From Pseudanabaena galeata CCNP1313 (GTDB taxonomy: Bacteria > Cyanobacteriota > Cyanobacteriia > Pseudanabaenales > Pseudanabaenaceae): a stretch of 64,000 bases of DNA. The DNA lies in NCBI RefSeq assembly GCF_029910235.1, contig NZ_CP112874.1, forward strand, positions 806,001 through 870,000. The letters are read 5' to 3'. Below are positions 1-64,000 of this stretch, piece by piece (the first letter of the stretch is position 1; each line of letters starts with the position of its first letter). The notes below the pieces were generated by a model. That model searched no databases, was not told the DNA's origin, and saw only the letters and a list, made by a program, of their open reading frames with translations. The position numbers were made by a program, and so were the translations under genes.

Positions 1-840
1 AGGACTTGAGACTAGAGCCAAAGAGCCATCAGCTTTTACAACTACCTGATTAGCTTCAGGTATCTGACCTGTAAGTAGCTCTGCTAGCTTGGGTAACTCC
101 GTAATCTTGCCATTCCAATTCGCAGGAATAGCATTATTTGTCACTTGCAATCCTAAAACTACGTCGGGCGATCGCAGCTCAACTTGGCTATTCCCAGCCA
201 CAGAGGTTAAGGCAATATTTCCACTGGGAGCCGTCAATGTGCCTGTATTGATGATGCTGCCACCAGTGAAGGTAATGGTTTTGCCAGTATCTACGGCTAA
301 GTTGCCTTGATTGATCAGCCCCGCAGGTTGAGAGACAGCAAAACGAATCGTTTTCGGATCGCCACTGGGAAAGCTAAGGGAATTTTTGTCAACGTTAAAG
401 GTTCCATTATCAAAGCCCAAGCCTGTACCCGTAGTCGCATGAAAAGAACCACCAATATCTAAGCGGGCATTTTGTCCAAAGACAATTCCATTGGGATTCA
501 TCAGATAGAGATTTGCATTAGGGAAAGCTTGACGGCTTTCAATCGTTCCTAAAATTGCTGAGGGATTATCGCCTGTAACGCGATTGATAATGTTACGAAC
601 GTCAGCCCCATTCACCGCAGAGTTACCAGTATTAAAAATTACGCCTGTCTGCTGTACGTTAAATTCACTAAAACTATGATAGAGATTGTCACCGTTGACA
701 GTACCTGCACCTGTTGGGGCGATCGCATTGCCATTTACTTGAGTTGCTGTAGTGCCATCAACGGCAATCTGAGCTTGAGTCGCATTGGCGATACTTAAGG
801 ATGCGATCGCAGCCAAAATTAGACAAAATCTATTTTTCAT
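1..840 (-). CDS. Two-partner-secretion exoprotein (haemagglutination-activity domain), N-terminal part
   Basis: First 280 codons of a minus-strand gene that runs off the left edge. It starts at ATG 840 with a Sec-type signal peptide (MKNRF, a hydrophobic stretch, then a likely cleavage after NATQAQ). A filamentous-haemagglutinin N-terminal domain follows, with NVQQTGVIFN at residues 61-70 and the diagnostic NPNGIVFG at 115-122; this domain is recognised by an outer-membrane TpsB transporter. Downstream the residues are Asn/Gly/Thr-rich, as in a right-handed beta-helix. By family it should be a large secreted or surface protein. No TpsB partner is in the window. The C-terminal part, and so its specific role (adhesion, contact inhibition, other), cannot be seen. 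Confidence 0.88.
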   Translation of the reverse strand, partial: MKNRFCLILAAIASLSIANATQAQIAVDGTTATQVNGNAIAPTGAGTVNGDNLYHSFSEFNVQQTGVIFNTGNSAVNGADVRNIINRVTGDNPSAILGTIESRQAFPNANLYLMNPNGIVFGQNARLDIGGSFHATTGTGLGFDNGTFNVDKNSLSFPSGDPKTIRFAVSQPAGLINQGNLAVDTGKTITFTGGSIINTGTLTAPSGNIALTSVAGNSQVELRSPDVVLGLQVTNNAIPANWNGKITELPKLAELLTGQIPEANQVVVKADGSLALVSSP

Positions 841-975
841 TTAACTCATACCAGATTGAAGCTCATTTTAACTACTGTTAGAAAATTGAAGAGCGAACTA
901 TTTGCTACTCTCGAAATTGAAAATTATTGATAAATTCTTTAATCAAAAACTATTGGAGTTAACTCTATCTTTATC

Positions 976-1067
976 TATAGCGCTCCTAAATGAGTTGTAA
1001 GACTTTGAGGGTTGTAAGAGTGCGCCCCTTCGGGGCGCTCTCACAACCTATTTAGGATTGACATATA
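976..1067. repeat. Palindromic repeat, family A copy 1
   Basis: Outer arms TATAGCGCTCCTAAATG and the near-complement ending ATTTAGGATTGACATATA enclose an inner stem GGTTGTAAGAG.GCGCCCC with loop TTC. The same arms and core occur at 1287-1380 and 45855-45948. Its last four bases are shared with the next element. Confidence 0.85.
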
Positions 1068-1178
1068 GCTGTCGCCAAGTGTATCAAGACATAAAACCCC
1101 AAAGAGAGCTGCGGCGCTTCGCGTCGCAATTCTCTTTGGGGTTTTGATTTTGTTCTAACATGACTGGCGACAGCTATA
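1064..1178. repeat. Palindromic repeat, family B copy 1
   Basis: Perfect 14-bp terminal inverted repeats, TATAGCTGTCGCCA at 1064-1077 and TGGCGACAGCTATA at 1165-1178, flank a hairpin whose stem starts ACCCCAAAGAGA and whose apex is GCGCTTCGCG. Related ends occur at 20673-20770, and one half-site lies at 17486-17499. The layout resembles a MITE-like element, but no transposase is nearby. Confidence 0.85.
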
Positions 1179-1286
1179 AATAGATTATTGGAAGCAGTTT
1201 GAGAGTTAAGTTACCACAGAGTATATTAGCCGTAAAGAATTTTTTAATCAGCAATTTTTACTATTTGTTAAACAAAAGCTAAAAAA

Positions 1287-1380
1287 TATAGCGCTCCTAA
1301 ATGAGTTGTAAGATTTTGAGGGTTGTAAGAGTGCGCCCCTTCGGGGCGCACTCTTACAACCTATTTAGGATTGCTATATA
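1287..1380. repeat. Palindromic repeat, family A copy 2
   Basis: Almost identical to 976-1067, with a more perfect inner stem (GTGCGCCCC, TTC loop, GGGGCGCAC). It ends in ATTTAGGATTGCTATATA, complementary to the left arm except at a few positions. Confidence 0.85.
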
Positions 1381-1425
1381 TGTTTACTACATGTTTTTTA
1401 GCAAACAATAGCAAAAACTCTGGGT

Positions 1426-1455
1426 ACTGCTTCTGACTGCTTCTGACTGCTTCTG
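1426..1455. repeat. Tandem repeat, 3 x 10 bp
   Basis: Three exact consecutive copies of ACTGCTTCTG. It could vary in length by slippage. No coding context. Confidence 0.9.
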
Positions 1456-1464
1456 TTTTATCCT

Positions 1465-1497
1465 AAAACGCAAAGTGGCTACGCCACTTTGCGTTTT
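1465..1497. repeat. Perfect hairpin with 3-base loop
   Basis: A 15-bp stem AAAACGCAAAGTGGC closes on the loop TAC and is followed by TTTTT. It has the shape of an intrinsic terminator, but no gene ends here; the nearest genes are divergent. Confidence 0.75.
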
Positions 1498-1522
1498 TAA
1501 AACCCTTGCAGAGTTTGGGTTT

Positions 1523-1556
1523 TAATTCACAGAAGTGTTGTTACACTTTTGTGAAT
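1523..1556. repeat. AATTCAC inverted repeat, copy 1
   Basis: AATTCACAGAAGTGT and ACACTTTTGTGAATT form an imperfect inverted repeat. A near copy is at 63216-63249, and a half-site is at 17472-17486. Confidence 0.7.
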
Positions 1557-1642
1557 TGGTATTTTATAAGAGTAGGTACTATAAAATACAAGGATGATCA
1601 AACCTTGGTCGTCACTTATTTTTTAGAATTTAACATTTAAAC

Positions 1643-2725
1643 ATGGGTAGTACATTCGGGCAGTTGTTTCGCGTCACAACATTTGGGGAATCTCACGGCG
1701 GGGGCGTGGGCGCGATCGTCGATGGATGTCCACCACAACTTGAGCTTAGTGAAGCTGATATTCAAATTGACCTCGATCGCCGTAAACCAGGGCAAAGCAA
1801 AATCGTTACGCCTCGCCGTGAAGACGATCTCGCTCAGATTTTATCAGGCGTATTTGAAGGTAAAACCCTTGGCACACCGATCATGATTTTGGTGCAGAAC
1901 AAAGATGCTCGTAGTCAAGACTATTCGGAAATGGCTGAAAAATTCCGCCCTTCCCATGCTGATGCCACCTATCAAGCAAAATATGGTATTCGCAATTGGC
2001 AAGGCGGTGGTAGATCTTCGGCGCGGGAAACAATCGGACGGGTTGCCGCAGGGGCGATCGCCAAAAAAATCCTCAAACAAGCCGCAGGTGTAGAAATTAT
2101 CGCCTATGTCAGACAGGTTAAGGACATGATTGCGCCTGATATTGATCCAAATACAGTAACGATGGAACAGGTGGAAAGCAATATTTTGCGCTGTCCTGAT
2201 CCAGTCATGGCGGAAAAAATGATTGACTTCATCGACAAAATCCGTCGTGATGGCAATTCTGTCGGCGGTATTGTCGAATGTGTGGCGCGAAATGTACCTG
2301 TAGGTTTGGGTGATCCTGTGTTTGACAAATTGGAAGCGGATCTTGCCAAAGCGGTGATGTCTTTACCAGCCAGTAAGGGATTTGAGATTGGTTCAGGATT
2401 TGATGGTGTTCACTTAACTGGGCGTGAGCATAACGATGAGTTCTATATGGATGGCGATCGCCTTCGCACACGTACTAATAATTCTGGCGGTATTCAAGGC
2501 GGTATTTCCAACGGCGAAAATATCATTCTGCGGGTTGCTTTCAAGCCGACAGCGACAATTTTGCTAGAACAGAAAACTGTATCAGTTGCAGGTGAAGATA
2601 CTACACTCACGGGTCGAGGTCGTCATGATCCCTGTGTATTGCCTCGCGCCGTGCCAATGGTGGAGGCGATGGTGGCTCTAGTATTGTGCGATCGCTATCT
2701 CACTCAAAAAACTGTTTCTCTTTAA
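1643..2725 (+). CDS. aroC: Chorismate synthase
   Basis: 360 residues, the normal size for the family. It catalyses the last shikimate-pathway step, anti-elimination of phosphate from EPSP to give chorismate, using reduced FMN as cofactor. The sequence shows the family signatures [14 protein letters not shown] near the N-terminus, RRKPGQSKI around residue 48, [20 protein letters not shown] around 122 and the C-terminal [17 protein letters not shown] block. ATG 1643 gives the canonical N-terminus [19 protein letters not shown]. Monocistronic as far as can be seen. The shikimate kinase gene of the same pathway is at the other end of the window (59.5 kb), so the pathway genes are scattered. Confidence 0.98.
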
Positions 2726-2896
2726 AATTTCTAATTGCATCACGAATTGCGATCGTATATTTCTTGTAAATTGCGATCGCTTGGTGTATCTAGAGCGATC
2801 ATTATTTTTTGCCAATTAAAATGCTTCTCTTTATGTTTTTTATGTTTTTTAGGTAGAAATTAGGGAACTCCAAGGAAAAAATGAGCCATATAAAAC

Positions 2897-2938
2897 CCAA
2901 AAACATTATGGCGGGCGTAGCCCGCAATAATGTTTTTG
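2897..2938. terminator. Hairpin between convergent aroC and PIN toxin gene
   Basis: The stem AAAAACATTATGGCGGG/CCCGCAATAATGTTTTT (one weak position) closes on CGTAG. It lies between two genes that converge and is preceded by AAAACCC, a flank shared with many hairpins here. Probable bidirectional terminator. Confidence 0.65.
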
Positions 2939-2963
2939 AGTTCAGCTATTTTGTGTAAGCCCC

Positions 2964-3383
2964 TTAATTGGTAGAGAAGCTTTGTAGAAAAAGATTTGGG
3001 GTAATGATATTTATATTTTGGAAGGGATGTAAAACTAATAAATCTTGATCGCCAGTAATGATGTAATTAGCTTTCCCATTAACAGCAAGTTCTAGAAATT
3101 TATCGTCTTTGATATCTCGACAAGCTTGAACAGTTTCTTTGATTTCTACTATTTCTGCATCAGCAAAAAACTTAGAGACAAACTGAATACGCTCTTCCGC
3201 AGAGAAATAACGCTCAAATCTTCTGCGACTAAGCACTTCATTTAATTCAAGAATTATCGCAGTAGAAGACAAAATTACTCCTTGGGATTTAGCTAGATCG
3301 AAAACTTTTCTGGGTGTAGAATTTGGAAACATCAAAGCGCTGATGGTCACATTGGTATCAAAAACCAAACGATTATTTTGCAT
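2964..3383 (-). CDS. PIN-domain putative toxin (VapC-like, COG1569-type)
   Basis: 139 residues from ATG 3383; an in-frame TTG six bases upstream is less likely. PIN domains are Mg-dependent ribonucleases with clustered acidic residues. Visible here are D9 in LVFDTNV, E46/E49 in LELNEVL, D93-D94 in CRDIKDDKFLELA and D112/D114 in TGDQDLL, so the active site looks complete. The reading frame overlaps the upstream small gene by 11 bases (ATGCAAAATAA), the usual antitoxin-toxin coupling. Target RNA unknown. An orphan PIN nuclease without toxicity is the alternative. Confidence 0.85.
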   Translation of the reverse strand: MQNNRLVFDTNVTISALMFPNSTPRKVFDLAKSQGVILSSTAIILELNEVLSRRRFERYFSAEERIQFVSKFFADAEIVEIKETVQACRDIKDDKFLELAVNGKANYIITGDQDLLVLHPFQNINIITPNLFLQSFSTN

Positions 3384-3594
3384 CAGCAAGAATTGATTCT
3401 AGAATTTCGGGAGTTAGACCACGCTCTTGAGCTTTATAACCTATATCGTCCATAATTTGAGACAAAGATCGATTATCAAGTTCCTGCTTTAGTAAAATAC
3501 TAAACAATAGTTCTAACTTTTCTCGTCTAGTAGAATTAATCTCCTGATATGCTTTAGCAATATCTGAGTTTACTTTGATTGTGATTGTTCCCAT
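3373..3594 (-). CDS. Small antitoxin-like protein of the PIN pair
   Basis: 73 residues, ATG 3594, with GGAAATAAATC upstream as a weak ribosome-binding region. The N-terminus (TITIKVNSDIAKAYQEI) looks like a short beta-strand followed by a helix, as in ribbon-helix-helix antitoxins. The C-terminal helix (RGLTPEILESILADAK) could be the toxin-neutralising tail. The next gene starts inside its last codons, so the two are almost certainly co-translated. Antitoxin function is inferred from size, position and fold impression only. Autoregulation of the promoter at about 3633-3661 would be expected. Confidence 0.75.
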   Translation of the reverse strand: MGTITIKVNSDIAKAYQEINSTRREKLELLFSILLKQELDNRSLSQIMDDIGYKAQERGLTPEILESILADAK

Positions 3595-3632
3595 GATTTA
3601 TTTCCTACTCAAAAAGGCTCAAATCGCAAGCA

Positions 3633-3661
3633 TATTATAGCAGTCTGAACAATAGTGTCTT
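3633..3661 (-). promoter_or_regulatory. Possible sigma-70 promoter of the toxin-antitoxin pair
   Basis: On the minus strand TATAAT (3633-3638) lies 16 bases from AAGACA, a partial match to TTGACA. The start codon of the antitoxin is about 40 bases downstream. Sequence match only. Confidence 0.4.
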
Positions 3662-3683
3662 GTAATGTTAGTTGCGAATTACT

Positions 3684-6221
3684 CTAGCTTTGTGTAATTA
3701 ATGCGGCAAGTTTGGCGATCGCAATGGCATACCATTTTTGCATTCTCAGTAACTCTCCTTCAAGTGGTAATGTCGGTGGAAAATCGCAGATGTAGCCAAG
3801 TTCGCGCAAAGCCGAAACGATCGCACTAGGAGAAATCCACCATTGCTGTGAGATATCTAACAAATTTAATTTTTCTATATTCTCCAAATCAAGAGATTGA
3901 ACTTGGACACGAAATTGCTCAATAGAAGGAATGGACGGAATATGAGAACCAAGATAGATATAGTCAGGTTTGGCTGTGGCGATTAACCATTGTAAATGGG
4001 TGAAGGATGGCGGTAAAGTCCATAACACAACTGCGTGATAATCCCGATCGCGTATGGGGCGATCGCAATCGACATCACCTTGAAACTTATCAGCAGGGCG
4101 ATCGCATCCATATAGCAATAATGGACGAGGCAAAGGTCGTGGAGCTTCGCTGAGTTTTTGCCATTGGGGAATCTTGGTAATTACGGGCGCAGATTTATAC
4201 TGCAATTGCAAATGCTTAGGCGAATTTTGAGAACTTTCCATAGCCGTACCTGTTGCCTCGCGAATACCAACTACTTCTAATTCTACTGAAGTTGTATCTT
4301 GCCATTGATTAGCACGTAACTTGTAAGCAATATCCACATAATCAGGCACTGGACAATATTCTCCCCAACGCCATGCGATCGCTTTGATCTTGCCATTGCC
4401 TGTATCTAGGTCTAGAGAAAGATGTTTGACTTTATCTCTACCGCGAGTTTGTTGAGAAAGTACGCGCACATTTTGACTATAAAATACAGGATCGGGATTG
4501 CCGAGTCCACAAGGTTGCAAGCGATCGCAGGTTTGCAACATCGTCATCGAGATCTCGCTGAGATCCGCTAATACATCGACATTGATCAGCGGGATGATGT
4601 GACTAGGGAGAAGATTTTCGCGATCGGCAAATTCTCTCAATCCATTTCGCAGCTTTTCCATATTCTCCGCAGGCAGCGTAAAACCTCCCGCCGCCTTATG
4701 TCCGCCGCCTTTATTACGTATATTGGCGATATATTCTAAGGAATGGAAGACATGGAATTCGGGAATACCACGAACCGAAAAACGAACCGTTGCACCATGA
4801 TGTTTAGATTCTAAATTTTCCTCATGAGCATCTTCATAACTACCAATAAAGACGGGTGCGCCGTAGCGTTCGACTAGGCGGGAGGCAACAATGCCGATGA
4901 CACCGTGATGCCAACCCTCACCCCCAGCCCCTCTCCCAGTAGGGGAGAGGGGAGCAAGATTTGAAGATTCATCGCCTAAAGGTGAGGAATCTTCAAGTGA
5001 AGAGAGGGGTGCAGAACTTTTGGATGATGATTTTTTGCGCTTAGTAGAAGTCTTACTCCCCTCTCCCCCCTTGGGAGAGGGGCTGGGGGTGAGGGCTTCT
5101 TTCACCTCACGATCAACAATTACCAAAACTCGCTCTTGGGTAATATCAAAACCCTCTGATTTGAGCTTTGACATATAGGTGATCGCTTCTTGTTCGATCT
5201 CTTTGCAAAGATCTTGGCGCTGGCGATTAGTTGCCTCGCATTCTTGTGCTAAAGCGATCGCCTCACCCATTTCTTCGCAGGTTAATAAATCGATAATTAC
5301 TTGGGGATTGCCAATCCGCCCGATCGCATTAATGCGAGGACCCAGACCAAATCCGATCGCTTCAGGTTTTAGCCCTGTTTGTTTATCTTTGGCAATTCCT
5401 GTCTCGTTAATCAGCGCAATAATGCCAATTACTTTAGATTGAGATAGCAATCGCAAGCCTTTTTTGACAAGGCGGCGATTAATACCTGTGAGGGAGGCAA
5501 GATCGGCGATCGTACCAAGGGTAAATAATTCTAATAAAGGATTTTCTAATTCGGCGCGTTTGCCGAAGCGATCGCTTAATTCCAATGCCAACACATAGGC
5601 AACACCAACACCAGCGATTGCTGCATAGGGAGAATTTGGATCAACCTGATATTTTGGATTGAGGATTGCAGTTGCTGGTGGAATTTTGGTGGGGTCTTCG
5701 GGGACTTCGTGATGATCTGTGACAATTACAGAAATATTTAAGGATTCGGCAAGAGCGATCGCCTCATAGGCGGCAATGCCATTGTCCACTGTGATGATTA
5801 ATTTCACCTCGCGATCGCAACAATCCTGCACAATCCGCGCATTAATTCCATAGCCCTCCGTCATCCGACTCGGAATTTCATATTCCACATTGCCGCCTAA
5901 TAATCGCAAGGTGCGAATTAATAGAGCCGTGCTAGTCATGCCGTCAACATCATAGTCACCGCAGATCGTAATGCGATCGCCATTTTTAATGGCTAGTTCA
6001 ATACGATCAATACTCGCGATTAAATCAGGAAATTCTTGTTTGGGATCAGGCAGATCTTCCAGTTCGGGATCGAGAAAAACCTTTGCAGCTTCAGGCGTAT
6101 CAATACCGCGATTTAGCAAAACCTGAGCAATTATGGGCGAAAGTCCCGTAGAATTAGCGATCGCTGCTGACAAATCTGGCTGTGGAGAGAAAATCTGCCA
6201 TCGCTGTTGAGGTAAAAGCAT
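3684..6221 (-). CDS. recJ: Single-stranded-DNA exonuclease RecJ with an in-frame insertion
   Basis: 845 residues. RecJ degrades 5'-ended single-stranded DNA in recombination and mismatch/excision repair. The DHH phosphoesterase domain shows GDYDVDG at residues 88-94, VDNGIAA around 145 and TDHH at 168-171. The DHHA1 domain begins at GWHHGVIGIVASR, with GGGHKAAGGFTL further on. A long cyanobacterial C-terminal extension follows the OB-like region. Residues about 376-436 (SPSPKGGEG...TGRGAGGEG, rich in Ser and Lys) come from an inverted-repeat insertion exactly between VIVDRE and GWHHG, and the frame is kept. All core motifs are intact, so the enzyme may still work with a floppy loop. Head-to-head with sasA; the starts are 59 bases apart. 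Confidence 0.93.
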   Translation of the reverse strand: MLLPQQRWQIFSPQPDLSAAIANSTGLSPIIAQVLLNRGIDTPEAAKVFLDPELEDLPDPKQEFPDLIASIDRIELAIKNGDRITICGDYDVDGMTSTALLIRTLRLLGGNVEYEIPSRMTEGYGINARIVQDCCDREVKLIITVDNGIAAYEAIALAESLNISVIVTDHHEVPEDPTKIPPATAILNPKYQVDPNSPYAAIAGVGVAYVLALELSDRFGKRAELENPLLELFTLGTIADLASLTGINRRLVKKGLRLLSQSKVIGIIALINETGIAKDKQTGLKPEAIGFGLGPRINAIGRIGNPQVIIDLLTCEEMGEAIALAQECEATNRQRQDLCKEIEQEAITYMSKLKSEGFDITQERVLVIVDREVKEALTPSPSPKGGEGSKTSTKRKKSSSKSSAPLSSLEDSSPLGDESSNLAPLSPTGRGAGGEGWHHGVIGIVASRLVERYGAPVFIGSYEDAHEENLESKHHGATVRFSVRGIPEFHVFHSLEYIANIRNKGGGHKAAGGFTLPAENMEKLRNGLREFADRENLLPSHIIPLINVDVLADLSEISMTMLQTCDRLQPCGLGNPDPVFYSQNVRVLSQQTRGRDKVKHLSLDLDTGNGKIKAIAWRWGEYCPVPDYVDIAYKLRANQWQDTTSVELEVVGIREATGTAMESSQNSPKHLQLQYKSAPVITKIPQWQKLSEAPRPLPRPLLLYGCDRPADKFQGDVDCDRPIRDRDYHAVVLWTLPPSFTHLQWLIATAKPDYIYLGSHIPSIPSIEQFRVQVQSLDLENIEKLNLLDISQQWWISPSAIVSALRELGYICDFPPTLPLEGELLRMQKWYAIAIAKLAALITQS
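4915..5095. repeat. Inverted-repeat element inserted in recJ
   Basis: Perfect 23-bp inverted repeats occupy 4915-4937 and 5073-5095 (CCCTCACCCCCAGCCCC plus TCTCCC, and its complement), with a further GGGAGAGGGG pairing just inside each. The 181-bp unit is read through in frame within recJ and encodes the low-complexity loop. Its base composition (C/G runs) differs from the surrounding gene. Confidence 0.9.
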
Positions 6222-6280
6222 GAGAACAATAATATAATTATTAAGAATGTCTTAAAAATCCGTTGCGAGTCCGAAAACCA

Positions 6281-7393
6281 ATGAGGACTATTCCAACATT
6301 ACCTGAATCAACACTACAACTTTTACTATTTATTGACGATCGCCCTAAGGCAAAGGATTTAGTCAAGGAAGTAGAGGAATTTTTGCAGCGAGAAAGTGCT
6401 TGCCGTTCCGAACTGCAAATAATCAATGTTGCTAGTCAACCACAACTTGCCGAACTTTTTAAAGTCGTCATGTCTCCAGCCTTGCTCAAATTATCACCTT
6501 TACCACGTCAAACGATTGCGGGGAAAAACATACTCAAGCAACTAGATAACTCTTGGGATACTTGGAAACAACAAGTATTAGACCAAACAACGAACCATCC
6601 GCCCGAACTTGCTCAAAATATTGACTATATGAACGAAGTTGCACATCTAGCCGATGATGTGTTTCGGTTGTCACAGGAAAAAGCTGAAATTGAGGAGCAA
6701 ATTCGTTTCAAAGATCGAGTGCTGGGAATGTTAGCCCATGATTTGCGAAATCCTTTAACTGCGATCTTGCTAGCGATCGACACTATCGAAAAGAGCGGCG
6801 ACAAAATCGATCCCCAAATGGTTTCTCGCTTGCTCAAACATGCTCGTAATAAAGCGCGTGATGCTGACAGTATGATCACGGACATTCTCGAAGCAGGACG
6901 AGGAGCTAATGCCCAATTTCGTACTCAGCGCCAAAAAATCCAACTCGATCAGCTTTGTCATAGTGTTGTCAGCGATTTTTATTTTCACAAATGCCTAGAG
7001 GGGAAAATGCAAAAATTAGTCAAAGACATTCCCACGGATCTACCGCCTGTATACATCGATCAAGAAAAAATTCGTCAAGTTTTAATCAACCTTTTGGGGA
7101 ATGCCACAAAATACACGCCTGAAGGCGGCAAAATCGAGCTAACCGTCATGCATCGCACTGCTCAAAAAATCGAAGTTAGCATTACTGATAACGGACCGGG
7201 AATTCCTGCGGAAATGCGCGATCGCGTATTTGAGGAGCGCTATCGTCTAGAGCGTGATGATGAAGCTGACGGCTATGGGATTGGTTTATCCCTATGTCGC
7301 CGCATTATTACCGCCCATTATGGTCGGATCTGGGTTGATGACGCGATCGGCAAAAAAGGCAGTTGTTTTCGATTTACGTTGCCTGTGTATTAG
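6281..7393 (+). CDS. sasA: Circadian-clock-associated histidine kinase SasA
   Basis: About 370 residues from ATG 6281; a TTG at 6263 would add six residues. The N-terminal ~100 residues form the KaiB-like (thioredoxin-fold) sensor that docks on KaiC: LQLLLFIDDRP, then QIINVASQPQLAELFKVVMSPALLKL. The kinase core follows: H-box MLAHDLRNPLTA with phospho-acceptor H153, N-box NLLGNATKYTPEGG, G1 ITDNGPGIP and G2 YGIGLSLC. In the known pathway SasA passes phosphate to RpaA to drive circadian output. No kai gene or rpaA is in the window. Divergent from recJ. The gene ends at a strong hairpin. Confidence 0.93.
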   Translation: MRTIPTLPESTLQLLLFIDDRPKAKDLVKEVEEFLQRESACRSELQIINVASQPQLAELFKVVMSPALLKLSPLPRQTIAGKNILKQLDNSWDTWKQQVLDQTTNHPPELAQNIDYMNEVAHLADDVFRLSQEKAEIEEQIRFKDRVLGMLAHDLRNPLTAILLAIDTIEKSGDKIDPQMVSRLLKHARNKARDADSMITDILEAGRGANAQFRTQRQKIQLDQLCHSVVSDFYFHKCLEGKMQKLVKDIPTDLPPVYIDQEKIRQVLINLLGNATKYTPEGGKIELTVMHRTAQKIEVSITDNGPGIPAEMRDRVFEERYRLERDDEADGYGIGLSLCRRIITAHYGRIWVDDAIGKKGSCFRFTLPVY

Positions 7394-7397
7394 ACTC

Positions 7398-7434
7398 CAA
7401 AGGAAATCTGACGCGAAGCGTCAGATTTCCTTTG
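7398..7434. terminator. Bidirectional hairpin at the ends of sasA and the broken nuclease gene
   Basis: A 17-bp perfect stem (CAAAGGAAATCTGACGC) closes on GAA, giving the core GCGAAGC. It starts 4 bases after the sasA stop. The stop and last codons of the converging minus-strand gene lie inside its right arm. Confidence 0.8.
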
Positions 7435-7994
7435 AAAAATAGAGATCTCTATAAGTTTCTAATTGCATTTCACATTGATGAAAAATGTAATTTACGGCTG
7501 CCGCCAACTTATCGATTTCTTGAATGCTATAAAAAGTGCTGTTCTTTGTGAAAATATTCTGATCTAACTTGCCAAGTTGCCAGCGATCACCATTGGAAGT
7601 AATCCCAAAAACAATTACATCCAATTCAGCATTTAAACGCTGAGCAGCAATCATCTCCGCAATACATTGTCCCCAAGCCGCCTCAAAATTATCTTGCTTT
7701 GCCTCAACTAGCATGAGGTAAGGGCGATCAAATACAACTAAGAGACTGGTGACTCCATAATAAAAACTTACTACGATACTGTTTCCAAATTTCCTTGAGA
7801 ACTGGATAGATTAAATTCTCACAGATTGCAAATTCGGAATTATCGACCACGCCTTCTCGCATCATTAGCAAGAGATCTTCTCGAAAGTAATCAGAAATCT
7901 CAAATGGCAAAGTTTCCACAAAATCAGCTTCAGTATAGGTAATCTGAAACTCCTTGACCACTGCACCAATTGTCTTGTAACTGCCAAAAGCCAT
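7421..7994 (-). pseudogene. Broken PD-(D/E)XK-like nuclease-family gene (deletion plus frameshift)
   Basis: Two minus-strand frames join here. The first (7994 to 7728, ATG with AAGAGG upstream) begins MAFGSYKTIGAVVKEFQITY and reads through NSEFAICENLIYPVLKEIW to LLWSHQSL before an early stop. The second frame, open from about 7755, reads VVFDRPYLMLVEAKQDNFEAAWGQCIAEMIAA and continues to 7421. Together they resemble a cyanobacterial conserved family with a VEAK motif of restriction-endonuclease-like proteins. The middle piece, expected between the SHQ motif and VVFD and carrying the first catalytic Asp, is missing. I infer an internal deletion that shifted the frame. The alternative is two real small proteins. 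Confidence 0.6.
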
Positions 7995-8036
7995 TTTTCT
8001 TGCCTCTTAGATTTTGATGTATTCGTGACCTCTCGC

Positions 8037-8822
8037 TTACCAATTCACATTTGCAGATGCAGTAATCACGATAGGGTGTAACCAACGAAATAACACAATT
8101 GTGATGGCAACGCCTATATAAGCGGGTCGCACGAATTCTTGTAAAACTAATTGCTGACGACCTTGGGCGATCGCCACAAACGGCAATATTGAAGTGCGTT
8201 CCTTAACCGCTAAGAAAGCATCACCGTAGCGTTTAAATAAACGTTGATCGCCATGCCATACCGCAAATAAATGATAAACAACTAAAGCGATCGCTGTAAC
8301 CAATGTAAAAGACGTTCCTAACCAAAGGGCATGGGCAATCCCCCATAAACATTGCCCAATCATTTGCGGATGGCGACAAATACGGATGATCCCCGTTTCA
8401 AATAAATGGACTTCTGGCTTTTTGATCGCGGCAACTTCAGTTAAGTTAAACGTCGCAGGATAAAGGAAGAGAAAAGAAATTGCGGAAAGAATCAAGACAA
8501 ACTCACTTACGCCTGTAACTCCCCTTACATCCCACAACTGCAAACCATCATAACGATGGTTGAAGAAATAGATCAGCAACACTACCGCTAGCGGAATGCT
8601 CACAAGTGCAAAAATTACACGATATAGCCTTGCTCCAATTCGTTCTTCAGCCCACATTCGTAATTCGGCAAGCCCACTATGGGCGATCGCAAAAGTTAAA
8701 ATTAAGCCCAGCATTACAAAATGGGTGAGATAGGTCGAGAAAAAGGAGCTAAAGGAGGTCATATTAAAACTATTAACTTGATTGAGATTGCGGCAAAGCA
8801 ACACTCTCAATAGTTTAGCCAT
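8037..8822 (-). CDS. NnrU-family membrane protein, possible 15-cis-zeta-carotene isomerase (Z-ISO-like)
   Basis: 261 residues from ATG 8822, or 241 from ATG 8762 (MTSFSSFFSTYLTHF), which looks closer to usual family lengths. Several membrane segments are obvious: LTHFVMLGLILTFAIAHSG, LYRVIFALVSIPLAVVLLIYF, VLILSAISFLFLY and others. The family signature RICRHPQMIGQCLWGIAHALWLG contains conserved His residues; plant Z-ISO, a relative, binds haem through histidines and isomerises zeta-carotene. Carotene activity here is an inference from the family. The long start overlaps the SemiSWEET gene by 8 bases (ATGGCTAA), so the two are probably co-translated. Confidence 0.75.
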   Translation of the reverse strand: MAKLLRVLLCRNLNQVNSFNMTSFSSFFSTYLTHFVMLGLILTFAIAHSGLAELRMWAEERIGARLYRVIFALVSIPLAVVLLIYFFNHRYDGLQLWDVRGVTGVSEFVLILSAISFLFLYPATFNLTEVAAIKKPEVHLFETGIIRICRHPQMIGQCLWGIAHALWLGTSFTLVTAIALVVYHLFAVWHGDQRLFKRYGDAFLAVKERTSILPFVAIAQGRQQLVLQEFVRPAYIGVAITIVLFRWLHPIVITASANVNW

Positions 8823-9069
8823 ACTTGAGCTTGAAGCGCAAAATTGCCAGATTTAAACCCAGCGTAATCGCATTAGCCATATAAATTGGCGCAGCATTAA
8901 CGAGTAACCCATAAATTAGCCAGAGTGTAATCCCCGCAATAAAAGTAATTAACATTGGCAAAGAAATATCTCTTGTCGATCGCGATCGCCAAACTTGGAT
9001 TACTTGCGGCAAAAAAGCAATTGTCGTCAGAGAAGCAGCCGTAAATCCAAGGAGATTAGTAAAGTCCAT
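8815..9069 (-). CDS. SemiSWEET-type transporter (PQ-loop/MtN3 family)
   Basis: 84 residues from ATG 9069; a GTG at 9078 would add three. Three transmembrane helices fit one triple-helix SemiSWEET unit, which dimerises to form a sugar carrier. The signature region GFTAASLTTIAFLPQVIQVW followed by RSRSTRDISLPM contains the PQ motif. Helix 2 is LITFIAGITLWLIYGLLV, and helix 3 ends the protein. The substrate cannot be told from sequence; sucrose or glucose are known for relatives. It is first in a two-gene unit with the NnrU-family gene, with overlapping stop and start. Confidence 0.85.
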   Translation of the reverse strand: MDFTNLLGFTAASLTTIAFLPQVIQVWRSRSTRDISLPMLITFIAGITLWLIYGLLVNAAPIYMANAITLGLNLAILRFKLKYG

Positions 9070-9140
9070 AGGGTACACAAATAAGCTAATTTGGGGATGT
9101 TTTGCTTAGCTAGCCATCCCTCAAATTAGAATTAAAACAC

Positions 9141-9749
9141 ATGAAACAACGCATCATCGGCATCACAGGAGGCATTGCTACAGGAAAAACCACGGTTTCC
9201 GATTATTTACACCATACCTATGGCTTGCCAGTTCTGGATGCCGATCTTTATGCTCGCCAAGCTCTAACAGGCGATCGCATAGCCAAACTCCGCGATCACT
9301 ATGGCAAATTAATTTTTGATGATCAAGGTAATCTTGATCGCCGCAAGTTGGGGACGATCGTGTTTGATAGCGATATTGAGCGTCAATGGCTCGAACAGCT
9401 CATCCATCCCTATGTTCAAGAATGTTTAATTAGTGAAGCCAATCGCCTCTCACCATCAACTGTAGTAATGGTGATCCCTCTGCTTTTTGAAGCAAAAATG
9501 GAGGGTTTAGTGACCGAGTCTTGGGCGATCGCCTGTGATCCCCATCAACAATTAGAAAGACTAATAAACCGCAATCATTTGTCAGAAAGCGAAGCTTTAC
9601 AAAGAATTGCTAGTCAAATGTCCCAATCTGAAAAAATAGAACTAGCCGATGTCGTAATTGTTAATTCCGACAATACTGAAGAGTTATTCTTTCAAGTTGA
9701 TAATGCGCTACTTAACTCACAATCAGGAATTTTCTTAAATATGATGTGA
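9141..9749 (+). CDS. coaE: Dephospho-CoA kinase
   Basis: 202 residues. It phosphorylates the 3'-hydroxyl of dephospho-CoA with ATP, the last step of CoA synthesis. The P-loop GITGGIATGKTT is at residues 7-18, followed by the family motif PVLDADLYARQ and the lid/CoA-domain segments GTIVFDSDIERQWLEQLIHP and VMVIPLLFEAKME. Cytosolic. It is divergent from the SemiSWEET gene and ends about 110 bases before secG, which it faces. Confidence 0.96.
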   Translation: MKQRIIGITGGIATGKTTVSDYLHHTYGLPVLDADLYARQALTGDRIAKLRDHYGKLIFDDQGNLDRRKLGTIVFDSDIERQWLEQLIHPYVQECLISEANRLSPSTVVMVIPLLFEAKMEGLVTESWAIACDPHQQLERLINRNHLSESEALQRIASQMSQSEKIELADVVIVNSDNTEELFFQVDNALLNSQSGIFLNMM

Positions 9750-9816
9750 AGTTGCCCATCCACGCACTTGCCGAATCAAAGCATTTTCTTTCAGCGTGCT
9801 TTTAAATTCTAAAAAA

Positions 9817-9851
9817 CAGGGATATGCGACACGAAGTGTCGCATATCCCTG
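9817..9851. terminator. Hairpin between convergent coaE and secG
   Basis: A 16-bp perfect stem (CAGGGATATGCGACAC) closes on GAA. On the minus strand it is followed by a six-T run, as expected for termination of secG. Confidence 0.8.
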
Positions 9852-9860
9852 ACTTAATAC

Positions 9861-10199
9861 CTATTGCTGAGGCTGTTCAGGAGTTGTCGCAGGTAAATTT
9901 AAGGGAATTGGCTGTGAATTAGGTACAGCATTAGTTGCAGGTGCTACTTCGGCTGGTGGAGCCGTAACAGTGGGCGTTGTAAACCAACCACCACTAAGAA
10001 CTACTGTTAATCCCAAAAAAGCAGCCGTTAAAAACCAAGTCACCCGATTTAGGGCTGTTTCTGCACTCTTGGTACTGGAGAATAGCTGAGCTTGACCACT
10101 AAAGCCACCCAAACCATCACTTTTAGGACTATGTAACAAAATTAAGACCACTAAGCAAATGGCAACAATAGACCAAACTATTTTTAAAGTTTCGTACAT
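9861..10199 (-). CDS. secG: Protein translocase subunit SecG
   Basis: 112 residues. SecG is the small accessory subunit of the SecYEG channel. Two transmembrane helices are seen: IVWSIVAICLVVLILLHSPK and the stretch TWFLTAAFLGLTVVLSGGWF. Between them lies the family loop GLGGFSGQAQLFSSTKSAETALNR. The C-terminal 35 residues are Pro/Ala/Thr-rich, longer than in many SecG proteins and probably disordered. It lies downstream of ntcA on the same strand, separated by a hairpin, so co-transcription is doubtful. Confidence 0.93.
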   Translation of the reverse strand: MYETLKIVWSIVAICLVVLILLHSPKSDGLGGFSGQAQLFSSTKSAETALNRVTWFLTAAFLGLTVVLSGGWFTTPTVTAPPAEVAPATNAVPNSQPIPLNLPATTPEQPQQ

Positions 10200-10259
10200 T
10201 TTAGATATTTTTCTTTATATATTTTTCTATAAACAGCTTAACGCATCAACAATTAGATT

Positions 10260-10298
10260 AGAAAGTAGATGTGTTGCTTTGCAACACATCTACTTTCT
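10260..10298. terminator. Hairpin just after ntcA
   Basis: An 18-bp perfect stem (starting AGAAAGTAGATGTGTTGC) with loop TTT, core GCTTTGC. It abuts the ntcA stop at 10299. Confidence 0.75.
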
Positions 10299-10961
10299 CT
10301 AAGCAAATTGCTGACCTAACTCAATCGGATTATGGACTGTAATTCGTTTTTTGGAGATTGCGATCATTTTTTGCTTGCGTAGATCGCCAAGCAATCGCGT
10401 CACCGTCACTCGCGTAGAGCCGATCGCTTCCGCGATCGCCTGATGTGATAGCTTCAAATCAATCGTCACTCCATCATTAGAAGGTGAACCAAAATCACGA
10501 CAGAGAATCAACAAAAAGCTGACTAGCCTTGATCCCATATCTCGATGGGCAAGCGTCTCAATCATCATCTCCGTCTGTAAAATCCGTGACGACAATCCAC
10601 GCAATAAGACCATCGGTAATTCGGGATCTTCTTTGAGAGCCTTCTCTACTTGATCGATGGGGACAGAGAGCAGCTCCACAGGCGTAAATGCTACTGCATG
10701 ATAAAAGCGATCGGAGCGATTGCCAGTAATTAATGACAAAACACCAAAAACACTATTTTCTCGTAATAGAGCCACAGTAATTTCTTCACCTGCTTCGTAA
10801 ACTCTAGAGAGTTTTACTGCGCCTTTAACTAAAAAGTAAAAACGCTCCGCAGGATCACCAGGGAAAAAAATTGTCTTGCCGCGATCAAACGTTTCCGTCA
10901 TGGGTGGAAACATTCCCCCATTCATTTCGCGAAAGACTTCAACAAGAGCACGGTCTGCCAA
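10299..10961 (-). CDS. ntcA: Global nitrogen regulator NtcA
   Basis: 220 residues from TTG 10961, chosen because AGAGGA lies 9 bases upstream and the length then equals typical NtcA. The longer frame from GTG 11012 adds 17 residues unlike the family. NtcA is a CRP-type activator sensing 2-oxoglutarate, with PipX as co-activator, and binds GTA-N8-TAC sites. The cyclic-nucleotide-like domain contains [20 protein letters not shown] and [19 protein letters not shown]. The C-terminal helix-turn-helix contains [21 protein letters not shown] 558-base leader lies upstream; I found no perfect NtcA box in it. Confidence 0.96.
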
Positions 10962-11519
10962 TCTTATATATCCTCTTAAACCAAAAATAAAACAGTGTAT
11001 ATAGCGCTTCACAGTCTAAGGTACGGGGCTGTTTCTCTTACCTTCGGCAGGGAAACAGCCCTCTGCAACTCATCTACTTGAAAAAGCTGCAAAGCATCAT
11101 TTGTGCTTACTAGACTAGAAAACAGGCAAAATCTCAAAAATTGCGATCTCAAATTGCGATCTCAAGTTTTTAAGAAAGTATGCCAGCACACAATCAATTT
11201 GAGTGATACATGTTAGCTTTCAACCTAATCTACAGCATGAAAGTATATGTAGATTTAACGAACATTGCCTTCACATCGCCTTCAAAGTTATGACTTGAAA
11301 AAGCATTGAAAACTTTTCTAATTCGTCAAAGTAAGTCACAAAATTAGATAGCTTGCCTAGAATGCCTAGAAATAGAGATGATTATTCTCACTTAAACTTA
11401 CTACATAATTGCAATTTGTATCACGGTACACATTTTCTTGAATTAAGTATAACCATGAAAATAATCATGAAATAAAAACTGATTTATTATTCATCTATTG
11501 AAGACATGAAGGCTTAGCT
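10962..11519. other. Gene-free stretch upstream of ntcA
   Basis: 558 bases between prs and ntcA, both on the minus strand. It holds an imperfect inverted repeat at 11026-11061 (GGGCTGTTTC with GAAACAGCCC, 16-base loop) and a short direct repeat ATTGCGATCTCAA near 11140. The length suggests distal or multiple ntcA promoters. No perfect GTA-N8-TAC was found by eye, and nothing else recognisable. Confidence 0.6.
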
Positions 11520-12518
11520 TTATCTAAACATGCTGCTTACAGATGTATCTTCGTGAACCCGCCAGATTGTCTCACCCAAAAGGTCAGCTACCGATAGTAC
11601 CCTCAATTGCGGAAAGTAATTTTCTTGTCTAACGGGGGTTGAGTTGGTCACAATTACTTCTTCAAACACGCCGCTAGACAAGCGATCGATCGCTGGAGGC
11701 GAAAAAATAGCATGGGTTGCACAAGCATAAACCTGTCTCGCTCCTTCTTTTCTCAAGAGCTTAGCAGCTTCATAGATTGTGCCAGCCGTATCAATCATGT
11801 CATCAACAAGAACAGCAGTTTTGCCAGACACATCTCCAATCACATTCATCACCTCAGCCACGTTGTGGCTTTGGCGGCGCTTGTCAATGATGGCTAGAGG
11901 AGCATCATCAAGTTTTTTAGCAAAAGCACGGGCGCGAGCTACTCCCCCTACATCTGGTGAAACCACCACCAAGTCAGGTAGCTTCTTTTCATTGAGATAG
12001 TCAAATAAAACTGGAGAACCATAAACATGATCGCAAGGAATATCAAAATATCCTTGAATTTGGGCTGAGTGTAAATCCATCGCAATCACGCGATCGGCTC
12101 CAGACTGCACGATTAAGTTTGCAACTAATTTTGCAGTAATGGACTCTCGTCCTGCGGTTTTGCGATCGGCCCGCGCATAGCCGTAGTAGGGCATAACTGC
12201 CGTGATCTGTCTTGCCGAAGCACGACGGCAGGCATCGATCATAATTAATAATTCAGTCAAATGGTCATTAACAGGGCGACAAGTAGGTTGAATCAGATAA
12301 ACATCACAACCTCGAATCGATTCCTGTACTTGCACATAGACTTCCCCGTCAGCGAAGTTTTTTCGCACCATAGGCCCTAGTTCGATACCTAAATAACGGG
12401 AAATCTCTTGGGCAAGGGGCAAGTTTGCTGAGCCAGCAAACAGCCTAAGTCGGTCTTCACCGCTATTCAAAGAAGGTAGTCGGTGAAGTCCATGCCTAGT
12501 AGTCGTTAAGTGTGTCAC
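11520..12518 (-). CDS. prs: Ribose-phosphate pyrophosphokinase
   Basis: 332 residues from GTG 12518 (MTHLTTTRHG). It makes PRPP from ribose-5-phosphate and ATP for nucleotide, His, Trp and NAD synthesis. Recognised by RLFAGSANLPLAQEI, the ATP-binding region FADGEVYVQVQESIRGCDVY, YYGYARADRK, the DLHSAQIQGYFDIPCDHV metal/PRPP signature and the PRPP loop VLVDDMIDTAGT. The N-terminal ~20 residues before the conserved domain are typical of cyanobacterial versions. The start codon is not backed by a clear ribosome-binding site. Confidence 0.95.
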   Translation of the reverse strand: MTHLTTTRHGLHRLPSLNSGEDRLRLFAGSANLPLAQEISRYLGIELGPMVRKNFADGEVYVQVQESIRGCDVYLIQPTCRPVNDHLTELLIMIDACRRASARQITAVMPYYGYARADRKTAGRESITAKLVANLIVQSGADRVIAMDLHSAQIQGYFDIPCDHVYGSPVLFDYLNEKKLPDLVVVSPDVGGVARARAFAKKLDDAPLAIIDKRRQSHNVAEVMNVIGDVSGKTAVLVDDMIDTAGTIYEAAKLLRKEGARQVYACATHAIFSPPAIDRLSSGVFEEVIVTNSTPVRQENYFPQLRVLSVADLLGETIWRVHEDTSVSSMFR

Positions 12519-12671
12519 TGCAATTTATCAGGAGGTAACATAGCCATCATCATTCTATTGTCAGGCTTAATCCGCTATTCGTACTATCTGTTTATGATTA
12601 AATTAGATATTTTTTCAGCCAAAACAAAATAAAAGCCACAAACTAGAAGCATAGCCCCTAATTTATAGCTT

Positions 12672-13955
12672 TTATTTTGGTGGACGGCGGCGCTGTAAAA
12701 AGTCTGGAATATCTAGTCCTGGCTTACTAAGTTTAATCTCAGACTGTGATGTAGTGGGCATTGAAGAAGTTGAAGCTCTAGCTGTTGGGTTTGGTGGTAG
12801 AGGCTGAATTTTTTTGGAAATTTGGGGTGGGATCGCTGGATGCGTTTTAGGAGCAAATCCTGTAGCAATCACTGTAATCCGAATCTCTCCATCTAACTTG
12901 GGATCAATTACTGCCCCAAAAATAATATTGGCATTTTGATCCACTACCTCATAGATAGTCTCGGCTGCTGCATTTACCTCATGGAGAGTCATGTCTTCAC
13001 CACCTGTGATGTTAAAGACAACCCCACTTGCTCCTTCCACAGAAGTTTCTAGTAGAGGTGAAGAAATCGCGGTCATGGCAGCTTCTCTAGCTCTGGATTT
13101 GCCTGAACCAATGCCAATACCCATCATTGCTGAACCTGCATCTGCCATAACGGCACGAATATCAGCAAAGTCAACGTTGACTAGACCAGGGATCATGATG
13201 ATGTCTGATATCCCCTGTACACCCTGACGCAGGATGTCATCCGCTACTCTGAAAGCTTCTTGGACTGGGGTCTGCTCAGAAATTACGGACAGTAACTTGT
13301 CGTTGGGGATCACAATTAAGGTGTCAACGCGACTCTGTAAACCAGCAATACCCTCTTCGGCTTGCTGTCCACGCCGTCTCCCTTCAAAGGTAAATGGACG
13401 TGTGACTATACCAACTGTCAATGCACCTGCTTCTTTGGCGACTTCAGCGATGATGGGGGCAGCTCCTGTGCCAGTGCCACCACCCATACCTGCGGTAATA
13501 AATACTAAGTCGGCTCCTTCTACGGCAGCAGCGATATCATCACGCGACTCCTCGGCGGCTTTCTGCCCGATCGCAGGGTTGCCACCAGCACCTAGACCTC
13601 TGGTCAGTTTTTGACCCATCTGAAAGCGTTTAGAAGCAGATGATTGAAGTAGGGCTTGAGCATCGGTATTAAACGACCAGAACTCAACACCGACCACATC
13701 ACTCGCGATCATGCGATTTACAGCGTTGCCGCCGCCACCACCAACACCAATTACCTTAATTTTTGCAACACTGCCCAACATGATATTATCCGCTTTTGTA
13801 TCAACGCCTAACTGCTGCTTCATCCGATTGTGAGAGTGACTTAGGTGTAGTCTAGAGTTATTTGAAAACTCAGAAAGTTCATCCATTTGCACGTCTACTT
13901 CTCCGTTTTCTGAACCATTTGAGTCCAAATCTGACCAGTCATTTTGAGATGTCAT
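12672..13955 (-). CDS. ftsZ: Cell division protein FtsZ
   Basis: 427 residues. A tubulin-like GTPase that forms the division ring. The GTP-binding signature [10 protein letters not shown] is at residues 157-166, with [13 protein letters not shown] at 70-82, the synergy loop region [11 protein letters not shown] and a C-terminal linker rich in Pro/Ser. The conserved tail [14 protein letters not shown] should bind partners such as SepF or ZipN. The N-terminal extension of ~60 acidic residues before KIKVIGVGG is a cyanobacterial trait. Downstream of ftsQ on the same strand, with a gap of 139 bases. Confidence 0.98.
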
Positions 13956-14094
13956 TTATCGAGGGATGTCATAAATAGAATCGTTTTACTGATGCTCTCT
14001 AGATTTTGCTAAGCTTAAACCCCATTCGAGTCAGAAGTTCGAGTAACAGTTTAAACCTACCAGAAAAAAATAATAATAGCCTTAAAACGACAAT

Positions 14095-14907
14095 TTAGGA
14101 TTTTGTTTCAGAAGATTTATCTTTTGTTGGCATGTTCATTTCTAAAATTGGATTACTAGGTTGGCTGATATCAATATGTCTATAACTTTTTGACTTCAGC
14201 TTTTCGGGTAATGTCCTGATCCGATCAAGTGTCTCTAACTGTGTTGTAAAGAGTGATGGGTTGTATGTGCCAAAATATACCAGACCTAGCTCTGTAGTCA
14301 AAATTAGATTTGATTCATCGCGGGCATCAACTTGGGAAATTTTGACCTGACTCTGACTAATTTGGCGATATAGGGTTGACCATTGACTGATCGAGCGATT
14401 ATTTGGTTCTAGGATCACGAGATTGGGTTTCGTAATATTCGATGGATAAGCTTTTGTAGAAACCCATATACCTTCGGCATCTAGGAAACCTTGCTGACCC
14501 TTGCGTGTAGAGTTCGCGATCGGCAATCTTTCTTGGACTTGAATAGTTAACTTGGACGGAAAAATTGTGCGCGATACTAAAACCTTAGAAACTGGGGCAT
14601 TAGTTTCTAATTGGGTGGCGATCGCTTGGGGTTGAATTTGAAAAATCGACTGGGGATATTGAATTGCCAAAGATCTCTTGATAGTCTCCTTAGAAAGGAG
14701 ACTATTTCCCTCTATTTCAATTTGATTCGCACTGCGTAATTGCCACTCTGGGAGCATGGCAATCCATAGCATTGCGCCCGTAAGCCCCGTAATGAATGTT
14801 AACTGCCAAATACGTTGAAAGATGCGAAGGCGGCGTTGTTTTCGCAGTTGTTTGCGGCGGGCCACATAGTCTGCCTCTCCATCGGAGATAGGGAATTCAA
14901 CCGTCAT
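14095..14907 (-). CDS. ftsQ: Cell division protein FtsQ/DivIB family
   Basis: 270 residues; ATG 14907 preceded by GGTAGGAG. A basic cytoplasmic stretch (RRKQLRKQRRLRIFQ) is followed by a single membrane helix (LTFITGLTGAMLWIAML) and a POTRA-like domain starting RSANQIEIEGNSLLSKETI. A beta-domain with LTIQVQERLPIAN and QGFLDAEGIWV follows, the conserved FtsQ core. The protein links the Z ring to septal wall synthesis. Immediately upstream of ftsZ, the usual order. The tail TKDKSSETKS is charged and probably unstructured. Confidence 0.9.
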   Translation of the reverse strand: MTVEFPISDGEADYVARRKQLRKQRRLRIFQRIWQLTFITGLTGAMLWIAMLPEWQLRSANQIEIEGNSLLSKETIKRSLAIQYPQSIFQIQPQAIATQLETNAPVSKVLVSRTIFPSKLTIQVQERLPIANSTRKGQQGFLDAEGIWVSTKAYPSNITKPNLVILEPNNRSISQWSTLYRQISQSQVKISQVDARDESNLILTTELGLVYFGTYNPSLFTTQLETLDRIRTLPEKLKSKSYRHIDISQPSNPILEMNMPTKDKSSETKS

Positions 14908-14931
14908 CTTTGCTCCTACCTTTTCATAGTG

Positions 14932-15177
14932 CTAGGAGTCAGATGATGGGCTACTAGCAAATTGTCGTTCCAGCATAGCAATGATTTCTTCGCGTCGGTT
15001 GGAAATAGCTAAGGGATCGTTGGATGTGGGGCGTAAAAACATTACTTGCTCTGAACGCTTGTAATTTGATGGTTGCTTTTTGTCTATTAAAGACTGGATA
15101 GCTTTAACAAAAAATATACCTGCACTTATTACTAAAAGTACAGACACTGAGATGTAGATAACTGCTGCGATCGCCAT
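14932..15177 (-). CDS. Small single-pass membrane protein, function unknown
   Basis: 81 residues, starting MAIAAVIYISVSVLLVISAG, a single membrane helix followed by FFVKAIQSLIDKK. The soluble part contains EQVMFLRPTSNDPLAIS and an amphipathic stretch REEIIAMLERQF. I do not recognise the family. It ends 24 bases before ftsQ on the same strand, so it is probably first in a three-gene unit with ftsQ and ftsZ, which makes a role at the division site or envelope a reasonable guess. It is divergent from htpG. Confidence 0.7.
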   Translation of the reverse strand: MAIAAVIYISVSVLLVISAGIFFVKAIQSLIDKKQPSNYKRSEQVMFLRPTSNDPLAISNRREEIIAMLERQFASSPSSDS

Positions 15178-15361
15178 ATCTGTAAATGTTTTGATTCAAA
15201 AGTGCTGATATCACAATAGAGGAGCAAATCAGGTTTTTCAACTAGAGTTACAAAAATGTATAGATTTGCTTTGCAAACCTTCATAAACTCATGTAAAAAG
15301 TAAACCCTTAGAGTTGATTTTTTACAGCTAAGGTACGGAGAACGCGACAACCCTATGAGAT

Positions 15362-15388
15362 TTGATGTTGCTATTGGTTCGGTATAAT
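15362..15388 (+). promoter_or_regulatory. Possible promoter of htpG
   Basis: TTGATG and TATAAT (15383-15388) are spaced by 15 bases, about 70 bases before the htpG start. No CIRCE operator (TTAGCACTC-N9-GAGTGCTAA) is present. Sequence match only. Confidence 0.4.
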
Positions 15389-15455
15389 CAGGCTTGATTA
15401 ACAGTCCAGCAACATTTAGCAACACATTTAGTAATAATTAGGAGCTTTGCGCGAT

Positions 15456-17351
15456 ATGCAAGAGCAGGGAACGATCAGCATTCATACCGAGAATATCTTT
15501 CCCATTATCAAGAAGGCTTTATATTCAGAGCGAGATATCTTCTTGCGGGAATTGATCTCTAATGCCGTAGATGCCATTAGCAAACTCAAGATGGTGTCTT
15601 ACGCTGGCGAGACTAATCACTCCGCCGAGTCCGAAATTGTGGTCACAATTGATAAAGAAAAAAAGACGCTTGCGATCGCTGATACTGGCATCGGCATGAC
15701 TGCGGATGAAGTAAAGAAATATATTAACCAAGTTGCTTTTTCTAGCGCTCAAGAATTTGCCACTAAGTACGCTAGCAGTGGTACGGGTGATCAACAAATC
15801 ATCGGTAACTTTGGTTTAGGTTTTTATTCGTCATTCATGGTGGCGAGCAATGTTGAAATTGATACAAGATCCTATAAAGAGGGTGCTGAAGCAGTCCATT
15901 GGTCTTGTGATGGCTCGACCACATTTACACTTGATGACAGCGATCGCGCAGGTATAGGTACAACGATCACCTTGACCTTGCAAGAAGATGCTGAGGAGTA
16001 TCTAGAAGAGGCCTCGATCAAGCGGATGATTCGCAACTATTGCGACTTTATGCCCGTGCCGATCAAGCTAAATGATGAAGTCATCAACAAGCAAACCGCA
16101 CTTTGGGACAAGTCTCCTAAATCAGTTACTAATGAAGAATATTTAGAGTTCTACCGTTATCTCTATCCTTACCAAGATGATCCTCTGTTTTGGATTCATC
16201 TAAATACAGATTATCCATTTGTGATTAAGGGAATTCTGTATTTCCCCAAAATGAAGGCGGATATTGATCCCAATCGTGGACAAATCAAGTTGTTCTGCAA
16301 TCACGTTTTTGTCAGCGACAATTGCGATGATGTGATTCCTAAGTTCTTGATGCCTTTGCGCGGGGCGATCGATAGTACTGACATTCCTCTGAACGTATCA
16401 CGCAGCTTTTTACAAGGTGATCCAAAGGTTCGCAAGATCCAAGACTTTATTGCCAAGAAAGTAGGCGATCGCCTAACTGCTCTTTACAGTGACTCCCGTG
16501 AAGAATTTCTAAAGTGTTGGCAAGATATCAGCATCTTCATGAAGTTTGGCTCAATGAATAGCGATAAGTTCTATCAGCAAGTTAAGGAAATCCTAGTGTA
16601 TGCCACCACTAGTGAAGATGAAGCAGTCAAGAGCGAAAGCGGTAACTACACAACCTTGCAAGCTTATCTAGAGCGTAACAAGGCAGAACACGAAAACCAA
16701 GTTTTCTACACTTCTGATCCGATCGCCCAAGGTACTTATGTGGAATTGCATAAAAACCAAGGACTAGAAGTGCTGACTTTTGATGCATTTATTGATAGCC
16801 ACTTCATTAATTTCCTTGAGCGCGAATTTAAAGATATTAAATTTGCCCGTGTGGATGCCGAAATTGACGATCGCCTCGTTGACAAGGAATCGAAAACCGA
16901 AATTGTCGATCCGAAAACCAATAAAACCAAGAGCGATCATCTCCAAGATATCTTCCGTGATGCATTGAATAAACCTAAATTGGTAATTCGCACTGAAGCT
17001 ATCAAAGCGGAAGATGTGGCTTCTGCCCCACCTGCAATCATTCTGCTGCCAGAATCTGCGCGACGGATGCAGGAGATGATGGCGTTGATGCAACAAGGTA
17101 CGGTGAGCTTCCCTGAAGATCATGTGTTGCTGGTAAATACGGCGCATCCGCTTATGCAGAAGTTGATTGAGCTTGATAGTAGTCAAGTTTTAGTTGATGG
17201 TAAGTCAGAATCTGCGGATCTTGCTAACTTGATTTGTACCCATGTTTACGACTTGGCTCTGATGGCTCAAAAGAGCTTTGATGCTGACAGCATGAAGGGT
17301 TTCTTACAGAGATCTAATCAGTTGCTTACTAAGTTGACTAGCAAAATCTAA
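15456..17351 (+). CDS. htpG: Molecular chaperone HtpG (Hsp90)
   Basis: 631 residues from ATG 15456, which has TAGGAG about 11 bases upstream; the TTG at 15447 is too close to that site. Domains: the N-terminal GHKL ATPase with ERDIFLRELISNAVDA, IADTGIGMTADEV and GNFGLGFYSSFMV; the middle domain with GILYFPKMKADIDP and LNVSRSFLQGD; and a C-terminal dimerisation part. In cyanobacteria HtpG protects against heat and oxidative stress and stabilises phycobilisome and tetrapyrrole proteins. It lacks the eukaryotic MEEVD tail, as expected. Monocistronic, ending at two consecutive hairpins. Confidence 0.97.
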   Translation: MQEQGTISIHTENIFPIIKKALYSERDIFLRELISNAVDAISKLKMVSYAGETNHSAESEIVVTIDKEKKTLAIADTGIGMTADEVKKYINQVAFSSAQEFATKYASSGTGDQQIIGNFGLGFYSSFMVASNVEIDTRSYKEGAEAVHWSCDGSTTFTLDDSDRAGIGTTITLTLQEDAEEYLEEASIKRMIRNYCDFMPVPIKLNDEVINKQTALWDKSPKSVTNEEYLEFYRYLYPYQDDPLFWIHLNTDYPFVIKGILYFPKMKADIDPNRGQIKLFCNHVFVSDNCDDVIPKFLMPLRGAIDSTDIPLNVSRSFLQGDPKVRKIQDFIAKKVGDRLTALYSDSREEFLKCWQDISIFMKFGSMNSDKFYQQVKEILVYATTSEDEAVKSESGNYTTLQAYLERNKAEHENQVFYTSDPIAQGTYVELHKNQGLEVLTFDAFIDSHFINFLEREFKDIKFARVDAEIDDRLVDKESKTEIVDPKTNKTKSDHLQDIFRDALNKPKLVIRTEAIKAEDVASAPPAIILLPESARRMQEMMALMQQGTVSFPEDHVLLVNTAHPLMQKLIELDSSQVLVDGKSESADLANLICTHVYDLALMAQKSFDADSMKGFLQRSNQLLTKLTSKI

Positions 17352-17360
17352 TCTAAAAAA

Positions 17361-17437
17361 GAAAGGACGCTTTGCGTCCTTTCAAACCCAAAAAGGAAAT
17401 GTTGGCACTTAGTGCCAACATTTCCTTTTTGGGTTTT
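17361..17437. terminator. Two consecutive hairpins after htpG
   Basis: The first is 17361-17383 (GAAAGGACGC, loop TTT). The second is 17384-17437, a roughly 25-bp stem (AAACCCAAAAAGGAAATG...) with loop CTTAG, ending in GGGTTTT. They follow the htpG stop by 9 bases. Confidence 0.75.
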
Positions 17438-17471
17438 GATTTGTCTTGATACAAGTTGCGTCTATAGTAAC

Positions 17472-17532
17472 AATTCACAAAAGTGTGGCGACAGCTATAA
17501 AAGCACAAAATGGCTCCGCCATTTTGTGCTTT
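17472..17532. repeat. Composite repeat: AATTCAC half-site, family B half, hairpin
   Basis: AATTCACAAAAGTGT (17472-17486) fuses directly to TGGCGACAGCTATA (17486-17499), the right end of family B. A 15-bp hairpin (AAAGCACAAAATGGC, loop TCC) follows at 17500-17532. The left half of family B is missing, so this looks like a decayed element. Confidence 0.65.
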
Positions 17533-17541
17533 GGTATAAAT

Positions 17542-18447
17542 CTAATTTATGGGATGTAAAACGACTATTGGTTGCATCGCAGCTTCCACAACTTCGCTAA
17601 CACCTAGAAAATTCTGATTTGGGTCACACATCCGTAAATAAATATTTTCTGCCCCTAAGTTAGAAAAATTATCGGGAATCGCGATCGCCTGTCCCATACA
17701 CCAAAGTTTTGTTTTATTCTCGTCAAGAGTCACCATTGGTAAAAAATGCAAGCCATGATCAGGTGCAAGTACTTCGAGACTATGCGATCGCAAAAGCTCC
17801 TCAACCTGATCAAACGTCAAACTAGAATCTAAATCAAAACCATTGCTGTAAGTGCGAACTAGCCCCGATAAAGTCGCGCCACAACCTAGCTTTTCTCCTA
17901 AGTCCCGCGCGATCGAGCGAATATATGTACCTGACCCACAGGCGATCGCCACATCTAATTCTGGATAATCCCCTTCAGCCCAATTTAAGATCCGAATTTC
18001 GGTGATTTCTACCTCACGCATCGGTACATCATCTAATGTGATCTCCCCTCGACGCGCCAAATCGTAAAGGCGTTTACCATTAACTTGAATCGCACTAAAA
18101 GCGGGGGGACGTTGGGTAATTTTGCCTTGAAACAAGGGTAGGAATTTTTGAATTTCGGTAAGCGTTAAATTTGGACAGGGGCGATCGCTAATTACTTCTC
18201 CTGTAATGTCATCGGTATTGGTAACCAGCCCAAAGCGAATTTTGGCAACATAGGCTTTGCCGTCTGGTAAAAATCTTAAAAGTCGTGTGGCATTACCAAC
18301 GGCGATCGGTAACACTCCTGTTGCCATCGGATCAAGAGTACCGCCATGACCAATTTTCTTTTGTTTAAGTAACTTGCGTAACCGACTCACGCAGTCATGA
18401 GCCGTAATCGATGGTGGCTTATCGATACTAATAAATCCATTGAACAT
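17542..18447 (-). CDS. truB: tRNA pseudouridine-55 synthase
   Basis: 301 residues from ATG 18447 (MFNGFISIDKPPSITAHD); the longer frame from 18501 starts inside a hairpin and adds residues unlike the family. TruB isomerises U55 in the T-loop of tRNAs. The motif GHGGTLDPMATGVLPIAVG carries the catalytic Asp. YVAKIRFGLVTNTDDITG and CGSGTYIRSIARDLGEKLG are further family blocks. Faces htpG; no obvious operon partner. Confidence 0.96.
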   Translation of the reverse strand: MFNGFISIDKPPSITAHDCVSRLRKLLKQKKIGHGGTLDPMATGVLPIAVGNATRLLRFLPDGKAYVAKIRFGLVTNTDDITGEVISDRPCPNLTLTEIQKFLPLFQGKITQRPPAFSAIQVNGKRLYDLARRGEITLDDVPMREVEITEIRILNWAEGDYPELDVAIACGSGTYIRSIARDLGEKLGCGATLSGLVRTYSNGFDLDSSLTFDQVEELLRSHSLEVLAPDHGLHFLPMVTLDENKTKLWCMGQAIAIPDNFSNLGAENIYLRMCDPNQNFLGVSEVVEAAMQPIVVLHPIN

Positions 18448-18484
18448 AAAAATAAAAAAACTGCGACGCTTGTTAATTAATACC

Positions 18485-18517
18485 AAAACACAAAACGGCA
18501 TAGCCGTTTTGTGTTTT
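18485..18517. repeat. Hairpin upstream of truB
   Basis: A 15-bp perfect stem AAAACACAAAACGGC with loop ATA. It lies 38 bases in front of the truB start, so it is in the leader rather than at a gene end. Confidence 0.75.
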
Positions 18518-18569
18518 TACATCCCTAAAAAGCAGTAATGAGCAGCATGGTGCTTACACTATCTAGCAT

Positions 18570-18668
18570 ATACTCCCTTCCCAATGAAAGAATAGACGTT
18601 GCGGCGCGAAGCGCCGCAACGCTATTTCTTGGTTTTATACGTCTATTTCTTCGGTGGGAAGGGAGTAT
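18570..18668. repeat. Nested palindrome with ATACTCCCTTCCCA arms
   Basis: Perfect 14-bp outer arms (18570-18583 and 18655-18668) surround a second interrupted pairing (GAATAGACG with CGTCTATTTC) and a central hairpin 18598-18620 (GTTGCGGCGC, loop GAA). The right half contains the extra piece CTATTTCTTGGTTTTATA, suggesting that one hairpin was inserted into another. Confidence 0.7.
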
Positions 18669-18683
18669 CTGCCAAGTATATGT

Positions 18684-18734
18684 AACCCAAGAAGAGAATG
18701 GCGGCGCGAAGCGCCGCCATTCTCTTCTTGGGTT
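18684..18734. repeat. Perfect 24-bp-stem hairpin
   Basis: The stem begins AACCCAAGAAGAGAATGGCG and closes on GAA with the core GCGAAGC. It is followed by TTATGTCC, the flank also seen in family C. It is not next to any gene end. Confidence 0.8.
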
Positions 18735-18972
18735 TTATGTCCTAGATTGTGATAAATTACAAAGCCTCTAATCATGCCAAGAAACAAAATGAAGCGAAAG
18801 CGAGGAAAATCTGTCCTAAAATATAAACAGTAGATATTTAAAGATAAAGTTTTTTCCCAGTTGTATCTGTCTTGAAAAAAATGCTAGACCGCTACATCTC
18901 ATGCATACCAGTCGCTAGACTTCAATACTATGTGTTTTTAGCTTCACCATTTGTGATATGGGGTGAGATAAG

Positions 18973-19746
18973 TTGACTCGATTTGTATTCGGCGATATTC
19001 ATGGTCAATTTGATGGCTTAATGAAGTTAATTGACTTTATTAAGTACAGTCCTAATGACAAATTGTATTTTTTGGGCGACTTAATTGATCGCGGCGAGCG
19101 CAGTGCCGATGTTGTGAACTGGGTAATGAGCAATAATCATATTTGCCTCAAGGGAAATCATGAGCAAATGTGTCTTGATGCTTTTGGCTGTAGCGAAGAA
19201 TCATTGATTTGGAAGGGATGGATACTGAATGGTGGTTCTAAAACCCTAGAAAGTTATGGAGCTGCTAATATGCCAGAAGCACATTTGGAGTGGATGCAGC
19301 AATTGCCACTTTATATGGATTTAGGTGATGTCTGGCTAGTCCATGCAGGCTTAAATCCCAATTTACCGCTCGAATTGCAAGGTGCGGCAGAGTTTTGTTG
19401 GATTCGCGAAGAATTTCATAGTGCGACAGAACCTTTCTTTGAAGACAAAATTATTATCACTGGACATACAATTACCTTTGTTTTTCCAGGGGTGAAACCA
19501 GGGAATTTAGTACTAGGCAAGGGATGGCTGGATATTGATACTGGTGGTTATCACCCTAAAAGTGGATGGCTATCGGCGTTGGACATCGATACTGCCACGG
19601 TCTATCAATGTAATACCTTTACCCATGAGTTAAGGGTAAATTCACTATCCGATATTACGACTGTGATTGAGCCGATGCCGACGCGATCGCAAAGACTGGA
19701 AATTGGCAAAACCAACGCCCAAAAGCGACGTTGGTCTTGGGTTTAA
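18973..19746 (+). CDS. Metallophosphatase of the PPP family (Ser/Thr phosphatase-like)
   Basis: 257 residues from TTG 18973, with GGGGTGAG just upstream; any later start would lose the GDIHG metal motif. PPP motifs in order: GDIHGQ (8-13), GDLIDRGERS (~37), KGNHEQM (~58), then VHAGLNP and TGHT for the remaining metal ligands. It should use two metal ions to dephosphorylate phosphoproteins or, in some relatives, dinucleoside polyphosphates. Two Ser/Thr kinases in the window could be functional partners, which is only an inference. The tail QKRRWSWV is basic and aromatic. Confidence 0.88.
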   Translation: MTRFVFGDIHGQFDGLMKLIDFIKYSPNDKLYFLGDLIDRGERSADVVNWVMSNNHICLKGNHEQMCLDAFGCSEESLIWKGWILNGGSKTLESYGAANMPEAHLEWMQQLPLYMDLGDVWLVHAGLNPNLPLELQGAAEFCWIREEFHSATEPFFEDKIIITGHTITFVFPGVKPGNLVLGKGWLDIDTGGYHPKSGWLSALDIDTATVYQCNTFTHELRVNSLSDITTVIEPMPTRSQRLEIGKTNAQKRRWSWV

Positions 19747-19781
19747 AAATAGAGATGTCGCAAAGCGACATCTCTATTTTT
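19745..19781. terminator. Bidirectional hairpin between the phosphatase and aguB
   Basis: A 17-bp perfect stem (AAAAATAGAGATGTCGC) closes on AAA, core GCAAAGC, with A and T runs at each end. It touches both converging stop codons. Confidence 0.85.
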
Positions 19782-20635
19782 TAGGGGGACAATAAAACCT
19801 GATATAAATCTGGACGGCGATCGCGGAAAAATCCAAAGGATGCGCGATTAAGTCGAACTTGATCAAGATCAAAACTAGCTAAGATCACACCTTCTTCAGT
19901 GTCGTTTAACTCGGCAACTTTATCGCCGCGATGGTTAGCAATAAAGGAATGACCATAAAAAGTTTGATTTCCCTCTAGCCCGATCCGATTTGCCGCAGCT
20001 ACAGGAATTACATTGCTGACAGCATGACCGATCATCGCTCTCTGCCAAGGATCTTTAGTATTTAGATTTGGCTCCTCTGGCTCGGAACCGATCGCCGTGG
20101 GGTATAGCAAAATTTCGGCTCCCATCAGTACCATCGCTCTAGCACATTCAGGAAACCACTGATCCCAGCAAATGCCCACGCCAATTTTGCCAAAAGCCGT
20201 ATCCCAAACTTTAAAGCCTGTGTCACCACCACGAAAATAAAACTTTTCTTCGTAACCAGGACCATCGGGAATATGACTTTTGCGATAGACTCCCAGCAAT
20301 GAGCCATCAGCATCAACCATAGCGAGACTGTTGTAATAGACCTGTCCTGACTTCTCAAAAAATGAGACAGGTATGACTACATTTAGTTCTTGAGCTAGCT
20401 TTTGAAAATGGGCGATCGTCGGATGATTGTCCACAGGTTGCGCCCAATCAAAAAAATAATCGCGCTCTTCCCGACAAAAGTATGACCCTTCAAATAATTC
20501 TGGTGGCAAAATTACCTGTGCGCCTTGATAGGCTGCTTTGCTAACTAAGTCGGATATTTTAGTGACGTTATTAGCTATATCAGCATTGAGAGATGCTTGA
20601 ATAACAGCGATCGTGATAGTTTTAGAGGATGACAT
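19781..20635 (-). CDS. aguB: N-carbamoylputrescine amidase
   Basis: 284 residues, nitrilase superfamily. It hydrolyses N-carbamoylputrescine to putrescine, CO2 and ammonia in the arginine-decarboxylase route to polyamines. The catalytic triad is visible: Glu in ILPPELFEGSYF, Lys in YRKSHIPDGPGY and Cys in GVGICWDQWFPECAR. Length and ending match the family. The partner agmatine deiminase (aguA) is not in the window. The N-terminus starts cleanly at ATG 20635. A palindromic element lies just upstream in the gap to yidD. Confidence 0.94.
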   Translation of the reverse strand: MSSSKTITIAVIQASLNADIANNVTKISDLVSKAAYQGAQVILPPELFEGSYFCREERDYFFDWAQPVDNHPTIAHFQKLAQELNVVIPVSFFEKSGQVYYNSLAMVDADGSLLGVYRKSHIPDGPGYEEKFYFRGGDTGFKVWDTAFGKIGVGICWDQWFPECARAMVLMGAEILLYPTAIGSEPEEPNLNTKDPWQRAMIGHAVSNVIPVAAANRIGLEGNQTFYGHSFIANHRGDKVAELNDTEEGVILASFDLDQVRLNRASFGFFRDRRPDLYQVLLSP

Positions 20636-20672
20636 CAGAATATTAGGATAGAAACGTTAAAATGGAGCTACA

Positions 20673-20770
20673 TAGCTGTTGCCACGTTTTGTTAGGATCT
20701 AACCCCGAAAAAGCGTGAGGCGGCGCGAAGCACCGCCTCACGCTTTTTCGGGTTTGGGTTGGCGACAGCT
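20673..20770. repeat. Palindromic repeat, family B copy 2
   Basis: Ends TAGCTGTTGCCA (20673-20684) and TTGGCGACAGCT (20759-20770), one mismatch from the family B ends at 1064-1178. The inner stem (20702-20754) starts ACCCCGAAAAAGCGTGAGG and closes on GAA; its sequence is unrelated to the core of copy 1. It lies between the divergent starts of aguB and yidD. Confidence 0.8.
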
Positions 20771-20804
20771 TGATCAATAGCCTAACGCAGTCACGAAAAC
20801 ATTC

Positions 20805-21053
20805 ATGAAAAAACTTGTCATTTTATTGATTCAGTTTTATCGATTATTTATTTCACCATTATTTCCGCCGAGATGTCGGTTTCAGCCTACTTGTTCGCAG
20901 TATGCAGTGACTGCTATTGATCGCTTTGGTTTATTCAAAGGCGGTGGGATGACTATTAAAAGAGTATGCAGTTGTCATCCTTGGAATATTGGTGGATACG
21001 ATCCTGTTCCAGAACTACTGGTTAACCAAGATGAGTCAACATCAGTTCCTTGA
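20805..21053 (+). CDS. yidD: Membrane protein insertion efficiency factor YidD
   Basis: 82 residues. A small amphipathic membrane-associated protein that helps YidC-dependent insertion. The family pattern [19 protein letters not shown], then [30 protein letters not shown] and GGYDPVP is complete, with its conserved cysteines. Its last 12 bases overlap the end of the converging ComFB-domain gene. No rnpA or yidC lies next to it, unlike in many bacteria. Confidence 0.95.
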
Positions 21054-22145
21054 TGCAGATTGACATAACAATAGATCTTGGACAATCGCCACAACATTAT
21101 GCAAAGTAATATCATTGCGTCCTAATAAAGTCCGTAAATCTAAAATTGCTTGTTCATATTCTTGAGTAAAGCGATAAGCAGCGATCGGTTGCAACTCTGT
21201 ATGAGGAATCTTCAGTACTTTCATGATGCCAGTCCGCACATTCCCAATGAGTTCGCGAGAAAGCTCAGAAACAGCTTTTTGTCTTAAATGCTGAAATCCA
21301 CGGACACTGGTAGCATACATAACTGGCAGTCGATTGAGTGCGTAGGCCGCCACCTCGCCTTTGTTAAATTGCTGATCTAGGTCAGGAGGTGTGGCTTTCC
21401 CAATTATTAGAAACACAAGATGTTCTAATACATTTATTATTCCTAATTGAGCACCTAAAGTATAGGATTCTAAGGCTCTATATTCCATTTCTAAGGCATC
21501 CTTGGCTCGTTTATCGCTAGACCATGAACCTTCGGAGGTTTTTAGATGAGAATCCCAAGCTTTTTCCAGTTCTAGGCGAAAGGCTTCCTGCTGCTTTTGA
21601 ACAAGCTGCTTTTGCATAAACCGTTTTGAGCTAGAAAGTGCAGCTCGATGTTGGTGATTTAAATGATTAACATCTTGTAATCGAGTTTCTTCGATCCCTT
21701 GAATTACTGTTTGATCATCTGAATTATTGATTTGGCTAAAGTGCGTACATTGTTCAGACATTTCTCTAACAATGAGGGGGACATCACGCCATCGTAAATA
21801 TTTGCGCTTGAGTAGTTGATTGAGTTGATGCAATACTCCTGCACTATTTAGAAATAAATGCTTAGGTAAAGGCGTAGAGTCATGTAATGGATCGCCAAAT
21901 AAAATAGCCTTAATACCATGCGTGACTGTTTGAGAAATTTGAGGATGGAGTTCATTTAAAGCATAGTCATATTGATATTTCCAGCCAATCATTGACGTGG
22001 CAAATAAAGGTGGAAGTCGATTAAGCGTATAGGCTACAACTTCTGCGACTTTAACTTTTGGTTGTATCGCTGGGCGTAGTTCTTCGATTTGAATTCTAAC
22101 TTCTTTAACAATTATCTCTTCTAAGACATTGATAAATATATGCAT
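21042..22145 (-). CDS. Protein with two ComFB domains (candidate cyclic-dinucleotide receptor)
   Basis: 367 residues. Two copies of the ComFB (late competence) domain are visible. Copy 1, residues ~1-110, contains [20 protein letters not shown]. Copy 2, ~235-360, contains [20 protein letters not shown]. Each has a downstream helical part, IKAILFG in the first and IMKVLKIP in the second. Between them lies a charged, probably coiled-coil linker rich in Lys, Gln and Glu (~120-225). ComFB proteins of cyanobacteria have been described as c-di-GMP or c-di-AMP binders affecting cell size and competence. Ligand binding here is inferred. Most family members are single-domain. It converges on and overlaps yidD by 12 bases. 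Confidence 0.85.
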
Positions 22146-22492
22146 AACTTTCTACTTACTTAGAATTCATACTAATTAGGGTCTTAGCACTTAGTAAACA
22201 ATAAAGTTTTTAGCTTGATTTTCTGGATTAATTAATATGATTATCACTAAAAAAATTAATTGCTATATTAATGATATTTTTAGTATTCCCCTCAGCCGTA
22301 ATATGTTATATATTTCAGAAAATTTGCTGATTAGACTTCATTGTTAAGGTTTAATTTATCAAACAACTATTGATAAACTAACCGTACAAATCGCTTAACT
22401 TGTTTAGTAGAATAAGAGCTTAAAAAGTCAGGAAAGCCACAAAAAAGTAGAAAAATTATAAATATTTTGTATTTAATTAGTTGGAAAATCAA

Positions 22493-22543
22493 ACACAAAA
22501 AAGAGAAAGGCGGCGCATTGCGCCGCCTTTCTCTTTTTTGTGT
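22493..22543. repeat. Perfect 24-bp-stem hairpin
   Basis: The stem starts ACACAAAAAAGAGAAAGGCG with loop ATT inside GCGC-ATT-GCGC. No gene end is adjacent. Confidence 0.8.
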
Positions 22544-22560
22544 AGGTACTTATTGAAAAC

Positions 22561-22587
22561 GAGAGGCGGCGCGAAGCGCCGCCTCTC
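22561..22587. repeat. 12-bp-stem hairpin, GCGAAGC core
   Basis: GAGAGGCGGCGC, loop GAA and the exact complement, followed by TCTTTTGGTTTTATTTT. Confidence 0.8.
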
Positions 22588-22605
22588 TCTTTTGGTTTTA
22601 TTTTC

Positions 22606-22704
22606 TACAGCAATTACCAAACAAACAAACCACAAGAAACTTTTTGAAAGCGTTGCAAAGCAACGCTTTCAAAAAGTTTCTTGGTTTGAGCGCAAAGCGC
22701 TATA
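22606..22704. repeat. Palindromic repeat, family D copy 1
   Basis: Outer parts TACAGCAATTACCAAAC and TTGGTTTGAGCGCAAAGCGC enclose a perfect 23-bp stem (22634-22682) whose inner half is GAAAGCGTTGC and whose loop is AAA. The same arms surround a related but different stem at 46374-46480. Confidence 0.8.
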
Positions 22705-22720
22705 AGAAGACGGTAAATAA

Positions 22721-22749
22721 AAGGAAGGGAGTCTTTGACTCCCTTCCTT
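22721..22749. terminator. Terminator of the response-regulator gene
   Basis: AAGGAAGGGAGTC, loop TTT and the complement, with ATTT/AAAT extensions. It ends 4 bases from the stop at 22754. On the minus strand the stem is followed by TTTTATTTA. Confidence 0.8.
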
Positions 22750-22753
22750 ATTT

Positions 22754-23482
22754 TTACCCTAAACGATAGCCGAAGCCTCTGACAGTAACAATATGCTTCG
22801 GATCACTAGGATCAACTTCGATTTTTTCGCGTAACCAACGAATATGTACATCAACAGTTTTGCTATCACCCACAAAGTCCACTCCCCAGACTTTTTCAAG
22901 TAGCTGCTCCCGTGACCACACCCGACGCGGATGACTCATAAATAGATCAAGCAACCGAAATTCCTTTGGAGAAAGATTGATTTCCGTTTCGTTGATTGTA
23001 ACCCGACACTCATCGGGATACATGGTGATATCGCCAAACTTATAAACCGTGGCATTAGTCGCCACAAAGTCACGACGGCTACGGCGTAACAAAGCACGGC
23101 AACGGGCTACTAGCTCTCTCATCCCAAAAGGCTTACTGAGATAATCATCAGCTCCAACCTCTAAGCCGACAATCCGATCAGATTCATTACCCCTAGCACT
23201 AATCATCAATACAGGAACATTATTGCCTTCGTGACGCAAAATGCGGCAGAAGTCTAGTCCATTTATTGATGGCAACATCACATCCAAAATCACTAAATCC
23301 AGTCTTGCCGCAGTTTTAGCAATTTGCAAAGCACTGTAACCATCTTCAGCCAGTAAAACACTGTAACCTTCTTCACGCAAAGATAATGCGATCGCCTCTT
23401 GAATAATCGCTTCGTCCTCCACTACTAAGACACAACCGAGAGTATTTTTAGGAGTCGAGGGAGCTTGTTCTGTTAAGAGCAT
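22754..23482 (-). CDS. OmpR/PhoB-family response regulator
   Basis: 242 residues. The N-terminal receiver has the acidic pair in VVEDEA, phospho-acceptor Asp in LVILDVMLP (~residue 67) and Lys in DDYLSKPFGMRELVAR. The C-terminal winged helix has LSPKEFRLLDLFMSHPRRVW and DVHIRWLREKIEVDP, with ending IVTVRGFGYRLG. It should bind DNA when phosphorylated. The winged-helix part recalls SphR/PhoB-type cyanobacterial regulators, but I cannot assign it to a named one. No histidine kinase gene is adjacent, so it is an orphan here; SasA at 6.3 kb normally pairs with RpaA, which has a different C-terminus. Confidence 0.88.
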   Translation of the reverse strand: MLLTEQAPSTPKNTLGCVLVVEDEAIIQEAIALSLREEGYSVLLAEDGYSALQIAKTAARLDLVILDVMLPSINGLDFCRILRHEGNNVPVLMISARGNESDRIVGLEVGADDYLSKPFGMRELVARCRALLRRSRRDFVATNATVYKFGDITMYPDECRVTINETEINLSPKEFRLLDLFMSHPRRVWSREQLLEKVWGVDFVGDSKTVDVHIRWLREKIEVDPSDPKHIVTVRGFGYRLG

Positions 23483-23596
23483 AAAAAAGTTTTATTAGGT
23501 TGGTCTAACCGTATCCAATTTTACATTGATTACAAGCTAATTATGTAGTCAGGTTTGAATTTTGTTACGGCGTAGGCTCAATAAAATTCAAACTTA

Positions 23597-25099
23597 TTAT
23601 GGTAGTAAGAAATTAGGGATCAAGGATTTTGCAATGTTTCTAAGGGTTTGATTGAGCGATCGCGCAATCTGGATATGAGGTTCATCGGATTCTATCGGCA
23701 AAATCTGAGTCATGTTGCCATGACTAAATTGTTGAATGACTAGATTTGCTGCTTCTAAACCAGTGACATAGGCTTTTTCCTGTGACCATGAGCCGTGATT
23801 GGTAATTACCCAGTCACCACTCATATATAAATTGGGGAAACTGGTAATGGCTCTAAGCAAATGCTGATAACTGCCAGGGGCAAAATGGGTCACTGCACGA
23901 GGCAAGCGAATTACACTGCTATCAATAACTTTAGCGGTTTCAAATTCTGGTAAACAGGAAATAAGATATTTCTGGACGATCGCCACAATTTCTTGATTAT
24001 CGAGGGGCAAGAATTGATTTGCGTGATAAAAATCGACTTCGATCACGGAGCCTGTCTCATCACCATATTCATCATGGAGCGCATTGAGATCAAAAAATGT
24101 CCAGCCTGTAGTCACATCAAAGCCAAAGCAGGCATTGGATGGACGAGGAATCTTGATTTTGCGATCGAACCATAGCCTTACAGCCAATACATCGATCGCA
24201 CCTAAGTTCATCAAGTTACGAAATTCTCTACGTTTTTGCAAAGCAGGGCTACTAGAGACAATTTTCTGCATTCCCGAAATGCCTACGGAAAAAATTACAG
24301 CATCGGCTTCAAAGCTTTCATCTCCACAAATTACCCCTGTAACTTTGCCAGAATTATCAATCTGTACATCACTAACACGTCGCTCGGTGAGGATTTTGCC
24401 GCCAAGATCTTTAATGCGATCGCACCAAGGTTTAAAGATTTTTTCGCCGACAGTGCCGCGACACCAAACCACGTCAAAATCTGCTTGATGCGCCAAGATG
24501 AAGTAATACAGCATTCCCAAAGCCGCCGCCGCCGAGCATTGCTCCCCAGGAGCAAATAAACCAACTAACAGCATTGGCTCGAAGGATTCGCGATAAAGCC
24601 GTTCCGACACGCCATATTGACGAAATAGTTCGCGGGCAGTGATACCGTCGTAACGCTTCCATGCGTCGTCAGAGTTATCAAAATCGACGACAGCATACAT
24701 TAACGGTAACGCTGAGAGGCGATCGCTTAATGGCAATCTCTTAAACTGCGTATAGGCAAATGTGCCAAGGGGTGAAGGTAATCGTGGCAAGTCTTGGAAA
24801 ATTGGTGATTCAACTTCTAAACCTGCGGGAGAGTATTGCGCTGATCTCGTCCAAGGCGTGAAAGGATCAAGCTCTAATTCTTTGACTAGGGAGAAAATAT
24901 TACGGTAGGGATACCAAAATCCATGAATTCCTGCTTCGACTGATCGCCCCTGTTCTGTTTTCCATCCTGCAACCAATCCCCCAGCTTGCGATCCCGCATC
25001 TAATAAGGTTACGTCATAGCCTTGTTTGGTGAGTTGATAGGTTGCGCCTAGTCCCGCCCAACCCGCACCAACGACGATTACTTTTGGTTTTTCGGTCAT
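23597..25099 (-). CDS. FAD-dependent carotene-desaturase-like amine oxidoreductase
   Basis: 500 residues. The Rossmann motif VVGAGWAGLGATYQLTKQGY (residues ~9-28) and the following LLDAGSQAGGLVAGW bind FAD. The rest, such as EAGIHGFWYPYRNIF and the C-terminal NLYMSGDWV, GSWSQEKAYVTGLEAAN, matches the phytoene/zeta-carotene desaturase-related flavin oxidoreductases. The substrate is unknown; true PDS and ZDS have closely similar C-terminal motifs, so a carotenoid substrate is possible but not shown. Upstream by 77 bases is the PHP gene on the same strand, a possible operon. The C-terminal 50 residues extend beyond the catalytic domain. Confidence 0.8.
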   Translation of the reverse strand: MTEKPKVIVVGAGWAGLGATYQLTKQGYDVTLLDAGSQAGGLVAGWKTEQGRSVEAGIHGFWYPYRNIFSLVKELELDPFTPWTRSAQYSPAGLEVESPIFQDLPRLPSPLGTFAYTQFKRLPLSDRLSALPLMYAVVDFDNSDDAWKRYDGITARELFRQYGVSERLYRESFEPMLLVGLFAPGEQCSAAAALGMLYYFILAHQADFDVVWCRGTVGEKIFKPWCDRIKDLGGKILTERRVSDVQIDNSGKVTGVICGDESFEADAVIFSVGISGMQKIVSSSPALQKRREFRNLMNLGAIDVLAVRLWFDRKIKIPRPSNACFGFDVTTGWTFFDLNALHDEYGDETGSVIEVDFYHANQFLPLDNQEIVAIVQKYLISCLPEFETAKVIDSSVIRLPRAVTHFAPGSYQHLLRAITSFPNLYMSGDWVITNHGSWSQEKAYVTGLEAANLVIQQFSHGNMTQILPIESDEPHIQIARSLNQTLRNIAKSLIPNFLLP

Positions 25100-25176
25100 T
25101 TATTTTTCTAAGTTTTGTTGCGATTGTAAGCAGGCAAGGGGCTTAAGCCCCTTGTTCCTAAGTTCTGAAATGTTTT

Positions 25177-25875
25177 TTAGAGTCTCTTGCTAATCTTAAA
25201 CCCGTGGGAGTCAGTTCCACAGGTATGCAGTAATCCGTGGGATTCGGCAAGATGACGAATTTCTTCGGTCTGGCGCGGACTTGGTTTCCAAGGATCGCTA
25301 TTGTCGTAGCCATAATAAGTCTCTACACCATCAATTCCTAAGGCGGCGGCGGCTGGGATCAAGTCTTCAGGAGATCGCCGATATCGTGCCGGGTGAGCTA
25401 ATACTGCCAAACCTCCAGCCAAATGCATCGCCTTAATCACACTAATTGCTTGATAGTCTAAACCTGCGGTAGTTTTACCCTGTAAATAGGGAAGCATCGC
25501 CTTATGTTCGGGGTCAAATCCATAGCCCAGAATATGCACTTCTGTAAAAATCAGGCTGGCATTCACCTCAATGCCCGACCAAAGTGTAGGCAAAGACTGG
25601 GGATCGCTAGATTGACTGATTGATCGATCAAGATATTTTTTGGCAATGTAATATCCTGCGATCGCATGGTGATCGGTGATGGCTAGATCAGAAACACGTA
25701 AGGCGATCGCCTGCTGAATCAAATCCACTGGCTGCATTTTGCCGTCAGAATGCACTGTATGCAGATGAAAATTCAGCCTATGCGGACAACTCATGGCATC
25801 AACGGACGCAAAAATATTTCGCAGCCTTTTAGTTGCGTTCGACTCTGATATCAACAGGGGAGTTTGAATCACCAT
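25177..25875 (-). CDS. PHP-domain metal-dependent phosphoesterase
   Basis: 232 residues from ATG 25875. PHP metal-binding motifs: NFHLHTVHSDGKM, TDHHAIAGY, a Glu in SGIEVNA, LAHPARY and CGTDSHG. The architecture matches TrpH/RNase AM-like proteins, which hydrolyse 3',5'-nucleoside bisphosphates or trim RNA 5' ends. Cytosolic. A poorly conserved N-terminal ~30 residues precedes the domain. Same strand as the desaturase-like gene downstream. The exact substrate is not determinable. Confidence 0.87.
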   Translation of the reverse strand: MVIQTPLLISESNATKRLRNIFASVDAMSCPHRLNFHLHTVHSDGKMQPVDLIQQAIALRVSDLAITDHHAIAGYYIAKKYLDRSISQSSDPQSLPTLWSGIEVNASLIFTEVHILGYGFDPEHKAMLPYLQGKTTAGLDYQAISVIKAMHLAGGLAVLAHPARYRRSPEDLIPAAAALGIDGVETYYGYDNSDPWKPSPRQTEEIRHLAESHGLLHTCGTDSHGFKISKRL

Positions 25876-26137
25876 GGCAAATCTCTACATAAGCAAATCT
25901 TTAACAATTCTTAATTTCTTGATCACAATTTTACCCAGAATAGGGTAAGCAGCTTCACTTTATTGAAATAAATTCTCAAACTGATCTAATTGGCGAGCCA
26001 ATTACATTTACCTGTGAGTGCCTCAATCATTACTATCGGGAAAGTTAGCAAGACTCAAACAGTAGGTAAATTCAATAAGTTTTAGAAAACATTAGGTTAA
26101 CTAATACAACCTAAATAGCACACGTATCTACAGCAAA

Positions 26138-26362
26138 TTAGGGTAATTGATCATACTGAACTTGCTCGATCGCATTGCAATCAAGGTTTTGTCCAGAGGT
26201 CTCGTAATAATTGGGCAGTAATTGGCGAGTTTCGACTTTCCCTAAATTCGACTCAATTTCAGCAGTGATCGCGACGCATTCACTGCCAGACATGTCAATC
26301 GCTCGCTCAACGATTTTGCCATCTTTCCCGATTAAGTACTCGATACGTTGATACTGCGACAT
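26138..26362 (-). CDS. DUF2997-family small protein
   Basis: 74 residues. The pattern RIEYLIGKDGKIVERAIDMSG followed by GSECVAITAEIESNLGKV and LPNYYE fits DUF2997, a small conserved protein family. In other cyanobacteria it tends to lie near DUF1257/Ycf35 genes, which are not here. The function is unknown. Free-standing; about 260 bases upstream and 155 downstream are non-coding. Confidence 0.8.
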   Translation of the reverse strand: MSQYQRIEYLIGKDGKIVERAIDMSGSECVAITAEIESNLGKVETRQLLPNYYETSGQNLDCNAIEQVQYDQLP

Positions 26363-26458
26363 GATCTATATAATTTTCTCAACAATAACAATTGCTAATA
26401 TTCTAGCGCCTCTATATCAAAAATTGCAAAATGAAAAGCGCGGCTTTACATAAATCCC

Positions 26459-26499
26459 AAACAGAGGAGGACGGCGCTTCGCACCGTCCTCCTCTGTTT
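26459..26499. terminator. Hairpin after the EAK-motif nuclease-like gene
   Basis: The stem AAACAGAGGAGGACGG, one weak pair, GC, loop TTC, GC. Loop core GCTTCGC. It lies 19 bases after the minus-strand stop at 26518 and is preceded by AAATCCC. Confidence 0.7.
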
Positions 26500-26517
26500 T
26501 AATTGGACGAAAAATAG

Positions 26518-27144
26518 TCAAATAACTAACTGCCCTAGAGATTTTAAAATTTGTAATACTGGGTATAAGTGATTTTCTGACTCAGACAGGGAAAAAACTT
26601 TGGATAGGGTATAAGTTAGTTCAGCTTCAGAATCTAGTTTGATAAAGCGAAATTCGCGTCCATTAGTAATCAATCCAAATCTTGTTTTGGTGGCGTTAGG
26701 GCTAGAAATCATATAAGTCAAAGCCTGCGGCAAAGCCACCATCACATCATATTGAATGCTTTTAGCTTCGATTACCAATATCCAGATTGATTGTTGTAGC
26801 ACTAAGACATCAATTTGCCCTCGCACCACTTCCACTCCATCCTGAGACACTAACTCAATCGATTCTTCTAGGGTCGTATAAAAAGGCGGATCATAAAAAC
26901 CTGCAAGGGAAAGCAACGGCGACAAGGTAACCATCTTGACGGTTACTTCTAAAAGGGGGCGCTTAGCTAGATAAAGATAATGCTGCCTAGTGCGATCCAA
27001 AATTTGTTGCTCAAATTCGCTTAAGGGAGAGGCATTTTGTAATAAATCTGTAAAGAAATCGCTGGTTGTAAATTGCTGACGCGCATGGAATTTAGATTCC
27101 ACATCATATAAGCTGAGCCTTGAAGCTTGTAAGGTTTGAACCAT
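26518..27144 (-). CDS. PD-(D/E)XK nuclease-like protein (type I restriction R-subunit-like, orphan)
   Basis: 208 residues. The motif GQIDVLVLQQSIWILVIEAK (D, then E-A-K) is a PD-(D/E)XK active-site pattern, with flanking Glu in LLEVTVKM. The rest, RFGLITNGREFRFIKLD, is typical of the small cyanobacterial proteins labelled restriction endonuclease subunit R. No methylase or specificity subunit is nearby, so classical restriction is unlikely; DNA repair or an unknown role is possible. The broken gene at 7.4-8.0 kb shares the VEAK pattern and NG-R-W/F stretch and may be a distant relative. 29 bases upstream of the SLH gene's stop. Confidence 0.75.
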   Translation of the reverse strand: MVQTLQASRLSLYDVESKFHARQQFTTSDFFTDLLQNASPLSEFEQQILDRTRQHYLYLAKRPLLEVTVKMVTLSPLLSLAGFYDPPFYTTLEESIELVSQDGVEVVRGQIDVLVLQQSIWILVIEAKSIQYDVMVALPQALTYMISSPNATKTRFGLITNGREFRFIKLDSEAELTYTLSKVFSLSESENHLYPVLQILKSLGQLVI

Positions 27145-27172
27145 AGCTTTTCTCCTGTTTCCATAATATTAA

Positions 27173-28222
27173 TTATCTCTCAGTTTCTAAAACCTTACTA
27201 ACTGATGTGCCATCCACCGCAGTACCAAAATACCAGAGAGAAGCTGCTGCTTCAGCGCGGGTAACGGGCTTCTGCGGTTGTAATAAAGTTGTAAATCCAA
27301 AGCTACGGCGAATGTTCGAGAGATCGCGCAGTTGAGCATCGGCAAAAATTGCATTCAAAGCATTCTCACTAATACGATCGCTATCTTTAAAACCCCATGA
27401 TTTGCTGACAGACTCTAAGGTCGCGATGGGCAAGGGTTGTCTCAGATCGAGGGGGATTTTCCATTGCACAAGCTCTTCCCTTAATAACGGATCATTAGGA
27501 CGAAAGCGATCGCTCGTGCCACCAATTAGCCCTGCATTAGCTAAGCCTTGAATAATGCCAAAGTCAGGATGATTATTAGGAATATCTGTAAAACTAGCGC
27601 TATCGGTTGGTTGAGCAAGACGGATTTGGCGACTAGGTTGATTTTTATAGAGGCGATTATTGGTTTCTAATAACCATCGGGCATATTCACGACGAGCTAC
27701 TAAAATATTTGGCTTAAATTGTTGTCCAGTTTTGGGGGAGATTGTTCCTAATTTATTTAAGTCTTTAATCCAATTCTTAAGTGAAGCAGGTGCTGTGTCC
27801 AGATCACTAAATCCACCAGATTGCTTTTGGGAATTAGGAAAGTTTATAAAAAATAGTTCTTTGAGGGAGTTGGTCTCTGGGATTGTTTTTTTCGGTAAAG
27901 ACTGTAGAGCGATCGCCTTCATTGGACTAGACCAGCGATCGCTATTAGCAGGACTAACAAAACTAGTAGGAGAATTAGTTGGCTTTGTTGCAGGTTTTAT
28001 TTCAGGTTTTGCGGTTGGGGCTGGACTGGGTGATGTGGCGATCGGCGTTGGTTGATTGGGATTTTCGGCGATCGCATCAGAAGAAGATGGACTAGCGGGA
28101 GCGATCGCATTTTCCAATGAACTGCCAATATTTGAACCTTGGCAAGCCGTGAGGAAATAAGTGGTAAGACCGAGCAGCAAAAATTTCAAATTTTTAGCAA
28201 TTAATCGAGATTTGAACTTCAT
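27173..28222 (-). CDS. SLH-domain lipoprotein
   Basis: 349 residues from ATG 28222. The N-terminus is basic, then LLLGLTTYFLTACQG, a lipobox with the lipidated Cys in LTAC. Residues ~45-100 are a Pro/Thr/Ser-rich linker. The remainder holds S-layer-homology-like segments, e.g. FTDIPNNHPDFGIIQGLANAGLIGG followed by FRPNDPLLREELV, and a last repeat ending KPVTRAEAAASLWYFG. Such proteins anchor the outer membrane to peptidoglycan-linked polymers in cyanobacteria. The start overlaps the stop of the upstream DUF29 gene by one base (TGATG), so translation is probably coupled. Confidence 0.85.
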   Translation of the reverse strand: MKFKSRLIAKNLKFLLLGLTTYFLTACQGSNIGSSLENAIAPASPSSSDAIAENPNQPTPIATSPSPAPTAKPEIKPATKPTNSPTSFVSPANSDRWSSPMKAIALQSLPKKTIPETNSLKELFFINFPNSQKQSGGFSDLDTAPASLKNWIKDLNKLGTISPKTGQQFKPNILVARREYARWLLETNNRLYKNQPSRQIRLAQPTDSASFTDIPNNHPDFGIIQGLANAGLIGGTSDRFRPNDPLLREELVQWKIPLDLRQPLPIATLESVSKSWGFKDSDRISENALNAIFADAQLRDLSNIRRSFGFTTLLQPQKPVTRAEAAASLWYFGTAVDGTSVSKVLETER

Positions 28223-28671
28223 CAAAATTCCACACCAATATCATCAGGAAAACTCAAGTCAAGCAACTGCTCAAGGCTATAAGGACATTCATTGGGCAAG
28301 ATACTTTTCTTGATTGGGGTTTCCGCCAAAATTAGCGCTAATCCTAAGCGATATCCCTTAAGTAGGGCTTTATCTAAATAAGATTTTAAGCTAGGGTTAT
28401 CCGCTAACAGATCTTGAATTTCTTCTCTTTGTAACTGAATTGTGACCTGCCAACTGCGAGATCGCTTTGTAGGTTGATACTGCCATTTCAAAAGATGTCC
28501 AATCAATACACCCAATCGATTTGATAATTCTTGCTGCTTTTGCTTACCCAAAGCCCCTATTTCCTCAACCAAATTCAACAAATCCAAGCTATCTAAATGA
28601 CCTAAGGACAGAAGCTTGGACTGCTCCAATGTCCAGCCATAAAAATCTGTCTCATATAATCCTGTGTTCAT
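28222..28671 (-). CDS. DUF29-family protein
   Basis: 149 residues. The N-terminal YETDFYGWTLEQSKLLSLG and DLLNLVEEIGALGKQKQQEL, then LIGHLLKWQYQPTKRS and SWQVTIQLQREEIQDLL, are the DUF29 pattern; the family is abundant in cyanobacteria and has no settled function. Mostly helical and soluble. Directly upstream of the SLH lipoprotein with a one-base overlap. Some DUF29 proteins occur beside toxin-like genes, but nothing here supports that. Confidence 0.88.
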   Translation of the reverse strand: MNTGLYETDFYGWTLEQSKLLSLGHLDSLDLLNLVEEIGALGKQKQQELSNRLGVLIGHLLKWQYQPTKRSRSWQVTIQLQREEIQDLLADNPSLKSYLDKALLKGYRLGLALILAETPIKKSILPNECPYSLEQLLDLSFPDDIGVEF

Positions 28672-28705
28672 AGCATTTCTTTATTTGTGTTTTATAGCTG
28701 TTAGT

Positions 28706-30508
28706 TCAAGAAGCATTGCCATCAATCTCAACAAGATTGGTGGTAGGTGGCAACAGAGGGACTATTGGTAATGCACAGGCAATTTCAGGACGGAAATTCG
28801 CATAGCGGCTACGACGTACCGCAATAATTTCTGTCTGGATATCTTGAGTACTTTCACCTAGACATAGTAGTAGATGTGTAGTTAATTCCAAACTTGTCTC
28901 AAAGGTGGGATGCACTACTTCCTTCGCACCAAGTTGATAAAGAGTATCGATATCCGCATCTTTTTCAGCTCTGACTACAATATCAATTTCTGGAGAAATA
29001 GATATAGCTCTTTGCACAGCCAATCTCGTCGCGATCGGGTCAGAAATAGCAATCAACATCGATCGCGCATGGTCGATTTCTGCTTTTTCGAGAACGAACG
29101 GACTGGCACAATTGCCGTATAGATAGGGAATATTTCGCGATCGCAGAATTTGCACCTTAGATTCTGCATCCTCAATTACTAAGACTGGATAGCCCTTAGA
29201 TTGCAACAAAGTGACAATCCCCTGACCGATGCGACCATAACCACAAACCACTACATGATCATGGAGTTTCGCATTTACCGCAAGCTCTTGGGGCATATCC
29301 AACTTATTCATCCAAGCTTGAAGAAATGGTACTTTTTCAAGCAATTCTAAAATCTGTGGTGTTGCCTTGAGTAGGAATGGCGTAACCATCAAAGTTACAG
29401 CGGTTGTCCCCAAAATTAGCAGATAAACACGACGCGAGACTAAACCTAATTTCTGTCCTTCACTAGCTAGAACAAACGAGAATTCTCCAATTTGGGCTAA
29501 ACCTAATCCCGCAAAAATGGCAACTCGCAATGGATAGCGGAAAATACTTACTAAAGGTACGACGATTAAGAATTTACCGATCATCACGATCGCCACAAGG
29601 CTGAGAATTAATTCCCAGTTTTGGAACAGAAATACAGGATCGATCAGCATCCCGATCGCCGCAAAAAATAAAGTCGCAAACACATCTCGCAGTGGTTCAA
29701 CATAGGTGAGTGCTTGATCGGCATATTCCACCTCAGAAATCATCAAACCTGCGACGAACGCACCCATCTCGATCGATAAGCCCAAATGCTCAGTCAGGAG
29801 TGCAATTCCTAAGCACAGCACGATCACGCTGAGTAAAAATAATTCGCGACTCTCGGTACTCGCTACCCATCGCAAAAATGGCGGAATCACCCAAATCCCT
29901 GCGGCGATCGCGCCACCTGCAAATAAAGCTGTTACCGACAAAGCCTTGATCACTTCGATCCCCACTGACTCAGGATGATCCAGTGCGGGCAAAACCGCCA
30001 GCATCAAACCTAGTGCTAAATCTTGGATGATCAACATCCCCAGTGTTACCTGTCCCTGTGCAGACTCGGTGGCATTGGTTTCCATGAGACTTCGCAGTAC
30101 CACCGCCGTTGATGATAGTGATAAAATCCCGCCTAAGAAAATTCCTTGTGTAGGGGTCTCGACCCATCCCACCAGTACTGAGACAGCAGTGGTAAGAGCG
30201 ATCGTCAGCAAAACTTGTAAGCTACCACCACCTAGGGCGATCGCTCTCACCTTATTTAATTGCTTCAGCGAAAACTCAACACCAAGGGCAAATAGCAAAA
30301 AGGCAACCCCAAACTGGGCAAGGGTTTCTACCTGAATCAATTCTTTGATCAGTCCTAAACCTGTGGGTCCAACAACGATGCCGCCAAAAATGTAGCCCAA
30401 CAAAACTGGTAATCGCAGAGCCGCCGCCAGTAACCCGCCAAACGAAGCTGCTGCAAGAACAGTTACTAAATCAACAATTAACCGAAAATCTTCTTGCACA
30501 GAAACCAA
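28706..30508 (-). CDS. KefB-type cation:proton antiporter (CPA2) with TrkA-N domain
   Basis: 600 residues from TTG 30508; a GTG nine bases later is as likely and neither has a clear ribosome-binding site. Residues ~10-385 are a 12-13-helix Na+/H+ exchanger domain (LLAAALRLPVLLGYIFGGIV, LFALGVEFSLKQL, GLAQIGEFSFVLASEG). Residues ~410-540 form an RCK/TrkA-N regulatory domain with the dinucleotide motif VVCGYGRIGQGI. It probably moves K+ or Na+ against protons and senses NAD(H) or another ligand. The TrkA-C domain is missing. In line with DUF29 and SLH genes on the same strand, 34 bases upstream of the former. Confidence 0.88.
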   Translation of the reverse strand: MVSVQEDFRLIVDLVTVLAAASFGGLLAAALRLPVLLGYIFGGIVVGPTGLGLIKELIQVETLAQFGVAFLLFALGVEFSLKQLNKVRAIALGGGSLQVLLTIALTTAVSVLVGWVETPTQGIFLGGILSLSSTAVVLRSLMETNATESAQGQVTLGMLIIQDLALGLMLAVLPALDHPESVGIEVIKALSVTALFAGGAIAAGIWVIPPFLRWVASTESRELFLLSVIVLCLGIALLTEHLGLSIEMGAFVAGLMISEVEYADQALTYVEPLRDVFATLFFAAIGMLIDPVFLFQNWELILSLVAIVMIGKFLIVVPLVSIFRYPLRVAIFAGLGLAQIGEFSFVLASEGQKLGLVSRRVYLLILGTTAVTLMVTPFLLKATPQILELLEKVPFLQAWMNKLDMPQELAVNAKLHDHVVVCGYGRIGQGIVTLLQSKGYPVLVIEDAESKVQILRSRNIPYLYGNCASPFVLEKAEIDHARSMLIAISDPIATRLAVQRAISISPEIDIVVRAEKDADIDTLYQLGAKEVVHPTFETSLELTTHLLLCLGESTQDIQTEIIAVRRSRYANFRPEIACALPIVPLLPPTTNLVEIDGNAS

Positions 30509-30555
30509 CTAAAGAACGTTGCCATCTATACTTTAGCTTGGATTTTGCTAAACCC

Positions 30556-30592
30556 AAAAGAGAGTTCAACGCTCCGCGCCGAACTCTCTTTT
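30556..30592. terminator. Hairpin at the end of the Ser/Thr kinase gene
   Basis: AAAAGAGAGTTC pairs with GAACTCTCTTTT; the inner AACGC-TCC-GCGCC part has two mismatches, rare among the hairpins here. It overlaps the kinase stop codon at 30591-30593. Confidence 0.7.
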
Positions 30593-32903
30593 AGATAAAC
30601 TGGCAAGTGTCATCATCGCTGCTGCGGAAGAGTAAACTTGGTTGAGTAAAGTCAGTATCATCGGATTGGGATAAGTTACCTTCCGCAGGATGCAACATTG
30701 ATTTAGCCTCAATCTGATCGTATAGAGTTTTGATAGCCTGAAGAATATAACTAGCGGACTGATCGTAAGCACTAGGTTCACTTAGCGATCGCGCTGTTTG
30801 CCAGATCGCTTTTTCGGCTTTCTCGTAGAATGAATAAGCATAAAATAACTGTCGTAGCAGTCCATCAAGCCCATGAGTTCTCAAATCATGCCAATTATCG
30901 CGATCGGAATCAAAGGGGTAGTACAGAACAGAAAAAAGTAAAATCTTGGCTCGCATAGAACTGGTAAATCGCATCAGTTCCAATCGCAAGTCAAATAGAT
31001 CAACTGCAATTTGCGGATCAAAGGGAATTTTACTGCGGCTTTGACGATTGTAATAATCAGGTTGATTGATCGTGGGTGCAATTGGTGGGGCGATCGCAGG
31101 ACTAACCTCTGATAAATTATTTTCATAACTGCGATCGGGATAAAGAGGCTCTAACTTGCTAAGTAGCAAATTACCGATCACAGCATATTCCGTAGGTTTG
31201 GAAACTCTTTGAACTGACTCATGGAGTAATGCTGTCAATTGCTGAAAAGTAGGCATGAATGAAACTAACTCTCTCAAAAGACTTGCCCAATCAATGCTAT
31301 TCAATTGACGCAGATCACTTTCCCAAACATCTTGATAGGTATAAAACAAGAGTTTTTTTAGACGCATCTGCTGAGCATCTGTATCAATATTATGGGCTAC
31401 CCATGCATAAATGTCAGAGTCATCGTTGAGATAGGGATCGATCAGCGATAATTCATCTTCAGTAAAGCTGAACTGATACTCCGATGGGGGTGTTGCAATC
31501 AGTGAGTTGTTGAGAGGTTCTTTTATGCAATTGTTTTGAGAAGTATCAATCGGAGCAATTAGTTGTGCTGAACCTGCATTAATGACTAGATGATTTACTG
31601 AATAAGCAAGTGGTTGACTAACTGTTTGAGGATTGGGTTTGACTTGAGAAGAACTAATCGGTTCGGCAATTACTGATACAGGTGTTTGTGGGTAAAGTTT
31701 AGAAGCTGCGTTAAAAACTATTTTGGCAACAATTAAGTATTGACGCTGCTTTTGGACAGCGATCGTCTTCACAGATTTTACCAAGTTCTCTTTTAAAGCT
31801 TCAATACTTGGAAATTGTTGATATAAGTCTTCCAGTAGTTCCACAAAACTAAAATTATTAAGACGATTGAGATCGTTTTCTAAAATACCAGTGCATACGA
31901 GACATACTAGCTTCTTAGCCCTCACAGGGTCTTCACTCATTTCAAGGTCATCTGATACTTCATCAATTAGCTTTTCCAGATAACTCTGATTAGTTTTTTC
32001 AGGAGGATTAAGAACTAGTGATAAATCAGTAAGAGGTGAGGGTGCAAACTCGCTAAAAACAGTCTGAGCTTCAGATTGCATTAGTAGAGGTTGCAGTGCT
32101 TCCAATACATCATTGGCTGATTGATAGCGTTGGCGAAAATCAAAGCGCACCATTTTATCAATTACATCAGCCAATGTAGGCGTGACTTTTGCGCGATCGC
32201 GCCAGCAAAACTCACTAGTAATAGGATCTTCAGGGATCTGATTGGGCAGTACTCCCGTGAGGGCTTGGATGGCAATCACCCCGATCGCATAGATATCACT
32301 GGCAAACATGGTCTTGCCACTATATTGCTCATTGGGCATATATCCAGGAGAGCCAATTACCAAACTGGAAGTATGTCCTAGCTGACTAATTGGTTGGGTG
32401 CTAACTTCTTTGACTGCCCCAAAATCAATTAAGACAATTTTTTTGTCACTAGCTCGACGGATCAGATTACTGGGTTTGATGTCACGATGAATTACCTGTT
32501 GATGATGGACAAAATCGAGGGTCGGCAAAATATCAGTGAGAAAATCAATCGTATACTGCTCTCCCAAACATTGACCACGCTTAATTTCTTGAGTCAAGAC
32601 ATCGCCTTCAATCAATTCTTGAGCGAGAAAAAATTCTTCGTCTTCTTCAAAGTGCGCTAATAAACTGGGGATACATTCATGCCGTCCCAATTTGTAAAGT
32701 ACTTTTGCTTCTTTATCGAATAGTTCACGGGAGATTTTTAAAATTTCTGCTTGTGATGACGCAGGCTTAAGCTGCTTGATCACACAAGTAGGGCGATCGG
32801 GCAGATATCCATCTTCTGCAATAAAGGTTTGGCTAAAGCCGCCGCCGCCAAGTTGTTTGACGATTTTATAGCGCCCAGTCAAGGTTTTACCGAGCATAAT
32901 CAT
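30591..32903 (-). CDS. Ser/Thr protein kinase with a triplicated C-terminal helical unit
   Basis: About 770 residues from ATG 32903 (a second ATG is two codons later). The Hanks-type kinase has the glycine loop LGGGGFSQTF, Lys in CVIKQL (~43), HRDIKPSN (~139-146), LIDFGAVKEV and GSPGYMPNEQ. No transmembrane helix was seen. After ~residue 320 there are three diverged repeats of ~80 residues (about 325-405, 510-590, 648-730), each reading R.KKL...D...LL.EL......L...V...Y......L..LYP. I do not recognise this unit. Linkers between them are Pro/Ser-rich. The substrate and signal are unknown; the unit may be a protein-binding module. Confidence 0.88.
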   Translation of the reverse strand: MIMLGKTLTGRYKIVKQLGGGGFSQTFIAEDGYLPDRPTCVIKQLKPASSQAEILKISRELFDKEAKVLYKLGRHECIPSLLAHFEEDEEFFLAQELIEGDVLTQEIKRGQCLGEQYTIDFLTDILPTLDFVHHQQVIHRDIKPSNLIRRASDKKIVLIDFGAVKEVSTQPISQLGHTSSLVIGSPGYMPNEQYSGKTMFASDIYAIGVIAIQALTGVLPNQIPEDPITSEFCWRDRAKVTPTLADVIDKMVRFDFRQRYQSANDVLEALQPLLMQSEAQTVFSEFAPSPLTDLSLVLNPPEKTNQSYLEKLIDEVSDDLEMSEDPVRAKKLVCLVCTGILENDLNRLNNFSFVELLEDLYQQFPSIEALKENLVKSVKTIAVQKQRQYLIVAKIVFNAASKLYPQTPVSVIAEPISSSQVKPNPQTVSQPLAYSVNHLVINAGSAQLIAPIDTSQNNCIKEPLNNSLIATPPSEYQFSFTEDELSLIDPYLNDDSDIYAWVAHNIDTDAQQMRLKKLLFYTYQDVWESDLRQLNSIDWASLLRELVSFMPTFQQLTALLHESVQRVSKPTEYAVIGNLLLSKLEPLYPDRSYENNLSEVSPAIAPPIAPTINQPDYYNRQSRSKIPFDPQIAVDLFDLRLELMRFTSSMRAKILLFSVLYYPFDSDRDNWHDLRTHGLDGLLRQLFYAYSFYEKAEKAIWQTARSLSEPSAYDQSASYILQAIKTLYDQIEAKSMLHPAEGNLSQSDDTDFTQPSLLFRSSDDDTCQFI

Positions 32904-32975
32904 TTCAGTCACTGCTAATGTCAATATTTTTGCATTTCCTTAACGTCCTAGCAAGTTAATTTTCGTCTTCTCGCC

Positions 32976-33059
32976 AAATAAGCAATGAAGTGCCGCGCAG
33001 AGCGCGGCACTTCATTGCTTATTTTTTTGAAAGTGTTGCAAAGCAACACTTTCAAAAAA
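32976..33059. terminator. Two back-to-back hairpins after the amine-oxidase-like gene
   Basis: 32976-33024: a 23-bp perfect stem starting AAATAAGCAATGAAG with loop AGA. 33023-33059: TTTTTTGAAAGTGTTGC, loop AAA and the complement. They lie between the end of the flavoprotein gene (33107) and the kinase start. The second shares GAAAG-GTTGC with family D. Confidence 0.75.
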
Positions 33060-33106
33060 ATATGGGAGAAGGGATGATGGTCTTAGAAACTTCCACGTAA
33101 TATCAG

Positions 33107-34282
33107 TTAAGTAATTGCTGAAAATCTTTGAGGAGAGAGTGAGTCAATAATCTCATCAGAATTGCCCTTTGCATGTTCTGCAAACCTCTTCGATAGTGTC
33201 GGTACATAAACAGTGGGACTGGTGAATCCAGAGAACAGATAGAGGTTTTCGCATTCCTTTAGTGAACCAACTAACGGTAAATTGTCACTACTAAAAGCAA
33301 CCAGACAATTTCGCCATTTGCCCTTTAATTCACCAATTTTGGGTAGAACTTTACTGACGTATGCCCGAATACCAGCTTCACTTTCAATGGGATCGATCGC
33401 TGCGTAAGGATCGGTTAAAACGCGGCTAAGTTGACCAAATCTGATGCTGCGATCGCAATACTGAATCGCTCCAGCATCAATCGAAGGAGGCAATAGTTCA
33501 TGCCCAGCCACATCCCAAATAGCATCTTGATCAATGTCCTTGGTTGCTCCTTCTAATTCATAGCGCTTAGTATCCGCAGGCATTACCATCGATCGCAATT
33601 CCAGATCAACGGGGTCTGTATCGATCGCTTCAGCATGGGTGTAATAGATTCTGGCATGAAGTCCTGATGCTTTAAGTAGAGCGCGAGATAAGCCTCCTGC
33701 ACAAACAACCACCCGATCGCTACGAAATTCTCCCTGTTCTGTAGTTACACCTGCGACGCGATCGCCTTCGATTAAAATTTGATTGACTTTGGTGTAGATA
33801 ATTTCGCCGCCCAATTTTTGGATTGCTTGCTGATGGGCTTTTACAAAACAGTTTAAGTTGATATGAGCATGGGGCAGCAGTAAAGCTCCACCAATTCCAT
33901 TCACATTTAATTGTGGTTCGCGATCGCAAGCTTCTTGAACGTTGAGCAAAGTCGGGGAAATCATGCAATTAGCATATTGCGCGAGAATAGCTTCTGAATC
34001 TGCGTCAGGTTCGAGAGTCAATAGCAAATCAATCTCACGAAACTCTGTATCCATGCCCAGTTCATGGGAAAGTTCTCGTTGTCTAGTAATTCCCTCTTGG
34101 CAAAGTTGTTGAGTGAGAGCCGTTGAACCAGCCCAGTATGAGATGCCCCCATAGCCAAGACTACTGCCACCCTGAAGTTGTTGATGCTGCTCAATTAGCA
34201 ATACCGAAAAGCCAGCCTTTTGCAGTTCATAGCTCAGCGATATGCCTGTGATCCCTCCACCGATTACAATCCAATCATGCAT
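33107..34282 (-). CDS. FAD-dependent oxidoreductase (DAO / glycine-oxidase family)
   Basis: 391 residues. N-terminal FAD motif WIVIGGGITGISLSYELQ, then the DAO-family GGSSLGYGGISYW and the mid-protein VVVCAGGLSRALL. The C-terminal VAFSSDNLPLVGSL and YLFSGFTSPTVYVPTL complete the fold. It should oxidise an amine or amino acid; the substrate is unknown. Its ATG lies inside the end of mgdA (ATGCATGA, 8-base overlap), so it is translationally coupled to a glycolipid synthase, an unexpected pairing. Followed by two hairpins. Confidence 0.83.
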   Translation of the reverse strand: MHDWIVIGGGITGISLSYELQKAGFSVLLIEQHQQLQGGSSLGYGGISYWAGSTALTQQLCQEGITRQRELSHELGMDTEFREIDLLLTLEPDADSEAILAQYANCMISPTLLNVQEACDREPQLNVNGIGGALLLPHAHINLNCFVKAHQQAIQKLGGEIIYTKVNQILIEGDRVAGVTTEQGEFRSDRVVVCAGGLSRALLKASGLHARIYYTHAEAIDTDPVDLELRSMVMPADTKRYELEGATKDIDQDAIWDVAGHELLPPSIDAGAIQYCDRSIRFGQLSRVLTDPYAAIDPIESEAGIRAYVSKVLPKIGELKGKWRNCLVAFSSDNLPLVGSLKECENLYLFSGFTSPTVYVPTLSKRFAEHAKGNSDEIIDSLSPQRFSAIT

Positions 34283-35636
34283 GGTTTTCTATCTCTTGCA
34301 ATTCTATATCTGCTAATAAATTCTCTCCAGCACCTTGGTGTTGGGTTTTTACCCATTTTAAACGCTTCGGAAGAACGCACATTCTCAGCGTCACACTGGC
34401 AATCACAGGAATCCAATGCAGCATATAAATCATGCCAGAAATCGTTTGCCAGATCGCCGATCTCCATGACATTTGATAGGCGCGTCGCAGTCCAAAAGCC
34501 ATAGTTACTGAGCTGAGGGCTAGGGAGAAGCCCGCGATCGCAGGTAACATCGGGTTATGTCTCAATACAATCGCAGCGATCGTGTCGGGAATAAAGGCAA
34601 CGGTTAGTAAATATTGATTGATGTAAAACAGTGAAGCATCAAAGCTTTTTAAGAATCCCATGCGTCCGCTTAGCAATAGATTCGCATAATCAAGATAGCG
34701 CTGGAATCCACCCTCAGCCCAACGATTGCGCTGATGCCATAGCTGTTTTGCTGTCACCACACCTTCTTCCTGTACCGCAGGGAAATTCAAGCAAGCAATA
34801 TCCCATTGACACAAATGCAGTCGGATTGTGAGGTCAAGATCATCCGTAATAGTTTGCTCATTCCAACCACCGCAGTCTTGGAGTGCAGTAAGGCGCACAA
34901 ATTGACCATTGCCGCGCAATTCCCCGACACCGCCAACCCGAATCCGTAAATCTTGTAAACACCAATCCAGAGCCATTTCGGCTGACTGCCCCGCTGTCCA
35001 CCAGTTCTCAGAGGCATTGGCGATCGCCTTGCGTAACTGGACAGCCCCAATTTTTGGTTGATGGAATACTGGCACAAGCGATCGCAACACATCCGCAGGT
35101 ACTTGAGCGTCAGCATCAAACACCCCAATAAGATCGCCCTTCGTTAAACTTAAAACTTGATTTAAAGCGCCCGACTTGCCCCCCTGAGCATCATCACCAC
35201 GACGCAAAGTCTTTAATTGGGGATATTTCTGCTTGAGTAATTCTAAAACTTCAGGCGTGCGATCGCTGCTATTGTCATCAACAATCCACACCTCGAAGCG
35301 ATCGCTTGGATAATCGAGTTGACATAAATTTTTAACTAAATTACCAATTACGGCTTCTTCATTTTTTGCCGATGCTAACAGTGAGAAAAATGGTAAATCT
35401 TGATCTGAATCTTGATCTGCATCGATTTTGTGATTAGCTGCTGGTGCGATCGCAGGCGGCGCAAATATCAACCGCAAAGCCTGAATACTAAATAACCCTA
35501 ACAGCAGCCAGCGACTCCAAGGGGCAAAATGCATCCCAACTGTCAATCCATAGACAATTGTCAACACAATGATCGTTTTGAGTCTGCGGCGATCGCCTCC
35601 TGTCTGAAGGCTGCTACGAAAGTTCGTCTCGTGCAT
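34275..35636 (-). CDS. mgdA: Monoglucosyldiacylglycerol synthase (GT2 glycosyltransferase)
   Basis: 453 residues. Transfers glucose from UDP-glucose to diacylglycerol, the first step of galactolipid synthesis in cyanobacteria. Membrane helices lie near the N-terminus (VLTIVYGLTVGMHFAPWS) and in the C-terminal third. GT2 motifs: SAKNEEAVIGNLVKNLC, VWIVDDNSSDRTPE, GGKSGALNQVL, VFDADAQVP, the acceptor TDDLDL and the processive-type HQRNRWAEGGFQRYLDY. The order and wording agree with the Synechocystis Sll1377 enzyme as I recall it. The terminal RPKRLKWVKT-like block (here LPKRLKWVKTQHQG) also fits. The cognate epimerase gene is not in the window. Confidence 0.85.
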   Translation of the reverse strand: MHETNFRSSLQTGGDRRRLKTIIVLTIVYGLTVGMHFAPWSRWLLLGLFSIQALRLIFAPPAIAPAANHKIDADQDSDQDLPFFSLLASAKNEEAVIGNLVKNLCQLDYPSDRFEVWIVDDNSSDRTPEVLELLKQKYPQLKTLRRGDDAQGGKSGALNQVLSLTKGDLIGVFDADAQVPADVLRSLVPVFHQPKIGAVQLRKAIANASENWWTAGQSAEMALDWCLQDLRIRVGGVGELRGNGQFVRLTALQDCGGWNEQTITDDLDLTIRLHLCQWDIACLNFPAVQEEGVVTAKQLWHQRNRWAEGGFQRYLDYANLLLSGRMGFLKSFDASLFYINQYLLTVAFIPDTIAAIVLRHNPMLPAIAGFSLALSSVTMAFGLRRAYQMSWRSAIWQTISGMIYMLHWIPVIASVTLRMCVLPKRLKWVKTQHQGAGENLLADIELQEIENHA

Positions 35637-35724
35637 TGGGGTTTGTAATATATTGCGAAATGTTTAGCTTGAATATATTCAGGATACAGCTTTTGATCAT
35701 TGGTTTTTAGCTATTATCAGAACC

Positions 35725-35775
35725 AATTTCAACTAGGATAGACGGCGCGAAGTGCTGTCTATCCTAGTTGAAATT
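35725..35775. repeat. 24-bp-stem hairpin between divergent mgdA and sppA
   Basis: AATTTCAACTAGGATAGACG followed by GCGC-GAA-GTGC and the complement, with one or two weak pairs near the loop. It lies in a divergent promoter region, so it is not a gene-end terminator. Confidence 0.75.
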
Positions 35776-35889
35776 GTGATTTTTTGTAACTTAAGCTACT
35801 TTGTATTGATAGAAATCCAGTGCAGACAATCATTTGCGGTAAGAAGCTAAGATGGTAAAAGTCAAATCAAAAACACAACTCATAATTTA

Positions 35890-36690
35890 ATGTTCGGCTT
35901 TTTAAAACGCAAATTTCGCAAAAAAATCGCACGTATTGAAATCACGGGGGCGATCGGGTCAGGCACAAGGACTCGCGTTCTTGAAGCTCTTGAATTTGTG
36001 GAGGAGCAGAAATTTCCTGCGCTATTACTTCGGATTGACAGCCCTGGGGGAACCGTTGGCGACTCTCAAGAAATATATGCCGCGCTCAAGCGACTGCGCG
36101 AAAAAGTAAAAGTAGTGGCTAGTTTTGGCAATATTTCCGCGAGTGGCGGTGTATATATTGGTGTTGGCGCAGATTACATCATTTCTAATGCTGGCACAAT
36201 TACAGGTAGCATCGGCGTAATTTTGCGGGGCAACAATATCGAAAAGTTACTTGATAAGATTGGCGTTTCCTTTAAAGTAATCAAATCTGGTGCTTACAAA
36301 GATATTCTCTCCTTCGATCGCGAAATCACACCTGAAGAAAGAGTGATCTTGCAATCCTTAATCGACAGCAGCTACAACCAGTTTGTGGAAACCGTAGCCG
36401 AAGGTCGGAAACTTAGTCCCGCGACAGTGCGATCGTTCGCCGATGGACGAGTATTCACAGGTGAGCAAGCTGTTGAATTGGGTTTAGTTGATCGCATTGG
36501 CACTGAAGAAGATGCAAGGCGCTATGCTGCCGAACTAGTGGGACTTGATCCCAAAACCACTAAAGTCTTCACAATTAAGCCACCCAAATCCTTTGCCAGT
36601 AAATTTTTGCCTAGTGGTTCGGACAGTGCGATCGCGCGTTTACAATTTGAAGCAGAAACCAGTGGAATGCCTCTCTGGATGTGGCAATAG
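35890..36690 (+). CDS. sppA: Signal peptide peptidase SppA (short form)
   Basis: 266 residues, the single-domain short form of the S49 family. It cleaves remnant signal peptides in or at the membrane. Motifs: the oxyanion region LLLRIDSPGGTVGDSQEIY, catalytic Ser in ASFGNISASGGVYIG, and Lys in FKVIKSGAYKD (Ser/Lys dyad). The N-terminus is basic (FGFLKRKFRKK) without a clear membrane helix, so it may be peripheral. The carboxyl end PLWMWQ is unusual but short. It ends close to the NRPS gene, which it faces. Confidence 0.93.
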   Translation: MFGFLKRKFRKKIARIEITGAIGSGTRTRVLEALEFVEEQKFPALLLRIDSPGGTVGDSQEIYAALKRLREKVKVVASFGNISASGGVYIGVGADYIISNAGTITGSIGVILRGNNIEKLLDKIGVSFKVIKSGAYKDILSFDREITPEERVILQSLIDSSYNQFVETVAEGRKLSPATVRSFADGRVFTGEQAVELGLVDRIGTEEDARRYAAELVGLDPKTTKVFTIKPPKSFASKFLPSGSDSAIARLQFEAETSGMPLWMWQ

Positions 36691-36696
36691 AATGCA

Positions 36697-36721
36697 AGAA
36701 ACAGCGCTTAGCGCTGTTTCT
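36697..36721. terminator. Hairpin between convergent sppA and the NRPS gene
   Basis: AGAAACAGCGC, loop TTA and the complement, followed by CATCC and TTCTGTTTTG. Starts 6 bases after the sppA stop. Confidence 0.75.
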
Positions 36722-36737
36722 CATCCTTTCTGTTTTG

Positions 36738-39700
36738 TTAACGAAATTCCTCACAGGCTTGCCAAATAATCTGACCAATCTGCTCAGCATTTTTCTTCAT
36801 ACCTACATCAGCATGAGCGCAGTCAAGTTTATGTAATGAAACTTTTCCTGTTAATAGTTTTCCCCACCCGCAATAGGGAAAGAGCCACGATAGATCCGTC
36901 CACAGGACATCCTTTGTTCTTGATTTCAGTCCACTCTTTGTCGGTGCTGTTAGTACAACCTTTCCAGAAAAAACTTTAGAGCTATGATTTCTACATACTT
37001 GGTCAATAGAATCCCATGCTTGCGGTAGTATGAGATCATGTTCACTCATTTGTCTATGGGGCTTTTCGGGAGATTGATCAGCCATAAACTGACTAAAATC
37101 CAACTCATTCTCAGATTTATTTATCTCTTCCATCGCATTAAAGGAAAACAATCTTTCGAGAATATACTTACCTTTTTCAGTCAATGACAGTGGCAAGAAT
37201 TGCATGAGATGAAATTTAAGTATGCAAAGTTTGAGATCGAGTTGGCACAACACATCATATATTTTAGATGGGCCTTCTTTATCAATTATTGCAAGGAAAT
37301 CAACCTTTTTGCCCTTTTTCTGTAATTGGCAAGCTACTTCCATCGCCACAAGCCCTTCATAGCAGTTCCCTCCAATCAAGTAAGGTTCATCTTGCGGAAT
37401 TGAAAGTATTTCATCAACTATTACTGAGGCGATCGCTTCAATATAGTTTTCGGTAGAATGTAACGGAGTCCAACTACCACCAGGTATGGTGTATACAGGT
37501 TGGGGCAATCCCAAATTCTTACTAAAATCAATGTAGCCAATCCAAATAAAAGGCTGAGTTGATTTCATCTCAGTGGGGGGGACTTCTACAATTAAGCCTC
37601 GTTTGCCGATGTGTTTGCCAATCCGACCACCGCACAAGGATAGAAAAGCCCGATAGTCTTCTAAACTAAGCCCTAAAGGAACGTCTTCAGGTGATATTGT
37701 TTCAGAAGGCTTTTCACACATCCACTTGGCAATTTCAGCGATCGTTCCCATTTCAAAAAATGACGACAGAGGAATCTGATAATTAAACGTCTTCTCAATT
37801 TCTGATATCAGTCGTACTGACAATAGAGAATGTCCACCCAACTCAAAGAAATTATCGTTAATGCCGACTCGTTCCACACCTAATATTTGAGACCAAATCT
37901 TGGCGAGAGTCTCTTCTGTCGAATTACGGGGGGGGACAAAATTCTTTTCTAATGGCGTACTAGATGCATCTGGTGCAGGTAACCTACGATAATCTATTTT
38001 ACCATTAGGGGTGATCGGCATTTCCTCTAAGAAGACAAATGCACTTGGTATCATGTAACTCGGTAGCCGATCTTTTAGAAAAGCTCTAAGATCGATGTCT
38101 TGAGTTTGATCTTCTGTAACAACATAGGCAACAAGGCGTTTATCGCCGGGGGTATCCTCTCTTGTTGTAACAATAGTTGCTCGGAGAAGAGGATGTTGAG
38201 ACAGGGCTGTCTCTACTTCGCCTAACTCGATACGGAAACCACGGATTTTGACTTGGTTATCAATGCGTCCAAGGTATTCAATGTTGCCATCTGATAGATA
38301 ACGCGCTAAGTCACCAGTTTTGTAAAGACGGCTGCCTGATTGTGAACTAAAAGGATTAGGGATAAATTTCTCGTCTGTTAGTTCTGGACGATTGAGATAG
38401 CCTATTGCCAAACTATCTCCACCTATGTGTAGTTCTCCAGTTACTCCTATGGGAACTGGTTGTAATTGTGAATCGAGGATATAAGTTTGGAGATGGGCTA
38501 GAGGGCGACCAATGGGAACTTCGCTAATGTTTGAGAATGTGATTGGGATTCGATATAGTGTCGCTACAACTGTGGTTTCCGTAGGACCATACGTATTAAT
38601 CAGTTGTAAGCGATCGCCTTTTCCAGATTTAGTAACATATTTCTGCCAAGCTCTAACTGGTTCGAGCAGTACCTTTTCTCCTCCAATAATAACTAACCGC
38701 AAAGATTCTGGGAAAGATTCATTTGTGCTTGCTAGCTCCGCAGCTAACTGATGCCAGTATGCTGTTGGCAGATCTAACACACTTAGACGCAAATCCTCAC
38801 ATGCTTGAAAAAATGTTCGTAAGTCAGATAGCATCTTGTCGGTACGCAATACCAATGTAGCTCCCGTACACAAAGAGGGGAAAATCTCTTCAACTGCCGC
38901 ATCAAAGTTAATTGAGGCGAACTGGAGTATGCGATCGCTTTCGGAGAATCCATATTCGGAGATAGCTGTCTGCACAAAGCTGACTAATGCTTTCTGACCT
39001 ATCATCACTCCTTTCGGTTTACCTGTGGAGCCAGAGGTATAAATGACATAGGCTACATGTTGGTTGTCATTGATGGGAGCAGGATTGTCTGAATTTTGAG
39101 AAGCGATTTTTTCCCAGTCTGAATCAAGACAAATAACTTGAGCTTGATGTTCTTGAATTTTCCACTTGGATTGAGTTAACAGCACTGGCATTTGAGCATC
39201 CGCAATCATATAATCAATTCTTTCTGGAGGATAGTTGGGATCTAAAGGCACATATGCTCCACCTGCTTTGAGTATCCCCATTAAGCCCACCATCATTTCT
39301 AGGGAGCGTTCTATGCAAATACCAACCAATATATTTGGCTTTACACCTAGTTTCTGTAAGTAATGGGCAAGTTGATTGGCTCGGCTATTTAGTTCTCGAT
39401 AAGTTAGATTCTGGTCTTGGAAGGAAACAGCGATCGCATCGGGAGTTCGTTCCACTTGTTCCTCAAATAATTGGTGAATACATTTATCTTGAGGATAATC
39501 TGTGTTTGTGTCATTCCATTCAACTAACAACTGATGTTTTTCTCTTTCCGTTAATATTGGTAATTGAGAAATCGACTGTTTGGGATTCTTAACAATACTT
39601 TCTAGCAAAATTTGGAAATTACTAATCAATCGTTTGATGGTTAGTCGATTAAATAGTCCGCTGTTGTATTCAAAATGACCACTCAACCCAATTTCTGTCT

Positions 39701-42680
39701 CTTCCATCATCAGAGTGAGATCATATTGTGCTGTTCCTGTCTCTGAATTCAAAGGAATTAGCTTTAAATCTACAGGCTCTGAGATTTCTACAGGAGCTTT
39801 TTGCAATACAAACATTACTTGGAATATTGGCGAATAGCTAAAACTACGATTAGGGCATAGTTTTTCTACTAATTTCTCGAATGGAAGTTCTTGGTGAGCA
39901 TAAGCACCAAGAGAAATGTCCTTTACCCTCTGAATAAATTCTGTAAAAGTGGGGTCACCAGTCAAATCAATTCGCAAAGCCAGAAGATTAATAAAACAGC
40001 CAATCAAGGACTCCAGTTCCTTTCGGTTACGATTAGCAATGGGAGAGCCAATCACCACGTCTTGTTGCCTACTATAGCGTGAAAGCAAAATTGCGAAAGC
40101 TGATAGTAGCGACATAAAAAGGGTTACACCTGTACGTTGGCTAAGGATTTTGATTTGACGTGTAAGTGCCAAATCAAGTGTAAAGAATTCGGTCTCACCC
40201 CGATATGTCTGAGCCACTGGACGAGGATGATCGGTTGGGAAATCTAAAAGCGGTGGTGCATAGGCTAATTGTTTTTCCCAATAGACTAATTGCTGATCAA
40301 GAAATTTCTCGTTCAGCCGTTTCTGCTGCCAATACACATAGTCAACGTACTGAATGTCTAGCACTTTTAGTGGAGAAATCCGACCCTGCCGAAATGCTGT
40401 ATAGATTACAGACATCTCCTTTTGCAATATTCTGATCGACCAATCATCGGAAACAATATGATGCGTTGTTAACAGTAGAACGTTTGAGTTCTCTCCTAAT
40501 TGCAGTAAGGTTGAACGGATAAGCAAATCTTTTGTCAGATCAAAAGGTCGTTGTGCTTCTTCCCTTGCTAATTGATAAGTTTTTTCTGTTTGTTCATTTT
40601 CGGTTAGAGTCAGAAGATTTATAGTTCTCAAAGGTAAGAATTGCAATGGTAAAATCTGCTGAACTGGTAAACCGTCGATTACAGGAAAGATCGATCTTAG
40701 AGAATCATGTCGCTGCAAAATTTCGTTCAAACTTCTCTCTAAGGTTGGGATATCCAACTCGCCAAATATTTTGAAAGCAAGTGGAATATTGTAAGCAGCA
40801 TTTCCTCCTTCCAATTGTGTCAGGAACCATAACTGCTGCTGGGATGACAAAAGTGGAAAATTAGTTTCCAAACGCCTCTGTACACTCGAATCTAATGTTA
40901 AATAAGAGTCATCCTTATTCTGCTTTGCTGTTGTGATATATTCTGCCAATCCTGCAACTGTTGGCTGCACAAACAATTGACTGACAGGAATCTCTGATTC
41001 TAAAATCTCTTGAAGTCGATAAATAACTTGAGTCGCCATCAGTGAATGACCGCCAAATTCAAAAAAGTTATCGTAGATGCCTATGCGTTCTAGATTCAAA
41101 GTTCTTGCATAGATGTCCGTCAGAATTTCTTCCAATTCCGTCCTAGGTGCTACATAGGCATTATTGTGCAGGACAGCATTAGTTAAAGTTGGCGCTGGCA
41201 AAGCAAGACGATTAAGTTTTTGATTTATGTTAAGAGGCATTGCTTCCAGTTCCATAAATATATTAGGAACCATATAGTCTGGTAGTTTTGCCTGTAGAAA
41301 ACGCCGAATCTCGACAATGAAATTCTTCCCTTGCTCTAGAACTACGTAAGCAACTAAGCCTTTTTCTCCTATCTCAAGATCACAAGAAGTTACTACTCCA
41401 TCCATGACTCCAGGAGCCTGACGTAATATTGTTTCAATTTCGTTTAGCTCAATACGAATTCCACGCAGCTTGATTTGGAAATCTGAACGTCCTAAAACCT
41501 CAAGATTTCCATCTTCCTCAAAACGTCCTAGGTCACCAGTGCGATAAAAACGTACTCCATCTATTGTTATAAATTTCTCTTGAGTCAGTTGTTCACGATA
41601 GAGATACTCTTTCGCTACTCCTGCACCACCAATGTAAATTTCACCAGTGACACCGATTGGTACTACGTTGTGAGATTCGTCATATAAATGAATAAATACA
41701 TTATTAAATGGCTTGCCAACTAAACTTTTGGTGATAATTCCTTGTCTAGGGACTGAGTAAGTACAACCCATGCAACTTACTTCACTACACCCATAAATCA
41801 CAAACATTTCGGCATGTTGAAATGTTTTTCTCATTCTTTCTAGGATATCGACTGGAACCATATCCCCGCCAGTTGAGACATGTCTGAGTTGTTGAAATTG
41901 CTGAGGATCTGCTGTCAGGGTCTTTTCAATATGAGTCAATAATGCTCGTAGTAAACTAGGTCCAGCATGAATTACTGTAACCTGCTTCAAGACTTGAACC
42001 ATTTGCTCAAAGTCTAAAATGCGATCGCGTTCAAGAATAAGCAAAGTTCCACCTGCAACTAGTGGAGAAAGCAACTCAAACAGTGAAATGCTAAAAGTAA
42101 AACGGGCGATCGCTGGCATTACATCCTGAGCATTAAAGCCATATTCCTCCTGTGCAACTAGGATGTAGTGCAGTAAGTTACTATGACTTACCATTACTCC
42201 CTTCGGCTTGCCAGTTGTACCTGACGTATAAATAATGTAAGCAGTTTGCTGTGGGGTAATCTCATGGTCGAATTTTTGAGCTGGCAGATCCTGAATTGTT
42301 TGCCAATCCCTATCAATACAAAAAACATGTTCAGAGGTAACTGGCAGATTTGGGAGAAGGTGTTCTTGAGTGATTACCACATTAGGTTGGATTTCCGCCA
42401 AGAGATTGGCTAGACGCTCTGATGGATAGCTGGGATCAAGGGGAACGTAAGTACCACCAACTTTAAAGATTGCCAATAAGCTAACCACAATCTCCAATGA
42501 TGGCTCTAAGAAAACTACGACTCGATCTTCACTGCCGATCCCAAGGTTGTTTAGATAACAAGAAAGTTGATGCGTATGCTCATGAAGTTGTCCATAGGTA
42601 AATTGACTTTGCTTAAATTTCAGCGCGATCGCATCTGGTTGGCTGATTGAATGGACTTCTACGTATTGGTGGATAAACAT
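36738..42680 (-). CDS. Bimodular non-ribosomal peptide synthetase A-T-C-A-T-TE-like
   Basis: 1980 residues from ATG 42680; a TTG six bases upstream is less likely. Domains: A1 ~10-500 (YTSGTTGKPKG ~150; A10 Lys in NINQKLNR); T1 Ser546 in GGHSLMAT; C ~608-1045 with HHIVSDD at 740-746 (the usual G of HHxxxDG is D); A2 ~1070-1570 (YTSGSTGKPKG, D1260 in NFDAAVEE); T2 Ser1618 in GGHSLLSV; and a C-terminal alpha/beta-hydrolase thioesterase-like domain whose nucleophile elbow reads GGNCYEG (Cys1773, not Ser). A1 has F-T-F at the A4 motif, lacking the Asp that binds the amino group, so it may load a non-amino acid. The product is unknown. No tailoring, transporter or phosphopantetheinyl transferase gene is adjacent. 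Confidence 0.92.
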   Translation of the reverse strand: MFIHQYVEVHSISQPDAIALKFKQSQFTYGQLHEHTHQLSCYLNNLGIGSEDRVVVFLEPSLEIVVSLLAIFKVGGTYVPLDPSYPSERLANLLAEIQPNVVITQEHLLPNLPVTSEHVFCIDRDWQTIQDLPAQKFDHEITPQQTAYIIYTSGTTGKPKGVMVSHSNLLHYILVAQEEYGFNAQDVMPAIARFTFSISLFELLSPLVAGGTLLILERDRILDFEQMVQVLKQVTVIHAGPSLLRALLTHIEKTLTADPQQFQQLRHVSTGGDMVPVDILERMRKTFQHAEMFVIYGCSEVSCMGCTYSVPRQGIITKSLVGKPFNNVFIHLYDESHNVVPIGVTGEIYIGGAGVAKEYLYREQLTQEKFITIDGVRFYRTGDLGRFEEDGNLEVLGRSDFQIKLRGIRIELNEIETILRQAPGVMDGVVTSCDLEIGEKGLVAYVVLEQGKNFIVEIRRFLQAKLPDYMVPNIFMELEAMPLNINQKLNRLALPAPTLTNAVLHNNAYVAPRTELEEILTDIYARTLNLERIGIYDNFFEFGGHSLMATQVIYRLQEILESEIPVSQLFVQPTVAGLAEYITTAKQNKDDSYLTLDSSVQRRLETNFPLLSSQQQLWFLTQLEGGNAAYNIPLAFKIFGELDIPTLERSLNEILQRHDSLRSIFPVIDGLPVQQILPLQFLPLRTINLLTLTENEQTEKTYQLAREEAQRPFDLTKDLLIRSTLLQLGENSNVLLLTTHHIVSDDWSIRILQKEMSVIYTAFRQGRISPLKVLDIQYVDYVYWQQKRLNEKFLDQQLVYWEKQLAYAPPLLDFPTDHPRPVAQTYRGETEFFTLDLALTRQIKILSQRTGVTLFMSLLSAFAILLSRYSRQQDVVIGSPIANRNRKELESLIGCFINLLALRIDLTGDPTFTEFIQRVKDISLGAYAHQELPFEKLVEKLCPNRSFSYSPIFQVMFVLQKAPVEISEPVDLKLIPLNSETGTAQYDLTLMMEETEIGLSGHFEYNSGLFNRLTIKRLISNFQILLESIVKNPKQSISQLPILTEREKHQLLVEWNDTNTDYPQDKCIHQLFEEQVERTPDAIAVSFQDQNLTYRELNSRANQLAHYLQKLGVKPNILVGICIERSLEMMVGLMGILKAGGAYVPLDPNYPPERIDYMIADAQMPVLLTQSKWKIQEHQAQVICLDSDWEKIASQNSDNPAPINDNQHVAYVIYTSGSTGKPKGVMIGQKALVSFVQTAISEYGFSESDRILQFASINFDAAVEEIFPSLCTGATLVLRTDKMLSDLRTFFQACEDLRLSVLDLPTAYWHQLAAELASTNESFPESLRLVIIGGEKVLLEPVRAWQKYVTKSGKGDRLQLINTYGPTETTVVATLYRIPITFSNISEVPIGRPLAHLQTYILDSQLQPVPIGVTGELHIGGDSLAIGYLNRPELTDEKFIPNPFSSQSGSRLYKTGDLARYLSDGNIEYLGRIDNQVKIRGFRIELGEVETALSQHPLLRATIVTTREDTPGDKRLVAYVVTEDQTQDIDLRAFLKDRLPSYMIPSAFVFLEEMPITPNGKIDYRRLPAPDASSTPLEKNFVPPRNSTEETLAKIWSQILGVERVGINDNFFELGGHSLLSVRLISEIEKTFNYQIPLSSFFEMGTIAEIAKWMCEKPSETISPEDVPLGLSLEDYRAFLSLCGGRIGKHIGKRGLIVEVPPTEMKSTQPFIWIGYIDFSKNLGLPQPVYTIPGGSWTPLHSTENYIEAIASVIVDEILSIPQDEPYLIGGNCYEGLVAMEVACQLQKKGKKVDFLAIIDKEGPSKIYDVLCQLDLKLCILKFHLMQFLPLSLTEKGKYILERLFSFNAMEEINKSENELDFSQFMADQSPEKPHRQMSEHDLILPQAWDSIDQVCRNHSSKVFSGKVVLTAPTKSGLKSRTKDVLWTDLSWLFPYCGWGKLLTGKVSLHKLDCAHADVGMKKNAEQIGQIIWQACEEFR

Positions 42681-42737
42681 AAGCAATTAAATTTAATGAT
42701 TAATTTACCTGTGTTTCACATTATCTCAAAGTTTCAT

Positions 42738-42855
42738 ATATAGCAACGTAAGTTTTGCTTAGGACATAAAACCAAAGAGATGAGTGGCGGCGCGAAGCGC
42801 CGCCACTCATCTCTTTGGTTTTGATTTATCCTATCTATCTCTTGCGTTGCTATAT
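42738..42855. repeat. Palindromic repeat, family C copy 1 (inverted)
   Basis: Left arm ATATAGCAACGTAAG plus TGCTTAGGACATAAAACC; right arm GGTTTTGATTTATCC plus ATCTCTTGCGTTGCTATA. The arms pair only imperfectly with each other. Inside is a perfect 22-bp stem (from CCAAAGAGATGAGTGG) closing on GAA. Its arm order is the reverse of copies 2 and 3. Confidence 0.85.
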
Positions 42856-42911
42856 ATAGCAACCAAAGGTTGACTTAGGACATAAAACCCAAAATACAAG
42901 AAGCTGAGATT

Positions 42912-42967
42912 GGGGCTTGGAGACCAAGCCCCTACAATAAATATGTAGGGATTTGGTCTCCAAATCC
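42912..42967. repeat. Inverted repeat with GGAGACCAAG/GGTCTCC core
   Basis: GGGGCTTGGAGACCAAGCCC plus CTAC pairs imperfectly with GTAGGGATTTGGTCTCCAAA; each half is itself a small palindrome. Not seen elsewhere in the window. Confidence 0.7.
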
Positions 42968-43008
42968 TCTTTTAAGATGATATGGAAACAGTATGACGAC
43001 GTAATATC

Positions 43009-43075
43009 ACGTGAGTTCGATATAGCCATTTGCGTCGTGCGAAGCACGACGCAAATGGCTATATCGAACTCACGT
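43009..43075. repeat. 67-bp perfect palindrome, family G copy 1
   Basis: A 32-bp perfect stem (ACGTGAGTTCGATATAGCC, then ATTTGCGTCGTGC) closes on GAA with core GCGAAGC. Its parts reappear at 63250-63363. Confidence 0.9.
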
Positions 43076-43182
43076 TAAAGTAGATAAAAAAGTAGATAAA
43101 GAAGAAAGACTAGCAATTCTCATAAAAAAAACGATTCTATATCAAAGCGCAAAATGGTATAGGGTACTTCTTAAACATACTC

Positions 43183-44778
43183 TTAGATTAAAGCATCAAA
43201 AACTTGATAGCATGACTTCCCAAGAGATTTAGCTTGATACATAGCAATATCGGCATCAGCGAGGATATCTTTTGGGGATTGATAGGATTCAACACTAAAA
43301 GCCATTCCCATACTCATAGAAATGCTGATCTCGTTCCCCTCAAGACAACAAGTAGGAGCCATCGCCGCTTGAATTCTTTCAATCGTAATGATTGCATCTT
43401 GCTTTTCTTTGAGATTATCTAGCAAAACCACAAACTCGTCACCACCAAGCCTAGCAGCAGTATCACCTGAGCGAATCGAGGCACTTAAACGTTTTGCCAC
43501 TTCGATCAATAGGCGATCGCCATTCAAATGACCTAGGTTATCGTTAATGGCTTTGAATCCATCCAAATCTATCAAAATAACTGCAAATAGATAACCATGT
43601 CTTTGATAGAGAGAAATCGCATGATTAATGCGATCGGTGAGTAAAATGCGGTTGGCTAAGCCCGTAAGATGATCATGAAAAGCTTCATAGGTAAGCTTAG
43701 AATTTATTTGTTGCAAATGTTGCCTTGATTCGATTTGATTTTGGACAATACTGAATAGTCCAATAGACAGGATTAAGGCGATCGGCATAGCTACAGGAAG
43801 CCAATAGCCATATATGTAGAATCCAAAAGCACAGACTCCCCAACCACCAGAGATGACTAGCACAATTACTATTTGTCTAAAAGTTTTACTTTGCCCAAGT
43901 ATCCAAGCTAGTAACATCCCCACTAATAGCATTATTCCCCAAGTCCAATGTATTTCAGGTACTCGTAACTGATTCTGCTGTAATAAGTTTTGGAGAATGT
44001 TGGCGTGTAAATGGACGCTATGAGCGGAATCATTTCCATCAAAAGGTGTCACCAATGCATCATGCCCTGTAGCAGTTACGCCTACAAGAACAATTTTATT
44101 TTGGAATGTATTTAGAGGAATCCGCTCTTCAATCACATCGACAAAGGAATATTGGCGCATTTGTTGAGGGCGATATGTCCAGTTGATGCAAAATGTCACA
44201 TCTGGATTGGGCATTGACACGTTTCCCCAAACAAGGTTATAGGCTTGTAAGGTAGCCATTGCTAGAGAAGGCGTATCATCTTTATATAATTCTGTCCAAC
44301 GCACGATCCCGTCACTACTCTTAGGCTCAAGAATATGTCCTGATCCGATCGCTACTTCCGCTAGTTGGGGAACTGGTAGTAACTTTTTGCCCTGAGCATT
44401 CCACGCTTGAGATAAAACAACATGTCTGTTGTCAGACATCACTCTGGATAACAATGCATCAGCAGAACTAGATTCTGACCAAATTAAATTAATTGCAACT
44501 GTACTCGCTTTAGCTTCGGTGAGCTTTTGAAGTAATGGGATATAGCGATCGCGCGTCCATGGAAAGCGTCCTAATTTTTCGATACTGACATCATCGATCG
44601 CAATAATTACTAAACGCTCATCCCAATTGCGATCAATGCGCCAATTGGTAAACCGATTATAGACAAAGTATTCAAGGGGTTGAAAAGCGCCCAAGTTAAA
44701 TAAAATGGCAGCGATTACCGTCGAGACTGTCCAAGGGATAGATTTCTGTACTATGCGTTTAGAAAATAACCAGTTCAT
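43183..44778 (-). CDS. CHASE2-GGDEF diguanylate cyclase
   Basis: 531 residues. N-terminal membrane helix (~15-35), a periplasmic CHASE2 sensor (~36-275; IIAIDDVSIEKLGRFPWTRDR), three more helices (~278-345) and a cytoplasmic GGDEF domain (~360-525). The catalytic loop GGDEF is intact at 445-449, and RSGD at 436-439 is the inhibitory I-site five residues upstream. It should make c-di-GMP from GTP with product feedback. Its first 20 bases overlap the end of the upstream FecR gene, so the periplasmic FecR protein is probably its partner or ligand source. Homologous over CHASE2 to the gene at 46499-49030. Confidence 0.9.
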   Translation of the reverse strand: MNWLFSKRIVQKSIPWTVSTVIAAILFNLGAFQPLEYFVYNRFTNWRIDRNWDERLVIIAIDDVSIEKLGRFPWTRDRYIPLLQKLTEAKASTVAINLIWSESSSADALLSRVMSDNRHVVLSQAWNAQGKKLLPVPQLAEVAIGSGHILEPKSSDGIVRWTELYKDDTPSLAMATLQAYNLVWGNVSMPNPDVTFCINWTYRPQQMRQYSFVDVIEERIPLNTFQNKIVLVGVTATGHDALVTPFDGNDSAHSVHLHANILQNLLQQNQLRVPEIHWTWGIMLLVGMLLAWILGQSKTFRQIVIVLVISGGWGVCAFGFYIYGYWLPVAMPIALILSIGLFSIVQNQIESRQHLQQINSKLTYEAFHDHLTGLANRILLTDRINHAISLYQRHGYLFAVILIDLDGFKAINDNLGHLNGDRLLIEVAKRLSASIRSGDTAARLGGDEFVVLLDNLKEKQDAIITIERIQAAMAPTCCLEGNEISISMSMGMAFSVESYQSPKDILADADIAMYQAKSLGKSCYQVFDALI

Positions 44779-45649
44779 AGATACGTTGTTTTCCCAAAGG
44801 ATTGGAGACGATAACTTTGATCTCAGCTCTATATATTGAATTGGTAGTTAATACAGCCCTGAATTGACCATTTCGATCAACAGCTTGCTCAACTCCATCA
44901 ATTGTTACTGTATTAGCAAAATCAACCTGTCCAGCTAGAATCACTTGGCGATCGCCATTTTCAAACTGCTTGAAAATTTGATACTCCAGATCGTTATTGT
45001 CCTGAATAGGGACTGGCTGCGAAGGTGGTTCTCCTAATACGGTCTGGTTTTGAAATCCTTGCTCCACTAAAACCTCTGTATTTTGGGCTTCAGTCATTAC
45101 TGAACCCTCAAAGGTAGAAAGAATCGTGCGACCATCATCCTTGACATTTAATACATATTCAGTACCTCTTACTCCTGTAACGACCGCAGGAGTCTGAATA
45201 TTAAATCGTGAACTAGGATTAGAAAATCGTCTAATTTGTAAGCGTACTTGTCCTTTAGGTACTTGTAAGATCGTAATTCTTCCATCGTCGCTAGTAACTT
45301 TTAGTGCATCTATACGAACTACTGTCCGCTCAGCAACATTAACAAAGCCGATACCTGTATCGACACTTAACACAGCCGTTGATTTGCCATCTGTGACAAT
45401 TTCATCACCAATTATCGAAAGGCGATCGCCTCTTCGTGCAGGACGATTAGTATTTTGGTTGCGTAAAAAAACCTTACCGCGCACTTGCTCTACTTGTAAA
45501 TATCGGTTTGTTTTTACTTGCAACTGAGATTGAGCAACACTCAGGTCAACTTTTCCGAACAGTCCTAAAATTAAAGCTGCACTTCCATAGCTAAAAACGC
45601 TAAGAAACTTTTTATTCCATAAGTTTTTGGTAGGGATAGTGTTTATCAT
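44759..45649 (-). CDS. FecR-domain periplasmic protein (copy 1)
   Basis: 296 residues. A signal peptide or N-terminal anchor (LSVFSYGSAALILGLFG, likely cleavage near VAQSQ) precedes a FecR domain with RRGDRLSIIGDEIVTDGKS, TAVLSVDTGIGFVNVAE and the typical NIQTPAVVTGVRGTEYVL. The C-terminal ~70 residues look like an Ig/carboxypeptidase-like beta-domain (VTIDGVEQAVDRNGQF). There is no sigma factor or FecA receptor nearby, so it is not a classical iron regulator. The stop overlaps the start of the CHASE2-GGDEF gene by 20 bases. It is similar along its whole length to 49011-49895. Confidence 0.87.
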   Translation of the reverse strand: MINTIPTKNLWNKKFLSVFSYGSAALILGLFGKVDLSVAQSQLQVKTNRYLQVEQVRGKVFLRNQNTNRPARRGDRLSIIGDEIVTDGKSTAVLSVDTGIGFVNVAERTVVRIDALKVTSDDGRITILQVPKGQVRLQIRRFSNPSSRFNIQTPAVVTGVRGTEYVLNVKDDGRTILSTFEGSVMTEAQNTEVLVEQGFQNQTVLGEPPSQPVPIQDNNDLEYQIFKQFENGDRQVILAGQVDFANTVTIDGVEQAVDRNGQFRAVLTTNSIYRAEIKVIVSNPLGKQRIYELVIF

Positions 45650-45854
45650 CTGTAAATGAAAAGAATAAATATAGGGATGAAGTGTAAATCACAAGAAATC
45701 TGAAGAGAAATCTACTTTGCTAAATAAGACTAGAAACCTTATTAAATTCTTAATCAAATTAGTATATTTAATTATTTAATAATGAAAACTAGTACAAAAC
45801 TAAGATTTATTTTGTAAACTTATTTGTCAGCTTCTTTAATATACCAAACTAATG

Positions 45855-45948
45855 TATAGCGATCCTAAATGATTTGTAAGATTTGGAGGGTTGTGAGAGT
45901 ACGTCCCTTCGGGGCGCACTCTCACAACCCATTTAAGATTGCTATATA
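45855..45948. repeat. Palindromic repeat, family A copy 3
   Basis: Begins TATAGCGATCCTAAATG and ends CATTTAAGATTGCTATATA; the inner stem GGTTGTGAGAGT.CG.CCC closes on TTC. It differs from copies 1 and 2 (976-1067, 1287-1380) at scattered positions. Confidence 0.85.
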
Positions 45949-45977
45949 AGTTGACGACATACTACAGTCGGGTTTGG

Positions 45978-46095
45978 TATATAACAATGCAAGAGATAGC
46001 TAGGACAAATCAAAACCCAAACAAATGAAGACGGAGCAAAGCTCCGTCTTCATTTGTTTGGGTTTTATGTCCTAAGCAAAACTTACACTAATATA
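45978..46095. repeat. Palindromic repeat, family C copy 2
   Basis: Left arm AACAATGCAAGAGATAGC plus TAGGACA; right arm TTTTATGTCCTAAGCAAAAC plus TTACACTAATATA. The central stem (from CAAACAAATGAAGACGGAGC, loop AAA) has no similarity to the core of copies 1 and 3, although the arms match. Confidence 0.85.
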
Positions 46096-46216
46096 GAACC
46101 TTACTGAGTTTGATTATTAATACATGCAGGTGTAGCTACACTTTTAAGAATTAGTATCACATGGCTTTGCCATCAAAAAAACAATCAAGAAATTTCTTGA
46201 TTGTTTCTGTTCGTGA

Positions 46217-46375
46217 TAATTAACCTCAGTTCAGGTTAATTTCAAACTACTTCCTAGAGAGAGTTCGCACCAAGAATCCTCTCTAGAAGCCAAAGCATTA
46301 AAAGCCTCTCTTAGCGAGGCTTTTAATGCTTTGGCTTCTAGAATTTTGTAGCTTATACCGAACTGAAGTTAATTA
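46217..46375. repeat. Palindromic repeat, family E (single copy)
   Basis: Outer TAATTAACCTCAGTTCAGG and CCGAACTGAAGTTAATTA pair with two differences. Inside are a short hairpin near 46256-46283 and a perfect 26-bp stem 46283-46341 (from CTAGAAGCCAAAGC) with a seven-base loop. Confidence 0.75.
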
Positions 46376-46480
46376 CAGCAATTGCCGATCAAACGAGCCA
46401 AAAGAACAAAAATTGAAAGCGTTGCTTTGCAACGCTTTCAATTTTTGTTCTTGGTTTGGATTTGAGCGCAAAGCGCTGTA
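46374..46480. repeat. Palindromic repeat, family D copy 2
   Basis: TACAGCAATTGCCGATCAAAC and TTGGTTTGGATTTGAGCGC arms match copy 1 (22606-22704). The stem 46402-46452 keeps GAAAGCGTTGC at the apex but has a different lower part and the loop TTT instead of AAA. Possible terminator for the CHASE2-GGDEF-EAL gene. Confidence 0.8.
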
Positions 46481-46498
46481 AAAACCGTAGAACAAAGT

Positions 46499-49030
46499 TC
46501 AGGTTGTTTGAAAAATTGCTTCGATCGCCGCAACATCAAGGGGGCGGAATAGAAAATAACCTTGACCATCCCCTTCTTCACTCAATAGATCTTGCAAATA
46601 ATTTAACTGAGCTAAGTTTTCAATACCTTCAGCGACAATATGAGCTTTAACACTCTGTGCCAAAGAAATAATCGCTTGAAGGATTTCCATACCATTTGTA
46701 TTTGCATGAATATTATTAACAAAGGAACGATCTATTTTCAAGCCATCGAAAGGGAATTTATGTAGATAGGCAAGCGAAGAATAACCTGTGCCGAAATCAT
46801 CTATATAAATATGAATTCCTGCTTGTCGCATCTGATTGAGAATACCTACTGCAAAATCAGGATTTTCCATGATTGCACTTTCCGTTAACTCGATTTTGAG
46901 GTGTTTAGGAGCTAGTTGTGTTTGTTGAAGGATACTCAGACATTTTTCTAGGACATCATCTTGCGCCAATTGTTTAGTTGATAGATTGACACTTACGGTA
47001 ATATCTTTAGCCTTAGCAAAGCGCTGATGCCAAGATTTGACCTGTAAGCAAGCATTTCGCATAATCCAATCACCTATGGGAATGATTAGCCCAGTCTCTT
47101 CAGCAAGGGGGATAAACTGGGTCGGTGATACTAATCCACGCTCAGGATGTTGCCAACGAATTAGAGCTTCTAGCCCCACGATCTGCATATCGCTAAGCGA
47201 GAGAATTGGTTGATAGTAAATTAGAAATTCTTGATGCTCTTGATTGTTTGAAGCTTGACAAAGAGCCACAGCTTTGCGGAGATCCTTTTCAAGTTGTAAG
47301 CGTTCGAGAACCCGTTCTCGCATAGAGATATCAAAGACTTTATTACATGAGTTGCCCAGTTTTTTGGCATAGAACATAGCCGTGTCTGCATCTCGCAATA
47401 GAATTTCTGGAGAAATTATTTCGGGAGCAACACTACTGTCATGCCCATTAATTAAGTGGAACTTAAGACCAATATTAGCGAAGATCTTAATGTCATGGTC
47501 ATCAATCTTAAAGGTTTTTTGGAGATTGATTTGAATGCGATCGCCAATTGCGATCGCCTCTTGTTCATTTGGCAAGTCTTCCAATAAAATCACAAACTCA
47601 GCACCACCAAAACGCGCAATTGATGAAGTCTTGGGAACAGAACCTTGCAAACATTTGCTGACTTCAATTAGTAATAGATTTCCAATCGGATGACCAAAGG
47701 TATCATTAATAGTTTTAAATCGATCTAAATTAATCCAAAGAATAGCGATAAGATTGTAGGGAGGGGCATACTGAGAAGTTACATCTTGGGAACAGAGTAG
47801 AGTTTGTAAGCGGTTCTCAATCAAAGTACGGTTATATAATCCTGTTAAGTGATCATGGGTGGATTTATATAAAATTTGAGCATCGGCAATCTTTAGAGAG
47901 CGATACATTTGCCAGCGTTCTTGTAGGGTGATCGCAAAACCTGTTAGTAGAAACATCAAAATGGGAACAGATAGATCGATCAAGTAGTTAGCTGTAAAGG
48001 CAACAAAAGCAATAGTCATCCATAAACCAGACATCACAAATGCACTTATACCGCCAGTCCATAAATTCTGCCTTGGTAGAATCAAACCAATAAATAGACT
48101 CCCCAATAGTGCAAAGCTCCAGATATAGGATGGTTTAGCAACCACAAGTGAGTTTTTTTGTAATAGATTTTGCAAAATCATAGCGTGTAAATGCACACCA
48201 CTGGCAGGAGGATTACGATCAAAAGGAGTCGCCAAATTATCAATTCCTGATGCTGTGACTCCAACTAAGACAATTTTATTTTGGAAAGCCGAGGCAGGAA
48301 CTTTACCATCAATGACATCACTGAAAGAGACTTGGGGAACGTCTCTGATTCGACTTGTCCAATTAATCAATAATGGCTGGTTTAACTCTGGCAATAGAGT
48401 GATGGCGGCAGTCGTCAGATCGTAGGTTTGTAATATCGCCACACCTAGAGTGGGGATATCTTGGAGTTGCAAATCAATTTGACGCACAATGCCATCAACA
48501 TCTTCACGTTTAAGAATATGACCAATTGCCACACCTGCATTACCAATAGGGGCGATCGGCAGCAGGGGGTTTCCTGACTTATCCCAAGCCATCGCCAGAA
48601 CGACTTTCTGATATTTAGCAAGGGAAGCAACTAACTGCGGATCTGCGGGAGTTGCTTCAGACCATAAAATATCGAAGCCTACTACACTAGCTTCAGTTTG
48701 TTCAAGTTTAGATAAAAGCTGGACATAGCGATCGCGTGACCATGGAAATCTGCCAACTTTGCTAACGCTCTGATCGTCTATGGCAATAATGATCACGCGA
48801 TCGTCCCAAGGGAGATCTCCTCTCCAGTTTGTAAAACTGTTGTAAGCCCAAAATTCGATTGGTTGTAAGACTCCCAAGTGTAGCAGGGGAATTAAGACAA
48901 TTGAGGCAAATAACGTGGGTAAAGCTCGAAACAACAAGCAGGCTAAACGCGACAGCATACGTTTAGCAAAATATTTTGTTAACAATTTAGAAAATAATCG
49001 AGAAATAAACTCAGAGAATGGGGATCTCAT
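46499..49030 (-). CDS. CHASE2-GGDEF-EAL protein, probable c-di-GMP phosphodiesterase
   Basis: 843 residues. Membrane helix ~35-55, CHASE2 sensor ~55-300 (IIAIDDQSVSKVGRFPWSRDR), helices ~303-370, GGDEF ~385-565, EAL ~580-840. The cyclase loop is degenerate, GGAEF at 475-479, and no RxxD I-site is present, so cyclase activity is unlikely. The EAL domain keeps EAL at 621-623, DDFGTGYSSLAYL and VAEGIE, so phosphodiesterase activity is expected. It starts inside the end of FecR copy 2 (20-base overlap). Paired with the GGDEF protein at 43183-44778, the locus seems to encode opposing enzymes under related sensors. Confidence 0.9.
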   Translation of the reverse strand: MRSPFSEFISRLFSKLLTKYFAKRMLSRLACLLFRALPTLFASIVLIPLLHLGVLQPIEFWAYNSFTNWRGDLPWDDRVIIIAIDDQSVSKVGRFPWSRDRYVQLLSKLEQTEASVVGFDILWSEATPADPQLVASLAKYQKVVLAMAWDKSGNPLLPIAPIGNAGVAIGHILKREDVDGIVRQIDLQLQDIPTLGVAILQTYDLTTAAITLLPELNQPLLINWTSRIRDVPQVSFSDVIDGKVPASAFQNKIVLVGVTASGIDNLATPFDRNPPASGVHLHAMILQNLLQKNSLVVAKPSYIWSFALLGSLFIGLILPRQNLWTGGISAFVMSGLWMTIAFVAFTANYLIDLSVPILMFLLTGFAITLQERWQMYRSLKIADAQILYKSTHDHLTGLYNRTLIENRLQTLLCSQDVTSQYAPPYNLIAILWINLDRFKTINDTFGHPIGNLLLIEVSKCLQGSVPKTSSIARFGGAEFVILLEDLPNEQEAIAIGDRIQINLQKTFKIDDHDIKIFANIGLKFHLINGHDSSVAPEIISPEILLRDADTAMFYAKKLGNSCNKVFDISMRERVLERLQLEKDLRKAVALCQASNNQEHQEFLIYYQPILSLSDMQIVGLEALIRWQHPERGLVSPTQFIPLAEETGLIIPIGDWIMRNACLQVKSWHQRFAKAKDITVSVNLSTKQLAQDDVLEKCLSILQQTQLAPKHLKIELTESAIMENPDFAVGILNQMRQAGIHIYIDDFGTGYSSLAYLHKFPFDGLKIDRSFVNNIHANTNGMEILQAIISLAQSVKAHIVAEGIENLAQLNYLQDLLSEEGDGQGYFLFRPLDVAAIEAIFQTT

Positions 49031-49895
49031 AGACTTGTATCTTTCCCGTAGGGGTCTCCACCGTTACTTTCACCTTTAGGCTTGAAGTTGCAGGTAATTG
49101 TAGAGCAAACTTTCCAATGCGATCTAAAGACTGTTCTAGCCCATCTACCTTAACAGTATTAAAAGGGTTAGTGTAACCTAAAAAAGACACAGAGCGACCT
49201 GAGCTTGAGGTTTGTCGATTAATTGCATATCTTAAACTTGCATCATTACTAATCGGCACAGGAGTTGATGGGGATTCACCAACAACTGTGAGATTTTGAA
49301 ACCCTCCATTGACGATCTTTGTCTGATTTCTGGCAGTCGTCTCAACACTACCATCAAAGGTGGTGGTGATCATATTGCCATTCGGTCTAGCAATCACAGT
49401 AAATGTTGTACCCCTTACGCCACTTATACCCGCAGGGGTTTGTATATTTAGTTGAGAACCACGATTTGTAAATTTACGAATCTGTAGTCTTGCTTTACCG
49501 CGTGGAACAAACAAATTGGTGATTCTGCCATTATCGGTGGCAATCCGAAAAGAACGGATTTGGATTGTTGTATTTTCTGCCACATAGATTGACCCAACGC
49601 CTGTATCCACACTCAAAACTGCCGAACTATTTGCACCCGTAGAAATTTCGTCACTGGTCGTTTGCAAGCGATCGCCGACTTTTGCCTCTCGATTTGCATA
49701 ATTATATAGGTTGCGATATTTAACGTTTCCCATAACTTTATCAACTTTTAACCATTGATCAGTACGAACTTGAATAGCTCTTTGCGCTTCAGTTTGTTGC
49801 TGATCTTGAGGTAATACGTTAGTCCCTAAGACATTAATTAAAAGTCCTAAACAAGTAATAAAAATTAGATTAAGTCTTTTTCGTTTTTGAATCAT
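49011..49895 (-). CDS. FecR-domain periplasmic protein (copy 2)
   Basis: 294 residues with an N-terminal hydrophobic segment (LNLIFITCLGLLINVLG). The FecR domain shows VGDRLQTTSDEISTGANS, SAVLSVDTGVGSIYVAENT and NIQTPAGISGVRGTTFTV. The C-terminal beta-domain (TVKVDGLEQSLDRIGKFALQ) resembles that of copy 1. It overlaps the CHASE2-GGDEF-EAL gene by 20 bases, exactly as copy 1 overlaps its own CHASE2 gene, which indicates duplication of the gene pair. 124 bases downstream of the kinase-WD40 gene on the same strand, possibly one transcription unit. Confidence 0.87.
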   Translation of the reverse strand: MIQKRKRLNLIFITCLGLLINVLGTNVLPQDQQQTEAQRAIQVRTDQWLKVDKVMGNVKYRNLYNYANREAKVGDRLQTTSDEISTGANSSAVLSVDTGVGSIYVAENTTIQIRSFRIATDNGRITNLFVPRGKARLQIRKFTNRGSQLNIQTPAGISGVRGTTFTVIARPNGNMITTTFDGSVETTARNQTKIVNGGFQNLTVVGESPSTPVPISNDASLRYAINRQTSSSGRSVSFLGYTNPFNTVKVDGLEQSLDRIGKFALQLPATSSLKVKVTVETPTGKIQVYEIPIL

Positions 49896-50019
49896 TTTGG
49901 CTGTATTTTGGTATTTACTAAAAAATTTGCTTGAAACCTAGATCTAAAACTTGTAGCGCAAACTTAGCTTGCACTTACATGCTTTAGCTTTTTATTATGG
50001 GGCGCACAATTACCATTTC

Positions 50020-52041
50020 TCAAAGCTCAGGTATTTCCCAAATATTAATATTTCTATCTTGGCTACCGCTAATCAGTTTAAGATTATCTGGAGAAATGAT
50101 TAGAGAAGTTACCAAATCTGTATGCCCAATCAAGTTCCAAGTTGAAGATTGGGTTGCAAGATTCCATATGCGAATGGAATTTGGATTTTCTTTACCACCA
50201 CTAAAGAGATATTTACCATCTCTAGTAATCGCGATCGCACTGATCGCATCCTCATGCCCCTCCAAAGTAAATAGCTGCTTGCCTGAAGCAATATCCCAAA
50301 CCCGAATCACTTTATCATTACCACCACTAATTACCTGCTTACCGTTAGGAGTGATCAATACACAAGTTACCCCAGCAAGAGAACCTGTCAAAGTTTGCAA
50401 GTTTTCCCCTGTATCCACATCCCAAACCTTTAATGTCCTATCGCGACTAGCACTAACAACTCGCTTGCCATCGTTTGAAATCGCAACACCCCAAATTTTA
50501 TCAGTATGTCCCTTGAGCGATCGCCGCAACTTGCCCGTCGATATTTGCCAAAGATTAACATTATTGTCATAGCTGCCACTGACCAGCAGATCGCTGCTAA
50601 GGGCGATCGCTAAATTATGAATTAAGTTAGTGTGACCACTCATGGTTCTGATCACTTTACCTGAATTGATATCAATGATTTTGATCGTTTTGTCTTGCCC
50701 TGCGGTAACAATCTGGAGATCGGATAGAAAGGCTACGGCTCTTACCCATCCGCCTTGATCTTTGATTTCTTTAATTGGACTAGTTTTATCACCGTCTAAT
50801 TCCCAAAGTTTGACGGTTCCATCGTCACTAGCACTAGCGATCACCTTGCCATTAGGACTAAGTGCAACATTCTGCACCGCATCAGTATGATAACCTTGCA
50901 GAAATTTTGTCGGATTCAGGCGTTTCTTTTGAAATACTGGTAGTTGAATACTAATCTCCTCAAAATTACCGATCGCTGAGATCTTAATTACCGTACCAAT
51001 ACTCAGCCCCACAAACGCAGCAACGATCACCGATACTATTAGCAAAATCGGGGAAGTTGGTTTACGAGTTGAGTCTTTAATCGCCTGTTTGATCGCTTTC
51101 CGTTTAGCCTTTGTTTTGTAATGGGGTGCGAGTTTATCAATCTGTTCAATTTCTCTAAGAATTTTTAAAATTGCTTCACAATTGATTGGGCGATCGCTAG
51201 GCTTGCGAGCAATCATTACATCAATTAAATCTGCTAACTCATCCGAAATTTCAGGCGCGTGTGATCGCCACTCAAACATATCGCGATCGGGATTGTAGGT
51301 ATCAAGGGGATATTTGCCAGTCACCAAATGGATCATTGTGCAGCCAAGGGCATAAAAATCTGACTGTGGTACAGCAAACCCTTTTTCTTGTTCGGGAGAA
51401 GTGTAGCCTACTGAACAAATGCTTGTCACACCCTGCAAACCACCAATTTTAGCCAGATAGGTATGCGTCGCTTCACGAGCCGTCCCAAAATCAATGAGAA
51501 CTAGCTGCCCCGAAGGAGACAACATAATATTTGCAGGTTTAATATCACGATGAAAATATTTGTTGTAATGGACTACGGCGAGAATATCTACCAATTGCTT
51601 TAGCCAAGCGATCGCTCGTTTTTGGGCGATCGGTTTCCGCTCACGTTGATTGATCCATTGTTCGAGGTTTAGCCCCTCGATTTTTTGCATGACGATACCG
51701 TGTAGCATTGACCCGTTTTCGAGTTCATGATGTACATAGGTCTCAATTTTGGGTATCCCCGCATGTTCGATCTGTCCTAATACAAAGGCTTCTTGCTGAA
51801 AGAGCGATACAGCTTTTTTATCTGCATTCAATTCCTGCTTCAAAATTTTTAGAATTTTGGGGTTACCTGCGGCATCATTGGCTTCGTAAACCATGCCAAA
51901 GCCACCTGTATCGCTTAATAATTTGGTAGCTGTATAACAACCATCAATCAATAATTCGGAACCACATCCTTGACAAGTTGAGTAATTATCATTGTCAGGA
52001 TGGTCAGGGATCGGGCAAGTAGGATTAATGCATAGACGCAT
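50020..52041 (-). CDS. Ser/Thr protein kinase with N-terminal zinc ribbon and WD40 repeats
   Basis: 673 residues. Residues 1-30 carry four cysteines (C4, C9, C23, C26), a probable zinc ribbon. The kinase (~34-300) has LLSDTGGFGMVYEA, Lys in KILKILKQEL, HRDIKPANI and LIDFGTAREA, then SVGYTSPEQ. One membrane helix (~326-350; PILLIVSVIVAAFVGLSIG) separates it from an extracytoplasmic-side region of about seven WD40 repeats ending in e.g. KVWDVDTG, RVWDIASG and NIWEIPEL, which should form one propeller. Such kinases are common in filamentous cyanobacteria. It is upstream of the FecR2/CHASE2 pair and could regulate it, a guess from position only. Confidence 0.92.
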   Translation of the reverse strand: MRLCINPTCPIPDHPDNDNYSTCQGCGSELLIDGCYTATKLLSDTGGFGMVYEANDAAGNPKILKILKQELNADKKAVSLFQQEAFVLGQIEHAGIPKIETYVHHELENGSMLHGIVMQKIEGLNLEQWINQRERKPIAQKRAIAWLKQLVDILAVVHYNKYFHRDIKPANIMLSPSGQLVLIDFGTAREATHTYLAKIGGLQGVTSICSVGYTSPEQEKGFAVPQSDFYALGCTMIHLVTGKYPLDTYNPDRDMFEWRSHAPEISDELADLIDVMIARKPSDRPINCEAILKILREIEQIDKLAPHYKTKAKRKAIKQAIKDSTRKPTSPILLIVSVIVAAFVGLSIGTVIKISAIGNFEEISIQLPVFQKKRLNPTKFLQGYHTDAVQNVALSPNGKVIASASDDGTVKLWELDGDKTSPIKEIKDQGGWVRAVAFLSDLQIVTAGQDKTIKIIDINSGKVIRTMSGHTNLIHNLAIALSSDLLVSGSYDNNVNLWQISTGKLRRSLKGHTDKIWGVAISNDGKRVVSASRDRTLKVWDVDTGENLQTLTGSLAGVTCVLITPNGKQVISGGNDKVIRVWDIASGKQLFTLEGHEDAISAIAITRDGKYLFSGGKENPNSIRIWNLATQSSTWNLIGHTDLVTSLIISPDNLKLISGSQDRNINIWEIPEL

Positions 52042-52136
52042 GGTGTTTTAGAGCATACCAGTCTAAACTTACTATATCGCTAGCGCAGTCAATTTGTAGC
52101 AAAGCCATAAAAGTATAGGGACGATTAAGGGCTTTA

Positions 52137-52170
52137 AAAACACAAAATAGTTTAGCCATTTTGTGTTTTG
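52137..52170. repeat. Hairpin between divergent kinase-WD40 and LivM genes
   Basis: AAAACACAAAAT pairs with ATTTTGTGTTTT around an eight- to ten-base loop AGTTTAGCC. Similar stem sequence to 18485-18517. Located upstream of both genes. Confidence 0.65.
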
Positions 52171-52217
52171 GTATAACAACCCATCTACTTTTCTTTTATG
52201 GTTGAGTAAATTTATCT

Positions 52218-53114
52218 ATGATCGAATACGTCTCAACACTTTTCATTAACGCGGCTATCTTCGCTTTGTTTAGTCTAGGACTAAATCTACAATGGGGATT
52301 TGCAGGGTTGGTTAACTTTGGGCATGTGGCGTTTATGACGGTCGGAGCCTATACCACCGTATTGCTGAGCCTTAATGGTGTGCCTTGGTTTTTGGCTTTT
52401 CTAATAGCCGCAGCGATCGCTGGTTTACTGGGCATTATCATCGGCAGTACCGCCTTAAAATTGCGCGAAGACTATCTGGGAATCGTTACCATCGGTGTGT
52501 CAGAGATGGTACGTCTATTTGTGAACAATGAAGAATGGCTGACCAAAGGCACAAGGGGCGTGCAGGATTTTCCGCTCCCTTTAGTTAATCTAGTCTCACG
52601 TCAATATTATTCCTTTGTGTTGGCAGCACTCTTACTGGTAGTAGTGGCAATAGTATATTGGCGATTAGAGTGGTTAGTGCGATCGCCTTGGGGAAGAGTA
52701 CTTAAGGCAATTCGTGAAGATGAAGAAGTAGTTAAGGCGCTAGGTAAAAATGTATTTTGGTATAAATTACAAGCCTTTGCGATCGGTGGAGCGATCGGCG
52801 GATTAGCAGGATCATTTTATGCTTGGCAATTAACTACTGTTTATCCTGATAATTTCATTCCTCTGATCACTTTCCAAGCATGGACAATCATCACAATTGG
52901 CGGTGCTGGCAACAATTTGGGTGTCATACTTGGTGCGGCAATATTTCAGTTTTACAATGCTCTGCCTCGGTTTCTACCTGAACAAATCCGTGCTGATGGT
53001 GGTAGGTTTGAGGCGGTTCAACTAATTCTGATCGGTGTTACTCTAATTTTGCTGATGGTATGGCGACCACAGGGAATTTTAGGTAATAAAAAAGAATTAA
53101 CTTTAAATCGTTAA
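52218..53114 (+). CDS. LivM-type permease of a branched-chain/neutral amino acid ABC transporter
   Basis: 298 residues with eight or nine membrane helices. The family blocks LNLQWGFAGLVNFGHVAFM, LREDYLGIVTIGVSEM, RSPWGRVLKAIREDEEV and the EAA-like loop, then FQAWTIITIGGAGNNLGVILG, identify the LivM/NatC-D group. It would form a heterodimeric membrane channel with a LivH-type permease, two ATPases and a periplasmic binding protein, none of which is in the window; scattered Nat genes are known in cyanobacteria. ATG 52218 gives the usual N-terminus. Substrate is presumably neutral amino acids. Confidence 0.88.
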   Translation: MIEYVSTLFINAAIFALFSLGLNLQWGFAGLVNFGHVAFMTVGAYTTVLLSLNGVPWFLAFLIAAAIAGLLGIIIGSTALKLREDYLGIVTIGVSEMVRLFVNNEEWLTKGTRGVQDFPLPLVNLVSRQYYSFVLAALLLVVVAIVYWRLEWLVRSPWGRVLKAIREDEEVVKALGKNVFWYKLQAFAIGGAIGGLAGSFYAWQLTTVYPDNFIPLITFQAWTIITIGGAGNNLGVILGAAIFQFYNALPRFLPEQIRADGGRFEAVQLILIGVTLILLMVWRPQGILGNKKELTLNR

Positions 53115-53177
53115 AAAATAAAGACATTAACCTTTTGTGAATTTGGATTACATGTAATCCAAAACCAGATTGCACAT

Positions 53178-53297
53178 CTATAGCAAGCAGCGCAAGAGAT
53201 AGCTAGGACATAAAACCAAAAAGATGAGTGGCGACGCAAAGCGCCGCCACTCATCTTTTTGGTTTTATGTCCTAAGCAAAACTTACATTGCTATATA
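53178..53297. repeat. Palindromic repeat, family C copy 3
   Basis: Left arm TATAGCAAGCAGCGCAAGAG plus ATAGCTAGGACATAAAACC; right arm GGTTTTATGTCCTAAGC plus AAAACTTACATTGCTATA. The stem core GATGAGTGGCG resembles copy 1, but the loop is AAA and one pair is mismatched. Same orientation as copy 2. Confidence 0.85.
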
Positions 53298-53325
53298 AGT
53301 ACTTGTGAAAATAAAATTGCAATCT

Positions 53326-53360
53326 CGTAAAGTTGCATCCCGCAGGGATGCAACTTTACG
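53326..53360. repeat. 16-bp-stem hairpin upstream of grxC
   Basis: CGTAAAGTTGCATCCC, loop GCA and the exact complement. It sits in the leader of grxC, about 75 bases before the start, flanked by an outer GTGAAAAT/ACGTTTTCAC pairing. Confidence 0.75.
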
Positions 53361-53434
53361 GGTTATCTACGTTTTCACCCTTTTACTTTCTGGAAGTTAA
53401 AATGGTATAGCTTAAATAAATTTAGGAAATTGTG

Positions 53435-53692
53435 ATGGCAAAGGTTGAGATTTATACATGGCGGATGTGTCCTTTCTGTATTAGGGCAAAACATTTACTC
53501 GATAAGAAAGGCGTAGAATACACAGAATATGTCATCGATGGGGATGAAGCAGCGCGATCGGCTATGGTAGCCAGAGGTTCTGACGGCAAACGTTCTGTCC
53601 CCCAAATTTTTATTAACGATCAGCATATTGGTGGTTGTGATGCTATTCACGCGCTAGATGCTAAAGGAAAACTTGATGCTTTGCTAGCATAA
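53435..53692 (+). CDS. grxC: Glutaredoxin (GrxC-type)
   Basis: 85 residues from ATG 53435, with AGGA about 8 bases upstream; the GTG three bases earlier is less likely. A dithiol glutaredoxin reducing disulphides and glutathionylated proteins with glutathione. Active site CPFC in WRMCPFCIRAKHLL, the cis-Pro motif SVPQIFINDQHIGG and the C-terminal GGCDAIHALDAKGKLDALL are complete. Single gene, closed by a hairpin 8 bases after the stop. Confidence 0.95.
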   Translation: MAKVEIYTWRMCPFCIRAKHLLDKKGVEYTEYVIDGDEAARSAMVARGSDGKRSVPQIFINDQHIGGCDAIHALDAKGKLDALLA

Positions 53693-53700
53693 CCAAATTT

Positions 53701-53733
53701 ACAAAGAGAGTTCGCTTTGCGAACTCTCTTTGT
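53701..53733. terminator. grxC terminator
   Basis: ACAAAGAGAGTTCGC, loop TTT and the exact complement; core GCTTTGC. Confidence 0.8.
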
Positions 53734-53776
53734 AATAAGAGTAAAAGCCTCGCTTTGCGAGGCTTTTACTCTTATT
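53734..53776. terminator. Terminator of the GyrA/ParC gene
   Basis: AATAAGAGTAAAAGCCTCGC, loop TTT and the exact complement. It directly abuts the grxC terminator and overlaps the stop codon of the converging gene at 53772. Confidence 0.85.
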
Positions 53777-56501
53777 TGGCGACTACGCGAATTACTTTTT
53801 CCGATCGCACTAAGTCACTCTCACCCGCAAAAATCGAGCGTCCTTGACTATTAGGTAACTCTAGAGGAATCGCGCCCAAAGGCATTTGCACAGTTCTTAA
53901 GCCAATATCGTTATCTTGACCTATCAAGAAAGTTACAGGTAAATCAAGACGCGGCTTCGCGATCGCAGTCATGCTGACTAATCGATCAGCTCGCGATTGG
54001 AACTTGAAGCATTGTGAACCGATCGCACCTCGCACCGCAGAGCGAATATTCGCGGCTGCTATACGTTTGGCAAAACCTTCAGCAGTGATTAATATTAGCT
54101 CTGAACTAGGATTATTTTGTAAATCAAGAATTGATACACCAATTTGAGCTTCAGAACTACCTAAACGTAGGGCAATATTTCCTGCGGCAGTACGTCCAAC
54201 GGTGGGAATTTGGGTTTCATCGGCTTTGAGGCGTAGGATTCTACCAGCAGAGGTGGCGATCGCTAGTTCTTGCTCTAAGCCGACAATATCAGCCCAGAAT
54301 AGCGCATCATCTTCTTTGAATTTCGCTGCAATCAGTCCACGTGCGGTCATATCAGCAAATTCTGAAAGGGGAGATCGCTTGATTTTGCCTTGACTCGAAA
54401 GCAGGACTAAACCTGCCGTTGATTCAGGATTCTTTTCCCAGACAAACTGCGACACGATGCGATCAGTACTATCGGGTAATAGTGTAATTAAAGGTGTAGC
54501 CCGTCCTTTCCCTTTGATGATAGGTACATTGGCAAGAGCAAGGGGAAACGCTCTACCTGAACTAGTCATAACGACCATTTCGCGATCGCTACGGGTGTCA
54601 TAGGAAGCGATCGTCACATCATCTCCTAAATCCACAGACTGCGAGGCTCTAGAATTAGGCTCTAGGCTTTTGATATAGCCTTTGTGCGTGAGTTGGACGG
54701 TAATATCTTGCGGCTCAGCAATGGGAATATTTAGCTCAGTTGTCAGAGAAATTAAGGGAACTTCTACTGGTTTGGGTTGTTTGTTAGTTGTTGCTTTAGG
54801 AGATTTGCGATCGCTTACTTTCTCAGTGACATTCCCAGTGTCAAGGGTTTGCTGAATCTGGCGATCGCTTTCAGTATTTTTATCGGCGTTTTTAGATTTA
54901 GAACTTTTCGAGGTGGCTCTAGGTGGCTCTGGTTCATCAATGTCGGGAACTGCAATCCTTTGTTGATTGCCCTGTAACAGCCAAGCAAGATGGGTGCGTC
55001 TTTGATCGCTATGACGTTTTTTATGATCGCGCAATTCTTTTTTCAAGAATTTCATCAACTCGCGGCGATCGCCTAATAACCTCTCTAATCTAGAAACCTG
55101 TTGTTGTAAGGTTTCTAGTTCTTCACGGATCTTCTGTTGCTCAATTGCCGTAATCCGACGTAAAGGCATCGAGAGAATTGCTTCCGCTTGGGTTTCTGAT
55201 AAAGCAAATTCTGTTTGCAGGTCAGTCTTAGCTAGAGCGCTATTATTCGCAAATCGCAAAATCCTGATCAGGCGATCAATATCTTGGAGAACTAGCACTA
55301 GTCCTTCCAATAGATGCGATTTTTCTCGAGCTTTTTTTAGCTCATAACGGAACCGCTTCGCAAGGGTTTCTTCTCGAAAAGAGAGGAATTCTTGCAATAG
55401 TTCGCGCAGACTCATTTGCTTTGGTTGCGAACCTTTGAGTGCTAGGAGAATCACCCCAAAATTTGATTGCAAAGCTGTTTGGCGATATAGCTGATCGATA
55501 ATTACTTCAGGGGAAATATCTTTCTTTAATTCGATAACAACTCGCATCCCTGCGCGATCGCTTTCATCGCGAATATCGGAAATACCCTCAATTTTGCCAT
55601 TGTTTACTAATTCAGCAATTTTCTCGATCCATGCTGATTTATTGACTTGATAGGGCAACTCCGTCACAATAATCGCTTGTTTCTGGCGCTTACCTGTGCC
55701 TTTCCCACCAAACTGCTCAACTGACGCAACACCACGAATCGTAACGCTACCCCGTCCAGTTAAGTAAGCCTCACGCACACCATCCTCATTCATGATGATC
55801 CCGCCTGTAGGAAAGTCGGGAGCAGGGATTAAGCTCAATAACTGCTCGTCAGGCAAATTAGGATTATCAATTAAGGCGATCGCGCCATCAACAACTTCAC
55901 TCAAGTTGTGCGGCGGAATATTCGTCGCCATCCCCACAGCGATCCCTGTGGAACCATTTAGCAAGAGCATCGGCAACTGGGCAGGTAACACGGCTGGCTC
56001 TTGCTCGGAGCCATCAAAGTTATCAACAAAATCAACAACATCTTCCTCGATTTCGCTGAGCAAAGCCTCATTACCGATCGCCGCCAAGCGACATTCGGTA
56101 TAACGCATCGCCGCCGCAGGGTCATTATCGACGGAGCCAAAGTTACCATGCCCCGCCAATAATGGATAACGACTGGAAAAGTCTTGCACCAAACGTACAA
56201 GGGCATCGTAAACCGATTGATCGCCGTGGGGGTGATATTTGCCCAATACGTCACCAACGACGCGAGCGCATTTACGAAAGGGACGCTCTGGCACAAGCCC
56301 AAGCTCATGCATGGCATAGATAATCCTGCGATGCACAGGTTTAAGCCCATCACGGGCATCGGGCAAGGCACGTCCGACAATGACGCTCATCGCATACTCT
56401 AGGTACGATCGCTGCATCTCCGTATGCAATGAGGTCGGTATGATATTTCCCCCGTTAGACTCCAACCCGAAATCTAGCTGTTGTTGCCCTTGCTTTGCCA
56501 T
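53772..56501 (-). CDS. Type II topoisomerase subunit A (GyrA/ParC-like)
   Basis: 909 residues. The cleavage domain has [21 protein letters not shown] in its N-terminus, [20 protein letters not shown] and catalytic Tyr134 in AMRYTECRL; the tower/coiled-coil region has [13 protein letters not shown]. Residues ~525-590 are a low-complexity linker ([15 protein letters not shown]). The C-terminal beta-propeller follows, but the GyrA box (QRRGGKG) expected after the first strand (THKGYIKS) is replaced by [12 protein letters not shown]. Without it negative supercoiling is lost in E. coli GyrA, so this may be the ParC/topo IV-type subunit. Many cyanobacteria carry two such genes. No gyrB/parE neighbour. 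Confidence 0.9.
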
Positions 56502-56590
56502 AAAATCTACGAACGCTGTACAAGATAATCACGATACTTGAAAACAATGTAACAGCAAAACCAAGTCGTATAGTGAATTTACGTCTGATT

Positions 56591-56637
56591 AAACAAAAAA
56601 GAGAGGTGATGCTTTGCATCACCTCTCTTTTTTGTTT
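56591..56637. terminator. Terminator of the adenylate cyclase gene
   Basis: AAACAAAAAAGAGAGGTGATGC, loop TTT and the exact complement, one base from the stop region (56639). On the minus strand a T-rich tail follows. Confidence 0.85.
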
Positions 56638-56638
56638 T

Positions 56639-59296
56639 TTATTTTTCTGTCATTCTCCATACGCCATCCCAGTCATCTTCGGGTGCATTGAGTAAAAAGT
56701 GCTGACAACGAGTGATATGCATATTGGCGGCTTTATTGTTTTTATCGAGTTCTAATACTTCTGCAAATTCGGCAACAGCCTTACTAAACTTCCGCGTCAG
56801 GTAATGCTCACGAGCTGCATGGTAATGCTCAATGATGCGAGATTGGATCTCGTTTAGTGGGTCGGATTTTAAGCCAATTAATTCATACACACTCACAGGT
56901 TGATTTTTGCCCTTAACTTGAATGCGATCAAGTTCGCGTACCCAGAGGCGATCGCTACAGAGGTTGTAGGTAGTTTCACTAATGATCGCATCTGTACCAT
57001 ATTGCTTACTTGCACCCTCTAGCCGTGAACCAAGATTCACCCCATCGCCGATCGCCGTAAATTCCATGCGTCTGGTGGAGCCAATATTGCCACTGATCAC
57101 CGTATCAGAGTTGATACCGATGCCAATTTTGATCGTCGCCATATCAATTTCTTTTTGATTTTGTGGCTTCAGTTTTTCGAGCCGCTTGATATTAAATTCT
57201 TTTAAACGATGGCGCATATCGATCGCCGTTTGCACAGCCATCCATGCATGATCGGGAATTGGCAAGGGCGAACCAAACACCGCCATAATCGCATCGCCGA
57301 TGTATTTATCCAGCGTGCCTTTGTAGTTAAAGACAGCCTCCACCATCGTTTCAAAATATTCGTTCAGCATCATCACCACATCTTCCGCCGCAAGGGTTTC
57401 GGTAATGGTGGTATAGCTACGGATATCAGAGAATAATACGGAAACCTCTTTGCGATCGCCGCCCATTTTGGCATCACCACCAGCCAGAAGCTGCTCGGCT
57501 AGCTCTTGGGTCATGTAGCGATACATCGTACTTTTGAGGCGTTTTTCTTGGCTGATGTCTTCCATGACGACTAGAGCGCCACGCACGCCTTCACCTTCGT
57601 CTCCTTCAGACATGGTGTTGATGGAAATATTAATGCTGTGCTGTTCGCCATCGGTAGAGCGCAGGGTTTGATCGGGATAATATTGCTTACGGCTTTTTTC
57701 GTCACTGCCATCCAAACTAGTTTCAAACCATTTAGTGAAGTTCGCCTTTTCAATGTTGATCAGTTCATACACAGACTTGCCTTCTAATAAGGCATTTCCG
57801 ACTCCAAGTAAGTCATAGGCGCGTTCATTGGCAGCGATAATCTTGCCATGTTTATCCGTAGAGATCACGCCATCGGAAAGACTTCGCAAAATGTCCTTTT
57901 GCATTTGCTGTTCTTGCTTAACCTTGGCGAATAGCTTGGCATTTTCTAGCGCCACACCAGCTTGAACGTTGAAGACTTTCATGAATTCTTCGTCATTACC
58001 ATTGAAACTTGCCTTGAATCTCTCAGGGGAAGCTGGCCATGTGTTGGGGTCATATTCAGGAAAATCACCACGCTGAATCTTGTTAACTAATTGAGTAACA
58101 CCAATTAACTCTTTGTTAGAGTTGAAAATTGGCATACAAAGTAGGCTACAGGTACGATAACCATTGGCTTGATCGAATTTTTTAGAATTATCAGCATCAG
58201 GATGCTCGTAAAGATCAAAGGGAATATTTAAGACTTCGCCTGTAATGGCAACCCGACCTGCATAACCTACGCCCATCGGTACGCGCAATTCTTTGGTTAA
58301 GCCGTAGTGATCAACTATTTGTGTCCAGAGATCATTGCGATCGCGATCGATTAGCCACAGAGTACTGCGATCAGCATTCATCAATAACTTAGCTTCGTCC
58401 ATCACCTTTTTAAGGGTAGCCTCTAGATCTAAACTTTGTCCTAGAGACATGGCTGCTTTCATCAAGGCATCGGCAGCACGTTGTTTTTGAGCTGCCGAAT
58501 AAAACGCCTGAGAACTTTCTAAAATTAGGCGCATTGATGGCGCAAACTGGGCAAATAGAGCCTGATCTTCTTCCGTAAAACCAACGCGATCGACGCTATC
58601 TTCTAGAGGGACAGAGGGATCGTTAATTCGCAGTTTATTAATTAACTGCACCACCGCAACCAGTTGATCGTTATCGTTCAACAGGGGCATGGAGAGCATG
58701 GAGTAGGTGCGATAACCAGTCCGCTCAAATTGCTTTTTAGCTTGAGACGATCGCGGATCATCAAAAAAGTCAAAGGGAATATTGACGATGTGACCGTAGG
58801 TAGCGACTTCACCAGCGATGCTAGTTGGCTCTGTGGAAATCCGAATTTCAATATTTTTGCCATCTTCACTAGGTACATTTGTCCATAGTTGATTTTTATC
58901 GGCATCTAATAAAAAAATTGTGGTGCGATCGGCTGACAACAATTCACCAATCTTGCCACGAATTGCTTGCAGCATTTCATCAAGGATCACATCAAAGTCG
59001 GTATTGAGCATTCCGAGGGTTTGATTGACGATCCGTAATCTTTGCTCAACGTCATTAACGACTTGGCTAAACTTTTCGGGCGTAAGTGGTGCAAGCACAG
59101 AGGCAAAATTACCTCCTGCGGTTACAGCTAAGGCACTGGAACTACGATAAGAACTATCTTGAAAATCAGTTAAAGCTGGGGCTGGATTGTTGAGCTTGAC
59201 AGATGAAGATTCGCTCTCGGCAATTACAGCAATCGTCGCCTCAATCGTAGCGTGGGTATCTATGGATGGTATGCGAGAAGGGGATGATGGTGTCAT
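56639..59296 (-). CDS. CyaB1-type adenylate cyclase (GAF-GAF-PAS-class III cyclase)
   Basis: 885 residues. Order: an unstructured ~80-residue N-terminus, GAF-A ~100-265, GAF-B ~285-455, PAS ~465-585, class III cyclase ~612-800 and a TPR-like tail ~820-880. The catalytic domain shows metal Asp624 in FSDIRSYT, Lys664 and Asp668 in DKYIGDAIMAV and the adenine-specifying region EFTAIGDGVNLGSRLE. This is the layout of Anabaena CyaB1/CyaB2, where a GAF domain binds cAMP and activates the enzyme; the GAF-B here ends in GVTQLVNK as expected. It should make cAMP. No membrane helix. Upstream region contains only short unassigned sequence. Confidence 0.92.
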   Translation of the reverse strand: MTPSSPSRIPSIDTHATIEATIAVIAESESSSVKLNNPAPALTDFQDSSYRSSSALAVTAGGNFASVLAPLTPEKFSQVVNDVEQRLRIVNQTLGMLNTDFDVILDEMLQAIRGKIGELLSADRTTIFLLDADKNQLWTNVPSEDGKNIEIRISTEPTSIAGEVATYGHIVNIPFDFFDDPRSSQAKKQFERTGYRTYSMLSMPLLNDNDQLVAVVQLINKLRINDPSVPLEDSVDRVGFTEEDQALFAQFAPSMRLILESSQAFYSAAQKQRAADALMKAAMSLGQSLDLEATLKKVMDEAKLLMNADRSTLWLIDRDRNDLWTQIVDHYGLTKELRVPMGVGYAGRVAITGEVLNIPFDLYEHPDADNSKKFDQANGYRTCSLLCMPIFNSNKELIGVTQLVNKIQRGDFPEYDPNTWPASPERFKASFNGNDEEFMKVFNVQAGVALENAKLFAKVKQEQQMQKDILRSLSDGVISTDKHGKIIAANERAYDLLGVGNALLEGKSVYELINIEKANFTKWFETSLDGSDEKSRKQYYPDQTLRSTDGEQHSINISINTMSEGDEGEGVRGALVVMEDISQEKRLKSTMYRYMTQELAEQLLAGGDAKMGGDRKEVSVLFSDIRSYTTITETLAAEDVVMMLNEYFETMVEAVFNYKGTLDKYIGDAIMAVFGSPLPIPDHAWMAVQTAIDMRHRLKEFNIKRLEKLKPQNQKEIDMATIKIGIGINSDTVISGNIGSTRRMEFTAIGDGVNLGSRLEGASKQYGTDAIISETTYNLCSDRLWVRELDRIQVKGKNQPVSVYELIGLKSDPLNEIQSRIIEHYHAAREHYLTRKFSKAVAEFAEVLELDKNNKAANMHITRCQHFLLNAPEDDWDGVWRMTEK

Positions 59297-59486
59297 ATCA
59301 GCACTAAGATTTTCGGTTTAGTCCCAACTTTTTTAAGAGTGGTGATGCTTATCGCAGCACTCTTGTTCCACTTGCACTGTTGCTTTTGAGTTTATGCAAA
59401 GCCAATTTCGTCAAATTGAAAAAATTATCTTAGCACCCCTCAGATTGAGATCGCAAACCTAGACACTATAGGCGGCGCGAATCAAC

Positions 59487-59539
59487 GACTCAAGTAAGTT
59501 AAGCAGACTGCGGTGCAGTCTGCTTAACTTACTTGAGTC
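59487..59539. terminator. Hairpin spanning the aroK stop codon
   Basis: A 25-bp perfect stem (from GACTCAAGTAAGTTAAGC) closes on GGT. The aroK TAA (59529-59531) lies inside the right arm, so the last codons of the gene are part of the hairpin. Confidence 0.85.
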
Positions 59540-60068
59540 GATCTGGGGAAATTCGAGCTTGGATCATCTCAAATAGGCGATCTCTGACGGCTTCGGTGGT
59601 TTCATTCTCTGTGACCATGATCGAAATATCGGCTTGAGCATAGCGATCGCGACGTTGGTTATAGATATCATTGAGGGTTTGTAATGGATCAGCAGTTTGC
59701 AAAAGAGGGCGTTGCTCCGATGCTGTTTTGAGGCGATGGTATAAAGTCTCAACAGGGACATCAATCCAAACAACAATGCCATCGTGTAAGTGCGACCAAT
59801 TGAGCGATCGCATGACGATTCCGCCGCCTGTTGCCACAACTAGACGGGTATAGGCCGAGACTTGTGAAAGTACTTGTTGTTCAAGATCGCGAAATGTCTC
59901 TTCGCCATCCTTGGCAAAAATTTCAGGAATTGATTTCCCTGCACATTTCTCAATAAGTGGGTCGGTATCTAAAAAGTTGTAACCTAATTTTTGTGCTAAA
60001 AGCTTGCCGACGGTGCTTTTACCTGCACCCATCATCCCAATCAAAAATATATTCGTTCCGTTGAGCAT
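59529..60068 (-). CDS. aroK: Shikimate kinase
   Basis: 179 residues. Phosphorylates shikimate at O3 with ATP. P-loop LIGMMGAGKSTVGK at residues 9-22, shikimate-binding Asp in YNFLDTDPLIE, the Walker-B-like ATGGGIVM, the lid Arg in SEQRPLLQ and the adenine-binding RRDRYAQADISI. Length is normal. It works five steps after DAHP synthesis, two steps before AroC, whose gene is at 1.6 kb. Ends inside a strong hairpin. Confidence 0.96.
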   Translation of the reverse strand: MLNGTNIFLIGMMGAGKSTVGKLLAQKLGYNFLDTDPLIEKCAGKSIPEIFAKDGEETFRDLEQQVLSQVSAYTRLVVATGGGIVMRSLNWSHLHDGIVVWIDVPVETLYHRLKTASEQRPLLQTADPLQTLNDIYNQRRDRYAQADISIMVTENETTEAVRDRLFEMIQARISPDRLK

Positions 60069-60266
60069 TTGCCTGTATTTAAAATTTATGATGGGTAGTC
60101 AAGGAAATCTCCTAAACTAATGTTCCCACAGCAACAGGACTTCTAATTAACGCTTCTGCTTTTTCGGTCGGAGATTGCTATAAAATTTTTGTTGCTATCT
60201 TGATACTTAATGGTAAAACCGTAAGTCAAAGATATTTAAGATTAAGTTTTTAAGAGTACGTTGTGA

Positions 60267-61844
60267 ATGCTGAACTATCGCACAGTCTTATCTCATAAAA
60301 TTTTACAAAAAAAATGGATATTAGGTTTAGGGATTGTCAGTGTTGCTGCGATCACCAACACCTTATTTTCCCTTGAGCATGACTGGCATTTACTGAGCAT
60401 AAGTACGCTAATGATTGGCGGCACACTTTTGTTTGTGAATGTGCGAAAGAGCTTTGCTGCGGGGATAGAACAACCGACGGTAATCGATCGCAGTTATCTA
60501 TTTAAAGAACTACAGCAAGCGCAAAAGGCGATCGCCAAAATTGCCGATCTAGGTAAGCGTGACACCTTAGACGCGCAAGCTCAGCAAATCACCAACAATC
60601 TCCAAAAAAATCATTTTCAGATCGTCGTTTTTGGCACAGGCTCCGCAGGCAAAACTTCGGTAATTAATGCTTTGTTGGGACGCAAGGCAGGTAAGACTGG
60701 GGCAGCAATTGGCACAACGATCGCTCGTCAAGAATACGCTTGTCAAGGAATCGATTTTTCACCCGTTGGCATAACGCCAATTCAAAGTGAAAACAAGGTT
60801 AAGCGACAGATTTCTTTGCTTGATACATCGGGGACGCAAGAAATGGGAGCGATGGGACAGCAGAGAGAAATCGAATCTTTGCAAGTTGTCCAAAATGCCG
60901 ATCTGATGATTTTTGTAACGGAGGGAGATTTAACCAATAGCGAATATTGCGAACTCGAACGCCTTGCTGGTTTAGGTAAGCGTGTAATTCTTGTTTTTAA
61001 TAAGACGGATTTGTATTTGCCAAGCGATCGCGAAAATGTATTAGCCAAACTCAAGGAACGCACTCAGCATTTCTTAGCTACCACTGATATTGTGGCGATC
61101 GCCGCTCAGCCGAGTCCCATCAAAGTACGTCAATATGCCAATGCTGAAGATTCAGTTCATAGTGATGCAATTCAAGAATGGTGGGAAGATCTACCGCCAG
61201 ATGTGACTGCTTTAAAAGAACGCATTGAGACAATTCTTTCTAATGAGTGGGAAGATTTGCTAATTCACAATACCCATCTGCAAATCAAGAATTTGCTACA
61301 GGAAATCAATGGCACAATCAATCATCAACGCCGCCAAGATGCCGCCACAATCATTAATCGTTATCAATTAATCGCCGCTACGACAGTTTTTGCGAATCCC
61401 ATCCCTGCGATCGATTTGTTGGCTGGAGCCGCAATCAATACCCAAATGTTGATGGATCTCGGCAAAATTTATGATCGTCCCCTCAATTTCAAACAGACTC
61501 AACAAGTTGCAATGATCATTGCCCAGCAATTATTACAACTTGGGTGCATCGAAATCGCCAGCTCAGCGATCGCCTCCTGCTTTAAGGTAAATGCGCTCAC
61601 CTATGCGATCGGTGGCTCCATGCAAGCCGTTACCGCCGCCTACTTAACTCACATTGGCGGTATGAGTTTTGTGGAATATCTAGAGCAGCAACCTGAAACA
61701 CAATCTGCTCCTGCGATGACTAATGCATTGCAACAAATATGTCAAAAAACCTTTAACGCGTTACAAAGCGATCGCTTCTTTATCGACTTTGTAACCAGTA
61801 TTTCCAGTCGTGTCGCTAGCAACTACGGCGCTTTGCGCTCATAA
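60267..61844 (+). CDS. Membrane-associated GTPase with DUF697-type C-terminus
   Basis: 525 residues. Two N-terminal membrane helices (WILGLGIVSVAAITNTLF and LLSISTLMIGGTLLFVN), then a G domain ~115-320: G1 GTGSAGKTSVIN, G2-like GTTIARQEY, G3 LLDTSGTQEM, G4 FNKTD. The C-terminal ~170 residues match YcjF/DUF697 proteins (LIAATTVFANPIPAIDLLAG, then YAIGGSMQAVTAAYLTHIGG), forming a helical, partly hydrophobic bundle. These cyanobacterial proteins are of unknown function, with links to membrane or chloroplast biogenesis proposed for relatives. It converges with psb30; one terminator serves both. Confidence 0.87.
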   Translation: MLNYRTVLSHKILQKKWILGLGIVSVAAITNTLFSLEHDWHLLSISTLMIGGTLLFVNVRKSFAAGIEQPTVIDRSYLFKELQQAQKAIAKIADLGKRDTLDAQAQQITNNLQKNHFQIVVFGTGSAGKTSVINALLGRKAGKTGAAIGTTIARQEYACQGIDFSPVGITPIQSENKVKRQISLLDTSGTQEMGAMGQQREIESLQVVQNADLMIFVTEGDLTNSEYCELERLAGLGKRVILVFNKTDLYLPSDRENVLAKLKERTQHFLATTDIVAIAAQPSPIKVRQYANAEDSVHSDAIQEWWEDLPPDVTALKERIETILSNEWEDLLIHNTHLQIKNLLQEINGTINHQRRQDAATIINRYQLIAATTVFANPIPAIDLLAGAAINTQMLMDLGKIYDRPLNFKQTQQVAMIIAQQLLQLGCIEIASSAIASCFKVNALTYAIGGSMQAVTAAYLTHIGGMSFVEYLEQQPETQSAPAMTNALQQICQKTFNALQSDRFFIDFVTSISSRVASNYGALRS

Positions 61845-61878
61845 AAAAAAGGAGGGTGCTTTGCACCCTCCTTTTTTT
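61844..61878. terminator. Bidirectional terminator between the GTPase gene and psb30
   Basis: AAAAAAAGGAGGGTGC, loop TTT and the complement, with A- and T-runs on both sides; core GCTTTGC. Ideal for both directions. Confidence 0.88.
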
Positions 61879-61884
61879 GTTTAA

Positions 61885-62025
61885 TTACAAGTCGCCACTG
61901 TTAGCAGATAACAAAAAGATGATGACGGGGCCAGAAACAACAATCAGCGCTAAACAAGTCAATTGGAAAATTAGCTGAAAATTAATACTGGAAAATGCGG
62001 AAAATACAGGGTTTAGGAAGTCCAT
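61885..62025 (-). CDS. psb30: Photosystem II protein Psb30 (Ycf12)
   Basis: 46 residues, ATG 62023-62025 to TAA 61885-61887. One membrane helix with the family wording: starts MDFLNPVFSAFSSINFQLIF, continues QLTCLALIVVSGPVIIFLLS and ends in a short ANSGDL tail. Psb30/Ycf12 is a peripheral low-molecular-mass PSII subunit near PsbJ/cytochrome b559 that stabilises the complex. The length matches known Psb30 closely. It is a short gene between the GTPase and TPR genes with an AT-rich upstream region. No ribosome-binding site stronger than GAAAA is seen. Confidence 0.9.
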   Translation of the reverse strand: MDFLNPVFSAFSSINFQLIFQLTCLALIVVSGPVIIFLLSANSGDL

Positions 62026-62106
62026 AGCGGTTTTCTTAAATATGATTAATAAATCAAACAAAATTCTAGAGTTATTCTAGCAAGCATCGCTACTCAAAAA
62101 ATCTTT

Positions 62107-62163
62107 AAAACCCAGAAAATTAAAGAGGGGCGCTTTGCGCCCCTCTTTAATTTTCTGGGTTTT
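62107..62163. repeat. 27-bp-stem hairpin between divergent psb30 and TPR gene
   Basis: AAAACCCAGAAAATTAAAG continues to GGGGCGC, loop TTT and the exact complement. The genes on each side start, not end, here, so it is not a simple terminator. Confidence 0.85.
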
Positions 62164-62248
62164 GTGAAAACCTAAAATCGGTTTTGATAAAGAAGCGCTA
62201 TCATTTGAAATATATTCAAAACATTCAGAATTGGTAAGAGTTATACCT

Positions 62249-63142
62249 GTGCGTCATCGAATTTGGTTGTTGGCAATACTTGCATCAGTTAGCGTTGGAG
62301 CCTCTCCACTACGCGCTCAAGCTCTTCTGCCCCACACAACAAGGATTAATTTTGGAAACTTAGAAGAGCAAGCGCTCAACTTGGCAAGGGAAGCCGCTCA
62401 ACTTGCTCAATTTGAGCAGTACGATTTGGCATTACCTCGCGCTCGTTTAGCCGCACAACTAGCGCCCAAAGCATTTCAAACTCAAGGCATTCTTGGCAGC
62501 ATCTATCTTCGTAAAGAGCAATACGCCGAAGCCATTACGGCTTTGAAATTGGCGCATAATCTCAAAAAAGATGAGCCGACGATTTTATTCAGTTTGGGAG
62601 CTGCCTATCTCCGCAATAAAAATTATCCCGAAGCAATTAGTAACCTCAAACAAGGACTAACCCTTGAGCCAAAAGCTGCCACAGCGATGTTTGACCTCGG
62701 CAATGCTTACTTTTTGACCAAACGTTATGACGAAGCAGTGACTATCTACAATGATGTCCTCGTAATCGATAACAAGTTTTGGGCTGCTACTAATAACATC
62801 GGTCTAGTTGAGTATGAACGCGGCAATGTCGATCAGGCGATCGCGAAATGGCAAAACTCGCTCAAGCAAGCCGAAAAAATTGAATTTCTCGCGGCTGAGC
62901 CAACCCTCGCCCTTGCCACAGCTTTTTATCGCAAAGGCGATCGCACTAAAGCTGTTGAGCTAGCTGTAGAAGCGATGAAAATCGATCCTCGCTATGGCAA
63001 AATTCCCCATTTAGTTGAAAATCTCTGGGGCGATCGGCTTATTGCCGATGTAAAAGTAGTCTTAGCGCAGCCTCAAGTCAAGCAAATTTTAGCTGAGAGC
63101 GATCTCGCTACTCGCCAAGTACCCATAATTCGCCGCAATTAA
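62249..63142 (+). CDS. Exported TPR-repeat protein
   Basis: 297 residues from GTG 62249, which follows GGTAAGAG by about 9 bases; TTG 62231 would add six residues. A signal peptide (RHRIWLLAILASVSVGASPL, cut near LRAQA) precedes five to six tetratricopeptide repeats, e.g. AFQTQGILGSIYLRKEQYAE and ATAMFDLGNAYFLTKRYDEA. A last segment (~245-297) includes DPRYGKIPHLVENLWGDRL. TPR proteins of this kind scaffold complexes in the periplasm, lumen or at photosystem assembly sites. The specific partner is unknown; closeness to psb30 is suggestive but they are divergent. Confidence 0.87.
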   Translation: MRHRIWLLAILASVSVGASPLRAQALLPHTTRINFGNLEEQALNLAREAAQLAQFEQYDLALPRARLAAQLAPKAFQTQGILGSIYLRKEQYAEAITALKLAHNLKKDEPTILFSLGAAYLRNKNYPEAISNLKQGLTLEPKAATAMFDLGNAYFLTKRYDEAVTIYNDVLVIDNKFWAATNNIGLVEYERGNVDQAIAKWQNSLKQAEKIEFLAAEPTLALATAFYRKGDRTKAVELAVEAMKIDPRYGKIPHLVENLWGDRLIADVKVVLAQPQVKQILAESDLATRQVPIIRRN

Positions 63143-63200
63143 TCCAAGATCAAAAAAAGAAAGCCACACAAAGTGTGGCTTTCTTTTTTTTGATCTTGGA
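63143..63200. terminator. Terminator of the TPR gene
   Basis: TCCAAGATCAAAAAAAG continues to GCCACAC, loop AAA and the complement with one extra T. It begins right after the stop codon. Confidence 0.85.
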
Positions 63201-63215
63201 TGAGCAATTTATCCC

Positions 63216-63249
63216 AATTCACAAAAGTGCGACCACACTTTTGTGAATT
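63216..63249. repeat. AATTCAC inverted repeat, copy 2
   Basis: AATTCACAAAAGT and ACTTTTGTGAATT pair exactly around eight bases. Close relative of 1523-1556. Confidence 0.75.
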
Positions 63250-63363
63250 AACGCCAGTTCGACAAAAGCGAAAAATGGTAAGAATCGCTAAGCGATTCTT
63301 ACCATTTTTCGCCATTTGCGTCGTGCTTCGCACGACGCAAATGGCGATATCGAACTAACGTTG
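63250..63363. repeat. Palindromic repeat, family G copy 2, with a second hairpin inside one arm
   Basis: Outer AACGCCAGTTCGA and TCGAACTAACGTT enclose two perfect hairpins: 63268-63312 (GCGAAAAATGGTAAG..., loop TAA) and 63311-63345 (GCCATTTGCGTCGTGC, loop TTC). The second equals the apex of 43009-43075; the first has no counterpart there. Confidence 0.8.
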
Positions 63364-63419
63364 AATTAAAAACCAAATCCAGTAAAGGCTTTCAAAACAC
63401 AAATGGCTTAGCCATTTTT

Positions 63420-63441
63420 AATCCCAAAACACTTTGGGATT
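63420..63441. terminator. Short hairpin at the end of ndhD
   Basis: AATCCCAAA, loop ACAC, TTTGGGATT, reaching the ndhD stop at 63440. A second small hairpin AAATGGC-TTA-GCCATTT lies at 63401-63417. Confidence 0.65.
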
Positions 63442-64000
63442 AGTTTTTGCTTGATACAATTGCTTTAACCTTAACTTCAGAAATTCTTGGGAAATAAGAT
63501 TGCTCTGCAAAAGTCCCATTATCCCTGATCAAAGCAACCTGCTCATGGGCAAGGCGCATCTGAGAATTGATCGCAGTCGTTGTTGCATCGTAGAGGTTCG
63601 TAGCCATTTTGGGATAAGCACCGATCGCAATAATTGGTACTAAGAAGCAAACTGCAATAAATACTTCGCGAGGTCGGGCATCGCTAAATTCAGCTTCACT
63701 AGGCAAAATGCAATTTGTACCGAAACAAACTACATCTTGGTTACCTTGAGCCTTGAGGCTAATGTCCGAAATATCGCAGGATGGATTGATATCACAGGTA
63801 GGATTCGCATCGGAAGCGTAGAAAATCTGACGCAACATCGACAGCAAATAAATCGGTGTAAGAATCACGCCAACTGCGGCTAAAAACACCGTCACTGTAC
63901 GGAAGGTAGAGCTATAAACATCACTGGAAGTCATCCCGACAAAGATCGAGATTTCGCTAGCAAACCCACTCATCCCAGGAAGGGCAAGGGAAGCCAATGC
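63440..64000 (-). CDS. ndhD: NAD(P)H-quinone oxidoreductase subunit 4 (NdhD), C-terminal part
   Basis: 187 C-terminal codons; the gene continues beyond the right edge. It opens in the antiporter-type membrane core ASLALPGMSGFASEISIFVG, followed by a helix TVFLAAVGVILTPIYLLSML and the loop with RPREVFIAVCFLVPIIAIG, all NdhD signatures. NdhD is a proton-pumping membrane subunit of the cyanobacterial NDH-1 complex in respiration and cyclic electron flow. Between these lies a Cys-rich stretch (NPTCDINPSCDIS) that I do not recall from typical NdhD. Which paralogue (D1 or D2) cannot be said. Confidence 0.93.
   Translation of the reverse strand, partial: ALASLALPGMSGFASEISIFVGMTSSDVYSSTFRTVTVFLAAVGVILTPIYLLSMLRQIFYASDANPTCDINPSCDISDISLKAQGNQDVVCFGTNCILPSEAEFSDARPREVFIAVCFLVPIIAIGAYPKMATNLYDATTTAINSQMRLAHEQVALIRDNGTFAEQSYFPRISEVKVKAIVSSKN

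Follow-up and report, generated by a model that had tools for sequence, protein, structure and literature searches.

How can a hairpin change its sequence and still pair with itself almost perfectly? The question is raised by three elements in the window, the 64,000-nucleotide stretch of the Pseudanabaena galeata CCNP1313 genome analysed here. An earlier note had described them as asymmetric arms around exchangeable, always self-complementary cores, and had proposed either core replacement or, in a cruciform, the copying of an arm from its partner.

A MITE-like repeat family with hairpin cores

From TATA to TATA, the three elements occupy positions 42739..42854 (plus strand), 45980..46095 (minus strand) and 53179..53295 (minus strand), and all three carry the arms described for them. 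Element 1 begins with the A-arm TATAGCAACGTAAGTTTTGCTTAGGACATAAAACC, followed by the core AAAGAGATGAGTGGCGGCGC, the loop GAA and the B-arm GATTTATCCTATCTATCTCTTGCGTTGCTATA. Its hairpin (42768..42822) is a perfect 26-bp stem with a 3-nt loop, which differs from the commonest core by one paired change, A>G. Read on the plus strand, element 2 has the B-arm first, the core CCAAACAAATGAAGACGGAGC and the loop AAA, and its hairpin (46012..46066) is also a perfect 26-bp stem. Element 3, likewise B-arm first, contains a hairpin (53204..53274) with 34-nt arms that are 97% complementary, the one mismatch lying four pairs from the loop. The cores are thus perfect or near-perfect, as had been reported. The opposite arm order reported for element 1 reflects the orientation of the whole element only, and A-arm-first and B-arm-first copies are both frequent in the family. 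The asymmetry of the arms holds for the outer arms of element 3 but not for its inner arms, where A-arm sequence is found on the B side and TAGGACATAAAACC therefore stands on both sides.

Elements of approximately 116 bp with the ends TATAGCAA..TTGCTATA form a MITE-like repeat family in Pseudanabaena. With at most one mismatch, the arm motif TAGGACATAAAACC occurs at 142 + 106 (248) places in the genome, against 2 + 3 (5) for a control pattern read backwards, and family matches were found in all 26 genomes of the genus. A BLAST search with element 3, in which the best 40 of 432 candidates were scored, gave at least 40 places at ≥87% identity. Copies have terminal inverted repeats (TATAGCAAYGTAAG at one end, TATAGCAACGCAAG or near variants of it at the other), and elements 1-3 contain no ORF of ≥90 aa, consistent with a high-copy element without coding capacity. 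The same inner arms occur with several core groups and with two outer-end types. Rfam had no match in the 64-kb window at the gathering score, and among the open-access papers listed as matches none described elements of this kind in Pseudanabaena.

The elements are best explained as non-autonomous mobile repeats, probably with an IS630-family transposase as the mover. TA, the target of IS630-type elements, flanks most ends of the family. No clean empty site was found for the 116-bp elements. A sister repeat family, D3, is represented in the window at 45855..45960 (TATAGCGATCC..GATTGCTATA, with a hairpin of its own), and the corresponding site in strain SR411 is empty (AATGTATGAGTTGACG), consistent with a TA target. 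The genome has 22 DDE_3 places, seven of them with the ends TATAGCGGTTTTCAAATGAGC, and one decayed DDE_3 transposase gene bears the D3 end TATAGCAATCC. Matches resembling TATAGCAAYGYAAG lie near three of the 22 loci (L261, L264 and L281), but they belong to separate small elements and do not terminate the transposase element; none of the 22 has ends of its own matching the 116-bp family. A half copy assigned to a further family, D7, adjoins element 1 at 42855..42890 on the plus strand (TATAGCAACCAAAGGTTGACTTAGGACATAAAACCC), the remainder of the element being absent.

Paired changes, spared tips and inverted loops

The changes along the stem were scored in 100 copies of core 1, out of 182 collected; the other 82 differed from this core at more than three of 19 pairs and were dropped, and pair 20, which has a C/A polymorphism, was excluded. 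Counted from the loop, paired and one-sided changes numbered 5 and 26 in pairs 1-8, 21 and 4 in pairs 9-19, and 11 and 16 at the base (pairs 21-26). The middle of the stem differs from both the tip (P = 4.6e-7) and the base (P = 0.0018). If the two sides changed independently, 0.16 paired changes would be expected in pairs 9-19, approximately 130-fold fewer than the 21 seen. This set supersedes a table made with a looser filter from 113 copies that included shared subfamily changes (28/16 in pairs 1-9 versus 107/26 in pairs 10-26, p = 0.039). For pairs 1-19, none of 20,000 permutations reached the observed tip/middle difference for the 68 copies of the genome, and for 30 SR411 copies p was 0.022.

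A similar split was seen in three of six other hairpin families, in a comparison that counts changes inherited within subfamilies more than once. Paired/one-sided counts in pairs 1-8 and beyond were 96/50 and 101/4 for QQ (84 copies), 9/42 and 52/13 for WW (65 copies), and 7/12 and 15/5 for RR (19 copies). Family D3 (19 copies) had no tip/middle difference as scored (13/9 versus 22/13, p = 0.79), all 13 of its outer one-sided changes falling at the last two pairs. Family VV (71 copies), in which loops of 3-5 nt were allowed and 4 nt is commonest, was mostly one-sided throughout (13/71 versus 18/44, p = 0.065), and D8 has just four copies.

From the event rate in the tip, an equal-odds estimate predicts 0.0194 paired changes per middle pair, and 0.0191 were seen. 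We do not lean on this agreement, because the rate in the unpaired arms (145/3285, or 0.044 per site) would lead to a paired rate in the middle of approximately double the observed one (0.019). The tip is also G+C-rich, and mutability therefore varies along the stem.

Same-locus comparisons between strains point in the same direction as the copy sets. Element 2 has an ortholog in SR411 with the arms kept and a different stem, which aligns without gaps and shows four paired and three one-sided changes (7 of 26 stem pairs) together with a loop inverted from AAA to TTT. A related core, CCAAATAAATGAAGGCGGCGC, is present in L241 and once among the 57 full-length copies of the genome, so the core of element 2 is not, as had been claimed, unrelated. 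Outside the family, the hairpin at 10260..10298 has 18 identical stem pairs in SR411 and an inverted loop (TTT/AAA), and that at 19745..19781, between convergent ORFs, has an inverted loop (AAA/TTT) and a single one-sided change two pairs from the loop. The hairpin at 59486..59540, whose flanks are approximately 95% identical to SR411, shows paired changes at 8, 9, 12 and 14 and one-sided changes at 20, 21 and 24. The terminator-like hairpin at 61844..61878 (plus strand), which begins at an ORF stop codon, has four paired changes (5, 6, 9 and 10) and no one-sided change.

Altogether, 45 same-locus comparisons had loops that were inverted in 18, the same in 10 and otherwise changed in 17. By our count, 12 distinct orthologous loci have an inverted 3-nt loop, each of which would otherwise need three simultaneous base changes. 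The tip effect is weaker here (12/27 versus 20/11, p = 0.008, or 0.026 when a locus carrying a symmetric deletion is left out), and some loci have paired changes inside the tip, namely 17384 (pairs 2, 6 and 7) and 61844 (pairs 5 and 6). Between M085S1 and UWO311, a symmetric deletion removes 3 bp from both arms of one hairpin. Orthologous SR411 flanks were found for 21 of the 34 hairpins in the window, and 13 of these were scored; scoring was confined to loops of 1 or 3 nt and to sites at which a hairpin of similar sequence was found, and early rows that matched in the family arms alone (alignments of approximately 30-55 nt) were discarded. Few orthologous hairpins came from blind synteny between G025/G022 and G011/UWO311.

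Traces of copying extend into the arms. Four copies, element 3 among them, have a B outer arm but an A inner arm on the B side, and two of these share a private mutation of the A arm (L006, ACTT; L030, TAGTACAT). The copied tracts of all four end within or beside TAGGAC, a stretch common to both flanking arms. In a copy from another genome both sides are of the B type (BB/BB), and copying may therefore not be one-way.

How the arms stay complementary

We think it likely that these are mobile MITE-like elements whose hairpins drift in sequence and stay near-perfect because one arm is templated by the other during replication, with a tip of approximately 8 bp left uncopied. The nascent strand would run through the first arm and the loop and ~8 bases into the second arm before folding back onto its own tip. 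Extension would proceed outward with the nascent first arm as template, until re-alignment with the original template near the stem base or, at times, in the TAGGAC that the flanking arms have in common. Mutations farther from the loop than this tip would therefore be erased or made symmetric, and those within the priming tip would be left one-sided. A further kind of template switching, between strands, may turn the loop round. Copying of arm from arm, one of the two routes that the earlier note had offered, is strongly supported by the paired changes, the loop inversions, the symmetric 3-bp deletion and the A-arm sequence on the B side. Counted against template switching are the patterns of D3 and VV, the weaker same-locus tip effect, the paired changes inside some tips, the repeated counting of inherited changes, the unpaired-arm rate, the G+C-rich tip, the BB/BB copy and a correlation of loop with stem (r = 0.16, p = 0.001).

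Recombination through shared arms could instead swap whole cores between elements, as the variety of core groups and the two types of outer end found with the same inner arms might suggest. At the element 3 locus of SR411 another element lies between termini of the same type, so whole elements are indeed exchanged or inserted anew at a single site. As a general process core replacement is unlikely: arm and stem distances correlate across the 57 full-length copies (Mantel r = 0.42, p = 0.011), many paired changes are confined to a single copy, and same-locus stems are alignable and intermediate. Wholesale replacement is unnecessary to explain the differing cores. The result that the earlier note had named as refuting its reading, one phylogeny for cores and arms with ordinary compensatory substitutions, was obtained by half: cores and arms share a history, but their substitutions look unlike ordinary compensatory ones. 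The latter would be the product of selection on RNA pairing, in a terminator or another structure, acting in two steps. Terminator-like features (a G+C-rich stem, then a T run) are predicted on either strand of elements 1 and 2 and on the minus strand of element 3, and many hairpins in the window lie, by eye, just downstream of ORFs. We nevertheless regard such selection as a very improbable source of the pairing, given the excess of paired changes over independence. A stem of 26 bp should tolerate a lone mismatch with little effect, yet mismatches are rare in the middle and common at the tip. Nor does a pairing constraint extend to the loop inversions or to the flanking tracts copied with their private mutations.

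The arms could also be homogenised in an extruded cruciform, the setting named in the earlier note, through gene conversion or mismatch repair. Paired changes and copied arm tracts would follow with no polymerase switching templates, and a 15-bp stem piece with a 3-nt loop folds at approximately -20 kcal/mol as single-stranded DNA. This route seems quite unlikely, since homogenisation alone predicts neither an unrepaired tip nor loop inversion, and in L030 copying runs at least five bases past the stem into arms of unequal length. The spared tip favours the folded-back nascent strand, rather than a cruciform, as the site of copying. Mini-hairpins of the d(GCGAAGC) type are extraordinarily stable. 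Here, the DNA energy model returned an identical -20.4 kcal/mol for each of six loops and cannot rank them, so a loop-specific stability was set aside. A class of this kind is described, with melting points, in PMC10527192. Genus-wide loss of a hairpin-cleaving enzyme, letting perfect hairpins accumulate, would fit a density of 31-48 hairpins per 100 kb against 2.8 in other cyanobacterial loci (11-17x), a comparison of loci hand-picked by title from 79 (38 from other cyanobacteria, 12 from archaea and 21 from the genus or its vicinity) whose pools contain some shared stretches. Such a loss is scarcely credible, as SbcD passed the cut-off in every one of the 26 genomes; in this search, for SbcD alone, loss of SbcCD was rejected as the cause of the abundance. 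Returning to replication-time copying, a broader version appears doubtful, in which hairpin copying is unusually active throughout the genus, any stable hairpin with a 3-nt loop evolves as a unit, whether it belongs to a mobile element or not, and the elements spread through free upkeep and as bidirectional terminators.

Meaning and relation to known systems

Covariation of paired bases is commonly taken as proof of a selected RNA structure. In approximately 100 near-identical hairpins from two close genomes, it seems to be made by the mutation process itself, which makes covariation in mobile hairpins poor evidence of function. Where along the stem a change falls helps to separate mutation from selection, with the middle copied and the ~8-bp tip uncopied, and the genus could be used for sequence-only estimates of template-switch rates, priming length and strand bias.

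Like bacterial MITEs as described in PMC10969869, the elements are short, non-coding and high in copy number, with terminal inverted repeats, but their middle is filled by a near-perfect hairpin of at least 26 bp; terminator-like sequences are noted there for other MITEs. By description only, they also resemble the Nezha MITE and the cyanobacterial small mobile repeats cited in PMC3733652 and PMC10969869, which are miniature and mobile. REP elements, the GTAG/CGTC-tagged palindromes of PMC3733652, are likewise short repeated palindromes, found in cyanobacteria among others. The Pseudanabaena elements differ in having terminal inverted repeats and a stem foot of AAAACC/GGTTTT or close variants (by eye, in the copies printed), with no GTAG or CGTC tag seen.

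Inverted repeats in mitochondrial genes of Nematomorpha vary in sequence between species while their arms stay identical, and conversion or template switching has been proposed (PMC6649704); unlike ours, they are, in that description, coding, up to 284 bp long and no mobile repeat family. A close parallel is template-switch mutation or quasipalindrome correction (Monttinen and Loytynoja 2022, PMC8794818; Abraham and Hazkani-Covo 2021, PMC8604942), which shares arm homogenisation, instantaneous paired changes, inversion of the loop or spacer, and fold-back priming as proposed for stable loops. In the rRNA genes of PMC8794818, compensatory changes with loop inversion are described as extremely rare (6) and loop inversion only as forming 69 clusters, whereas in Pseudanabaena inversions are common, the copies of a mobile repeat are many and the uncopied tip is set at approximately 8 bp. 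Template switching itself is already known; the density of hairpins and the resolution of the footprint are unusual.

The element family and its relatives

Elements 1 (42739-42854), 2 (45980-46095) and 3 (53179-53295) consist, read with the A-arm first, of TATAGCAAYGTAAGTTTTGCTTAGGACATAAAACC, a core, a 3-nt loop, the core complement and GGTTTTGATTTGTCCTATCTATCTCTTGCGTTGCTATA. Element 1 lies A-arm first and elements 2 and 3 in reverse; the opposite order of arms noticed earlier in element 1 does set it apart from the other two, but is only the orientation of the whole element. A second outer-end type (TATAGCTGTCGCCATTCTTG..GGTGGCTATAGCTATA) flanks the same inner arms in three copies (L035, L037, and L040). 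The family resembles a MITE in its inverted ends, its lack of coding capacity, and its many copies. The 14-base arm motif, with at most one mismatch, occurs at 142 + 106 places in the genome (5.84 Mb in 6 contigs), the reversed pattern at 2 + 3, and element matches were found in 26 of 26 genus genomes. Terminators are predicted on both strands of elements 1 and 2 and on one strand of element 3; the region has 43 predicted terminator sites against a shuffle mean of 17.5, several of the 43 being registers of one hairpin.

The livM-like protein of the window has its best named matches in Pseudanabaena, the closest in the strain SR411 (99% protein identity). Per 100 kb, the window has 48 perfect hairpins with stems of at least 14 bp. 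Other Pseudanabaena stretches have 31-40 and other cyanobacteria 2.8 (18 hairpins, 38 loci, 644 kb), while archaeal loci totalling 144 kb have none; the comparison loci were picked by us among those with a livM relative. The 3-base hairpin loops in partly overlapping Pseudanabaena pools (n = 209) were mostly TTC/GAA (71), AAA/TTT (65), and GTA/TAC (30).

An element of the sister family D3 (45855-45960) is missing from SR411, which reads AATGTATGAGTTGACG at the same site, as expected of what insertion at TA would leave. A clean empty site for the family of elements 1-3 was looked for and none was found. The D3 end TATAGCAATCCTAAATGAG also adjoins a decayed DDE_3 (IS630-type) transposase gene (G000:C1:37044-37328, in the window genome), and seven other DDE_3 copies there have a 238-aa open frame and ends TATAGCGGTTTTCAAATGAGC. 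These seven (L260-L266), IS630-type and about 1020 bp long, have equal scores and were perhaps recently active. None of the 22 DDE_3 places in the genome has own ends matching those of elements 1-3, and the family matches close to L261, L264, and L281 are separate small elements.

Paired changes along the stem

By their arms, and with no requirement for a perfect stem, 182 copies were gathered. The 100 retained (68 from the window genome, 30 from SR411, 2 other) had at most 3 of 19 pairs deviating from the commonest core. In pairs 1-8 (the tip), numbered outward from the loop, 5 changes were paired and 26 one-sided; the counts were 21 and 4 for pairs 9-19 (the middle), and 11 and 16 for pairs 21-26 (the base, AAAACC) (tip versus middle, P = 4.6e-7; base versus middle, P = 0.0018). 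Were the sides to change independently, the expectation for the middle would be 0.16 paired changes. The tip/middle effect was seen in each of the two genomes alone (68 window-genome copies, 0 of 20,000 permutations; 30 SR411 copies, p = 0.022). If copying and erasing of one-sided changes had equal odds, the tip event rate would predict 0.0194 paired changes per middle pair, close to the observed 0.0191; this match may be luck, because the rate in unpaired arms (0.044 changes per site, 145/3285) predicts about double.

Six more hairpin families were scored likewise, with counts that include subfamily-inherited changes and orthologous copies, and the pattern was repeated (p < 0.05) in three. 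Paired/one-sided changes in pairs 1-8 and beyond were 96/50 and 101/4 in QQ (84 copies), 9/42 and 52/13 in WW (65 copies), 7/12 and 15/5 in RR (19 copies), and 1/0 and 0/3 in D8 (4 copies). In D3 (19 copies; 13/9 and 22/13), the tip and the pairs beyond it did not differ under this scoring; all 13 one-sided changes outside the tip lie at the last two pairs. The VV palindromes (AATTCACAAAAGTG, e.g., 63216-63249; 71 copies, commonest loops 4 nt) had 13/71 and 18/44, in total 31 paired and 115 one-sided changes; they are hardly homogenised, and this contrast suggests that loop or tip stability matters.

Same-locus comparisons, loop inversion, and copied flanks

Orthologous hairpins were scored in 45 comparisons across nine genomes of three close groups, 14 being window genome versus SR411. 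Loops were inverted in 18, unchanged in 10, and otherwise changed in 17. Three inversions are single base changes, hence not diagnostic; the other 15 represent 12 distinct loci by our count, one of which (15805) has a short imperfect stem. The cleanest cases are 10260-10298, where an 18-bp stem is identical and the loop goes from TTT to AAA, and a hairpin of G011 and lw0831 with an identical 20-bp stem and TTC to GAA. Among 99 arm-oriented copies, the loops were TTC 47, GAA 32, TTT 12, AAA 7, and TGC 1. In stems of at least 14 pairs with flanks at least 88% identical, the tip/middle difference was weaker (12/27 in pairs 1-8, 20/11 in pairs 9-18, p = 0.008; p = 0.026 without the locus at which M085S1 and UWO311 differ by loss of the identical three bases from both arms), and some hairpins (17384, 61844) have paired changes within the tip.

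An extra whole hairpin (53699-53735), adjoining that at 53734-53776 in the window genome and missing in SR411, was perhaps gained or lost in one step. Hairpins 18684-18734, 22561-22683, 46282-46452, and 56591-56637 have no clear like counterpart at the orthologous SR411 site, which suggests rapid turnover.

The different core that the earlier note proposed to seek at one locus in close strains was seen at element 2, where SR411 has the same insertion and similar arms with a stem in which 7 of 26 pairs differ (both sides in four, one side in three) and an inverted loop. At the element 3 locus, SR411 (L062) has a different element, TATAGCAATCCTAAATGGG..CTTGCGTTGCTATA, with like termini and the same flanks, which would reflect either a new insertion into the same site or an exchange of elements. 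No orthologous flank of element 1 was present in the SR411 contigs searched.

Copying also extends beyond the stem. Four window-genome copies, including element 3, keep the B outer arm, but between it and the stem the sequence is that of the A inner arm; in copies L006 and L030, a private A-arm mutation is present on the B side too, in L030 five bases outside the stem. The end of the copied tract lies within TAGGAC, a stretch common to both arms, or next to it. No typed copy combines A outer with B inner arm; in one copy from another genome the two sides are both B-type, and one window-genome copy has an A inner arm and an untyped outer arm.

Template switching as the probable mechanism, and its alternatives

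Among 57 full-length copies of the window genome, arm and stem distances correlate (Mantel r = 0.42, p = 0.011), so the cores appear mostly to share the history of their arms; the loop is uncorrelated with the arms (r = 0.05, p = 0.17) and correlates weakly with the stem (r = 0.16, p = 0.001). As a general process, the core swap offered in the earlier note thus finds no support; its other proposal, copying of arm from arm, is strongly supported by the paired changes, the loop inversions, the copied flanks, and the telling loss of three identical bases from both arms of one hairpin. A single phylogeny with ordinary compensatory changes, named there as refutation, agrees with the data as to the mostly shared history; loop inversion, copied flanks, and the spared tip speak against ordinary substitutions. 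Selection for pairing alone likewise does not explain these three features, and cruciform repair is possible for part of the pattern.

Template switching, described for quasipalindromes and RNA genes (PMC8794818, PMC8604942), accounts for paired changes, spared tip, loop inversions, and copied flanks together. The nascent strand would fold back with the short tip duplex as primer, itself not re-copied, after which the rest of the arm would be copied, with return at a shared stretch; loop inversion would need the interstrand form. The counts by position would place the limit of the tip at 8 bp.

The mechanism itself is already known; among the papers listed by searches of the open-access literature, none was seen to describe these elements, their density, or a footprint at this resolution. 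In rRNA genes, according to PMC8794818, compensatory changes with loop inversion are extremely rare and loop inversion only is found in 69 clusters, whereas loop inversion is common among the Pseudanabaena hairpins compared here.
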